Below are positions 1 through 43,749 of a stretch of 43,749 bases of DNA, one piece after another (within the stretch, counting starts at the first letter, position 1; each line of letters starts with the position of its first letter). This DNA comes from Burkholderiales bacterium. GTDB taxonomy: Bacteria; Pseudomonadota; Gammaproteobacteria; Burkholderiales; SG8-41. Position numbers and translations under genes: made by a program. The stretch spans positions 1-43,749 of the forward strand of contig JAIETP010000043.1 in NCBI GenBank assembly GCA_019744975.1, read 5' to 3'. The notes under the pieces are model-generated. The model was not told where the DNA came from. It was given only the letters and a program-made list of their open reading frames with translations, and searched no databases.

Positions 1-627
1 AACAGCTTTACGCCCATCAGCCTGATGGCGCTGTCCGACTACGTGCTGACGGTACATCCCTCCCTGCCGGCACGGACACCAAAAGAACTGCTGGCCCTGG
101 CCAGGACAAAGCCCGGCGCGCTGACCTATGCCTCCAGCGGAAATCTGGGCGGGCCGCATCTTGCGGGCGAACTGATCAACCTGATGGGTGGCGTGAAAAT
201 CCTCCACGTGCCGTACAAAGGCAACGGCCCGGCAGCGATCGCGCTGCTGACCGGCGAAAGCGCGATGATGTTCGGCAGCGGGCCCTCGGTGATCCCGCAC
301 GTCAACAACAACAGGCTGCGTGCGATCGCGACCACGGGAAAAAAACGCACGATTCCCGAACTTCCGGCGATGACCGAACTGCTGCCCGGCTACGAAGTGA
401 CTCAGTGGTACGGCATTCTCGTGCCAAGCGGCGTGCCGAAAGAAATCGTCGACCGTCTGAACAAGGAAATGGTGCGCGCGATCGCCAATCCCAGGATCGC
501 CGACATGTTCGTCAAACTCGGGACCCAGCCCGTTTCGACGTCGTCGGAGGAATTCGCGGCGTTCATCAAGTCGGAACAGGTGAAATACGCAAAAGTGATC
601 AAGGAAGCCGGCATCAAGGCCGACTGA
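1..627 (+). CDS. Bug-family TTT periplasmic substrate-binding receptor (5' end outside window)
   Basis: This is the C-terminal two thirds of a Bug receptor, the periplasmic solute-binding component of tripartite tricarboxylate transporters. The reading frame is open from base 1, so the gene starts upstream and the first internal ATG (base 25) is not its start. Family landmarks visible are the LTYASSGNLGGPHLAGEL segment, the VPYKGNGPAAIALLTGE segment (the usual VPYKG carboxylate-binding loop), and the C-terminal SEEFAAFIKSEQVKYAKVIKEAGI tail split here by its helices. Family members bind organic acids or other small carboxylates, but the ligand cannot be read from sequence. The stop lies 21 nt before the first DGLP gene, so the receptor is probably the first visible gene of the operon that ends with the UGSC selenoprotein. 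No TctA/TctB membrane genes are in the window. Confidence 0.93.
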   Translation, partial: NSFTPISLMALSDYVLTVHPSLPARTPKELLALARTKPGALTYASSGNLGGPHLAGELINLMGGVKILHVPYKGNGPAAIALLTGESAMMFGSGPSVIPHVNNNRLRAIATTGKKRTIPELPAMTELLPGYEVTQWYGILVPSGVPKEIVDRLNKEMVRAIANPRIADMFVKLGTQPVSTSSEEFAAFIKSEQVKYAKVIKEAGIKAD

Positions 628-648
628 GATCAAAGTTAACCACCTCGC

Positions 649-1668
649 ATGAACACCCCGGTCGATGAGTTCGAGTTTTTCCTGGAAAAGCAGTGGTCGG
701 ACGGGCTGCCGGTGGTCACGCCGACCGAGGCTCGCGTGCAACAAATGCTCACCGGCACCCGCCGCAGCCCCGACGAAGTGATCGGCAACATTCCGCCGGC
801 GATGGAACCAGCGACGGTACGTACCGTCGCCATCCATGCGGTAATGGCCGGCTGCAGGCCGGAATACCTGCCCGTGGTGATCGGCGGCATCTCGCTGATG
901 CTCCGCGAAGAATTCAACCTGAACGGGGTGCAGGGCACGATGCACGGCGTGGCGCCGCTGATGATGGTCAACGGCCCCCATGCACAGCGTATCGGCCTGC
1001 ACGGCGGCAACGGCTGCTTCGGCCCGGGATTCCGCGCCAATGCCACCATCGGCCGCGCCATCCGCCTGATGCTCACCAATCTTGGCGGCGGCATTCCGGG
1101 AGTCGGCTCTGCCACGGTATTCTCGACGCCGCTGCGCTACACCGCCTGCCTCGCCGAAAACACTGAACGCAGCCCCTGGGAGACCATCGCGTGTTCACGG
1201 GGTTATGCCGGGGACGACAATGTCATCACCTGCGCGATGGTGGAGAGTCCGCGGCTCTGCTACGACGATGTAAGCCAGGAACCGCAACGCCTTCTCACCG
1301 GCATCGCCGACTCGATGGCTGCAATGAGTTCGTGGAACATGCATGTGCGCTCCGACATGGTCGTGGCGATGAGTCCGGAGCAGGCAACCATCTGCGCAAA
1401 GGCCGGCATGAGCCGTGCCGATGTACATGCCCGACTGCGCGAACTGGCAGGCCGCCGGGTCGGAAATCTGAAAAACGGCGGCAACTGGCGCCGCGAACGG
1501 GCATTGAAGATCAACATAAACCCCGACGATGACGACTGCTTTGTTCCCGTCATCAAGGATGAACGTGATCTTCATCTCATCGTGGCCGGCGGTTGGGGAC
1601 CCCTGACCGCGGTATGTCATGGCTGGGGCGGTGGCAGTCGTGCCGTCCACGGCAGCTATGCGGTCTGA
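649..1668 (+). CDS. DGLP-motif protein, first tandem copy; putative partner of UGSC selenoprotein
   Basis: A 339-residue protein of a family I recognise only by its association with UGSC selenoproteins; no biochemical function is known to me. There is no signal peptide, so it is probably cytoplasmic. Visible landmarks are SDGLPVVTPT near residue 17, IPPAMEPATVRTVAIHAVMAGCRPEYLPVV near 49 (broken here by its MAGC cysteine), MVNGP, then RANATIGRAIRLM, CLAENTERSPWE, and a C-terminal VAGGWGP segment. Many cysteines and glycines are conserved with the next gene. The following gene is a near-duplicate, and the two are separated by 38 nt. The same family appears as a separate gene at 32280-33314 and as the C-terminal domain of the selenoprotein at 33830-35569. 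The start ATG at 649 gives the same N-terminus as the duplicate, although no strong ribosome site precedes it. Confidence 0.9.
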   Translation: MNTPVDEFEFFLEKQWSDGLPVVTPTEARVQQMLTGTRRSPDEVIGNIPPAMEPATVRTVAIHAVMAGCRPEYLPVVIGGISLMLREEFNLNGVQGTMHGVAPLMMVNGPHAQRIGLHGGNGCFGPGFRANATIGRAIRLMLTNLGGGIPGVGSATVFSTPLRYTACLAENTERSPWETIACSRGYAGDDNVITCAMVESPRLCYDDVSQEPQRLLTGIADSMAAMSSWNMHVRSDMVVAMSPEQATICAKAGMSRADVHARLRELAGRRVGNLKNGGNWRRERALKININPDDDDCFVPVIKDERDLHLIVAGGWGPLTAVCHGWGGGSRAVHGSYAV

Positions 1669-1706
1669 ACGCTTTCCCCGCAACTACCAGAAAATGGAAT
1701 AGAGGC

Positions 1707-2732
1707 ATGAACGCTCCCGTCGACGAATTCGAATTTTTCCTGGAGAAACAGTGGTCTGACGGACTGCCCGTGGTTACACCAACCCAGGCCCGCGTACAGC
1801 AGATGCTGGCCGGTACACGCCGCGATCCCGAAGAATTGATCGGGACCATTCCACCGGCGATGGAGCCCGCCACCGTGCGCACCGTCGCCATCCATGCGGT
1901 AATGGCCGGCTGCAAACCCGAATATCTGCCGGTCGTGCTTGGCGGCATCTCGCTGATGCTGCGCGAGGAATTCAACATGAACGGCGTGCAGGGCACGATG
2001 CACGGCGTCGCCCCGCTGATGATCGTCAACGGGCCTTACGCGCAGAAAATCGGTCTGCACGGCGGCAACGGCTGCTTCGGGCCGAGTTTCCGGGCCAATG
2101 CCACCATCGGCCGCGCCATCCGCCTGATGATGCTGAATCTTGGCGGCGGTATCGCCGGCATCGCCTCGGCAACCATCTTTGCCACACCCATGCGTTATAC
2201 AGCCTGCATCACCGAAAACGCTGAACGCAGCCCCTGGGAAACGCTGGCCTGCTCCAAGGGATATGCCGTCACCGACAATGTGATCACCTGCGCGATGGTG
2301 GAAAGCCCGCGCTTATGCTTTGACGACGTCAGCCAGGAACCGCAGCGCCTGCTCAACGGCATCGCCGACTCCATGGTGGCCATGGGCTCCTGGAACATGC
2401 ACGCGCAGTCGGACATGGTGGTGGCGATGGGACCGCAGCACGCAACGATCTGCGCGGAAGCCGGCATGAGCCGCGCCGATGTCCACGCCAGGCTCTGCGA
2501 ACTCGCGGGGCGCCGGGTGCGCGACCTGAAAAACGGCGGCAACTGGCGCCGCGAGCGGGCACTGGGCTTCCCGATCAAGGTCAATCCGGACGACGATGAC
2601 TTTTTTATACCCGCGATCAAGGATCCGAAAGACTTGCAACTGATCGTCGCAGGCGGCTGGGGTCCCTGCACCGCAGTCTGCCATGGCTGGAGCGGCGGTA
2701 GCCGCGCCGTGCACGGCAGCTACGAGATTTGA
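1707..2732 (+). CDS. DGLP-motif protein, second tandem copy; putative partner of UGSC selenoprotein
   Basis: A 341-residue paralogue of the preceding gene, by eye roughly four fifths identical along its whole length, so this is a tandem duplication that has had time to diverge. The open frame extends upstream to 1593, but the ATG at 1707 (MNAPVDEFEFFLEKQ) matches the start of the first copy and is preceded by AGAGG. Conserved elements are SDGLPVVTPT, the MAGCKPEYLPVV segment, IVNGP, RANATIGRAIRLM and VAGGWGP. The divergences cluster near the end (for example GFPIKVNPDDDDFF against NINPDDDDCF). The UGSC selenoprotein gene begins 34 nt downstream, indicating co-transcription. Function is inferred only from association: a subunit or partner of the selenoenzyme. 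Two copies may form a heteromer or serve different substrates. Confidence 0.9.
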   Translation: MNAPVDEFEFFLEKQWSDGLPVVTPTQARVQQMLAGTRRDPEELIGTIPPAMEPATVRTVAIHAVMAGCKPEYLPVVLGGISLMLREEFNMNGVQGTMHGVAPLMIVNGPYAQKIGLHGGNGCFGPSFRANATIGRAIRLMMLNLGGGIAGIASATIFATPMRYTACITENAERSPWETLACSKGYAVTDNVITCAMVESPRLCFDDVSQEPQRLLNGIADSMVAMGSWNMHAQSDMVVAMGPQHATICAEAGMSRADVHARLCELAGRRVRDLKNGGNWRRERALGFPIKVNPDDDDFFIPAIKDPKDLQLIVAGGWGPCTAVCHGWSGGSRAVHGSYEI

Positions 2733-2766
2733 ACTACCCAATCTGCAATAAACCAGGAGAAACGCC

Positions 2767-3297
2767 ATGAGTGAAGCACTCGGATTCATCGACCCCACCG
2801 CAGGCGGCGGCAAAAGCAGGATCGCGCTCGCCCCCCGACCGATGGACCTTGCCGGCAAGGTCGTCGGCCTGCTCGACAACACCAAGGAACAGGGCACACT
2901 GATCCTTGAAACCCTGGGCACCGCACTGCGCGAGCGTTACGGCGTGGCGCGCGTGGTCCTACGCAGCAAGGAACACTATTCCAAGCCGGCGACTGGCGCA
3001 TTGATTGATGACATGGCGAAAGAGGTGCAGGTGGCGATTGCCGCCGTTGGTGGGTGAGGGTCATGCACGTTGTGCAGTGTGCACGACACCATAGAATTTG
3101 AAAAACGCGGCATCCCGTCCACGGTCATCATCACGCAGGCATTCAGGAACGCGGCGGTATTCCAGTTCAAGGGCAAGGGGATGGATGGCCACCCGTATAT
3201 TGAAATGCCGCATCCGATCAGCAACCTGAAGCCGGATGAAATGAAAGAACTCACCCTGCGTTTTGTTGATCAGGTGGTCAAACAGATCACCGCCTGA
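2767..3297 (+). CDS. UGSC-family selenoprotein (in-frame TGA = Sec at 3055-3057)
   Basis: Translated conventionally, this gene stops at the TGA at 3055-3057. The frame continues past it without another stop to TGA 3295-3297, giving 176 residues with selenocysteine at residue 97. The readthrough sequence is GGUGSCTLCSVHD (U = Sec), the defining motif of the UGSC family, with Cys at 100 and 103. The Sec-x-x-Cys spacing resembles redox-active CxxC motifs. Before Sec the protein has KVVGLLDNTKEQG near residue 33; after it comes RGIPSTVIITQAF, which is alike in the other two UGSC proteins. A hairpin sits 11 nt after the TGA. The start has a good AGGAG site (2755-2759). The gene follows two DGLP genes in the same direction. 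A natural fusion at 33830-35569 indicates direct cooperation with DGLP proteins. The reaction and substrate are unknown. Automatic annotation would truncate or split this gene. Confidence 0.93.
3069..3087 (+). promoter_or_regulatory. bacterial SECIS-like hairpin for the UGSC gene at 2767
   Basis: Eight base pairs (GTTGTGCA with TGCACGAC, one G-U wobble) close a GTG loop. The stem begins 12 nt after the Sec TGA and the loop GU is 20-21 nt after it, within the range where SelB-binding loops of bacterial SECIS elements lie. An alternative longer stem (3060-3068 with 3079-3087, one A-C mismatch) is also possible. The other two Sec genes have hairpins at the same distance. Confidence 0.7.
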
Positions 3298-3318
3298 CAT
3301 CACGCTTGAAGCCTGCTT

Positions 3319-3347
3319 GAAAGCCGCACTTTAGCAGCGCGGCTTTC
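3319..3347. terminator. stem-loop between convergent genes, possible terminator
   Basis: A perfect 9-bp stem (GAAAGCCGC / GCGGCTTTC) with an 11-nt loop lies 21 nt after the UGSC stop codon and 35 nt beyond the end of ettA. It is followed by an AT-rich run rather than a clean T tract, so it may be a weak or bidirectional terminator. Confidence 0.5.
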
Positions 3348-3350
3348 AAA

Positions 3351-3382
3351 AATATTTAATTAAATCAAATACTTATTGATAT
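3351..3382 (+). repeat. AT-rich dispersed intergenic element, copy 1
   Basis: This is the most divergent of five copies of an AT-rich element of about 35 bp (others near 28447, 37462, 40061 and 42301). It shares the AAATCAAATA core and abuts the TAG stop codon of ettA on the other strand. Confidence 0.55.
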
Positions 3383-5047
3383 CTAACCTTTCAGCGGCTT
3401 GAACCGCAGGCGTTTGGGTTTGGCGCCCTCTTCACCCAGACGTTTGCGTTTATCAGCTTCGTATTCCTGATAGTTGCCGGAGAAAAACACCGCCTGCGAA
3501 TCGCCTTCGAAGGCGAGGATGTGGGTGGCAATGCGATCAAGGAACCAGCGATCGTGCGAGATCACCAGCACGCAGCCGGCGAATTCGAGCAGGGCATCTT
3601 CCAGTGCGCGCAGGGTTTCGACGTCGATGTCATTGGACGGTTCGTCGAGCAGCAGCACATTGGCGCCGGTCAGCAGCGTATGCGCCAGATGCAGCCGGCC
3701 ACGTTCACCGCCGGAGAGTGTGCCGACTTTTTTCTGCTGATCCTGGCCCTTGAAATTGAAACGGCCGAGGTAGGCGCGTGACGGCATTTCAAATTTGCCG
3801 ACGTTGATGATGTCGAGCCCGCCGGAAATCGCCTCCCAAGCCGTCTTGTCATCGGGCAGTGATTCGCGTGACTGATCGACCATCGCCAGTTTCACCGTCG
3901 AGCCGATGACGATCTCGCCGGAGTCCGGCTTTTCCTTGCCGGCAATCATGCGGAAGATGGTTGATTTACCCGCGCCGTTGGGGCCGATGATGCCGACGAT
4001 GGCACCCGGCGGAATCGCGAAGGACAGTTTGTCGATCAACAGGCGATCACCGTAACCCTTGGACACGTTTTTGAATTCGATGACCTGCTCACCGAGGCGA
4101 TCGGCCACCGGTATGAAAATTTCCTGGGTCTCGGTGCGTTTCTGGTAATCGAAGGACGACAGTTCCTCAAAACGCGCAATACGCGCCTTGGACTTGGCCT
4201 GGCGGCCCTTGGCATTCTGGCGCACCCACTCCAGTTCCTTTTTCAGCGCCTTCTGCCGCGCTGATTCGGTCGCCTCTTCCTTCTGCAGTCGGTCTTCCTT
4301 CTGCTCCAGCCAGGAACTGTAATTGCCTTTCCACGGAATGCCGTGGCCGCGGTCGAGTTCGAGAATCCACTCGGCGGCATTGTCGAGAAAATAACGGTCA
4401 TGGGTCACCGCGACCACGGTGCCGGGGAAACGGTGCAGGAACTGTTCCAGCCAGTCGACACTTTCGGCATCGAGATGGTTGGTCGGTTCATCGAGCAGCA
4501 GCATGTCCGGTTTGGACAGCAGCAGCCGGCACAAGGCAACGCGGCGTTTTTCACCGCCCGACAGATTGCCGATTTTCGCTTCCCAGGGCGGCAGGCGCAG
4601 CGCATCAGCGGCGATTTCGAGTTGATGCGTGGTGTCCGCGCCGGCATTGGCAATCAGCGCTTCGTATTTCGCCTGCTCTGCGGCCAGCTTGTCAAAATCC
4701 GCATCGGGCTCGGCATAGGCGGCGTAGATTTCATCGAGTTTTTTCTGCGCGTCGAAAACTTCGCCGAGGCCTTCCTGCACCGCCTCGCGCACCGTCTGTT
4801 CGGCATTCAACTGCGGTTCCTGCGGCAGAAAACCGATGTTCAGGTTCGGCATCGGTGTCGCTTCGCCGTCGAATTCCTTGTCGACGCCGGCCATGATTTT
4901 GAGCAGGCTGGACTTGCCCGAGCCGTTCATGCCGAGCACGCCGATCTTGGCGCCGGGAAAAAACGACAGTGAAATGTCCTTGAGAATGACACGTTTGGGC
5001 GGCACGACGCGGCTCACCCGATTCATCGTAAATACGTACTGGGCCAT
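3383..5047 (-). CDS. ettA: energy-dependent translational throttle protein EttA (ABC-F ATPase)
   Basis: A 554-residue ABC-F protein with no membrane segments. EttA binds the ribosomal E site and gates the first elongation step according to the ATP/ADP ratio. Two ABC cassettes are visible: Walker A GMNGSGKSS (residues 39-47) with signature LSGGEKRR, and Walker A GPNGAGKST with signature LSGGERGR, both with LLLDEPTNHLD or LLLDEPSNDID Walker B/switch regions. The linker carries the charged WLEQKEDRLQKEEATESARQ helix typical of EttA. The length matches the family norm of about 555. The frame is open further upstream, but MAQYVFTMNRVSR at 5047 is the canonical EttA N-terminus. The gene stands alone between convergent locus A and a divergently transcribed gene. 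Confidence 0.97.
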   Translation of the reverse strand: MAQYVFTMNRVSRVVPPKRVILKDISLSFFPGAKIGVLGMNGSGKSSLLKIMAGVDKEFDGEATPMPNLNIGFLPQEPQLNAEQTVREAVQEGLGEVFDAQKKLDEIYAAYAEPDADFDKLAAEQAKYEALIANAGADTTHQLEIAADALRLPPWEAKIGNLSGGEKRRVALCRLLLSKPDMLLLDEPTNHLDAESVDWLEQFLHRFPGTVVAVTHDRYFLDNAAEWILELDRGHGIPWKGNYSSWLEQKEDRLQKEEATESARQKALKKELEWVRQNAKGRQAKSKARIARFEELSSFDYQKRTETQEIFIPVADRLGEQVIEFKNVSKGYGDRLLIDKLSFAIPPGAIVGIIGPNGAGKSTIFRMIAGKEKPDSGEIVIGSTVKLAMVDQSRESLPDDKTAWEAISGGLDIINVGKFEMPSRAYLGRFNFKGQDQQKKVGTLSGGERGRLHLAHTLLTGANVLLLDEPSNDIDVETLRALEDALLEFAGCVLVISHDRWFLDRIATHILAFEGDSQAVFFSGNYQEYEADKRKRLGEEGAKPKRLRFKPLKG

Positions 5048-5186
5048 GTTGCGGATTTCCGGAAAAGAAGTTGCGAAGAACCGCGAGGATAGCCGAAAAC
5101 GGCGGGATGCCGGGCATGCGCGCACAAGTCATGGATAATGCGGGCTTTCCGTCACCTTTTCTCCTCAACCTCCACGGATCTTCCGC

Positions 5187-5933
5187 ATGTCTATGGTCAG
5201 TCCCTGGCTCACCCTCGGTTACGTCATTCCCCACCTTTACACCGACATGGACGCCTACCAGTTCTATCGCGTCGCCCCGGACGGCATGATGCTGGTGACC
5301 ACGGGTCTGAATCTGAAGGAATACAGCCTCGCCGCGGTCGAAACCGAATTGCCGGCGCTGTGGCGCGCCTTCGACATGTTGAAGCACAAGAAAGTCGATC
5401 GCATCGCGCTGAGCGGCGTGCCGGTCGCTTCAGTACTGGGCCGCAAAAAAATGCGCGAAATCCTCGACGAAGGCGCCCAGCGCACCGGCATCCCCTGCGA
5501 CACCGACCTCGAAGCCCACATCGCCACGCTGCAGCACTTCGGCGTGACCAAACTGGCACTGGCCACGCGCTGGCCGGAAAACGTCAACAACGCGCTGACC
5601 GCCTATCTCAAGGAAGCAGGTATCGAAGTCGTGTCCCTGCGCGCCCGCGGCCGCAACCTCGACCAGAACAAGATCTCCAGCCCGCTCGCCGACCATGAAC
5701 TCGCGCTGGAACTCGGCCGCGCCGCACTCGCCGCCGCGCCCGAAGCCCAGGCGTTGCTGCTGCCCGGCGGGTTGTGGTTTGCGATCCACGCGGTGCCGAT
5801 CCTCGAAGCGGAGTTTGGCAAACCGGTGCTGCTCAATATCACCTCCACCACGCGCACGGCGCTCGCCGCGGCGCCGCAGCCGCTGAAGATCAGGCCGGAT
5901 GCGAAGTGGGGGAAGGTGATGGCGGAGTGTTGA
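5187..5933 (+). CDS. Asp/Glu racemase-fold protein (maleate isomerase/arylmalonate decarboxylase-like) without the usual catalytic cysteines
   Basis: A 248-residue protein whose layout resembles the maleate cis-trans isomerase and arylmalonate decarboxylase branch of the Asp/Glu racemase superfamily: two alpha/beta lobes, KVDRIALSGVPVAS at the end of lobe 1 and ALLLPGGLWFAI at the end of lobe 2. In characterised members these two loops carry the catalytic cysteine(s). Here the equivalent positions read SGVPVAS (about residues 76-82) and LPGGLW (about 192-197) with no cysteine; the only nearby cysteine is in GIPCDTD (about 104). It may be a non-catalytic binding protein or use another chemistry. 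It is divergent from ettA and has no close operon partner. The fold assignment is moderately secure and the function is not. Confidence 0.75.
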   Translation: MSMVSPWLTLGYVIPHLYTDMDAYQFYRVAPDGMMLVTTGLNLKEYSLAAVETELPALWRAFDMLKHKKVDRIALSGVPVASVLGRKKMREILDEGAQRTGIPCDTDLEAHIATLQHFGVTKLALATRWPENVNNALTAYLKEAGIEVVSLRARGRNLDQNKISSPLADHELALELGRAALAAAPEAQALLLPGGLWFAIHAVPILEAEFGKPVLLNITSTTRTALAAAPQPLKIRPDAKWGKVMAEC

Positions 5934-5983
5934 GTTGCACCGCCAGTCGCGTTATTGCGGGTTTCTCCGGAAAAAATTCGACT

Positions 5984-6019
5984 CCGGTGCATTCAGTAAT
6001 CACAAAGTGATGGCACCGG
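5984..6019. terminator. interrupted hairpin between convergent genes
   Basis: Outer arms CCGGTGC / GCACCGG (7 bp) enclose an inner ATCAC-AAA-GTGAT hairpin. The structure lies in the 177-base gap between two convergent genes, so transcription termination is the simplest role. No T tract follows on either strand. Confidence 0.35.
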
Positions 6020-6110
6020 CAAGAAAGCGTTGCCGGACGGCATGTTGCCGCGACCCTGGCTGGCGGTTGGCGTGGCCGGGACTTGAATAAATCCACTCCG
6101 GTGCTCTTGG

Positions 6111-7085
6111 CTAGGCCTGCGCGCGGTCGAGCAGTGTCAGGCGCCACATCTCGCGGCTATAGCGCTCATAGTCATAACCGGTGGCGGAATGAATGGTGCA
6201 GCGATTGTCCCAGGCCACGATATCGCCGGGCTGCCAGCACCATTTCACCGTGTATTCCGGCCCGGTGATCGCGGGCAGCAGACTTCGGAGTATCTGAACG
6301 CTTTCGTGCTCGGTGCCTTCCAGATCGCAAACGTCCAGCACGTCCGGCGCGATGTCCTGGCCTTTTGGCAGGATGGCGCAGGTGGAGGAATTCAGGCCAT
6401 AGAGCGCCGGCTCGCCACTGACCGGATGTTTCAGGACGATGGGCACCCGGTTCGGCGGATTGGCTGCCCGCTGCGCCGGCGTCAGGATCGGATAGTCCGG
6501 CGAGTAGGTGTTGATCTTCTTGTCGTGATGGGCCAGCGAGCACACCGCTTCCAGCCCGTCCAGCTTCGCCTTGGTCGCGCCGTCCAGCCGCTGGTAGGCC
6601 GCGCGCATGTCGGCGAACAGTGTCTCGCCGCCTTCGTCGGGCGCAATCCTGCAATGAAAGACCGAGCCGATGGGAGGGTGCTTGCGGAATGTGGAGTCCG
6701 TGTGCCAGACCGGGCGGCGGGTTTCCGGGTTATAGCGGATGTCGTCATCGGTGCGCAGCTGCGGCACCCGCGACAGGGAAGCCTTCAGTTTGCCCGCCCC
6801 GTCACGGATGTTGCCGATGCGCATGATGGGAAAACCTTTGACTGACTTGTCTTCGCGGGCAGTCATGCCCTCGTATTCCACCGCGCCAAAAACCTCGGAC
6901 CAGGCGACCAGTTCTTCCGGCGGGATGGCGGCCAGATCGTTGCCGCGGACAGCCAGCAGGCCGCCCTGGCGGGTCCACAGGTCATAGGCTTCGCGCTGGA
7001 AGTTTGCGTCTTTCAGGTCGCGGCGGCTGACGCCTTCAATCATCACGCCGAAATCGCCGTTCAGAGGGCTGGTCTTGTGCTGCAT
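6111..7085 (-). CDS. TauD/TfdA-family Fe(II)/2-oxoglutarate-dependent dioxygenase
   Basis: A 324-residue cytoplasmic non-haem iron dioxygenase. The facial triad is visible as WHTDSTF (His128, Asp130) and CTIHSATG (His299), and Arg315 in the REMWRLTLL segment is placed to bind the 2-oxoglutarate carboxylate. Family members hydroxylate sulfonates, aryloxyalkanoates, carnitine-like or other small acids, often releasing a leaving group. The substrate here cannot be assigned; the motifs do not single out taurine. The first 25 bases overlap the 3' end of the CoA-transferase gene upstream, so the two are surely co-transcribed and probably act in one catabolic route with the lyase at 8443. Confidence 0.9.
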   Translation of the reverse strand: MQHKTSPLNGDFGVMIEGVSRRDLKDANFQREAYDLWTRQGGLLAVRGNDLAAIPPEELVAWSEVFGAVEYEGMTAREDKSVKGFPIMRIGNIRDGAGKLKASLSRVPQLRTDDDIRYNPETRRPVWHTDSTFRKHPPIGSVFHCRIAPDEGGETLFADMRAAYQRLDGATKAKLDGLEAVCSLAHHDKKINTYSPDYPILTPAQRAANPPNRVPIVLKHPVSGEPALYGLNSSTCAILPKGQDIAPDVLDVCDLEGTEHESVQILRSLLPAITGPEYTVKWCWQPGDIVAWDNRCTIHSATGYDYERYSREMWRLTLLDRAQA

Positions 7086-8281
7086 GGTCCAGGACTCGCG
7101 CTCGCCGCAACCACCTTGTCGCCCAGCAGTTTCTCGACATCCGCATCCCCGTAACCCACCGATTTCAGCACCTCCCGCGTGTGCTCCCCCACATGCGGAA
7201 TATCGAGTCGGGTGCCGAAGCGCCGGCCATCCATTTCCAGCGGCAGCACCGGCACCTTGGTTTTGACGCCGTTGTTGAGCCGCACCGGCGCGAGTCCGCC
7301 GGAGGCGTTGAGGTGTTTGTCATCGAACAGGTCTTCCGGTTTGGCGATGGGCGCGAAGGGCAGACCGAGTTTTTCGCAGCGGTCCATCAGCTCCTGCTTG
7401 CCCATCCTCGCGAAGATTTCGCTGACGATGGGCAGGATGCGCGGCCTTGCCTCGACGCGCTGGGGGTTGGTTTTCAGTGACGGATCGTTGAACAGTTCCG
7501 TCAATCCGAAGGATTCGCAAAACACCTTCCACTGCGTGTCGGTGACCACGCCGACGAACACCAGTTCGCCCTCCTTCGTCTTGAAGTTGTCGTACAGCGC
7601 CCAGGCACGGATGCGGTCGGGCATCGGTTTCACCGGCTGGCCGGTGGCATAACCTTCGAGCATGTGCTGGGCCATCAGGAAAGCAACGTTCTCGAACAGC
7701 GCGCTCTGCAGATACTGCCCTTCGCCCGTGATAAAGCGCTGGTTGATCGCGGCAAGGATGCCGATGGCGCCGAACATGCCGCCCATCACATCGTTGACCG
7801 AAGCGCCGGCGCGCAGCGGTCCGTGGCGGCCGCCGGTCATGTAGGCGAGGCCGCCCATCATCTGCACCACCTCGTCGAGCCCGGTGCGGTGCTCGTAGGG
7901 ACCGGGCAGGAAACCCTTCATCGAGCAGTAGACCAGGCGCGGGTTGAGTTTTTTCAGCGCCTCGTAACCGAAGCCGAGCTTGTCCATCGCGCCAGGGCGG
8001 AAGTTTTCGGTGACCACGTCGGCGCTGGCGATCAGCTTCAGCACCAGTTCACGGCCCTGTTCGGATTTCAGGTCGACCGCGATGCTTTTTTTGTTGCGGT
8101 TGTAGGTCGGGAAAAATCCTGCGCCGGAGGCCGTCAATTTTCGAGTGTGGTCGCCATCCAGCGGCTCGACCTTGATGACTTCAGCGCCAAGGTCGGCGAG
8201 CACCAGTCCGCAGGTCGGCCCCATGACCACGTGGCAGAACTCAATAACGCGGATTCCAGCGAGAGGCAGTTGTTGTGACAT
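7061..8281 (-). CDS. CaiB/BaiF family (family III) CoA-transferase
   Basis: A 406-residue family III CoA-transferase, which moves CoA between carboxylic acids through an aspartyl-CoA thioester. Visible features are the N-terminal LAGIRVIEFCHVVMGPTCG, the nucleotide-binding LADLGAEVIKVEP, NRNKKSIAVDLK, and the catalytic Asp164 in ASVNDVMGGMFG. The length is typical of the family. The gene lies between an HMG-CoA-lyase-type gene (161 nt upstream, with a repeat in the gap) and an overlapping TauD dioxygenase gene downstream. The order lyase, CoA-transferase, dioxygenase suggests oxidation of an acid, activation to its CoA ester, and C-C cleavage. The CoA acceptor is unknown. There is no paired formyl-CoA decarboxylase or oxalate gene nearby. 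Confidence 0.93.
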   Translation of the reverse strand: MSQQLPLAGIRVIEFCHVVMGPTCGLVLADLGAEVIKVEPLDGDHTRKLTASGAGFFPTYNRNKKSIAVDLKSEQGRELVLKLIASADVVTENFRPGAMDKLGFGYEALKKLNPRLVYCSMKGFLPGPYEHRTGLDEVVQMMGGLAYMTGGRHGPLRAGASVNDVMGGMFGAIGILAAINQRFITGEGQYLQSALFENVAFLMAQHMLEGYATGQPVKPMPDRIRAWALYDNFKTKEGELVFVGVVTDTQWKVFCESFGLTELFNDPSLKTNPQRVEARPRILPIVSEIFARMGKQELMDRCEKLGLPFAPIAKPEDLFDDKHLNASGGLAPVRLNNGVKTKVPVLPLEMDGRRFGTRLDIPHVGEHTREVLKSVGYGDADVEKLLGDKVVAASASPGPCSTRPAL

Positions 8282-8304
8282 TAGATTCCTTTTTAAAAAC
8301 TTTT

Positions 8305-8431
8305 ACCGCCAAGATTCCTTTTAATACCCGCTCGACGGGTACGCCAAGAGCGCCAAGAAAACCCAAACTAAACAAACCCGGTAACCGGCTGAAATGCGGT
8401 TTTGACCTTGAATCTCTTGGCGTCTTGGCGG
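8305..8431. repeat. CGCCAAGA-type inverted intergenic repeat
   Basis: ACCGCCAAGA (8305) and the tandem CGCCAAGA-GCGCCAAGA (from 8342) face TCTTGGCG-TCTTGGCGG (8415-8431), with GTAACCGG and GTTAACCGG nearby. The arms could fold into a long imperfect stem. Similar CTTGGCG/CGCCAAG repeats are, from memory, common between genes in environmental Proteobacteria. An open frame runs through here on the plus strand but is a shadow of the genes on either side. Confidence 0.7.
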
Positions 8432-8442
8432 TTAACCGGTTT

Positions 8443-9381
8443 TCAGTGTCTTGTTGCCGGCACAAAACCCTTGGTGATCCCGGCCAGCGGCACATATCCA
8501 TAAAGCGGTTCGTCAGGAATGCCTTCTTCAAGAATTTTGCGCAGCGCCAGCAGTTTTTCCAGATCAATGCCGGTGCGCAGGCCCATGGCTTCGAGCATGA
8601 ACACCAGGTCTTCAGTGACGATGTTGCCGGAAGCGCCGGGTGCAAACGGACAGCCGCCGAGACCGCCGAGCGAGCTGTCGAAGGTCGTCACGCCGACGTC
8701 CAGCGCCGCCACCACATTGGCCAGACCCAGCCCGCGCGTGTTGTGCAAATGCGCGCCCGACAGTTTGTCGCCGATGGCGGCGCGGACTTTTTTGAACACG
8801 CGGCGGATCTGCTCCGGATTGGCGTAACCGGTGGTATCGGCGAGCCCGACTTCATCACAGCCAGCTTCGACCGAAGCCACCGCCATGCGCACGACTTCAT
8901 CCTCGCTGACCGCGCCCTCCAGCGTGCAGCCGAACACCGTGGACAGTCCGGACTCGATGATCGGGCGCTGGTCCTTGGGCAGGCTGTCGCGAAAGGCGCA
9001 GATTTTTTTCGCGCTGGCGATGGCTTCGTCCGGCGTCATCCGTACGTTGGCCAGGCTATGCGCCTTGGACACCGAAATCGTCAGCGTCAGCTTGTGCACG
9101 CCAGCCTCCATCGCGCTCTGCGCGCCCCTGAAATTGGGCGCCAGTGCCGCGACATTCAGCCCCGGGATGCTCAGGCTGTGCGCAACCACTTCCGCGGCAT
9201 CGGCCATCTGCGGAATCAGTTTCGGCGGCACGAAAGAACACACCTCGATTTCGCGCAGGCCGGCAGCGGCGGCGGCGCTGATCCATTTTTTCTTGTACTC
9301 CGTGGTCATGAACTGTTTGGTGTTCTGCAAGCCGTCGCGCGGCCCGACTTCACTGATCAGAATATCGATGTCCTGGTCCAT
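8443..9381 (-). CDS. hydroxymethylglutaryl-CoA lyase-family protein
   Basis: A 312-residue member of the HMGL-like TIM-barrel family. Known HMG-CoA lyases cleave HMG-CoA to acetoacetate and acetyl-CoA at the end of leucine catabolism. Seen here: GPRDGLQ at the N-terminus (metal-binding Asp and catalytic Arg), AHLHNTRG (metal-ligand histidines, about 211 and 213), and the signature GGLGGCPFAPGASGN with the catalytic-loop Cys near 244. The ATG at 9381 is preferred to the GTG one codon upstream because the GAGGAG site is then better spaced. The neighbours are a CoA-transferase and a dioxygenase rather than leucine-pathway genes, so the true substrate may be another 3-hydroxy-3-methyl acyl-CoA such as a citramalyl-type thioester; this is inference. 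Confidence 0.92.
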   Translation of the reverse strand: MDQDIDILISEVGPRDGLQNTKQFMTTEYKKKWISAAAAAGLREIEVCSFVPPKLIPQMADAAEVVAHSLSIPGLNVAALAPNFRGAQSAMEAGVHKLTLTISVSKAHSLANVRMTPDEAIASAKKICAFRDSLPKDQRPIIESGLSTVFGCTLEGAVSEDEVVRMAVASVEAGCDEVGLADTTGYANPEQIRRVFKKVRAAIGDKLSGAHLHNTRGLGLANVVAALDVGVTTFDSSLGGLGGCPFAPGASGNIVTEDLVFMLEAMGLRTGIDLEKLLALRKILEEGIPDEPLYGYVPLAGITKGFVPATRH

Positions 9382-9447
9382 CACTTGCTCCTCATGATTC
9401 GAACTGGCCGGGCCTGAGACTATAACGCGAACGCTGCGTCACGCGCC

Positions 9448-11049
9448 TCAGCTAGCTGCGGGATAACGCCGGAAGCGGAAATCCGGGTCGCTGACCACCG
9501 CATGCACCAGCTCGACCTCCCAGCTCAGGTACTCGCGCATCGCCTGCTCGACATTGTCCTTGCGATCCAGCGCGCGGTAACTCAAATCATCCGCGGCGCC
9601 GGTCATGCGCGCGTCACCCGTTTCCAGCGTAAATCCCGCCGCACGCCAGGCATCACTGCCACCAGCGAGCACCTTGACCGGTGCCTTCATCAGTTGCGCA
9701 GCATCCGCTGCGGCCAGGGCTGCCAGCACCTGCTCGGTGGCGGTGAACACCAGCATGGGCGCCTCCGGAATTTTTTTCAGCTGCTCCGCCAGCCGTGACC
9801 GCACCACATGCCAGGCCCCGGGAATATGTCCCTCGCGATAACGCAGGCTGCTGTCGAGATCAACCACCTGCACCGAGCCGGCGGCGAGCAGCTGCTTCAG
9901 TTCCGCCGCGGAGACCGTCGCCTCGCACAGTACCGCGCCTTCGAGCAACACTTCCGGCGCGGGTCCGCGCGCTGCGGCATCCGGCACATCACCATGCGCC
10001 AGCACATACACCTCGTCGTGGCCCATCTGCAACAGCCAGGACGCGGTCATCGTCGCACGCACACCGTCATTGTCGGCGAGCACAATCACCGCAGGACGCA
10101 CGGCAATGAAGGTATCCGTCGCCTGCACCAGTTGTCCGCCCGGTGCTGACAGCGCGCCCGGCCAATGACCACGATCAAATTCCTCGGGGTTGCGCACATC
10201 GAGCAGGTACACCGTACGCGCTGCATCGGCGCGCAGCGCCTGCAGCCCTGCGTAGTCGATGCTGCGGATGCCGTAACGTTTGGCCACCCGCGCTGCCGCC
10301 TGCTGCGCCCAGGCCAATCCCTTGTCTGTCGGCAGCGGCACCCTCTCTTCGCAGCCATGATTCAGTGTAAAACCGGCCAGCTTCCAGCCCTGGGTGCCAT
10401 CCTTCAACGCATAAACAGGATTCGGAAAACCGGCATTGATCAGCACCTGCGCGCCGATGATGCTGCGCGTGCGGCCACCGCAGTTGACGACCACCGTGGT
10501 CTGCGGTGTGCGCACAAAATCCTTCATGCGGTACGGGAGTTCCGCGCTGGGGCAATCAAAAGCACCGGGAATGCTGTTGCGGCGGAATTCCGCCGGCTGT
10601 CGGCTGTCGACGACGACAATGTCCTTGCCGGTCTTCTGCCATTCCGCCAGTTCGGTCGCCGTCACCTCCTGCGGCGCATCCTCGTGCTGGATGTATTCAC
10701 CGAAGGCCTTGCTCGGTACATAGACACCGGTATAGAGCCGGAACCCGGCAGCGGCCCAGGCAGGAGTGCCGCCGTCGAGTACACGGACATCGGTATAACC
10801 GCCTGCAATCAGCTTCTGAGCTGCTTTAGCCGCCAGTCCCTCGCCGCCGTCGCAGACCACGATGCGCGTTGCCAGCCGCGGCACCAGCGCAGTTACGCGC
10901 AGTTCGAGCACGCTCAAGGGCACGTTCGACACCAGCAGCAAATGACCATCACGCGAATACACTCCCTCCTCGCGCACGTCGAGCACGGCCAGTTCGCCGC
11001 CGTCATCAAACATCCGGCGTAATTGCGCTGCGGAAACAGTTTTGATCAT
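9448..11049 (-). CDS. four-domain rhodanese-like sulfurtransferase
   Basis: A 533-residue cytoplasmic protein made of four consecutive rhodanese domains. Domain 1 (about 1-105) has active-site loop VVCDGGEG with Cys66. Domain 2 (about 125-230) has VVNCGGRTRS with Cys190, the best-preserved persulfide loop. Domain 3 (about 262-360) reads VLADNDGVRA, and domain 4 (about 375-475) reads LVFTATEQVL; both lack the catalytic cysteine. So two active-looking domains precede two inactive ones. Rhodaneses carry sulfane sulfur on the cysteine and donate it to thiols. The ATG at 11049 is preferred over the GTG at 11088 because MIKTVSAAQL is a natural domain start, though neither has a clear ribosome site. 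It stands alone; a sulfur or selenium carrier role is possible but unsupported. Confidence 0.88.
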   Translation of the reverse strand: MIKTVSAAQLRRMFDDGGELAVLDVREEGVYSRDGHLLLVSNVPLSVLELRVTALVPRLATRIVVCDGGEGLAAKAAQKLIAGGYTDVRVLDGGTPAWAAAGFRLYTGVYVPSKAFGEYIQHEDAPQEVTATELAEWQKTGKDIVVVDSRQPAEFRRNSIPGAFDCPSAELPYRMKDFVRTPQTTVVVNCGGRTRSIIGAQVLINAGFPNPVYALKDGTQGWKLAGFTLNHGCEERVPLPTDKGLAWAQQAAARVAKRYGIRSIDYAGLQALRADAARTVYLLDVRNPEEFDRGHWPGALSAPGGQLVQATDTFIAVRPAVIVLADNDGVRATMTASWLLQMGHDEVYVLAHGDVPDAAARGPAPEVLLEGAVLCEATVSAAELKQLLAAGSVQVVDLDSSLRYREGHIPGAWHVVRSRLAEQLKKIPEAPMLVFTATEQVLAALAAADAAQLMKAPVKVLAGGSDAWRAAGFTLETGDARMTGAADDLSYRALDRKDNVEQAMREYLSWEVELVHAVVSDPDFRFRRYPAAS

Positions 11050-11229
11050 GATTGAATTCGGAGATGTCCGGCGCCTGTCCGGCAGCACGCTACTTATTGT
11101 TGGGCTAGGTGTTGGCCAGGGAGCATTTACAGTCTGTGCATTTTAATGAATCTGTCGCGCTTGCAGACAAGCAGCGCCCATAAAATTGACATTCACCGCC
11201 AGTCGGGACTGCACCGTACAATCCAATAT

Positions 11230-12096
11230 ATGAATAGATTTTCGGCCACCGCTTTGTCGACCTCAGTTTTCGCGGTCCTGCTTGCAACGGCATGCAGCAT
11301 GGCCCATGCGAATGCCCCGCTCAGCGGGCAAGCGGCGCGCGCCGAGGAGCAATATGCACGCCTGCTCAAAGCCTGGCCCGGTTCGCGCAGCATCACTCTC
11401 GCCAACAAGGCCCCCGCCAATCCGCGCAGCAGCAAACCGCTGAGCGTCGCCGGCGTCGCGCCGGGACAGGCCGGTTACGTGCACTATTTTCTGCTGCGCA
11501 TGCCCGACGAATCCCTTGAAATACAGGTCGGGATCGAACTCCCCGATCAGCGCATTGCCTGGTCATTCCCCAACGTCGGCGTCGTGATCTCGCCATTCCT
11601 TGATGGCGAGACCATGCAGGCCGGCGACAAAAGCTACGAGGTCTGGCATCTCTACGGCATCCGTCCCCACAGCGACTCTGCCGCCATGGCCAGACTGCAC
11701 CGGGAACTTCCGGCACGGGTCGACCGCTGGATCAAAACCGGCATTTCGTACTGTCTGGACGATGCCCCCGGCGCCAACTGCATGAGCTGCGTGGGCCTGG
11801 TACTGCGTGCGCTGTTCCCGGGCCGCGCCGATTACCCCGCGCTGCCGCGGAATTTCTGGCGCACCGCGCAGAGCTCGCGTTACACCCCCAACGACCTGCT
11901 GCTGTACCTGACCGGCATGCTCGAACTGCCGGATCGCAATGCGCGACTGCAACGCATCAGCCGCCTGGACCTGCCACCGGATCTGCGCATGGACCTCGAA
12001 GAGCTGGTGCACAAGATCGGCCCCCATGAAGTGGCGCCGCGCGAAGCGCTGCAGAAACGTAACGCAGCCCCGCAAAAACCGCAGCGCAAGCTTTAG
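11230..12096 (+). CDS. exported protein of unknown function
   Basis: A 288-residue protein with a clear N-terminal signal peptide (MNRFSATALSTSVFAVLL, then cleavage after AHA). The frame is open upstream to 11146, but only the ATG at 11230 gives this signal peptide. The mature part contains a beta-rich stretch (GYVHYFLLRMPDESLEIQVG), a Cys-containing segment ISYCLDDAPGANCMSCVGLV with CxxC and two further cysteines, and a helical C-terminus rich in Arg and Leu. I recognise no family. It is convergent with the MmgE/PrpD gene (6 nt gap) and divergent from the rhodanese gene. It is probably periplasmic. Confidence 0.75.
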   Translation: MNRFSATALSTSVFAVLLATACSMAHANAPLSGQAARAEEQYARLLKAWPGSRSITLANKAPANPRSSKPLSVAGVAPGQAGYVHYFLLRMPDESLEIQVGIELPDQRIAWSFPNVGVVISPFLDGETMQAGDKSYEVWHLYGIRPHSDSAAMARLHRELPARVDRWIKTGISYCLDDAPGANCMSCVGLVLRALFPGRADYPALPRNFWRTAQSSRYTPNDLLLYLTGMLELPDRNARLQRISRLDLPPDLRMDLEELVHKIGPHEVAPREALQKRNAAPQKPQRKL

Positions 12097-12102
12097 GGCC
12101 TG

Positions 12103-13446
12103 TTACTCGAGCAGCAAGCTCAGTTCGCGTACGCCGGCCGCCGGCAGTGCCTCCAGCGACTCCAGCAGTTCCGTGACCCGCGCTACACGCCCGGCGTCGA
12201 GCCGTGTCGCCAGGCAGTCACGCACCTTCTCGCGGTGCTGCACGACATCCAGCGGTGCGCCCCAGAAGCCCGGCGGGCGTTTACAGGTCGCGCGATGCAC
12301 ACTGCCATCATGCAGGGTCACTTCAATCGACACCTGCATCCGGTTAAATGCGGTCGGCAACGACGGATCGACGCTGACCTTCATCCGCCGCAGCATTGAT
12401 TTCATGTCGCCGCGGAAGCGGCGCTGGTCATGGAACGATGCAATGCCCACCTTGCCGTCGAGCAATGCGCAGGCCGCGGCGTACTGGAAGCTGAACTTGC
12501 CTTCCAGCCCCGACACCGGCGCCGGCCGGTCGACGTCCGGCATCGACGGCGTCACGAGATTCACGGCATTGATCAGCGCGGGATCGGCAATCGCCCTGCG
12601 CGCCTCCAGCGCAGCGCTGATCGCGAAATGGGTCGGATATTTCGACGGATAAAACTTGATCGCCATGCCCGGATCACTGAACCGGAAGGGTTTGCCGTAA
12701 CCGAGCAGCATGTCGCGGTCGATGCCCTTCGGGAAAAATGCGGCGACAAATCCGTCCGGGTGAGCGAGGATGTCGGTGTTCGCGGTCAGGCCGCGTTTGG
12801 CCAGCATCGCGGCCTCCAGCCCGGCGGCAGCCGCGTTGCCGCAATGCGTGCACTTCACACCGTGGCCGATGTTGGCGCGCAATGCACCGCTGCGTGATGC
12901 GGCGATGGCCAGCGCGTAATTCAGTTGTTCTTCATCAAGCCCGAGCAGATGGCCGGCAACAACCGCCGCGCCGAAGGGCCCGACCACACCCGGCGCATGG
13001 AATTTCGAACTCTCGCGCCGGTGATCCACCGCCGCCAGCAGCCGGCCCTGCATCTCGAAACCCTTGGCGCAGGCGGTCAGCAGTTCGCGCCCGTTGAGCC
13101 CATCGCGCAGCGCCAGCGCAAACGCCACCGGCACGGTCGGCGAAACGGCGTGGGTGGACGGACTCGACATCGGCTCGAAATCGAGCACATGCATCGATAC
13201 CGCGTTGGCATACGCGGCGGCCAGCGGTGAAGTTTTGAAACCAAAACCCCAGACCGGGCATAACTCGCTGCCGCCCTGCTCCTTCACATGTTCTGCAAAC
13301 ATCTGCGGCGCTTTTTCCTGGCTGCCCGCTACCGCAACGGCAATGCCGTCGGCGATCAGGCGTTTGGCGGTGAAAACATCCGCCTCGCCCAGCGATTCGA
13401 AGGTGGTGTTCCGGATGATTCCGGCCAGTTGTGCCGTCAGACTCAT
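12103..13446 (-). CDS. MmgE/PrpD family protein
   Basis: A 447-residue member of the MmgE/PrpD superfamily, which includes 2-methylcitrate dehydratase, cis-aconitate decarboxylase and iminodisuccinate epimerase. Landmarks are DGIAVAVAGSQEKAPQ at the N-terminus, AANAVSMHVLDFEPM in the modified form AYANAVSMHVLDFEPM, the HPGVVGPFGAA-like HAPGVVGPFGAAVVAG, GHGVKCTHCGNAAAAGLEA, and KFYPSKYPTHFAISAALEA. The length is normal. The open frame extends to 13500 but the ATG at 13446 (MSLTAQLAG) has an AGGA site and matches family starts. No prpB, prpC or acnD lies nearby, so a propionate role is not supported. The substrate is unassigned. Confidence 0.92.
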   Translation of the reverse strand: MSLTAQLAGIIRNTTFESLGEADVFTAKRLIADGIAVAVAGSQEKAPQMFAEHVKEQGGSELCPVWGFGFKTSPLAAAYANAVSMHVLDFEPMSSPSTHAVSPTVPVAFALALRDGLNGRELLTACAKGFEMQGRLLAAVDHRRESSKFHAPGVVGPFGAAVVAGHLLGLDEEQLNYALAIAASRSGALRANIGHGVKCTHCGNAAAAGLEAAMLAKRGLTANTDILAHPDGFVAAFFPKGIDRDMLLGYGKPFRFSDPGMAIKFYPSKYPTHFAISAALEARRAIADPALINAVNLVTPSMPDVDRPAPVSGLEGKFSFQYAAACALLDGKVGIASFHDQRRFRGDMKSMLRRMKVSVDPSLPTAFNRMQVSIEVTLHDGSVHRATCKRPPGFWGAPLDVVQHREKVRDCLATRLDAGRVARVTELLESLEALPAAGVRELSLLLE

Positions 13447-13689
13447 GTCAGTCCTGCGGATTAATGGTTGGAGCGCGCGATTATGACGCGTTTGGGGCAA
13501 AATCAGTCACGCAGTGACACACCATGGGTCTCGGCAACGTCATGCTGAACAGAGAAGTCATCCGGCTCGACGGCGCGGTGCGATGCGGATGGCGGGTAAA
13601 TAGCGTTAAATCCGGCCGCCACGCCGGGTTGACTCCGCTTGCTTGATGGACGAATGAGTTGCCATTCAACACGCGACAACCGCAAGCAA

Positions 13690-14547
13690 TCATTCCCCGA
13701 TCACGCGATCCGTTTTTCCGCTCTTGATCCAGGCGATGACCGCTTTGGCGACGATCTCCTCGATGCCCTGGTAGGAATGGAGGTGGCCACCGCCGCAGGG
13801 GTCCCCCTCGGCGATGCCGCCGCGCACCGTCAGCAGATTCTCCCCTGCGTACTTCGCCACCAGCTCGTACGGGGTGCCCCGGCAAGAGTCCAGCTCGTTG
13901 TGAACATGGAGAATCGGCGTCTTGATCGTGTCGTAGGGAAAACGGGGCATGGAGTCGGCAAACCCCTTGGTGCTGGGGATGTTGACGGATGCGGAGTGGA
14001 TGCTGCCGGAAATTTCGGCTCCGAGATTTCTTGCAAGCCAGCGCGAGCTGATCGTTCCTTGGCTGTGGCCCAGCACATAGAACTTCGACAGGCCGTGCTC
14101 GTCCCTGAGCCGCGCGAGCACGCTGCGCACGTCGTCCGCATGTTCCTTCGACGAGCGGTAGCGGTCGAAGCAACTGGTCGGGAGGTAATCTCCTCGGGAC
14201 CCCCACTGGTCGGTGGGACAGTCCATCACCACGAGGGAGATGCCTTCCTGCAGGTACAGCCGCTGGTGCAGGCGGATGAATGAAGGAAGGTTGCGGTGCC
14301 GGTCCTTGACGGATTCGATCATGGCGTAACCCGGCACGCCGCGAAAGACCAGCAGCGCCGTGTCGGTCGGTTTCTTTGGCTTGACCAGGATGGCTCGCTG
14401 GAAAACGGCCGACTTCGAGAAAATCCCACTGGTCCGTCCCCGATCGACCTCGATCAGGACGTCGGTGGACTGCGCCCGCGCGGAGGAGGCGATCGTCAAA
14501 ACGAGCAGGATTGTCAGAACGAGCAGGATCAAAACCCGGGACAACAT
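13690..14547 (-). CDS. exported alpha/beta-hydrolase
   Basis: A 285-residue protein with an N-terminal signal peptide (MLSRVLILLVLTILLVLTIA, cleaved after ARA) built on a repeated LILLVLT unit. The mature part is an alpha/beta-hydrolase: LLVFRGVPG, then the nucleophile elbow GHSQG (Ser162), a candidate acid in HNELDSC, and a C-terminal GGGHLHSY histidine. Six cysteines in the mature part (for example MDCPTDQW, TSCFDRY, ELDSCRG, GDPCGGG) suggest disulfides and a periplasmic location. The ATG at 14547 has a strong GGGGAGG site five bases upstream, better than the in-frame ATG at 14562. The esterase/lipase or peptidase substrate is unknown. Confidence 0.82.
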   Translation of the reverse strand: MLSRVLILLVLTILLVLTIASSARAQSTDVLIEVDRGRTSGIFSKSAVFQRAILVKPKKPTDTALLVFRGVPGYAMIESVKDRHRNLPSFIRLHQRLYLQEGISLVVMDCPTDQWGSRGDYLPTSCFDRYRSSKEHADDVRSVLARLRDEHGLSKFYVLGHSQGTISSRWLARNLGAEISGSIHSASVNIPSTKGFADSMPRFPYDTIKTPILHVHNELDSCRGTPYELVAKYAGENLLTVRGGIAEGDPCGGGHLHSYQGIEEIVAKAVIAWIKSGKTDRVIGE

Positions 14548-14726
14548 GCGTGCCTCCCCCATATAAAGCAGAATTCCACACCCGGGTTCCGGCTTGTATC
14601 CCCAACTCGGGTGACGGCGCGGCGGTAGGAGGAGGATTTGAGTGAATACATATAGGTCAGAGTAATATTGCCTTTCCCCGCGCGGCCGAAAACCCACGCC
14701 GATCCCCAATTGAATCAAAGTTGCGA

Positions 14727-15107
14727 TCAAGGCCGGTCATGTCCGCCCAAGTCCGCGGAAACGTCGGCAAGGAATGTCGCCGTGATGTCCTTGCCGGCCC
14801 CGGCGATCGCATCGTCCCCATGGCGCGTGTCTATGTGCTGGCCGGATTGCATCATGAACTTTTCTGCTTCTTCTCCCCACATCCAGATATAGCGACGGAC
14901 CTCCTCGTCGTGCGGGCACTCGGTGCGGATCACGCGCGCGCGAATTGCGGCGACATGAATACCGTCCGGCGCACCGACGTTGTGAGCTTCACTGAGAAAT
15001 CGCACCAGGAACGGCGTTCGTAATTCCTGTTCGGAAAGATCCTTGAAGATCAGTATTTCTTTAGTGGTACTGCCTTCCTTATTCACGAGCAAGTGATGGT
15101 AAGCCAT
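14727..15107 (-). CDS. hypothetical protein
   Basis: A 126-residue acidic protein without signal peptide or membrane segment. I recognise no family. The start is taken at MAYHHLLVNKEG (15107) because upstream residues in the open frame are basic and low-complexity, but no clear ribosome site is seen. The sequence contains ILIFKDLSEQELRTPFLV and a Trp-rich EVRRYIWMWGEEAEKFM stretch. It lies between an exported hydrolase gene and an ankyrin-repeat gene in the same direction, with gaps of about 130-180 bases on each side. Confidence 0.55.
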   Translation of the reverse strand: MAYHHLLVNKEGSTTKEILIFKDLSEQELRTPFLVRFLSEAHNVGAPDGIHVAAIRARVIRTECPHDEEVRRYIWMWGEEAEKFMMQSGQHIDTRHGDDAIAGAGKDITATFLADVSADLGGHDRP

Positions 15108-15236
15108 GGAGATTGCCTTTCGGAAAAGGCCGCGGTTGCGGTCGCTGCTCGCAGACTCATCTCGGCTGTGCGTGGCCTGTAACCGGGGCCAGGCCCGCCA
15201 TTTCACGAATGTGAGCCCGGCCCATTTTCACAATTG

Positions 15237-15827
15237 TTACTTCGCCCCGGCGGCGACGAGAAGCTTGATGACCGCTTCGTAATCCGGTCTGGCCGCGAAT
15301 TCCAGCGATCCTCGGGCCGAACGTGCAGGCCGCTTGGCCGGTGCGGCCTGCAATGCCACCCGCGCGTAACTGAGGGGAGTGGAATGGTGGAGTCCCGCAT
15401 CGTCGTTGACCTTGGCGCCCGCCTTGATGAGTAGTGTCACGGTTTCGGGGTCGCCCCACATCGCGGCGGCAGTCATCGGTGTCAGTCCGTCCGCACGGGC
15501 ATTCGTGTTCGCTTTCAACTTGATCAGCATCGCCACGATCGTCGGTTTTCCGTTCAGCGCTGCCAGCATCAGCAACGTGCGGCCGCGATGGTCCGTGGTT
15601 TCCGGGCTCGCCCCATTCGACAGAAGACCTGATACGACCTCGTCGTCGCCGTGTTCCACGGCATCAACCAGGGCAGGGGCGTCCTGAAGCTGCGCGGCTA
15701 CCGGCAGCACGACCGGCTCGATCACGCCGGCGCCCGAGGTAGCCCCCGCCCCCGCCAGCAGGGCGACCCAACCGACAAGTCCCGCCACGAACAACCGGCT
15801 GCGATCCATCACCATTCCATTTTCCAT
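15237..15827 (-). CDS. exported ankyrin-repeat protein
   Basis: A 196-residue protein with a signal peptide (LFVAGLVGWVALLAGAGA region) followed by ankyrin repeats: DAPALVDAVEHGDDEVVSGLLSNGA, split across the first repeat helices, then HRGRTLLMLAALNGKPTIVAM, DGLTPMTAAAMWGDPETVTLL, and a terminal degenerate repeat ending LLVAAGAK. Ankyrin repeats mediate protein binding; the secreted location suggests a periplasmic partner. Three in-frame ATGs (15827, 15815, 15809) could serve as start; the first is kept. It is one of a run of exported proteins of unknown role transcribed leftward between 13.7 and 19.4 kb. Confidence 0.8.
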   Translation of the reverse strand: MENGMVMDRSRLFVAGLVGWVALLAGAGATSGAGVIEPVVLPVAAQLQDAPALVDAVEHGDDEVVSGLLSNGASPETTDHRGRTLLMLAALNGKPTIVAMLIKLKANTNARADGLTPMTAAAMWGDPETVTLLIKAGAKVNDDAGLHHSTPLSYARVALQAAPAKRPARSARGSLEFAARPDYEAVIKLLVAAGAK

Positions 15828-15919
15828 TGAGGCCCTGGCTTGGGCGGTGCCTCTTCAGTGGAAAATCGTGAACAAGCTCAGGACACCAGGAAAGATGAGC
15901 GTCCCTTCTGTTCTCATGT

Positions 15920-16363
15920 TCACTTGAGCTTCGCGCGCTCCGCCGCCAGTAGCTTGTTGGCGTCCACGCCTTTCGCCTTCGCGTCCTTGGTGAACTCTTC
16001 CAGGCCCTCGCGGAAATCCTTCTGCGCTTTCGCGAACTCGCCGGCCGGCATGGCGAGGCATTCGTCCATGCCATTTTTGGCGTGCTGCTTGATCCTGGCC
16101 TCCGTGCAGTCCTCGGGCTTGTTGTGCTTGCTCCTGACGGCGTCCTGGCACATGCGGGCGTGCATCTGCAGGACGCCCGGGCGTCCCAGCGTGGCCGAGC
16201 AGTAGCCTTTCAGGTCGTTTTTCTGGAGGGGGCGTTCCACGCTGACGAGGTAGGCGGCCACCTGTTGCGCGGTAGCGGGCTGGTCATCGAGGACGAACGA
16301 CGGCGTGGCGGCGATCGCCGCGCATGCTGCCAAGGTTGAAGCTGCAAGAATGTAATTGCGCAT
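15920..16363 (-). CDS. exported hypothetical protein, helical and lysine-rich
   Basis: A 147-residue protein with a signal peptide (MRNYILAASTLAACAAIA, cleavage near AATP). A GGGGAG ribosome site precedes the ATG. The mature region has four cysteines (GYCSA, RMCQD, EDCTE, DECLA) and is mostly charged helix toward the C-terminus (FAKAQKDFREGLEEFTKDAK). No family was recognised. It is likely periplasmic. Confidence 0.72.
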   Translation of the reverse strand: MRNYILAASTLAACAAIAATPSFVLDDQPATAQQVAAYLVSVERPLQKNDLKGYCSATLGRPGVLQMHARMCQDAVRSKHNKPEDCTEARIKQHAKNGMDECLAMPAGEFAKAQKDFREGLEEFTKDAKAKGVDANKLLAAERAKLK

Positions 16364-16442
16364 GTTCGCGCTCCCCTTTCGTGATAAGGCAGATTTAACG
16401 TAAGTAATTGATTTAAAAATTACATATAAACTACTGTTTGGT

Positions 16443-17924
16443 TCATCGGTAGCCCTGAGCGGTCAGGCGTGTATCCACGCATTTCTGCTGATTGGCCAAA
16501 CGGTCCGGGCCGGTGGGCACTTTCATGATGCAATCGATGTTATTGACCGTAACCCAGCAGCTGTGGATATCGCGCGGGTAAGAGGACTCGGAAGATGACC
16601 CCCATGGCAATCTGCGGAAACTGTGACCACATCCCTTGCCAAACTGCGCGACCGCATCTTGGGCTGAATGCGCGTACTGGTTGGTTGGCGTGTGCTGTCT
16701 TGTGGTCGCGCCGAGAGATGTCCAGTACATCGCTTCGGGCCAGCTAATACCGAAAGTGGGGTCTGATCCGTGTGGTCGAGCACCACTATGCCCGATCATG
16801 ATTTCTACCGTGGCATCGAAGTCTCTGGAGCGGTTAGGCCCTGCGCGACAGATGCCTTTCTCCTCGCATTTCACAGCGGCGGCAAGAATTGCTTCACGCG
16901 GCGTCGCATAGCCGCAGGCAGCGCCGTACCGTAAGGCGTTATCGCTGTTCGCGCGATACAACACTAGTGCGCCCCAGTTCGGCCCCCTGCATTCTGCGTG
17001 GATATTGACAATCAAATTCCTGTTGCGGAGGTGACTGTCTTTGTTTCGCGCAGCATTGAGACGCGTGAGCGCATCCTCCCGGGAGCGCGCCGACACCAGA
17101 AGAGGCGTCGACGAATAGCCGTCCGCGCGGTATTCGACGAGATAAAGATTCCCTGGTTCGATGTCTGACGGCCAGCCGCCGGTGGGTCGGCCGGCGGCGA
17201 TGTCCTTTGCCATCTGGTCGACTATGGAGGTAGCAACGCTTGGCGGCGGGGCTGCAGGTGCTGGACTTGCGGCTTGCGAGGGGGCTGGCCCACTGGGTGT
17301 GGCGCGGCTTCCCGCGTCGGCAAGCGACTGCCTGAGCCCGGCGCTTCCCGCCGATGGAGCAGGGCTGCCTCCACGCGATGCGATCAGTTGTGTGACTTCC
17401 GGTGAATTCAGCGCTCCGACTACTGCCTGCTCGAGTCTTTGTGCAGTTGTGGGGGATGTGCCGGCTGGCGCAAATATCCCGTAGGTGGACGGGTTAATCC
17501 CCGAGACCGCGATTGGCGTCAGGCTGTTGAGCGTGCCGCTCGTCACCGCCGGGCCCGCACCGGTTGTAGTGGAGTGAATCGGCACCATCAGCAACTGACC
17601 GCTGTCGGGACTCGCAGACCTGAACTCTTCGGCGGCGGTCAGGCCCCCGTTGCCGAATCGATTCAGAATCACTACTGGACGACCAAGCGAGTTGCCCAAC
17701 GAGATCGAAATACGGCGCGCAAGCGTATCGGCCGGCCCCCCCACTGCCGCTCCAACAGTGATAACGAAACGGTCACCCTGCGCCGCTGCGGGGCCGTGCG
17801 CCATCGACAGCATAAGTAGGGTGCGCCCTGCGGCTAAAAGCAGCCGCTTGAATTGTTGATGCCACGAGGTATGACTTGTGTTAATGCTCGGCTTCCGAGG
17901 CGTGGACGAAGCGATCAATTGCAT
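16443..17924 (-). CDS. chimeric exported protein: Bug-receptor-like N-terminal segment joined to a DUF4189-like domain
   Basis: A 493-residue protein in three parts. After a long N-terminus with a signal-like segment (RLLLAAGRTLLMLSMAHG...AAAQ), residues about 50-190 resemble the two ends of a Bug solute receptor: FVITVGAAVGGPADTLARRI, then VVILNRFGNGGL, GQLLMVPIHSTTTGAG, LTPIAVSGINPSTYGIFAPAG and a LNSPEVTQLIASRGG tail, with the middle of the receptor missing. A Pro/Ala/Ser-rich linker follows (about 195-240). The C-terminal half has two modules like DUF4189: WGALVLYRANSDNALRYGAA with PREAILAAAVKCEEKGIC, and a second AMYWTSLGATTRQ with AQDAVAQFGKGC. It ends with a Cys-rich tail. Its start overlaps the end of the MORN gene by 10 bases. 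The ligand-binding pocket is probably lost. The function is unknown. Confidence 0.72.
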   Translation of the reverse strand: MQLIASSTPRKPSINTSHTSWHQQFKRLLLAAGRTLLMLSMAHGPAAAQGDRFVITVGAAVGGPADTLARRISISLGNSLGRPVVILNRFGNGGLTAAEEFRSASPDSGQLLMVPIHSTTTGAGPAVTSGTLNSLTPIAVSGINPSTYGIFAPAGTSPTTAQRLEQAVVGALNSPEVTQLIASRGGSPAPSAGSAGLRQSLADAGSRATPSGPAPSQAASPAPAAPPPSVATSIVDQMAKDIAAGRPTGGWPSDIEPGNLYLVEYRADGYSSTPLLVSARSREDALTRLNAARNKDSHLRNRNLIVNIHAECRGPNWGALVLYRANSDNALRYGAACGYATPREAILAAAVKCEEKGICRAGPNRSRDFDATVEIMIGHSGARPHGSDPTFGISWPEAMYWTSLGATTRQHTPTNQYAHSAQDAVAQFGKGCGHSFRRLPWGSSSESSYPRDIHSCWVTVNNIDCIMKVPTGPDRLANQQKCVDTRLTAQGYR

Positions 17925-19402
17925 ATGTGTTTCATTTCGCGATTTGCGATGTGATTGCCCTTGCCGAAACCGTATTCGCTGCCAGATCTGCAGGCACCGT
18001 ATGCAATGGTGACTGAGCGTCCTCCTCCGGCGAGCGGATAGAAACGTCCGGAATCAATTGAAGTCGAAAGATTGGTGTAGCCAGGGTTGCAATCGCCCCC
18101 CACGTAACAGTAGACAACTACAATAGGAAACGCGCATCGGTTCAGAAAACCTTTGGACGTCGTGGTGCGAATTCCCAATGACCTAATCTCCGCTTCCGAG
18201 ATTGCCCTCACGCAATGGGTCGCGTCGTTATCAGGATTGCCGCCGGAAGGCGGCGGAGACTCTGCTGGAGACGCCTGCGGGCGCGCTGGTGACGACGACG
18301 TGACAGCGGCAGGCTGCGGGGAAGAGGAGGTGGCGGGAGATGATGGGGTCGTGGAAGAGCCGGTCTGCCGCCTGGCCTCTCGATGCTCTATTACTGCCCC
18401 GGCGACCGCCCCCAGTATGCCGAGAAACTCTCCTAGACCACCGCTACCACTGGCGGTTTCGGTGCTGGTGGTCGTTCTGGTTACGCTACCGTTACTGTAA
18501 GTTGCCACTACCCTTCCGAGTGCATCCCTTCCCTCGGCATTGAACGGCTTGCTGTTACGAAACTCGCCAGTCAAACGCTCGCCGGACTTTAAGCTCAATG
18601 TACCTTGTCCATGGAAGTGACCGTCAAGGAACGCGCCTTCATACTTATTGCCGCCGGGACTGGTGAGTGTTCCTTGTCCGCTCAATCTGCCTTTGGCGAA
18701 GTCGCCCTCATAGACATCTCCACTGGAAATAAAGGTCATGATGCCGCGCCCATGTGGCAGATGGGTGCTGAACTGCCCCTCGTAACGGTCGCCGTTCTCG
18801 TATCGCTGAATACCTTTTCCTTCCCGCAAAAAACTTCGCGTATCGCCGATTGAGCGATATCGCAAATTCGTGAACTCTCCTTTGCCGACCTGCCTGCCGT
18901 TGACGAACTCGGCGCGCGCCATGCTGCCGCTGCTGCTCGCATAAATTGCAGTACCGTTCCATCGCCCATCGACGATGGGTCCTTGGTACACCCAGGTAGT
19001 TCCCTTCTCCGTCGTGCCAGTCCGCAACTCCTTGTCGGACTGGTTCGCGTAGGCGGAACGCAGGGTTTGAGCGGCTCGGGTGTACGCGGGGTCGTTGTCC
19101 ACAGGCGGTGCAGCGGCGTCAAACACGTCGTTCATGTCGGGTTCTAGCTTGGCGAGCGAAAGATCGTTCAGGCGGTTCAGAAAAGTTTTCACCGAAGCGC
19201 AGACCTTGTGAATTCTCATCACCAGGGCGCAGCCGACGTGCGCGGTGCAGAAATTCACTTGGGTCCGGGTGGTTTCGTCGCGAAGCTCCTCGCAGTTCGC
19301 GAGTTCGGGATTGACCTGCGCCCGGGCGGGGCCGCCTGCGACGCCGACGACGATGCAAAAAAGCGCGATGATCCAACGGGATTGGCGTAATGATTGGCTC
19401 AC
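17915..19402 (-). CDS. exported MORN-repeat protein
   Basis: A 495-residue protein starting with GTG at 19402 behind a GGGGAA site. A signal peptide (WIIALFCIVVGVAGGPARA) is followed by a Cys-containing helical region (about 30-100). Then come MORN-type repeats (about 125-270), for example YEGQFSTHLPHGRGIMTF, YEGDFAKGRLSGQGTLTS and YEGAFLDGHFHGQGTLSL. Next is a Ser/Pro/Thr-rich linker (about 330-385) and a C-terminal Cys-rich module, CAFPIVVVYCYVGGDCNPGY and GACRSGSEYGFGKG. MORN repeats form extended beta-hairpin sheets and bind lipids or proteins. The downstream gene overlaps by 10 bases and is probably translationally coupled, so the two may act together in the periplasm. Confidence 0.82.
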   Translation of the reverse strand: MSQSLRQSRWIIALFCIVVGVAGGPARAQVNPELANCEELRDETTRTQVNFCTAHVGCALVMRIHKVCASVKTFLNRLNDLSLAKLEPDMNDVFDAAAPPVDNDPAYTRAAQTLRSAYANQSDKELRTGTTEKGTTWVYQGPIVDGRWNGTAIYASSSGSMARAEFVNGRQVGKGEFTNLRYRSIGDTRSFLREGKGIQRYENGDRYEGQFSTHLPHGRGIMTFISSGDVYEGDFAKGRLSGQGTLTSPGGNKYEGAFLDGHFHGQGTLSLKSGERLTGEFRNSKPFNAEGRDALGRVVATYSNGSVTRTTTSTETASGSGGLGEFLGILGAVAGAVIEHREARRQTGSSTTPSSPATSSSPQPAAVTSSSPARPQASPAESPPPSGGNPDNDATHCVRAISEAEIRSLGIRTTTSKGFLNRCAFPIVVVYCYVGGDCNPGYTNLSTSIDSGRFYPLAGGGRSVTIAYGACRSGSEYGFGKGNHIANREMKHICN

Positions 19403-19559
19403 TCAGTTCCCCATGATCGCTGGTGTGTGGCCAATCTAAGCGACCCCTCCGGGCGCCGGTATCCCCCGAATTGGTTACATGGGCACCGAAACTGGCATTC
19501 CACAGTGTTGAGGCATGGAATTGTCGCTACACTTGCGCGGACCATTTACGCTTGTGCCT

Positions 19560-20213
19560 ATGCCACTCCCGATCAAGGTCTCCATCGTTGAAGACGACGC
19601 CGATACCCGCGCACGGATCGCACAGTCGGTGCGTGCCGATCGGGAACTTCAGCTGGTCGGCGAGTACGGCGTGGCGGGCGAGGCGCTGACCGGCCTGGCG
19701 CGGCAATCGCCCGACGTCTTGCTGGTGGATCTCGGCCTGCCCGATATGCCTGGGCTCGACCTGATTCGGGTTTGCGCGAAGCTGTATCCAGACTGCGAGA
19801 TCCTGGTGTTCACCGCGTTCGGCGACGAGGCGCACGTGCTGGCTGCGCTCGAGGCGGGCGCGGGCGGCTACCTGCTGAAAGGCAACCTGTCGCACGACAT
19901 CGGCTTCGACATCCGCGACATCAAGGCCGGCGGCTCGCCGGTTTCGCCCCTGATCGCCCGCCACCTGTTGGCGCGCATGGGGAATGCCAAGCCGGCAGCG
20001 TCGCAGAAGGAGGGAGAGTGCGCGCTGCTGACACCGCGCGAGACGGAGATCCTCAATACCATCTCGCGGGGATATACCTACGCCGAAACGGCGAAGCTGA
20101 TGGGCGTCAGTGCGACCACCGTGCACACGCATCTGAAGCGCGTGTACCGCAAGCTGTCCGTCAGTTCGAAGACCGAAGCGATATTCGAGGCGAGCCGGAT
20201 GGGATTGCTGTGA
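19560..20213 (+). CDS. NarL/LuxR-family two-component response regulator
   Basis: A 217-residue response regulator. The receiver domain has the acidic pair in SIVEDDAD (residues 8-15), phosphoacceptor Asp57 in LLVDLGLPD, the conserved FTAF threonine and the LLKG lysine. The output domain is a LuxR-type helix-turn-helix: LTPRETEILNTISRGYTYAE, then VSATTVHTHLKRVYRKLSV. The open frame extends to an ATG at 19515, but MPLPIKVSIVEDD is the usual start for the family; no strong ribosome site distinguishes them. The histidine-kinase gene overlaps the stop codon by four bases, so they form a coupled pair. The promoters it controls cannot be read here. Confidence 0.93.
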   Translation: MPLPIKVSIVEDDADTRARIAQSVRADRELQLVGEYGVAGEALTGLARQSPDVLLVDLGLPDMPGLDLIRVCAKLYPDCEILVFTAFGDEAHVLAALEAGAGGYLLKGNLSHDIGFDIRDIKAGGSPVSPLIARHLLARMGNAKPAASQKEGECALLTPRETEILNTISRGYTYAETAKLMGVSATTVHTHLKRVYRKLSVSSKTEAIFEASRMGLL

Positions 20214-22063
20214 AGCGCGCGCGCTTCTGGCCCCTCGCCGTGCTGCTGGCAGCCGTCGCCCTTGCGGCCGGCGCGCAGGCACCGGATATCACGCAACCCA
20301 TCGTCTTCGAGCGCGCGGAGTTTCTGGAAAGCCGGTCGTCCCGCATACCGCCGGAAGACGCGCCCTGGAAGCCGGTTCGATTACCCGACAACTGGCACGA
20401 AAGCCGGCCCGGCTACAGCGGCATCGGCTGGTACCGGATCGAATTGCCGCCCACAACGGCCACCCGGCGCGTGCACCTCGTCCACGTGTCGCGGGATTCC
20501 GCGGACCTGATCCGGTTTTTCCTGAACGGCCACATCGTCGGCTCCACGCAACGTCCCGATCCCAGCCTGCGCCTGTACCAGCAGCCGTACGCCACGGGGA
20601 TGATGGGGGGAACCCTGCGCGAGGGCAAGAACACGCTTCACATCCTGGTCGAAGGCCACAGCAACCTGCGCCACGGCCTGCCGCGCGTCTGGTTCGGCGA
20701 TTCCGTGCCGATTCGCGCGATGTGGCTCGAACGTTACCGGCTGCACGTGCTGTTGCCGATGGGGTGCGCATTTGCCGTGCTTGCGATGGGCCTCATCGCG
20801 CTTGCCTTCTGGTCGAGAAACCGTCGGGATCCCCAGTTTCTGTGGACCGGACTTGCGGCGACGCTCATCGGCGCGCCCGCGCTGCTGCACTTCTTCATCG
20901 GGCCCGGGGCTTCTGGCGTCGGGCGTGACGTGCTTCAACTCTTCTACGCTTACGGTGCTGCGCCAGCGCTGGCTATGAGCGGCCTGCACGTGGCGCGCGT
21001 CGAGCGTCGTGGCCAAGCCTGGTTGTTGTGGGGCCTGCTGGCGGTCGGCTGCGCCGCGCCGCTCCTGCTCGGCCCGCTCGCGTTCGTGCGCGTGTCTTCC
21101 GCGCTGGGCGCGGTCTTCCTGCTGATCCTCGTCGGGGTGTTTACTCTCGTTCTCCTGCGCGGTGGGCAGCACACCGGCTGGATTCGCGGCATCGTGGCGG
21201 CCTCGCTGGCGGCGGTGATCGCTTTCGCCGTTCATGATCTCGCCCTCTGGATGGGCTGGATCGGTTTCGACCGCATCGCGCTCTCGGCCTTCTCGGCGCC
21301 GGTGCTCGCGCTCGCACTCGGCGCGCTGGTGATTTCACGCCATCTCGAGGCGGTCGGTTCGCTGGCGAACGCCAACGTCACGCTGGAGCAGAGGGTGGCT
21401 GACCGCACCGCGGAGATTGAGCGCACGCACAAGCAGCTTCGCGGCCTGGAGCAGGAACGTGCGCGCGTCGCCGAGCGCCAGCGCATCATGGCAGACATCC
21501 ACGACGGCCTCGGCGCGAGCCTGGTCAGCCTGTTGAGCGTAGTACAGACGCGGCGCGCAGAACCGGCTGAAGTTGAGCACCGCGTACACGAAGCCCTGCA
21601 GGAACTGCGCCTCGCTGTCGATTCGCAGGACACGCTGGAAGGCGATCTGTTGACTGCGCTCGCCACCATCCGTTTCCGCATGCGCGATGCACTGGAAGCC
21701 GCCGGCATTGCGCTCGAATGGGACATCACCGACATACCAAGGCTTGATCACCTGTCCTCGCGCAACCTGCTGGGTATCCAGCGTATCGTGCTGGAAGCGC
21801 TGACCAACGCCATACGCCACGCGCAGGCCTCCTCCGTCAGCGTGTCGCTGGTCGCCGCCGCGGACCATATTGCCGTGCTGATCTCGGACAACGGCCGTGG
21901 CTTCGATGCCGCGGCACAGGTTCACGTGGGACGCGGACTCTCCGGCATGCGCCGCCGCGCAACTGAGACTGGGGGCACGTTGCGCATTGAATCAGCGGCA
22001 GGTCGCGGCACCCGTGTCACACTGACCCTGCCTCTGCAGCCACCCGCCAGCAACCGCGGTTGA
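20210..22063 (+). CDS. membrane sensor histidine kinase (HisKA_3 type)
   Basis: A 617-residue kinase starting at GTG 20210, overlapping the response-regulator stop (GTGA). After a signal-like segment, residues about 25-175 form a periplasmic beta-rich domain (WKPVRLPDNWHESRPGYSG, YRIEL, FFLNGHIVGST) resembling the jelly-roll sensor of 7TMR-DISM proteins or sugar-binding folds. About seven hydrophobic segments follow (about 180-395), then a short coiled coil. The HisKA_3 dimerisation helix carries His431 in DIHDGLGASLVSLL. The ATPase domain shows ALTNAIRHAQAS, DNGRGFD and GLSGMRRRATETGG. It presumably phosphorylates the NarL-type regulator just upstream. The signal is unknown; a carbohydrate or carboxylate ligand is possible. 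Confidence 0.92.
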   Translation: MKRARFWPLAVLLAAVALAAGAQAPDITQPIVFERAEFLESRSSRIPPEDAPWKPVRLPDNWHESRPGYSGIGWYRIELPPTTATRRVHLVHVSRDSADLIRFFLNGHIVGSTQRPDPSLRLYQQPYATGMMGGTLREGKNTLHILVEGHSNLRHGLPRVWFGDSVPIRAMWLERYRLHVLLPMGCAFAVLAMGLIALAFWSRNRRDPQFLWTGLAATLIGAPALLHFFIGPGASGVGRDVLQLFYAYGAAPALAMSGLHVARVERRGQAWLLWGLLAVGCAAPLLLGPLAFVRVSSALGAVFLLILVGVFTLVLLRGGQHTGWIRGIVAASLAAVIAFAVHDLALWMGWIGFDRIALSAFSAPVLALALGALVISRHLEAVGSLANANVTLEQRVADRTAEIERTHKQLRGLEQERARVAERQRIMADIHDGLGASLVSLLSVVQTRRAEPAEVEHRVHEALQELRLAVDSQDTLEGDLLTALATIRFRMRDALEAAGIALEWDITDIPRLDHLSSRNLLGIQRIVLEALTNAIRHAQASSVSVSLVAAADHIAVLISDNGRGFDAAAQVHVGRGLSGMRRRATETGGTLRIESAAGRGTRVTLTLPLQPPASNRG

Positions 22064-22067
22064 GCGC

Positions 22068-23234
22068 TTACAGCAGCGCACCCTGCATCGCAGACTCCGG
22101 GGCCTGGCCGGGTCTGGACAAAACTCCCACCCGTACCCCCAGCAACCGGATGCGCCGGTCCAGCGGCACACGCTTGAGGCATTCACCCGCGGCGCGGCGT
22201 ATGATTTTTGCATCCCGCGTCGGTACATCCAGGGTCAGGTCGCGGGTCACGGTCCTGAAATTGTCGTAACGGATTTTCAGGCCGATGGTTTTGCCGACAT
22301 ACCCTTTGCGCTCGAGATCGCCGGCGACACGCACGCAAAGGTCGGTGAATATTTTGGTCAGTTTCGCCTTGTCGCGCACTGCATGCAGGTCGTTTTCAAA
22401 CGTCGTCTCGCGGCTGATCGATTTCGGTTCGCTGTAGGTCACCACCGGCCGTTCATCCACCCCCTGCGCGGCAGCATGCATCCATGCGCCGTAGCTTTGC
22501 CCGAAATGTTCTACCAGCAACGCGGCATCGGCCTCTGCCAGATCACCGATGCTGCGGATACCCAGTTGCTCCAATTTGATATTGGCCTTGGGCCCGATGC
22601 CGTTGATTTTTCGCACCGCCAGCGGCCACACCAGGCTGCGGATGTCGTCGGGGCGGATCACGCTGACGCCGGTAGGTTTGTTCAGTTCCGAAGCGATTTT
22701 CGACAGCAGTTTGTTCGGCGTAATGCCGATCGAACACGACAGCCGGGTCGCCTCGCGCACCGCGCGCTGGATGTCGGTGGCAATCGCCCGTGCACGTGCC
22801 CAAGGATCCGGGGCGCCGTCGGCGGCACTCTCCGCAACCAGAGCCGTGATGTCGATGTAAATCTCGTCGATGCCGCGGTCTTCAACCTGCGGTGCGATCG
22901 CGCGCACGGTGTCCTTGAACAACCGGGAATAGTGCCGGTAGGCGTCAAAGTCCGCCGGCAGCAGCACCGCGTCCGGCGCCAGTTTCGCCGCCTTCATCAG
23001 CCCCATCGCCGAAAACACGCCCAGTGCGCGCGCCTCGTAGGTCGAGGTCGTCACCACGCCACGCCCGGTGTAACCACGCAGCGTGGTGAATGCAGTATCC
23101 GCCAGATCATCCTGAGCCGCACGACGGCGCCCGCCAACCACCACCGGCAGGCCGCGCAACTGCGGATAACGCAGCAGCTCGACCGACGCGTAAAACGCAT
23201 CCATGTCGAGGTGGGCGATGTAACGCGCGGTCAT
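22068..23234 (-). CDS. dinB: DNA polymerase IV (Y-family, translesion)
   Basis: A 388-residue Y-family polymerase. Visible motifs are YIAHLDMDAFYASVELLRYP at the N-terminus (metal-binding Asp), YEARALGVFSAMGLMKAA, the catalytic RGIDEIYIDIT (usual form S-I-D-E-A; here Gly replaces Ser), and the thumb hairpins INGIGPKANIKLEQLGI. The little-finger domain follows. It is longer than E. coli Pol IV by about 37 residues, mostly a RRRAAQDDLADTAFTTLRGY insert near residue 35. The open frame extends to 23276 but MTARYIAHLDMDAF at 23234 is the canonical start. The metR stop lies 5 bases upstream, so dinB is probably transcribed from the metR promoter, an unusual pairing. It ends 4 bases from the convergent histidine kinase. 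There is no C-terminal clamp-binding motif I can be sure of. Confidence 0.95.
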   Translation of the reverse strand: MTARYIAHLDMDAFYASVELLRYPQLRGLPVVVGGRRRAAQDDLADTAFTTLRGYTGRGVVTTSTYEARALGVFSAMGLMKAAKLAPDAVLLPADFDAYRHYSRLFKDTVRAIAPQVEDRGIDEIYIDITALVAESAADGAPDPWARARAIATDIQRAVREATRLSCSIGITPNKLLSKIASELNKPTGVSVIRPDDIRSLVWPLAVRKINGIGPKANIKLEQLGIRSIGDLAEADAALLVEHFGQSYGAWMHAAAQGVDERPVVTYSEPKSISRETTFENDLHAVRDKAKLTKIFTDLCVRVAGDLERKGYVGKTIGLKIRYDNFRTVTRDLTLDVPTRDAKIIRRAAGECLKRVPLDRRIRLLGVRVGVLSRPGQAPESAMQGALL

Positions 23235-23239
23235 CGGCT

Positions 23240-24151
23240 TTACAGCAGTTCGATGCCGTCCAGTCCGGCGGCACATTTGCTGCGGATGATGTCGACGAAT
23301 TCAGTGACGTACGGCCGGCTGGCCAACGCACGCGGCACCACCGCATGCAGCTCGCTCCACAAACCCTTGGCGCCAATCCGTCGTGCGATCACATAATCCA
23401 GGTCGACATAGTTGCGCACCCCCCAGTTCGGCAAGGCCGCGATACCACGGCGGCTCGCCACCAGCTGCAGTATGGCTACCGTCAGCTCCGCGGTACGCCG
23501 CTTGAGCTGGATGCCCGCGGGTTTCAGCACCTGGCGGATCAGGTCAATGCGTTCCTCGGGCACCGGATAGGTGATCAGCGTTTCCCCTTTCAGGTCGGCG
23601 GCTTCAATGCGCCGTTTCGTACGCAGGCGATGTTCGACCGGCAACACGGCGAGGATTTCAAACCGGAACAGCGGCAGCGCGACGTAATCACGGCCGCGCG
23701 GCTTCTGCGAACCAATCACCAGCTCGGCCTTGCCGTTCTGCAGCAGGGCCAGCGGATCGCTGTGGAAGCCGGCGAGCAGATCGACCTCGACCTCGGGCCA
23801 GCGCCCGCGGAAGGCATCCATCACCGGCATCAGCCAGTCAAAACAGGTGTGGCATTCCAGTGCGATGCGCAGATCGCCGCCGGGATCACCCTTGAGCCGC
23901 AGCAGATCGCGCTCGGCATCGGCAACCGCAAGCAAGGTATCGCGCGCCAGCTGCAGCAAACGCTGCCCCGCCGGCGTGAAACGCAGACCGCTTCCCGTGC
24001 GCTGGAACAGCGCCGCGCCGTAGTGTTCTTCCAGTGCGCGCATCTGGTGTGACAGCGCACTTTGCGTCAGGTGCACCTGGCTCGCGGCATGGACCAGCTT
24101 GCCGGTGTCGGCGATGGCGGCCAGCGACCGCAGGTGGCGCAGTTCAATCAT
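23240..24151 (-). CDS. metR: LysR-family activator of methionine synthesis, MetR
   Basis: A 303-residue LysR-type regulator with the N-terminal helix-turn-helix MIELRHLRSLAAIADTGKLV, then HLTQSALSHQMRALEEHYG, and a C-terminal effector domain that in MetR binds homocysteine. Placement is decisive: it is divergent from metE and the 124-base gap holds a perfect MetR box (24167-24179), 16 bases upstream of this start. MetR therefore probably represses itself and activates metE when homocysteine accumulates. The ATG at 24151 is the family-typical start. dinB follows after 5 bases on the same strand. Confidence 0.94.
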   Translation of the reverse strand: MIELRHLRSLAAIADTGKLVHAASQVHLTQSALSHQMRALEEHYGAALFQRTGSGLRFTPAGQRLLQLARDTLLAVADAERDLLRLKGDPGGDLRIALECHTCFDWLMPVMDAFRGRWPEVEVDLLAGFHSDPLALLQNGKAELVIGSQKPRGRDYVALPLFRFEILAVLPVEHRLRTKRRIEAADLKGETLITYPVPEERIDLIRQVLKPAGIQLKRRTAELTVAILQLVASRRGIAALPNWGVRNYVDLDYVIARRIGAKGLWSELHAVVPRALASRPYVTEFVDIIRSKCAAGLDGIELL

Positions 24152-24166
24152 GCCGGACCCTTGATA

Positions 24167-24179
24167 TGAATTTAATTCA
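24167..24179. promoter_or_regulatory. MetR-binding site
   Basis: TGAA-TTTAA-TTCA matches the MetR consensus TGAA-N5-TTCA exactly. It lies between the divergent metR and metE genes, 16 bases from the metR ATG and 97 bases from the metE ATG, a position suited to repressing metR and activating metE. Confidence 0.85.
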
Positions 24180-24275
24180 AGTTATTCTGAAAATTAATCG
24201 TTTGATTCTACGCCGGACGCTGCCGATACTCCACGCCTCATTCATCACCTCATTTATCAATAGGCAGACAATTCC

Positions 24276-26555
24276 ATGGCCACCACGCATATCCACGGTT
24301 ATCCCCGCATCGGCGCACAGCGGGAACTCAAATTCGCGCTGGAGGCCTGCTGGCGCGGCGAAGCCGATACGGCCTGGCTGGAAAGCACCGGCGCAGAACT
24401 GCGCGCCGCACACTGGCAAAAGCAGCATGCTGCCGGACTGGCTTACACCACCGCCGGCGACTTCTCGTTCTACGACCAGATGCTCGACCAGCTGGTGCTG
24501 CTCGGCTGCCCGCCCGCGCGTTTCGGTTTTGATCCGAAACGCCTGACACGGCAGCAGTATTTCGAACTGGCGCGGGGCAATGCCGCGCAGCCGGCGCTGG
24601 AAATGACCAAGTGGTTCGATACCAACTATCACTACCTGGTGCCGGAACTGTCGGCGGAAACCCGCTTTGACGGCGGCCCCGACTGGTATTTCGACCACAT
24701 TCGCGAGGCACTGGCCACGGGCGTACCCGTCAAGCCGGTGCTGATCGGCCCGGTGACCTTTCTGCGTCTGGCCAAATCCGTCGCCGGTTGTGACCGACTG
24801 CAACTGCTCGACAGCCTGGCCCGCACCTACGCCCGCATCCTCGGCCGCCTGCGCGACCTCGGGATTCAATGGGTGCAGATCGACGAGCCGGCCTTGTGCC
24901 TGGAGCTGGAAGCGGAATGGCTGGATGCCTACGACCGTGCCTACACCATACTCGCTGCCCAGGCGCCAAAACTGCTGCTGACGACTTACTTCGACAGCAA
25001 CGATGATTACATTGCCCGCATCCTGCGCCTCCCGGTACAGGGCATTCATCTCGATCTGGTACGCGCACCGCAGCAACTCGCTGCATGGCTGCGTGCGCTG
25101 CCGCAGGACTGGATACTGTCCGCCGGCATCATCGATGGCCGCAACATCTGGCGTACAGACCTGCGGCGTGCACTGGCGACACTGCAACCGCTGCATGATG
25201 CCCTCGGCGACCGGCTGTGGATTGCACCGTCCTGCTCACTGCTGCATGTGCCGGTATCGCTGGTCGCGGAACAACGCCTGGATCCTGAAGTCCGGCCATG
25301 GCTGGCCTTCGCCGACGAAAAGCTCGACGAACTGCGCGTACTCGGGGCGGCACTGAACAAAGGCGCTGCCACGGTGCAGCCTGAACTCGACGCCGCCGAT
25401 GCCGTGTTGCAGGCACGACGCAACAGCCCGCGCACGCTCAATGAAGCGGTACGCAGCCAGATTGCCCAGTTGAACCCCGCTTCTTACCGTCGTGCCAGCC
25501 CGCATGGCCTGCGCAGCAAGGAACAGCAAGCGCATCTCCGCTTGCCGCCATTGCCCACCACCACCATCGGCTCGTTCCCTCAAACACCGCAGATTCGTGC
25601 TACCCGCGCCGCCTGGAAACGCGGCGAAATCGGCGAACTGCAATACCTCGCCGCCATGCGCGAAGAAATCCGCCAGGTCATCGAACACCAGGAAGCGCTG
25701 GGCCTGGACGTGCTGGTGCATGGCGAAGCCGAGCGTAACGACATGGTTGAATTTTTCGGCGAACAGTTATGGGGTTTCTGCTTCACGCAAAACGGCTGGG
25801 TGCAGAGCTACGGTTCGCGTTGTGTCAAACCACCGGTGATTTACGGTGATGTCGCGCGCCCGGAACCGATGACCGTGGACACCGCACGTTATGCACAATC
25901 GCTGACTGAAAAACCGGTCAAAGGCATGCTGACCGGGCCAGTGACCATACTGCAGTGGTCCTTCGTCCGGGACGACCAGCCGCGTGCACAGACCGCACTG
26001 CAGATCGCACTCGCGGTGCGCGAAGAGGTCGCCGACCTCGAAAAAGCCGGCATCCGCGTAATCCAGATCGACGAACCCGCGTTGCGCGAAGGCCTGCCGC
26101 TGAAACAGCGGGACTGGGCACATTACCTCGATTGGGCGGTACAGTCGTTCCAAGCGACCGCAGTCGTTGCGGCCGACGACACGCAGATCCACACCCATAT
26201 GTGTTACGCCGAGTTCCACGACATCCTGCCGGCGATCGCTGCGATGGACGCCGACGTCATCACCATCGAGACCTCGCGTTCGAACATGGAGCTGCTGAAC
26301 GCCTTCGGCAAATTCAGCTACCCGAATGACATCGGCCCCGGCGTCTACGACATCCACTCGCCGCGGGTGCCGCAGACGGAAGACATGCTGCGCCTGCTGG
26401 AACACGCCTGCCGGGTAATCCCGCCCCGGCAACTGTGGATCAATCCGGACTGCGGCCTGAAAACGCGCGACTGGCCGGAGGTCGAACAGGCCTTGCGCAA
26501 CATGGTCACGGCAGCGCAACAATTGCGCGCACGCCTGGCCGCCAAAGCCGCATAA
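24276..26555 (+). CDS. metE: cobalamin-independent methionine synthase
   Basis: A 759-residue zinc enzyme that transfers the methyl group of methyltetrahydropteroyl-triglutamate to homocysteine, the last step of methionine synthesis, in the cytoplasm. The zinc ligands fall at the same numbers as in E. coli MetE: His641 and Cys643 in HTHMCYAEF, Glu665 in ITIETSR, and Cys726 in NPDCGLKTR. The N-terminal (beta-alpha)8 domain ([17 protein letters not shown] onward) and the linker [15 protein letters not shown] before the catalytic domain are intact. It is driven by divergent MetR through the box at 24167. A 9-bp hairpin 18 bases after the stop is its likely terminator. A MetE suggests the cell may grow without cobalamin. 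Confidence 0.98.
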
Positions 26556-26573
26556 GCAGGGTGATCGAACGGT

Positions 26574-26597
26574 AACGTGGACTTCCGGGTCCACGTT
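26574..26597 (+). terminator. stem-loop after metE
   Basis: A perfect 9-bp stem (AACGTGGAC / GTCCACGTT) with a TTCCGG loop begins 18 bases after the metE stop. No T tract follows, so it may terminate only in part or stabilise the 3' end. Confidence 0.55.
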
Positions 26598-26682
26598 CTG
26601 TTCGCCTGCATTACGGGTGACACCCGCCGCAGTTCAGTGTTTAATCCGACGTTCCGCAACTTACTGACGACGGGTGACTGCC

Positions 26683-27423
26683 ATGACTGAAGTGACCGCT
26701 GCACTCCGCACCGAATTCGCGCCCACCGGCAAACTGCGCGTCGGCCTGAACATGAGCAATTTCCTGCTCACCCGCACCGATGCAGCCACCGGACAGCCGC
26801 GCGGCGTGGCGCATGACCTCGCGCAGGAACTCGGCCGCCGCCTCGGCCTCGCCGTGGAACTCTGCCCCTATCCGAATCCCGGCGCGCTGGCCGATGCCGC
26901 GAACAAGGGCGTGTGGGATGTCGGCTTCCTCGGCGCCGAACCGCTGCGCGCGAACGAAATTGATTTCACCCCGGCCTATGTCGAAATCGATTCCACCTAT
27001 CTGGTGCCGCCGGGCTCGACGATCAAGGACATCGCCGAAGTTGATCGCAAAGGCATCCGCATCATCGTGCCGGACAAGGCGGCGTACGAGCTCTACCTGT
27101 CGCGCACCATCAAAAATGCCGAACTGGTCAAGGAACCGGGTGGTGACAACTCGTTCAAACGGTTTGTTGAAGAAAAATTCGACGCCCTCGCCGGCCTGCG
27201 CCCGCGCCTGATCTCCGATCAGGCCAAACTGCCGGGCTCGCGCATCCTCGATGGTTCATTCACTGCCGTGCAGCAGGCGGCCGGCGTTCCCAAAGGCCGC
27301 ACCGCCGCGGCGAAATACCTCAGCGCCTTCATCGAAGACGTCAAAGCCTCGGGGTTGGTGGCGAAAGCGATCAAGGACAACAAGGTGGTCGGCCTGACCA
27401 TCGCGAAAAAAGCGTCCGTATAA
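26683..27423 (+). CDS. family-3 (amino-acid type) solute-binding protein without a visible signal peptide
   Basis: A 246-residue SBP_bac_3-type protein: LRVGLNMSNFLL, GVAHDLAQELGRRLGL, VWDVGFLGAEPLRANEIDFT and AYVEIDSTYLVPPGS follow the order of amino-acid ABC transporter receptors. Such receptors are normally periplasmic. Here the protein begins MTEVTAALRTEFAPTGK directly before the binding fold, with no hydrophobic leader, and the in-frame codons upstream (GTG at 26674) add only three residues. Either export is lost, the protein acts in the cytoplasm, or it is an enzyme-like member such as those related to cyclohexadienyl dehydratase. No ABC permease or ATPase gene is adjacent. It follows metE by about 127 bases and is convergent with the next receptor gene. 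Confidence 0.82.
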   Translation: MTEVTAALRTEFAPTGKLRVGLNMSNFLLTRTDAATGQPRGVAHDLAQELGRRLGLAVELCPYPNPGALADAANKGVWDVGFLGAEPLRANEIDFTPAYVEIDSTYLVPPGSTIKDIAEVDRKGIRIIVPDKAAYELYLSRTIKNAELVKEPGGDNSFKRFVEEKFDALAGLRPRLISDQAKLPGSRILDGSFTAVQQAAGVPKGRTAAAKYLSAFIEDVKASGLVAKAIKDNKVVGLTIAKKASV

Positions 27424-27462
27424 ACGACGACACACGCGACATAAAAAATCAGGACAGCACGC

Positions 27463-28410
27463 TTATTCCCGGATGCCGACATTCCGGATCAGCGCGCCCC
27501 ACTTCGCCATTTCTGATTTGATCGTCGCGGCAAATTCCTCGGGCGTGGTGGCCATCGCATCAGTGCCGGCGGCAACCAGTTTTTCCTTGACCTCGGGCCG
27601 GGTCATGATGCGTGTGATTTCCTGGTTGAGCTGACGGATCACGGGGTCGGGCGTTTTCGCCGGGGCGAACATGCCGTTCAGAGATACCGATTCGTAACCG
27701 GGCAGCGCATCCGCGAGCAGCGGCAAGCCGGGCGCCAGCGCGGTCGGCTGCAGACTGGTCACCGCCAGTGCACGCAACTTGCCGGCCTTGATATGCGGCG
27801 TCACCGAACCCGCCGTGGGAAACATCAGCTCCACCTCGCCGCTGAGGATGCCGATCAGTGATCCGCCGGTACCCTTATACGCGACGCGCACGATATTCAG
27901 TTTGCCCATCGCCTTGAACAGCTCGGCGGCCAGATGCGGCGCGGCGCCGAGTGAACCGGCCGCGTAATTGAGCTGACCGGGCCGCGCCCGCGCAAACGCA
28001 ATCAGCTCGCGCACCGATTTCACCGGCAGCGAAGGATGGGCAACCACGATGTTCGGTGAACTCGCCACCAGCGTCAGCGGCGCAAAATCCTTCACCGGAT
28101 CGTAGGGTGTGTTGCTGCGGATGAACGGTGACAACCACACCGCGCTGCCGTAGAGCAGCAGGGTGTAACCATCGGCCGGCGCGCGCGCAACGACTTCGGC
28201 GGCGATGGTGCCGCGGTTGTCGACGATCACCGTCTGGCCCAGTACGGGCCGCAGTTCCTGCGCGATCAACCGCGCGACGATATCGTTCGCGCTGCCCGGC
28301 GCCACGGTGACGATGCGTACGGGTTTTGCCGGATAGTTTTGCGCCAGCGTCGAGTACGGCACACACAGGCCCAGCAGGAACATGCCCACGAACCGCCGCC
28401 ACTGTTGCAT
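27463..28410 (-). CDS. Bug-family TTT periplasmic substrate-binding receptor
   Basis: A 315-residue Bug receptor with a signal peptide (RFVGMFLLGLCVPYSTLAQ). Landmarks are YPAKPVRIVTVAPGSANDIV, VIVDNRG, VARAPADGYTLLL, LNYAAGSLGAAPHLAAELFK, RVAYKGTGGSLIGILSGEVE and the C-terminal EEFAATIKSEMAKWGALIRN. The usual VPYKG loop reads VAYKG, so ligand recognition may be altered. The ATG at 28410 has a GGAGGAG site and fits better than the open-frame start at 28434. It is convergent with the preceding solute-binding gene. One copy of the dispersed AT-rich element lies immediately upstream, possibly in its promoter region. No membrane transporter genes accompany it. Confidence 0.94.
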   Translation of the reverse strand: MQQWRRFVGMFLLGLCVPYSTLAQNYPAKPVRIVTVAPGSANDIVARLIAQELRPVLGQTVIVDNRGTIAAEVVARAPADGYTLLLYGSAVWLSPFIRSNTPYDPVKDFAPLTLVASSPNIVVAHPSLPVKSVRELIAFARARPGQLNYAAGSLGAAPHLAAELFKAMGKLNIVRVAYKGTGGSLIGILSGEVELMFPTAGSVTPHIKAGKLRALAVTSLQPTALAPGLPLLADALPGYESVSLNGMFAPAKTPDPVIRQLNQEITRIMTRPEVKEKLVAAGTDAMATTPEEFAATIKSEMAKWGALIRNVGIRE

Positions 28411-28446
28411 TGCATCTCCTCCAGCAAAAATCACGCCGCCCGGGGA

Positions 28447-28484
28447 ATTACATAACTATTTGTTTTTATTGATATTTATTTAAC
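28447..28484 (-). repeat. AT-rich dispersed intergenic element, copy 2
   Basis: Read on the minus strand it gives AAATATCAATAAAAACAAAT then AGTTATGTAATT, close to copies 3-5. It sits between the stop of the gene at 28485 and the start of the receptor at 28410. Confidence 0.75.
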
Positions 28485-29114
28485 TCAGTGCTGGCGCGCT
28501 TCGTGCTCGGCAATCTGTGCCCGACGCGCCGCGCGCTCGGTATCCGAGTTGGCCTGATGCTGCTGGAAACGCGCCATCAGTTGTTCAAACTCGGCGATGC
28601 CCATGGCCTGCAGCCGCTGTCCCGCCAGCGCAAACAGCCGTTGATAAGCGCCGGCTTCGTCGTCACACAACCACTGGATCGTCAACTGCTCCTGCACACC
28701 GGCCTGGTTGAACTCGATGTTCAGCCGGCGCTCGACGGCACGCACCACATCCATGATGTGCGAGTACTCATGCATGCTGACATTCGCCTCATCCAGCCGC
28801 CAATGCGACGGATCGCGCGGTGCATCTGCTTCGTAACCGCTGGGATGATCGGGATCGGGATCGAACCAGCCGCGCTTGATCTTCGGCAGGTTGAGGCGCT
28901 CGATGAAATGCACCACCACGTCGATCTCGAACACCTGGAATACGCAGTCCCGGCTGCGCGCAACCGGGGTCTGGTGCGCGTTCATCTGCCAGGCGCGGAT
29001 TGCGCCGGAACCGGGTATCGGCGCCCGGTTCAGCTCCACGCTGGCAAAGCGGTCCGGATTGTCGAGTTTGCGCACAATATTGATTGATGGCCCCACCCTG
29101 ACCGTGATCGGCAT
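28485..29114 (-). CDS. hypothetical protein with an HEYSH motif
   Basis: A 209-residue cytoplasmic protein I do not recognise. The open frame extends to 29291, but MPITVRVGPSINIVRKLDN at 29114 has a strong GGAGGG site. The first half contains beta-like ERLNLPKIKRGWFDPDPDHP. The middle has MHEYSHIMDVVRAVERRLNI, which includes HEYSH, formally matching the HExxH zinc-protease signature, followed by acidic residues in WLCDDEAGAYQRL. The C-terminus is helical and charged. Zinc-protease activity is only a possibility because the motif is short and no third ligand is certain. The neighbours are a Bug receptor downstream and an aldehyde dehydrogenase upstream in the same direction (58-base gap). Confidence 0.7.
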   Translation of the reverse strand: MPITVRVGPSINIVRKLDNPDRFASVELNRAPIPGSGAIRAWQMNAHQTPVARSRDCVFQVFEIDVVVHFIERLNLPKIKRGWFDPDPDHPSGYEADAPRDPSHWRLDEANVSMHEYSHIMDVVRAVERRLNIEFNQAGVQEQLTIQWLCDDEAGAYQRLFALAGQRLQAMGIAEFEQLMARFQQHQANSDTERAARRAQIAEHEARQH

Positions 29115-29172
29115 GCGCCCTCCTGCAACAAAACTGTCCGCCGCCGGTATGCCGCGTTGAGCGGCCCCGATA

Positions 29173-30606
29173 TTACAACCCTGCTTGCGTGATGAACTTC
29201 GACACCAGGTACGGCTCGATCGCTTCGCTGCCGCCTTCCGAACCATAACCCGAATCCTTGACGCCGCCGAAGGGTACCTCGGGCAATGCAAAGCCGAGAT
29301 GGTTGATGGTCATCATGCCGGTCTCGACCTGCGCCGCGATGGCATTCGCGGTTTTGGCGGATTTGGTCCAGGCATACGCCGCCAGTCCGTAGGGCAGGCG
29401 GTTGGCTTCCATCACCGCATCGTCGAAGGTCTTGAAGGGATTGATGATCGCCATCGGGCCGAAAGGTTCGGTGTTCATCGCCATCGCATCGGTCGACAGT
29501 TCGGTGACCACGGTCGGCTCGAAAAAATTGCCTTTTTCGCCGATCGGATATCCGCCGACCTGCACCTTGCCGCCGCGTTTTTTTGCATCCTCGACATTGG
29601 CCACCATCGCGCTCTGCCGGCGCGGATTGGCCAGCGTCGCCATTTTGGTGTCCTTGTCAAAACCATCACCGACCTTGACCGCCTTGGTACCCTCGACGAA
29701 TTTTTCGACGAATTTTTTGTAGACGCCTTCCTGCACCAGAAAACGAGTCGGCGACACACACACCTGGCCGGCATTGCGGTACTTCATGAAGGTCATGGTC
29801 TTGGCTGCGATATCGATGTCGGCATCGTCAAAAATGATCACCGGCGCATGCCCGCCGAGTTCCATGGTCGCGCGTTTCATGTGTTGCCCGGCCATCGCGG
29901 CCAACTGTTTGCCCACCGGCGTCGAGCCGGTGAAGGTGATCTTGCGGATCACCGGATGCGGAATCAGGTAACTCGAAATCTCCGCCGGGGTGCCGTACAC
30001 CAGATTGATCACCCCCGCCGGCACACCGGCATCGGCAAAGGCGCGGATCAGTTCCGCAGGTGACGCCGGAGTTTCTTCCGGCGCCTTGATGATGATCGAA
30101 CAGCCGGTGGACAGTGCCGCCGACAGTTTGCGCACGGCCTGGTTGATCGGGAAGTTCCACGGCGTGAAGGCGGCGACCGGACCCACCGGCTCCTTCACCA
30201 CCAGTTGATAAATGCCCTCGGCGCGCGCCGGGATCACCCGGCCGTAGGCGCGGCGGCCCTCCTCGGCAAACCAGTCGATCAGGTCGGCACCGGCCAATAC
30301 TTCGAGTTTGGCTTCGCCGACCGGTTTGCCCTGCTCCATGGTCATCATCGATGCCACGGCATCGGCACGTTCACGGAAAATCTCCGCGGCCTTGCGCATC
30401 ACCTTGCTGCGCTCAAACGCCGATACCTTGCGCCACAGCTTGAATCCGGCTTCCGCGGCTTCCAGCGCGCGGTCGAGATCGGCTTTTTCGGCGTAAGCCA
30501 CGGTGCCGATCTGCTGGTGGTTGGCGGGATTGACGACGGGCAGCGTGCGGCCGGAAGCGGCCGGGCCCCACTGGCCGTTGATATAAAGCAGGGTGTTGGG
30601 ATACAT
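29173..30606 (-). CDS. NAD(P)-dependent aldehyde dehydrogenase (succinate-semialdehyde dehydrogenase-like)
   Basis: A 477-residue ALDH-superfamily enzyme that oxidises an aldehyde to its acid. Seen are [16 protein letters not shown] (NAD-binding), the [11 protein letters not shown] Rossmann segment, the general base Glu249 in [12 protein letters not shown], and catalytic Cys283 in [12 protein letters not shown]. The overall pattern ([25 protein letters not shown]) is closest to GabD/succinate-semialdehyde and related semialdehyde dehydrogenases. The ATG at 30606 ([13 protein letters not shown]) is chosen over the open-frame start at 30693, which adds an unrelated tail. It is divergent from a TauD-family dioxygenase, so it could oxidise an aldehyde that the dioxygenase releases; this is inference. 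Confidence 0.93.
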
Positions 30607-30768
30607 GGTGAAAATCCTGTGCGTGGATGAACGGGAAGGCGCAGGATAAACCAGATTGATGGCGCCCGTGCGACAGGGACCGCACTGCGGCAAATACCGG
30701 AACTAATCCCGGCGGCGACATCATTGTTGCATTCCTCCCCGCCGGTCGACAGCGCCTGCGCCCACGCC

Positions 30769-30790
30769 GGAATGACGGCATAATCATTCC
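30769..30790. promoter_or_regulatory. inverted repeat upstream of dioxygenase gene, possible operator
   Basis: GGAATGA and TCATTCC form perfect 7-bp arms around an 8-base centre that includes a CATAAT -10-like hexamer (30779-30784), 32 bases before the ATG at 30822. The flanking CACGCCGGAATGACGG also resembles common dispersed repeats, so a repeat remnant is an alternative. Confidence 0.4.
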
Positions 30791-30821
30791 GTGGCACTGT
30801 TGACGTCACGAGGAAGAAAAC

Positions 30822-31688
30822 ATGACCCTGAAGCTGCGCCGCCTGTCGAATGCGCTGGGCGCCGAGGTCTGCGACATCGACGTATCTAAGCCGATGAGCG
30901 AAAGCACATTCGGCGAAATTTACAACGCATTCCTGCGGCACGGCATCCTGCTGTTCCGCAATCAAGACATCAGCCGCGAACAGCATATCGAGTTCAGCCG
31001 GCGTTTCGGCGAACTGGACGACCACAAGTCGCTGCCGCGCGACCGCCACCCGGATTACCCGGAACTGCTGCTGGTGACCAACCGGCCCAACACCGACGGA
31101 TCACCTTCGGAATCGCGCTACACCGGCCGCTCCTGGCACACCGACCTGTCGTACACCACGACGCCGGCACTGGGTTCGCTGCTGAAGTGTTACGAGCTGC
31201 CCGAAGTCGGCGGCGATACGCTGTTCGCCAACATGATCATGGCCTACGACACGCTGTCCGACGGCATGAAAAAACTGATCGCCGACCTGCACGGCATTCA
31301 CCTCTCCGGCACGCGCAGGATCAACAAGCAGGACGCCGGCGAAGCGCGCCGCGCCGAAGTGATGAAACTCAACCCGCCGATCGCACAGCCGGTGGTGCGC
31401 GTACACCCGGAAACCGGCCGCAAGGCGCTGTACCTCGGCGAAAAGGTCAAACGTTTCGACGGCATGACCGAGGAAGAAAGCAAACCGCTGATTGATTACC
31501 TTAACCGGCACGCGACGCGGCCGGAGTGCGTTTATCGCCACCAATGGCGCCGGCACGACATCGTGATCTGGGACAACCGCTGCACCATGCACCAGGCGCT
31601 GGGTGACTTCGACGAGACGCAGCTGCGCCACATGGAGCGCACCACGGTAATGGGTACGCCTTCGGGTTACGTGGTCGCGAACGCCTGA
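30822..31688 (+). CDS. TauD/TfdA-family Fe(II)/2-oxoglutarate-dependent dioxygenase
   Basis: A 288-residue dioxygenase. The iron triad is WHTDLSYT (His106, Asp108) and CTMHQALGD (His257), and Arg273 in MERTTVMG should bind 2-oxoglutarate. The N-terminal LSNALGAEVCDIDVSKPM and GDTLFANM segments are typical. The length and spacing are closer to canonical TauD/TfdA than those of the protein encoded at 6111. An AGGAAG site precedes the ATG. It is divergent from the aldehyde dehydrogenase gene and converges on the UGSC gene with only 3 bases between the stops. The substrate is not assignable. Confidence 0.92.
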   Translation: MTLKLRRLSNALGAEVCDIDVSKPMSESTFGEIYNAFLRHGILLFRNQDISREQHIEFSRRFGELDDHKSLPRDRHPDYPELLLVTNRPNTDGSPSESRYTGRSWHTDLSYTTTPALGSLLKCYELPEVGGDTLFANMIMAYDTLSDGMKKLIADLHGIHLSGTRRINKQDAGEARRAEVMKLNPPIAQPVVRVHPETGRKALYLGEKVKRFDGMTEEESKPLIDYLNRHATRPECVYRHQWRRHDIVIWDNRCTMHQALGDFDETQLRHMERTTVMGTPSGYVVANA

Positions 31689-31691
31689 CGC

Positions 31692-32222
31692 TCAGCCCTG
31701 ACGCCGCATCAGCAACGGCACGATGGCATCGACCGCAATCCGCGCCTTTTCGCGCAGGATGGCATCGTCGTTGTTGGCGAGCGGATGGCCGATGACGGCA
31801 AACGGATAATCCTTCAGGCCGTTCACGCCGGCCACCGCCTTCGCGGTGGCGACGAAGCGATCCGTCATGATCGCGACCGCCGGAATGCCGAGCCGTTCCG
31901 CTTCGATGGCGTCGTGCAGACTGCACGACGAGCAGCTCCCTCAGTCGCCGGTCGCGGCGAGGATGGCATCCGCGCCGCGCATCTCCATCAGCATCGGCGG
32001 CGGCACCGGCCGCGAGGCGTCGGGTTTGCGGCGGCGGATACATTCGCGGATGCGGTATTCCCGGCGCAGGATCTCCTCGATGAAATCAAACAGGCGTTCG
32101 GTGCCGATTTTCGCGTTGTCGATCATGCCGACCACCGCGCCTTCGAGGGAGACCAGCGGCGGCGCCATGCGCAGTGCATCACCGTGCGCCGACTGCCGTG
32201 GGTCGAGGACTCTGAGGGTCAT
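31692..32222 (-). CDS. UGSC-family selenoprotein (in-frame TGA = Sec at 31941-31943)
   Basis: A second UGSC gene, 531 bases long exactly as at locus A. A conventional reading stops at TGA 31943-31941; the frame continues to TGA 31694-31692, giving 176 residues with selenocysteine at residue 94. The motif is ATGDUGSCSSCSLHD, with Cys97 and Cys100 giving the same U-x-x-C-x-x-C spacing as the paralogue. Shared flanks are AVVGMIDNAKIGTERL before and RLGIPAVAIMTDRF after. A hairpin starts 12 nt past the TGA (31911-31929). A GGAGA site precedes the ATG. It is the last gene of locus B, 57 bases after a DGLP gene. Similarity to the locus A protein outside the core is moderate, so these are old paralogues or separate acquisitions. 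It probably acts in the cytoplasm; the reaction is unknown. Confidence 0.93.
31911..31929 (-). promoter_or_regulatory. bacterial SECIS-like hairpin for the UGSC gene at 31692
   Basis: A perfect 8-bp stem (GTCGTGCA / TGCACGAC, extendable by one C-G pair) closes a GTC loop. The stem starts 12 nt after the Sec TGA and the loop GU is at +20/+21, the same as in the locus A gene. Confidence 0.75.
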
Positions 32223-32279
32223 GTTGGGGTTCTCCGGGTAAGAGGTGCGGATTGAGGATTGAGGATCGAGGGGTTATGG

Positions 32280-33314
32280 TCAGACGCCTACCGGCACTGT
32301 GACAGCCAGCGATTTTTTGCCGTACCACGGCGGCAGGATGGCGCCAAAACCGCCTGCCGGCCCTCCGGCCGCAACCACCAGCAGGTCGTCGGGCGAGCGC
32401 AGCGCGCAGTACACCTTGTCCTCGTCCTTGCGTCCCGCCACCGCGGTCTTGCCGACCCCGCGCCATTCGCTTCGCTTCACCCGCGCCTTCTCAAACACGT
32501 AGTCGCGGATGTTCTGCCGGGTCCAGCGCGCGGCGGCAAAAATCTCGCGGTGCTGCTTCGGAATCACGAAGGCGTAATTGCCTTCCCAGATCGAGTAGGT
32601 AAGCATGTTGCTGCGCATCGCCGCCACATAGGTATCGAGAATTTCCTTCGGGTCATGCGTCCATTCGTTCATGATCTGGTGCGGAGACTCCACCTGCAGG
32701 GCCGTCACCGCGGACACTCCCGCCGGCACTCCGCGTTCGAGCGACAGCGGCGGCCACGGTGAATCCTCCTCATCTTCCGCCACGCAGAAAGTGAATTTGC
32801 CCGGATGGCCGAGGGTGGAGCGGTCGAGCTGGCCGGGAATACCACCCAACACATTGAGCAGGATCAGGCGGATGCTGCGACCAATGGTGGCATTGGCGCG
32901 GCTGGCGTTGGCGAGTACGTTGTGCGTGGCATTCATGCCGATCGCGAGCCGCACCGGTCCGTTGACGATGATGAAGGGCGCGCTGCCGCCCGTGCTTGCC
33001 GTGCTGCCGTGCAGTGCGTATTCGGGCTGGCACATCGCCTTGACCGTGGCCACCACCACCGGCAGGTATTCCGGCAGACAGCCGGCCATCACCGCGGCAA
33101 TGGCGACTTTTTCGGCGGTGATGCTGCGCCGGCGCACCGGCTCGATGCCGATCACCGCGGCGGCATCAAGCTCTGCCGCAGCAAGGAATCGCGCAACGGC
33201 GTCTTCGGTCGGCGGCACGATCGGCAGACCGTCAGTCCAGCCCTCGCGCTGGAACAGTTCGTTGGCCGCCATCGCATCGGCGACCTCGTGCACAGTACTC
33301 GCAAATTTGCTCAT
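32280..33314 (-). CDS. DGLP-motif protein of locus B; putative partner of UGSC selenoprotein
   Basis: A 344-residue member of the DGLP family. The motif reads GWTDGLPIVPPTEDAVARFL, followed by KVAIAAVMAGCLPEYLPVV, IIVNGPVRLAIGMN, SRANATIGRSIRLI, CVAEDEEDSPWPPL and a C-terminal AAGGPAGGFGAILPPW. It shares the backbone of the locus A pair but is clearly more distant; the central HGGNGCFGP segment is missing. No signal peptide is seen. It starts 9 bases after the CinA-like gene and is followed, 57 bases on, by the UGSC gene, repeating the DGLP-then-UGSC order of locus A. The function is inferred only as partner of the selenoprotein. Confidence 0.9.
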   Translation of the reverse strand: MSKFASTVHEVADAMAANELFQREGWTDGLPIVPPTEDAVARFLAAAELDAAAVIGIEPVRRRSITAEKVAIAAVMAGCLPEYLPVVVATVKAMCQPEYALHGSTASTGGSAPFIIVNGPVRLAIGMNATHNVLANASRANATIGRSIRLILLNVLGGIPGQLDRSTLGHPGKFTFCVAEDEEDSPWPPLSLERGVPAGVSAVTALQVESPHQIMNEWTHDPKEILDTYVAAMRSNMLTYSIWEGNYAFVIPKQHREIFAAARWTRQNIRDYVFEKARVKRSEWRGVGKTAVAGRKDEDKVYCALRSPDDLLVVAAGGPAGGFGAILPPWYGKKSLAVTVPVGV

Positions 33315-33323
33315 GGCCGTATT

Positions 33324-33833
33324 CTAAGGGCGCGCCAGTTCAGGGCCGGGCGCAGCCGCCACCACTTCCGCCAGCAGATCCAGCGCCGCCGCCGCGAAGG
33401 CGTACATATTGGCGACACGATCCGCGCTGCCGGTTTCCAGCGTACGCGAACATTCCACCAGTCCCGTCACTGCAAAGCAGGCATGTCCTGCCGGATAACC
33501 ATAACGGCTGCCGGTCGGGCCTGCGGCGCCGGTTTCGGCCAGCGCCCAGTCCGATCCCACCTTCTCGCGGGCACGACGCGCGGCGAGCAGCGCATAAGCT
33601 TCGGTGGCCGGTGTCAGGCCCTTCATGTCGGCGTCAGTGATGCCGAGCAGCGCGCGGCGGATTTCGTAGGTGTAGACCACCAGCCCGCCGCGGCAGCAGG
33701 CGGAAGCGCCAGGCACCGCGAGGAGTGCTGCATTGATCAGCCCGCCCGCCGCCGATTCGGCAACGGTGATGGTTTGTCTGCGCGCGATCAGCAGTTGGGT
33801 GACGCGTTCGGCATGCGGCAGCAGCGTATTCAT
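33324..33833 (-). CDS. CinA C-terminal-domain protein (PncC-like nicotinamide-nucleotide amidase fold)
   Basis: A 169-residue stand-alone CinA C-terminal domain. Canonical members deamidate nicotinamide mononucleotide (PncC). Landmarks are ITVAESAAGGLINAALLAVPG (usual form TAESCTGG with the conserved Ser kept), GGLVVYTYEIRRALLGI (usual VTYSNEAK..LLGV, where Lys is replaced by Arg), ALAETGAAGPTGSRYGYPAG (usual TGIAGPGG), and a C-terminal helix. The altered AESAAGG and EIRR positions suggest a changed or lost activity. The ATG overlaps the stop of the UGSC-DGLP fusion (ATGA), implying translational coupling, and the DGLP gene follows after 9 bases. It is therefore probably part of the selenoenzyme system rather than NAD salvage. 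Confidence 0.85.
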   Translation of the reverse strand: MNTLLPHAERVTQLLIARRQTITVAESAAGGLINAALLAVPGASACCRGGLVVYTYEIRRALLGITDADMKGLTPATEAYALLAARRAREKVGSDWALAETGAAGPTGSRYGYPAGHACFAVTGLVECSRTLETGSADRVANMYAFAAAALDLLAEVVAAAPGPELARP

Positions 33834-35569
33834 CCCTGGTTCTCGCGCAGAGTTTTCCACATTTTCGGTAAATGGATTTGCTTGCCCACCGGGAAGCCCA
33901 ACACGCCGTTGTGCGCAAACACATAAATGCTGTTGCGCCCCAGGTCGCCGGTGACGACAATCTGGAAATCCTCCGGCCGCCACACCAAAGGCACCAGACG
34001 CTCCGGATCGTCGGACTCGTGGAATATTTTCGGGATGCGCCCGGACTCGTGTTCCTCTTTCAGGTTCCAGTTCGGTTTCTGCGTCCAGTCGCGCAGCATG
34101 CGTTCGAACTCGCAGGCGGGCATGCGCGCATGGGCGAACAGCTGCTCCTTCAATTTCTGTTTCGACCAGCCGCCGCCGGCGATGGTCTCGGCGATGATCG
34201 GCGACAACAGCAGCAGCGGCCGCAGCGTGTCATAACCCTGCCCCACTGAAAACATGATCTGCCACGAATACTGCCGCACCACCGCATCGGCGATATAGGG
34301 CAATAACTCTTCCGGGGTTGCACCCGATACCGAGGAAATGTGGTTGCCGCCGGTATAACGGCCGATGGCCAGCGCATTGCTGCCCGCCGTAAAGCCGAAC
34401 TCGGTGCAATGTGGCGGCCAGCCGATTTTGGCGGTGACGTCTTCGTTCTCCGCCACCACCACGCGCCAGGTGTTGCCGAAGGTCGCCTTGTCATTTTTAT
34501 GCGGCAGAAAGCCCGCAACGTTACGCAGGTACAAGCGCCAGAAACGGCCGACCGTCGTATTCGCCTGAAAACCGTCACGCATCACGCCCTGGGTGTAATT
34601 GAAACCGAGCGCCTTGATGATCGGCCCGTTCAGCACGATCAGGTTTTCGCCGCCCGGCGTGTTGCCGCTGTGTTCGACGCCGTAATCATGATCGGCCATC
34701 GCCTCCACCGCGGCGACCAGCACGGGCATGTACTCCGGCCGGCAACCCGCCATCACACCGTTGACCGCGACGCTCCACACCGTCGCCGCACGGTTGTCGG
34801 GCAGCAACACACCCAGCACTTCATCGGCCTGGCGGTCGGTGTATTGGAGAAAAGCCTCAACCTTCGCCACCGTCGGCGGCACGATGGGCAGACCGTCCGA
34901 GAGTTCGTTCTTGATGAAATATTCGTTCACTGCCTCGAAGCTGCCGCTGCAGATGATGTCGCGCGCGCCCGGCTCGCCATCCACCGTCTTCGCCGACGGC
35001 ATTTTGAACAACGCGTTCAGCACGCCGTCCAGCGTCAATTCACGCACGTTCTGCTGCAGTACTTCCTTGCTCTGCAATCCGGGATGGCCGCGCACGGGAG
35101 CCACCGCGATATTCGGAAACCCCAGCCCCTGCGACGCCGCCCTGGCCAGTGTCATGAAACTCTCGCACACCAGCGTCGCCGACGGGATACCCGCCACTTC
35201 AGCCGCCACACTGGCCCGCAACACGGCGGGCGTGCAGCTGCCTCAACAACCCATCCCGGAGACGACGGCGTCGGCGCCAAGTTCGCGCAGTTTCTGCGGC
35301 AGGTTGGCCACCACATTGCGTTCATCACTGCCGTGGGTGTTGCCGAAGAGTTCCCAGTGCAGGAATTTCACGCCGGGATATTTTGCGCGCAGGCTTTGTT
35401 CCAGCTGTTCGAACACCTCGTTGCCGCGGAACACGTAGTCCCACACCCAGGCCACGGTTTTGCCGTCCAGCGTGTCCAGCCGTTTCGCCAGCGCTTGCAC
35501 TTTTGCCTGGCGCGGGCCGCGCGGCCACAACGCGGCGTACTCGACGTATTGCGCTTCCTTGTCCTTCAT
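33830..35569 (-). CDS. UGSC-DGLP fusion selenoprotein (in-frame TGA = Sec at 35243-35245)
   Basis: Read through the TGA at 35245-35243, this is one 579-residue protein with selenocysteine at residue 109; a conventional reading gives a 108-residue protein and a separate 464-residue frame that begins at a GTG just past the TGA. The N-terminal domain (about 1-195) is UGSC-type: KTVAWVWDYVFRGNEVFEQ, then GADAVVSGMGCUGSCTPAVL, with Cys108 directly before Sec and Cys112 after it, and AGIPSATLVCESF. The C-terminal domain (about 210-579) is DGLP-type: SDGLPIVPPT (from 224), VNGVMAGCRPEYMPVL, IVLNGP, ANTTVGRFWRLYL and VVAENED. A hairpin follows the TGA. An AGGGAA site precedes the ATG. It is first in the locus B operon and overlaps the CinA-like gene. 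The fusion shows that the two families cooperate physically. Confidence 0.92.
35214..35231 (-). promoter_or_regulatory. bacterial SECIS-like hairpin for the fusion selenoprotein
   Basis: GCCCGC / GCGGGC form a perfect 6-bp stem with a CGTGTT loop. The stem begins 12 nt after the Sec TGA, the same register as the hairpins of the other two UGSC genes, and the loop contains GU. Confidence 0.7.
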
Positions 35570-35685
35570 GGCTGTTCCCTGATTTTTTGCCGGATGTTGA
35601 TGGTAACCGAAAGCCGGCAGTGGCCTTCATGTCAGTCCATCCAAAGCTGCGAGTTCCGGTGGATGCCGTCCGATATTGCGCCCAC

Positions 35686-35717
35686 AAAAAACATCAGCCT
35701 CCAATCGGAGGCTGATG
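35686..35717 (-). terminator. intrinsic terminator of the Bug receptor gene at 35749
   Basis: On the minus strand a perfect 11-bp stem (CATCAGCCTCC / GGAGGCTGATG) with a GATT loop is followed at once by six T residues. It lies about 30 bases after the receptor stop. It separates the receptor from the UGSC-DGLP fusion transcription unit. Confidence 0.93.
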
Positions 35718-35748
35718 CAAATGGTCACGCGCGATGATGACGGTCGTG

Positions 35749-36732
35749 TTATTTCTGCTGCATGCCCACCGATTGCACCACCTTCGCCCAGGTGGCGATT
35801 TCGGTGTGGTACAGCTTTTCAAACTCCGCCTGGGTATTGCCGACGGCATCGAGTCCCTGGCCCTGCAGCTGCTTTTCAGTCGCCGGTTCGTTGACGACGC
35901 GGGAGACGGCTTCCTGGACTTTCACCGCGATGGCCTTGTCGGTTTTGCCGGGAAGAAACAGTGCATACCAGTTTTCAACGCCAAAACCCGGCACGCCCGA
36001 TTCGGCGATCGTCGGATACTCGGGCAGCGCCGGCGTGCGCTTGGGGCCAACCACCGCCAGCGCGCGCAATCGGCCCGTGGTGAAAAACGGCCGGGTCGAG
36101 ATCACGCTGGCGACGGTGAGGGCGATGCGTCCGCCAACCACGTCATTGATGCTCGGCGCTGTGCCCTTGTACGGCACATGGGTCATCTTCAGCCCAGTCA
36201 TCTGCGAAAACAGCTCAATGGTCAGATGCTGCGCCGAGCCCAGTCCCGACGACGAGAAAAACAACTCGTTCGGCTTGGCTTTGGCAAAGGCGATCAGTTC
36301 CTTGACGTTTTTCACCGGAATCGACGGATGCACCACCAGCACACCGGGCGACACCACGGCGAGCGTCACCGGCAGCAGATCCTTGCGCGGGTCGTACGAC
36401 AGTTTCATCAGGCTCGGCGTGATGGTGATCCCGGCCGAGGTCATCAGCATGGTGTAACCATCAGGTGGCGCCGTCGCCACGATTTCCGCGGCGATCGATC
36501 CACCGGCGCCGGGCCGGTTGTCCGCCACGATCGACTGGCCCCAGGACTCGCCCAGCTTCAAGGCGATGAAACGACCGGTGGTATCCACGCCGCCGCCCGG
36601 CGCCAGCGCGATGACCATGCGGACCGGTTTTGATGGATAGGCCGGGGTTTGCGCATGAACCGCGCCCGCCACAAAACCACCCGTCGTCAGAATCAGTAAG
36701 GCCCTGCAGGCACTTGCAGAAAATCCGTTCAT
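35749..36732 (-). CDS. Bug-family TTT periplasmic substrate-binding receptor
   Basis: A 327-residue Bug receptor with a signal peptide (ALLILTTGGFVAGAVHAQ). Landmarks are YPSKPVRMVIALAPGGGVDT, VADNRPGAGGSIAAEIVATA, LFFSSSGLGSAQHLTIELFS, HVPYKGTAPSINDVVGGRI and a C-terminal EFEKLYHTEIATWAKVVQSV. The ATG at 36732 is better spaced from GGAGGAG than the ATG one codon earlier. A strong terminator closes it before locus B begins, but its position directly upstream echoes locus A, where a Bug receptor precedes the DGLP genes. It may supply the substrate of the selenoenzyme. A 13-bp tandem repeat lies just upstream. Confidence 0.95.
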   Translation of the reverse strand: MNGFSASACRALLILTTGGFVAGAVHAQTPAYPSKPVRMVIALAPGGGVDTTGRFIALKLGESWGQSIVADNRPGAGGSIAAEIVATAPPDGYTMLMTSAGITITPSLMKLSYDPRKDLLPVTLAVVSPGVLVVHPSIPVKNVKELIAFAKAKPNELFFSSSGLGSAQHLTIELFSQMTGLKMTHVPYKGTAPSINDVVGGRIALTVASVISTRPFFTTGRLRALAVVGPKRTPALPEYPTIAESGVPGFGVENWYALFLPGKTDKAIAVKVQEAVSRVVNEPATEKQLQGQGLDAVGNTQAEFEKLYHTEIATWAKVVQSVGMQQK

Positions 36733-36748
36733 CATCTCCTCCAGCGTA

Positions 36749-36774
36749 TTTTGTTTTAGTGTTTTGTTTTAGTG
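36749..36774. repeat. perfect tandem repeat, two 13-bp units
   Basis: TTTTGTTTTAGTG occurs twice without a gap, 14 bases upstream of the Bug receptor's first ATG. The copies may influence its promoter, or may simply be a slippage product. Confidence 0.8.
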
Positions 36775-36820
36775 GGCTGCCGTGAAGAGTATGACAAGCG
36801 CTCCGCCCTGCCGCAAGCCG

Positions 36821-37273
36821 TCAATCCAGGTGCTCCAGATCGTCGAGATCCTTGAGGCGTCCACTCGCCTTCTTGTTGTGTTTGAGGTGTTTCAGACTGA
36901 TCAGGTTGACGGCGACCCCGTCGATGACATCTTTGACCCGCTCGGCATAACACTCCTCGAAGCTCACGCCGGAAATCGTCGTCAGGATTTCAATCCGCAG
37001 GGGCGGAACCCCCATCCGGGCAATCTTGTTTTTTTGAAGGAACAACGCCGGGGTCGCGCCTTCAACGGCAGTCCCGAAGAACTCATGCACAACCGCAGTG
37101 ATTTTTTGTGCGTTGAGCGGATTGATGGCAATCCAGATATCAATGTCGGCAGTCGCCTGCGGGTATCCGTAATAACCGACCGCGTAGCCGCCGATCAGCA
37201 GGTATTCAACCTGCCGGGAATTCAGCAACCGTAAAAATTCTTTGAAATCCGGTGGCAGCAGGCTGGTAGCCAT
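36821..37273 (-). CDS. nucleotidyltransferase-fold protein, DUF6036-like
   Basis: A 150-residue protein with a minimal nucleotidyltransferase fold: LLIGGYAVGYYGYPQATADI with DIDIWI, giving the GG...T-x-D-x-D pattern with Asp43 and Asp45 as metal ligands. Related small transferases serve as toxins or are of unknown substrate. A short helical protein gene overlaps its start by 68 bases; this pair occurs together in many bacteria, as recalled from general knowledge, and resembles a toxin-antitoxin arrangement. Toxicity has not been shown for this pair to my knowledge. The C-terminal KKASGRLKDLDDLEHL is the usual family ending. Confidence 0.85.
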   Translation of the reverse strand: MATSLLPPDFKEFLRLLNSRQVEYLLIGGYAVGYYGYPQATADIDIWIAINPLNAQKITAVVHEFFGTAVEGATPALFLQKNKIARMGVPPLRIEILTTISGVSFEECYAERVKDVIDGVAVNLISLKHLKHNKKASGRLKDLDDLEHLD

Positions 37274-37430
37274 AGATGACTTGTCGATTCAGTTCGACTG
37301 CTTGCAGGCGCTCGTAAACCGACTTCCCGCGCCAATACGCTTTGTCTTCCGCCTCGTCGCCGAGGTTGGTCACTGAGAATGCGCTTTTGTCGACACTGAG
37401 GTAGGTCATGGGCCGATTCATGCTGGTCAT
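37206..37430 (-). CDS. small protein paired with the nucleotidyltransferase
   Basis: A protein of up to 74 residues with AYWRGKSVYERLQAVELNRQ followed by VIYGYQPAATGFQRI, a pattern I associate with short proteins encoded just before DUF6036-type nucleotidyltransferases. Its 3' end overlaps that gene by 68 bases. Three in-frame ATGs exist (37430, 37421, 37409). A TATAAT hexamer on this strand covers 37429-37434; if it is the -10 box, translation must start at 37421 (leaderless) or 37409, giving 71 or 67 residues. No ribosome site decides between them. A regulator or antitoxin role is inference. Confidence 0.72.
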   Translation of the reverse strand: MTSMNRPMTYLSVDKSAFSVTNLGDEAEDKAYWRGKSVYERLQAVELNRQVIYGYQPAATGFQRIFTVAEFPAG

Positions 37431-37461
37431 TATACCGGGCCGGGCGTTGTTTGTGCTTTAA

Positions 37462-37500
37462 AATTTAATATAAGTATATGTTTTTATTGATATTTTTAGC
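37462..37500 (-). repeat. AT-rich dispersed intergenic element, copy 3
   Basis: On the minus strand it reads AAAATATCAATAAAAACATA then TACTTATATTAAATT. It lies between the amidase stop and the small gene at 37430. Confidence 0.72.
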
Positions 37501-37524
37501 ATCCACTCATTGATGCAGTTGATC

Positions 37525-38886
37525 TCAGCCGCCCGCAAATTCGCGCATCACCCAATGCGCGTACCCGCACAGCCTGCCGTCCTGCCGGTCAAGCCCCAGC
37601 AACTGCAGGCCCAGCGGCAAACCATGCACCTGCATCAGCGGCAAGGCAAACGCTGGGAATCCCAGCCACGAACCCGGCACGATGAAACTGCGACTGCCGC
37701 TGTGCGCGAGGCCTTCGGGCGCCGGGCCCGAGGCGGCCAGCGTGACATAGGCATCGGCGCCGACCGCACGCGCCAGTTCCATGCCCTGCGCACGAATGGC
37801 GCGGCGCTTTTCGAGCATGGCCTCGTAATCCGCCGGCGTGATCTGGTTCGCGCGCAGCATCAGGCCGCGGATGCGCTCGCCGATTGCTTCGCCGTGGCGG
37901 GCGACGTAATCCTGAAACGGCCACTGCATTTCATAGGCGACGATATCCAGCGCCGTGTCGATGTCGCGTTCCATCGCGTCTTCAAATGCAGCAATCCGCG
38001 CATCGTCGGACTTGCCGACCACTTCGACCCCCGCCGCCGCCAATGACTGCAACATGTTTTCGAAAGCCTCTTTGGTGACGGCATCGGTTTCATTCCAGCC
38101 CCTGGTGTAGAGCCGGATCAGTTTGCGCGGCCTGACCGGCGCCGGCAGCTTCGCCGCGGCAGCTTCGAGAAAACCGTAACCGGGACTGCCGACCCCGAGG
38201 GAAATCTGCGAGGCCACGCGCCACACATCCTCGAGTGTCGCGCCGATCACGCCAAGGTGATCATTGGTGGCCGACAGCGGATGGACGCCGGCCATGTTGA
38301 GCGCACCCAGCGTCGGCTTGAAACCGACCGCGCCGCAGTACGAGGCCGGCCGCAGTGTTGAGCCCTGGGTCTGGGTACCCAAACCCACAGGGATCATGCC
38401 CGCGCCGACACCGGCGGCCGTGCCGCTGGAAGAACCGCCGGGTGTGCGCGCCGCATCAAAGGGATTGGTGGTCGGCCCGGAATATCCCACCGCAAACTCG
38501 GTGGTCACGGTCTTGCCGAAAATGACCGCACCACCCCGGCGCAGGGCATAAACCGCCGCGCAGTCCTGTCCCGAGTTCCAGCCTTTGAACACCGGGCTGC
38601 CCATCTGCGTCAGCATGTCGCTGGTGGCCATGATGTCCTTGATGCCCACCGGGCAGCCGTCGACCATCGACAGCGGCCGGCCTTCCTTGTAGCGCCTGCC
38701 CGATGCATCCGCGGCCTTGCGCGCGGCCTTGAGATCCAGCGTGACGAAGGCTTTGACCCTGGCTTCCGATTTTTCGACATTGGCGATGCAGCGCTCGAGA
38801 AAATCACGCGGCGTGTCCTTGCCGGCAACAAAGCCGCTGACCGCGTCTGCGAACGAAACAACATTGGGATTGCGCCATGCTTTCAT
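37525..38886 (-). CDS. amidase-signature-family amidohydrolase
   Basis: A 453-residue amidase-signature enzyme that hydrolyses a carboxamide. The Ser-cisSer-Lys triad is visible: Lys83 in PVGIKDIMAT, the cis-Ser in RTPGGSSSGTAAG (150-155), and nucleophile Ser176 in TQTQGSTLRPASYCG (most relatives have GGS rather than QGS). The length is typical. The family includes GatA, but the gene is not near gatB/gatC and lacks GatA-specific context, so it is a catabolic amidase of unknown substrate. The start codon has a CCGGAG site. It is divergent from a Bug receptor gene, which suggests, without proof, that an imported amide is its substrate. Confidence 0.93.
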   Translation of the reverse strand: MKAWRNPNVVSFADAVSGFVAGKDTPRDFLERCIANVEKSEARVKAFVTLDLKAARKAADASGRRYKEGRPLSMVDGCPVGIKDIMATSDMLTQMGSPVFKGWNSGQDCAAVYALRRGGAVIFGKTVTTEFAVGYSGPTTNPFDAARTPGGSSSGTAAGVGAGMIPVGLGTQTQGSTLRPASYCGAVGFKPTLGALNMAGVHPLSATNDHLGVIGATLEDVWRVASQISLGVGSPGYGFLEAAAAKLPAPVRPRKLIRLYTRGWNETDAVTKEAFENMLQSLAAAGVEVVGKSDDARIAAFEDAMERDIDTALDIVAYEMQWPFQDYVARHGEAIGERIRGLMLRANQITPADYEAMLEKRRAIRAQGMELARAVGADAYVTLAASGPAPEGLAHSGSRSFIVPGSWLGFPAFALPLMQVHGLPLGLQLLGLDRQDGRLCGYAHWVMREFAGG

Positions 38887-39028
38887 CGGATAAGACTCCG
38901 GGATAATAAAACTGCGGTAATCGCTGAATGAATTTGTATTGACAGCGTCAGTATGGGTGCCCTAGCGTGCACACTGCTGCAGTGGTTTGTCTCAAGCCAT
39001 TCTATTGGATCACAACCGGAGAACGCCA

Positions 39029-39994
39029 ATGAAACACATTGCAAGACTGGTACTGTTGGGCAGCCTGCTGTCCACGTGTGCGCTGGCAACTGCGCAGGAT
39101 TTTCCGGCACGGCCACTGCGCATGATCCTCGGTTTCGCGCCCGGCGGCAGCACCGATCTGGTGGCACGGGTGCTGGCGCAAAAAATGGCGGCGACCTGGA
39201 ACCAGCAAGTGGTCGTCGATAACCGCCCCGGCGCCAACGGCATGATCGGCGCCGACCTGGTGGCAAAAGCCACACCGGACGGCCACACACTGCTGCTGTC
39301 GAGCATCGGCCCGATGGCGATCAATGCCAGCCTCTACAAAATGCCCTACGACATCGTCAAGGATTTCGCGCCCGTCACCTACACCGGCAACGTGACCAAC
39401 CTGCTGGTGGTGCACCCCAGCGTGGCCGCCGCCAACATCAAAGAGCTGGTCGCGCTGGCCAAAGCCCAGCCGGGCAAGCTGACCTTCGGATCCAGCGGCT
39501 CCGGCGGCGCGCCGCACATGGCGGTCGAACTGTTCAAGATTCTCGCCAAGGTAAACGTCGTGCATGTGCCCTACAAGGGCGGTGGCCCGGCGATGGCGGA
39601 CCTGGTGGGCGGACAGATTTCGGGGAGCTTCGCCAGCATGCCGTCATCAATCCCGTTCGTGCGCACCGGCAAACTCCGCGCACTGGCCGTCACCGCGTTG
39701 AAACGTTCACCCGCCGCACCGGAAGTGCCGACGGTGTCCGAATCGGGCATCCCGGGGTTCTCCGTGCTCGACTGGCAGGGCATGTTCACCACGGCAAAAA
39801 CGCCGGCCCCGGTAGTCAACAAACTGAACGCCGAAATCAGACGCGCACTCACGCTGCCCGACGTCATTGAAAAACTCGGCACTGCCGGTGTCGAAATCCA
39901 GACCACATCACCCGAAGAATGGGGCCGTTTCGTCCAATCTGAAATCGAAAAGTGGGCCAAGGTCGTCAAGACCGCGGGCATCAAGCTGGAATAA
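39029..39994 (+). CDS. Bug-family TTT periplasmic substrate-binding receptor
   Basis: A 321-residue Bug receptor with signal peptide MKHIARLVLLGSLLSTCALA (cleaved near ATAQ). Landmarks are FPARPLRMILGFAPGGSTDL, VVDNRPGANGMIGADLVAKA, LTFGSSGSGGAPHMAVELFK, HVPYKGGGPAMADLVGGQI and EEWGRFVQSEIEKWAKVVKT. The ATG at 39029 with a GGAGAA site is preferred to the open-frame start at 38987, which would precede the signal peptide with an unrelated stretch. It is divergent from the amidase gene (142-base gap), the likely functional partner. No TctAB permease genes are adjacent. Confidence 0.95.
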   Translation: MKHIARLVLLGSLLSTCALATAQDFPARPLRMILGFAPGGSTDLVARVLAQKMAATWNQQVVVDNRPGANGMIGADLVAKATPDGHTLLLSSIGPMAINASLYKMPYDIVKDFAPVTYTGNVTNLLVVHPSVAAANIKELVALAKAQPGKLTFGSSGSGGAPHMAVELFKILAKVNVVHVPYKGGGPAMADLVGGQISGSFASMPSSIPFVRTGKLRALAVTALKRSPAAPEVPTVSESGIPGFSVLDWQGMFTTAKTPAPVVNKLNAEIRRALTLPDVIEKLGTAGVEIQTTSPEEWGRFVQSEIEKWAKVVKTAGIKLE

Positions 39995-40060
39995 CTTGCG
40001 CCCGTCGTCCGGGTTTGCTGGCCGGGAGGCGGCTGATCTGCGCGCACCCGGCATTTCATA

Positions 40061-40095
40061 AAAATATCAATAAAATCAAATATTTATATAATATT
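40061..40095 (+). repeat. AT-rich dispersed intergenic element, copy 4
   Basis: AAAATATCAATAAAATCAAA then TATTTATATAATATT; 31 of 35 positions match copy 5. It lies about 66 bases after the receptor stop and 92 bases before the next start. Confidence 0.8.
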
Positions 40096-40124
40096 CGCGA
40101 CTTGCAGCACGTGTAGCTGCAGCC

Positions 40125-40154
40125 TTGCCAAGTTGCTATACATTTTGTAATAAT
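40125..40154 (+). promoter_or_regulatory. sigma70-type promoter for the gene at 40187
   Basis: TTGCCA (40125-40130) and AATAAT (40149-40154) each match five of six consensus bases, with an 18-base spacer. The predicted start site, near 40161, is about 25 bases before the ATG. Confidence 0.6.
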
Positions 40155-40163
40155 GTCTAGCAA
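40133..40163. promoter_or_regulatory. inverted repeat overlapping the -10 box, probable operator
   Basis: TTGCTATACATT and AATGTCTAGCAA form 12-base arms with one mismatch around a TTGTAAT centre. The palindrome covers the spacer, the -10 box and the predicted start site, a classic repressor position. Confidence 0.65.
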
Positions 40164-40186
40164 CCCGGCCCGACCAAGGTACCGCG

Positions 40187-41239
40187 ATGCCTGATCCGCG
40201 TTACAGCGAACTACCCCTGTCCGCCCAGACCGCCTACGCTGAACTGGCGGAGCGTACGCGCGCCTTTGAACTCGACAACGCGCTGGCCGGACTTTCCGGC
40301 AGCTTTCACACGCTGGCGCGCAAAAACAGGGATTACTGGTATTTCTCTTATCGCGAGACCGGCGTTGAGCGCTCGCGCGTGATCTACGTCGGTCCCGACA
40401 ACGCACAAGTGCGCAAGCTGGTTGAAAAATTCCGCAACGCGCGCAACCCCAAGGCACTCACGCCGCAGGCACTCGCCGCCATCAACCTCGGCAATGCACC
40501 GATGGCGCCCAAACATTTCCGCGTCATCAAACGCCTCGCCGAGTACGGCCTGTTCCGCGCCGGCGCGCTGCTGGTCGGCACACACGCCTTTATCGCCTAC
40601 GGCAACCTGCTCGGCGTACGCTGGCACGATGCCACCGCCACGCTGGACATTGATCTGGCGCATGCCGGCAAAAATGTATCCGTCGCCCTGCCCGCCGACC
40701 TGGAGGTCGACACGCACGACGCGCTGCAATCGCTGGAAATGGGCTTGCTGCCCATCGCCGAACTGGATGGCTCAATCGGCTCGCAATACCGCAATCCCGC
40801 CGATGCCGAACTGCGCGTGGATTTCCTGACCAGCAAGGGACGCAGCCGCAAACCCGTCAAACTGCCGGCGCTCAACATCGCGCTCGAACCATTGAAGTTC
40901 ATGGAGTTTCCACTGGAGGGAACTACGCAGGCTTGCATCTTCGGGCGCAGCGGCGCGTGTACCGTGAATCTCCCGGCGCCCGAACGTTATGCAGTACACA
41001 AACTGGTGGTGTATGGCGAACGGCCCGTCGCGCAACGCACCAAAGCCACCAAGGATCTGTTGCAAGTCGCGGCCTTGGCCGCTTATTTCGCGGAAACCGG
41101 GCAGGCCACCACATTCAACGCGGCATGGCGCGATCTGGTCTCACGCGGGCAAGGCTGGCGCAGCCGCGCGAAACAGGGCCGCGACGCCCTGTTCAGACTC
41201 GCGCCCGACGCTGCAATCGCAGCGTTGTGGAAAGAATAG
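40187..41239 (+). CDS. nucleotidyltransferase-fold protein (GSU2403/NTP_transf_8-like)
   Basis: A 350-residue protein with a helical N-terminal third (GSFHTLARKNRDYWYFSYRE) and a central nucleotidyltransferase core: LLVGTHAFIAYGNLLGVRW (129-147) then TATLDIDLAHAG with Asp154 and Asp156 as probable metal ligands. The C-terminal part, ERYAVHKLVVYGERPVAQRT with KATKDLLQVAALAAYF, matches the layout of the GSU2403 family. The substrate is unknown; some related transferases belong to toxin or phage-defence modules. A well-formed promoter overlapped by a palindrome suggests tight, possibly autogenous, repression. It stands alone. Confidence 0.82.
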   Translation: MPDPRYSELPLSAQTAYAELAERTRAFELDNALAGLSGSFHTLARKNRDYWYFSYRETGVERSRVIYVGPDNAQVRKLVEKFRNARNPKALTPQALAAINLGNAPMAPKHFRVIKRLAEYGLFRAGALLVGTHAFIAYGNLLGVRWHDATATLDIDLAHAGKNVSVALPADLEVDTHDALQSLEMGLLPIAELDGSIGSQYRNPADAELRVDFLTSKGRSRKPVKLPALNIALEPLKFMEFPLEGTTQACIFGRSGACTVNLPAPERYAVHKLVVYGERPVAQRTKATKDLLQVAALAAYFAETGQATTFNAAWRDLVSRGQGWRSRAKQGRDALFRLAPDAAIAALWKE

Positions 41240-41259
41240 GGCAACACATCCGGGAGAGC

Positions 41260-42213
41260 TCAGTAACCCCGCGCCCGGTCCACTTCGGTCGCAAAGGGTT
41301 CACCCGCGAGAAAACAGCGCGCGTTTTCGGCGAAGATCTCCGCAACCACGGCGCCGCGGCCGGCATGGCCGCCGCCGATGTGCGGCAGCACAAGAATGTT
41401 TTCCGTGGTCCAGAACGGATGTATTGCCGGCAGCGGTTCCTCGCGGAATACGTCGAGCACGGCGCCGGCAATGGTTTTGTTTTTCACCGCGGCAATCAGA
41501 TCGTCATCGTTAACCAGTGAACCGCGCGCGAAATTGAGCAGCCAAGCGTTTGGCTTCATCACCTTCAGGCGCGCGGTGTTGATGAAATTGTCGGTCTCGG
41601 CGGTGGCCGGCATCAGCAGCACAACAAAATCCGACTGGCGCAGCACATCATCGGTTTCATCGCCGGCATACACCTCCTCCACGCCCTCCACCGGCTCCGG
41701 CGAACGTTTGGTCCCGATCACGCGCATCTCCAGCGCGGCCGCCTTCAGTGCCAGTTCCTGGCCGATCGCGCCAAGACCCAGGATGCCCAGCGTCTGGCCG
41801 GCGAGCAGCGTGGACTGGCGTTTGTTCCAGCGCGAGGCCTTCTGATCCAGGGCGACCGCCATGTACGGCTTGGTCAGGTGAAACAGCGCGCCGAGAATGT
41901 TCTCCGACATCGAATGGCGGTGCGAGCCCCGCGCGCAGCACAGGGCGACGTCATCGCGCAGTCCGGGCGCGCCCAGCCAGGCTTCAACACCGGCCGTCAT
42001 CGCCTGCACCCAGCGCAGTTTGGGCATGCGCCCAAGCAAACCGCCGGGTTTCCACCCGGCCAGCACTTCCAAGCGCGGAATCAGATCTTCGGGTGGCTTG
42101 TCCTCACGCTTCACGCAATGCAGTTCAAAACGGTCGGCAATGCCGGCGTTGTCCAGCGCCTGTTCGTACGACTTGAAATCATCCAGCCACAACAGGCAGA
42201 CAGGTTTGCTCAT
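41260..42213 (-). CDS. D-isomer-specific 2-hydroxyacid dehydrogenase (GhrA-like)
   Basis: A 317-residue NAD(P)-dependent 2-hydroxyacid dehydrogenase. The Rossmann motif GLGAIGQE begins near residue 146, and the catalytic residues are Arg230 in NFARGSLV, Glu259 in FREEPLP and His278 in LPHIGGGHAG. The short N-terminal domain and the LPHIGG context resemble glyoxylate/hydroxypyruvate reductases. The open frame extends to 42261, but MSKPVCLLWLDDF at 42213 is the natural start. The next gene upstream on this strand, an FAH-family hydrolase, is separated by about 120 bases and an AT-rich repeat, so co-transcription is uncertain. Confidence 0.9.
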   Translation of the reverse strand: MSKPVCLLWLDDFKSYEQALDNAGIADRFELHCVKREDKPPEDLIPRLEVLAGWKPGGLLGRMPKLRWVQAMTAGVEAWLGAPGLRDDVALCCARGSHRHSMSENILGALFHLTKPYMAVALDQKASRWNKRQSTLLAGQTLGILGLGAIGQELALKAAALEMRVIGTKRSPEPVEGVEEVYAGDETDDVLRQSDFVVLLMPATAETDNFINTARLKVMKPNAWLLNFARGSLVNDDDLIAAVKNKTIAGAVLDVFREEPLPAIHPFWTTENILVLPHIGGGHAGRGAVVAEIFAENARCFLAGEPFATEVDRARGY

Positions 42214-42300
42214 CGAATGGGTTCCCGGAGTAGTTGGTGTGGAATATCGATTGCTGTGCAATCGAAGCGCTGCGTTTCACTGCCACGCAGGGGATATAAA

Positions 42301-42334
42301 AAAATATCAATATAATCAAATGTTTATGTAATAT
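42301..42334 (+). repeat. AT-rich dispersed intergenic element, copy 5
   Basis: AAAATATCAATATAATCAAA then TGTTTATGTAATAT, directly abutting the TAG stop of the FAH-family gene as copy 1 abuts the ettA stop. Confidence 0.8.
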
Positions 42335-43123
42335 CTACGCCTTGGCGCGTATCACCGGACTGCGCAACACACCAATATCCTTCTGCATGATCTCGCAGAC
42401 GTCGCCGTGTTTCAGATTGGGTTCGGTGGCGTCGTCCGTGCCGAGCCAGATCACATCACCCGGATGGAGCGTCATATAACGCGTGATCTCGGCGATGTAA
42501 CGCTGCGCCGAGAACAGCATCTTGCCGGTGTTGTAACCCGCGACGCGTTTGCCGTTCATGTGGATCTCGACGTCGAGGTTCATCGGATCCAGACCCGTGG
42601 TGATGAAGGGGCCCATCGGCTTCCAGGTGTCGCAGTTTTTCGCGCGCCATAACGTGCGGTCGGATTTCTGCCAGTTGCGTTCGCTGACGTCGTTGCCCAG
42701 CGTGTAACCGAGGACGCAGGACAGCGCGTTTTCTTCGGTGAGATTCTTTGCGGTCTTGCCGACCACCGCCACCAGTTCACCCTCGAACTGCACCATGTCC
42801 GAGGCATCGGCGGGAATCACGATGGCTTCATCGGTGGCGCACAGCGCGTTGAATGAGCGATAACCGACGTCGGCCTTTTCCGGATACTTGGGCGCCACAC
42901 CCTTGCGCTTCGCGCCCCATTCGATATGGGCGGCGTAGTTCAGACCGGCGCAGTAGAAATTGCGCGGTTCGCAGGGGATCAGGGTTTTGAGGGAGGACAG
43001 CGCGTGCTGCTTGCCGTTGGTCTTCCAAGTGCCGAACGGTGAGCCGTCGAGTTCATCGACACGGTCGCCTTCGACGAGACCGAAGAAGTTACGGGATTGG
43101 TGCTGGAAACGGCCGAATTTCAT
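42335..43123 (-). CDS. fumarylacetoacetate hydrolase (FAH) family protein
   Basis: A 262-residue FAH-superfamily enzyme, a fold that hydrolyses or decarboxylates C-C bonds next to carbonyls in aromatic and organic acid breakdown. Visible are NFYCAGLNYAAHIEWG, the metal-binding QFEGELVAVVGK (Glu114, Glu116), YTLGNDVSERNWQ with the third acidic ligand, GKMLFSAQRYIAEIT, and the C-terminal HPGDVIWLGTDD (usual PGDVI.TGTP). The replacement of the usual GTP by GTD and the N-terminal WGAKRKGVAPKYPEKA insert are mild oddities. An AGGA site precedes the ATG. It lies between a 2-hydroxyacid dehydrogenase and a Fic-like fragment. The substrate is unknown. Confidence 0.92.
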   Translation of the reverse strand: MKFGRFQHQSRNFFGLVEGDRVDELDGSPFGTWKTNGKQHALSSLKTLIPCEPRNFYCAGLNYAAHIEWGAKRKGVAPKYPEKADVGYRSFNALCATDEAIVIPADASDMVQFEGELVAVVGKTAKNLTEENALSCVLGYTLGNDVSERNWQKSDRTLWRAKNCDTWKPMGPFITTGLDPMNLDVEIHMNGKRVAGYNTGKMLFSAQRYIAEITRYMTLHPGDVIWLGTDDATEPNLKHGDVCEIMQKDIGVLRSPVIRAKA

Positions 43124-43138
43124 GGAGCGTCCTTTGAG

Positions 43139-43675
43139 TTATGTCTGACTGCGCTTGTCTGGAAACAATCCCGGCATCCAGCGCGAAGCCAGCGCCGCCG
43201 GAAATGCCAGCCGCAACGGCGCCCGGGATGATTCCGATTCAAACACACCGCGCTGGAGCAACTCGCTGGTCACCCGGCGGGAAGTGCGATCGGTTGTGCC
43301 CAACAAGGACCCGATCTCCCCGCGCGGCAATTCGCCCCGGTACAGCATGGCCTCCAATAACTGCCCGGCACGTTGCGGCAGTTTGCCCATGCGCGTTTCC
43401 TCCTCCGCCCAAACGAGTATGCGCGTACGCAATGCATCCGGTCGCATCAGGTCTTCCATGAACTCGACCTGATCCAATCCGGTTTCCAGAAAAAACCGCG
43501 TGAACTCCGCCAATGCCTCTTCACTGAGATTGCCTCTGCCGTCCAGATCATTGCGGCGCGGCAAATCACAATTGGCCAGCAGTTGCTTGTAAGTATCCAC
43601 GTTCCGCGCGAGGCCGCGCGCAATGGACCAGACCCCGCCCGTATCCAGCTGCGCGAGCCAATGCGCGTGTGACAT
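43139..43675 (-). pseudogene. Fic-family protein fragment lacking the catalytic motif
   Basis: A 178-residue frame that matches the C-terminal half of Fic (AMP-transferase) family proteins: MSHAHWLAQLDTGGVWSIAR, GLARNVDTYKQLLANCD, RRNDLDGRGNLSEEALAEF, then a helix-turn-helix-like tail (LPRGEIGSLLGTTDRTSRRV). In complete proteins the segment just before MSHA carries HPFxxGNGRxxR, the ATP-binding catalytic motif. Here the in-frame residues before the ATG read LIYGGIT, so the catalytic half is absent. A GGGGGGA ribosome site could still allow translation of the remnant as a DNA-binding protein. It is either a decayed gene or a domesticated regulatory fragment. The window ends 74 bases upstream. 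Confidence 0.7.
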
Positions 43676-43749
43676 GGTAATCCCCCCGTAAATCAGTATC
43701 AGCCAGAAGTGGAATTTTCTCGTAATCTACCCCGAGGAGGTTCCCTTGA

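Follow-up and report, generated by a model that had tools for sequence, protein, structure and literature searches.

A UGSC selenoprotein domain fused to its DGLP partner: a candidate solute-specific reductase resembling GrdB

The window, by which we mean the whole stretch of 43,749 nucleotides that was analysed (contig JAIETP010000043.1 of a Burkholderiales bacterium), carries on its reverse strand (33833–35569) a gene for a fusion selenoprotein of 579 residues. Its N-terminal UGSC domain contains selenocysteine (Sec) as residue 109 and is joined to a C-terminal DGLP domain. We favor the reading, at a probability of roughly 0.55, that the protein is a GrdB-like, solute-specific reductase in which the UGSC half would provide the Sec redox center and the DGLP half would handle the substrate. 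From what was computed, namely the fusion, the signals for Sec decoding, the co-occurrence of the two halves, the similarity to GrdB and PrdB and the gene linkage, we infer reductase activity, an electron route and a substrate role for DGLP.

A single frame through an in-frame UGA

With TGA read as Sec, one frame is open from 35569 to 33833 on the reverse strand and ends at the TGA at 33832–33830. The internal TGA (35243–35245) specifies Sec109, flanked by Cys108 and by Gly110-Ser111-Cys112; as the first-pass annotation proposed, it joins a UGSC N-terminal domain to a DGLP C-terminal domain. The Pfam model of UGSC, PF24696, matches residues 14–179 (window 35033–35530, reverse strand) with 96.1 bits, the gathering cut-off being 25 bits, and this range places the UGA inside the domain. 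The parts before and after the UGA score 32 and 29 bits alone, and 96 bits together. On the NCBIfam equivalog model NF041046 (UGSC_fam) the fusion reaches 47.2 bits, under the cut-off of 125 bits; its UGSC half is accordingly a divergent branch of the wider UGSC family. The DGLP domain takes up about residues 206–579 (33833–34954, reverse strand). In an AlphaFold2 model of the whole fusion (pLDDT 96, pTM 0.94) the UGSC half is predicted to alternate beta strands and alpha helices in a Rossmann-like manner, with Sec placed between strand 101–107 and helix 112–125. The pTM value suggests that the two halves of the modelled protein are held in a fixed arrangement.

Standard translation tables divide the region into two open reading frames (35243–35569 and 33830–35224), as would be expected if the UGA were a real stop and the window held two broken or separate genes. 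In bacterial selenoproteins a SECIS hairpin comes after the in-frame UGA. We examined 161 distinct UGA sites from the UGSC family for the bacterial pattern, with a hairpin threshold of below -3 kcal/mol, and found a SECIS-like hairpin at 159 (mean -10.2 kcal/mol, compared with -3.9 for shuffled sequence); the p-value of this comparison is overstated because the sites are related and lie within conserved coding sequence. The hairpin of the fusion itself (35214–35231, reverse strand) has a 6-bp stem and a 6-nt loop, CGUGUU, which begins 17 nt past the UGA. Four of 20 shuffles are equally stable, and the signal is therefore weak for this gene alone and strong across the family; this modest margin would speak for a stop.

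Natural replacement of Sec by Cys, seen in 3 of 117 fusions, is a further argument against termination. The Cys forms include those of Novosphingobium flavum (L135) and Nocardioides sediminis (L158); selB is present in the Novosphingobium genome and is not above cut-off in that of Nocardioides. The window's own genome (G000) has both selB (423.9 bits) and tRNA-Sec (75.9 bits, C3:251198–251288). More widely, selB passes its cut-off in 36 of the 40 relatives that carry UGSC and in 4 of the 21 that lack it (Fisher p 5e-8, uncorrected for kinship). Among seven named genomes with UGA-bearing fusions selB above cut-off is absent from three, two of which have tRNA-Sec, and in G261, which has selB and a UGA fusion, tRNA-Sec above cut-off was not found. 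Given also that the UGA falls within a Pfam domain and that the same frame is kept across phyla, we give the real-stop reading almost no credence: the UGA almost certainly encodes selenocysteine.

The sequence around Sec distinguishes the fusion from the two separate UGSC proteins of the window, which have GGUGSC and GDUGSC in place of Cys108-Sec109-x-x-Cys112. The C-U-x-x-C cluster is indeed absent from those two, as had been noticed at the outset, but the supposition that it is peculiar to this protein was ruled out: a Cys precedes Sec in 47 of 117 fused UGSC domains, compared with 0 of 41 separate ones, counting domains with a recognizable motif (domains without one make up 5 of the 94 fusions in named loci). 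The cluster is the mark of a subclass of fusions.

Fused and separate forms of the pair

At two other places in the window UGSC and DGLP are adjacent separate genes, as first described, each UGSC gene with one UGA. On the forward strand two DGLP genes stand in tandem (646–1665 and 1701–2729) ahead of a UGSC gene at about 2767–3294, whose UGA lies at 3055–3057 (UGSCTLC). On the reverse strand a CinA-like gene (PF02464; 33324–33833), whose ATG overlaps the stop codon of the fusion, is followed downstream by a DGLP gene (32283–33290) and then by a UGSC gene at about 31695–32222, with its UGA at 31943–31941 (UGSCSSC). Both of these separate UGSC proteins conform to the pattern UxxCxxC. The arrangement of two similar DGLP genes in tandem ahead of one UGSC gene recurs in L082, L089, L091 and L094. 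A CinA-like gene lies directly 3' of the fusion in two close relatives, L097 and L109, among the best 80 named loci from at least 563 relatives; in a genome of the same genus (L062, 2481–2972) one lies just 5' of a DGLP–UGSC pair, in the order seen in the window.

The genome as a whole (3.69 Mb, 99% complete) contains nine UGSC genes above cut-off, each with one UGA: two encode fusions, six lie no more than 163 nt from a DGLP gene, and the ninth sits at a contig end. It also contains a DGLP gene (L025 5788–6813, at C3:129793) with no UGSC within the fetched 12 kb, and a UGSC gene truncated by the end of contig C27 (L023 5956–6327) that reads UGSS instead of UGSC.

The first-pass annotation allowed that the two halves might elsewhere always be separated by a true stop and intergenic DNA. 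They are not: in stretches from the window's own genome and from relatives, 30 of 60 UGSC genes are in-frame fusions with linkers of 22–33 residues, a share of 50% that is biased because the stretches were partly picked for long frames. Another 26 have a same-strand DGLP gene no more than 300 nt away, so that 56 of the 60 are fused to DGLP or lie beside it. Of the other four, one is at a contig end, one has no DGLP in 8 kb, one has DGLP 1.1 kb off and one is cut by the end of the stretch.

Other fusions are readily found. In the best 80 loci from at least 563 relatives we called 94, distributed over at least nine phyla according to database record labels, some of which look unreliable: 48 are from Pseudomonadota, 21 Chloroflexota, 11 Actinomycetota, 4 Bacillota, 3 Acidobacteriota, 2 Bacteroidota and one each Nitrospinota, Rokuibacteriota and Thermodesulfobacteriota; 2 are unplaced. 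Close relatives of the fusion (L096, L098, L099, L100 and others) are in metagenome-assembled genome records labelled Bordetella parapertussis, a label that is probably wrong because the isolate names look environmental. In a quick tree of 160 UGSC domains, in which 64 of 157 inner branches are weak, seven changes between the fused and the separate state are required, only two of them forced by well-supported branches. Conservation across phyla, the SECIS-like hairpins, the natural Cys forms and the AlphaFold2 model together indicate that the fusion is more than chance, and we infer that the UGSC and DGLP pair constitutes one enzyme.

In a wider sample UGSC is rare: of 299 genomes drawn from across the phylum 4 have it, and one of these is the window's own genome. 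Where it does occur it can be abundant. A relative (G021; 98% complete, 2% contamination) gave 58 matches to UGSC with E-values of up to 0.001; by an eye count that includes a few fragments, 51 have exactly one TGA, 3 a further stop and 4 none. Frames of at least 540 residues accommodate 33 of the 51; 14 of these were fetched, 13 could be judged, and all 13 contain DGLP. The largest bacterial selenoproteomes comprise 57 and 63 genes (PMC13188914), and since the 51 matches of G021 approach these maxima, the UGSC family may make up a large share of the selenium demand of some bacteria.

As a type, the fusion is common and has a precedent. In 2008 Zhang and Gladyshev (PMC2398784) counted 255 selenoproteins and 21 Cys forms in the UGSC-containing family and described a UGSC/Unknown_1 fusion. 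The present protein shares with that family (PF24696; NF041046) the same Sec domain and motif, and the fusion of UGSC to a conserved uncharacterized domain. We take Unknown_1 to be, probably, DGLP.

Affinities of the two halves

GrdB and PrdB, the selenoproteins B of glycine and D-proline reductase, act together with a second, substrate subunit. Aligned by hhalign to a joint GrdB and PrdB profile (9 GrdB and 3 PrdB rows, a sample of one bacterial class), the separate UGSC domains score 96.8% and the fused ones 97.1%, with the Sec columns in register. Masking the eight columns of the Sec motif leaves 90.6% and 94.6%, respectively. Reversed profiles give 15.0% (separate) and 1.8% (fused), 20 column shuffles at most 1.6%, and none of eight unrelated families exceeds 24.6%. 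With GrdB or PrdB taken singly the values are 96.7, 95.6 and 96.5%, with only 72.6% for separate UGSC and PrdB. The similarity spans only about 70–106 columns, and we came across no GrdB structure for comparison. These profile comparisons suggest distant homology between UGSC and the Sec-bearing C-terminal domain of GrdB and PrdB (PF07355, TIGR04483).

The Pfam model PF07355 itself matches neither the fusion (E up to 0.001) nor the separate UGSC protein at 31695–32222 (E up to 0.01). Elsewhere in the window's own genome PF07355 (GRDB) has one short match, which scores 43.5 bits (C3:211584–211799, L175). The motif UxxCxxC, given for GrdB in a 2026 review (PMC13188914), is found in 12 of 41 separate UGSC domains, and in 0 of 117 fused ones, this fusion included. 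UGSC differs from GrdB and PrdB in its hosts, which per record labels include betaproteobacteria, and in its partner: theirs is the pyruvoyl protein GrdE or PrdA, that of UGSC is DGLP.

Neither Pfam nor NCBIfam has a match to the DGLP half of the fusion. Across 174 DGLP domains the residues D225, G226, C276, R342, N350, E374 and W384 (fusion numbering) are near-invariant, as is G541, and AlphaFold2 models the separate DGLP protein at 32283–33290 on its own with pLDDT 92.4 and pTM 0.93. A relationship to GrdE or PrdA was rejected: hhalign gave 0.11% and 0.09%, respectively, while GrdE and PrdA, as positive control, gave 98.8%. No comparison with GrdE, PrdA, GrdC or GrdD exceeded 0.52%, the sets for these four having been assembled from fetched stretches on the basis of length and short sequence motifs. 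Full-length GrdB (3.3%) was likewise rejected.

In the PDB, DGLP had no match at the sequence level, and a fold comparison brought up nothing significant. All six top Foldseek rows are Toblerone-fold cyclic amide hydrolases (E 5.5e-3 to 5e-2, TM about 0.2), and they offer a different account, in which Sec would serve as a nucleophile or as a ligand of a metal or metalloid in a non-reductive reaction (hydrolysis, transfer or detoxification) and DGLP would be akin to these ring-shaped amide hydrolases. We hold this to be unlikely. Under the reductase reading, the assignment of DGLP as the substrate half is a guess, because DGLP is unlike GrdE and PrdA and has no significant PDB match.

Gene neighborhood and a possible reaction

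A gene for a flavoprotein resembling thioredoxin reductase (TrxR) recurs beside the pair. It is present in 11 of the best 80 named loci (from at least 563 relatives), directly after a fusion and its following DGLP gene in L115, L121 and L160 and after the fusion itself in L100. The copy in the window's own genome (C3:247955–248833) follows selB, its ATG 14 nt past the selB stop, and the two genes together span C3:245922–248833 (L212 7923–10852); the flavoprotein scores 225 bits on TIGR01292, below the cut-off of 343, which marks it as a divergent paralogue. Of the 40 genomes in which selB passes its cut-off, 20 were compared: selB is followed by such a gene in 14 of 16 that bear UGSC (the exceptions are G038 and G048) and in 0 of 4 that are UGSC-free (Fisher p 0.003, uncorrected for kinship); all but one of the 14 positives come from a single bacterial family.

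Genes for solute-binding proteins are the second recurrent neighbor. In the window a TctC-type protein is encoded upstream of the fusion (35749–36735, reverse strand; Pfam). TctC genes occur at 0.20 per kb in UGSC loci (76 in 383 kb; 36 of 46 loci) and at 0.057 per kb in control selB loci (11 in 194 kb; 7 of 14 loci), a 3.5-fold difference measured against a control in which 13 of the 14 loci come from the same family. We had considered TctC adjacency as proof of a carboxylate substrate; with TctC also in half of the control loci, that argument was toned down. Within the best 80 named loci (from at least 563 relatives), TctC is found in 25, 22 of them from Pseudomonadota, and SBP_bac_5-type binding proteins in 11, 10 of them from Chloroflexota. 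Gene labels in these locus maps were assigned by eye, and Pfam checks of representatives of nine clusters agreed with them.

The linked TrxR-like gene would also suit a thioredoxin-like selenoprotein for thiol-disulfide exchange or peroxide detoxification, with DGLP as an accessory, and the 2026 review lists UGSC beside Prx-, Trx- and Grx-like proteins (PMC13188914). The UGSC half is, however, predicted to be Rossmann-like, with alternating beta and alpha elements, rather than of thioredoxin fold, and VIA-align rows over residues 32–198 are mostly Rossmann-like proteins. Moreover, tens of paralogues in one genome and adjoining solute-binding proteins are unlike a general antioxidant defense. 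We consider this explanation quite improbable.

The reductase reading accommodates these observations as follows. The gene would yield one selenoenzyme of two cooperating domains, in which the Sec selenolate, at the end of a strand in the Rossmann-like domain, would attack a substrate that is bound by the DGLP half or common to both halves, leading to reductive cleavage of a substrate bond. A selenenylsulfide could then form with Cys112 (or with Cys108 in the C-U-x-x-C subclass) and would be reduced again by the NAD(P)H flavoprotein, the thioredoxin reductase paralogue; glycine reductase, for its part, works with thioredoxin (PMC13188914). DGLP would stand where the pyruvoyl substrate subunit (GrdE or PrdA) would be, with no detectable relation to it, and separate paralogues may serve different imported carboxylate- or peptide-like solutes.

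A broader proposal, which we advance tentatively and at somewhat less than even odds, is that UGSC–DGLP proteins form a new class of reductases, each specific for a solute, with a GrdB-type Sec domain, an unrelated non-pyruvoyl substrate domain, a dedicated TrxR paralogue encoded with selB and, in some bacteria, about 50 paralogues, one per imported substrate. The review places UGSC among families of largely uncharacterized function (PMC13188914). The link to GrdB and PrdB, the DGLP partner and the selB-linked TrxR provide a concrete enzyme hypothesis, and the likeness of UGSC to the selenium-bearing subunit of glycine and proline reductases suggests a large family of candidate selenium-dependent enzymes. 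In those parts of the UGSC literature that we covered, we found neither the rule of UGSC–DGLP adjacency nor the GrdB/PrdB similarity, the selB-linked TrxR or the genome with 51 matches; earlier work on gene neighborhoods may exist.

One further frame in the window touches on the solute-binding proteins. It spans 493 residues (16443–17924), matches TctC over residues 69–117 only and adjoins a frame with MORN repeats at 17915–19402.
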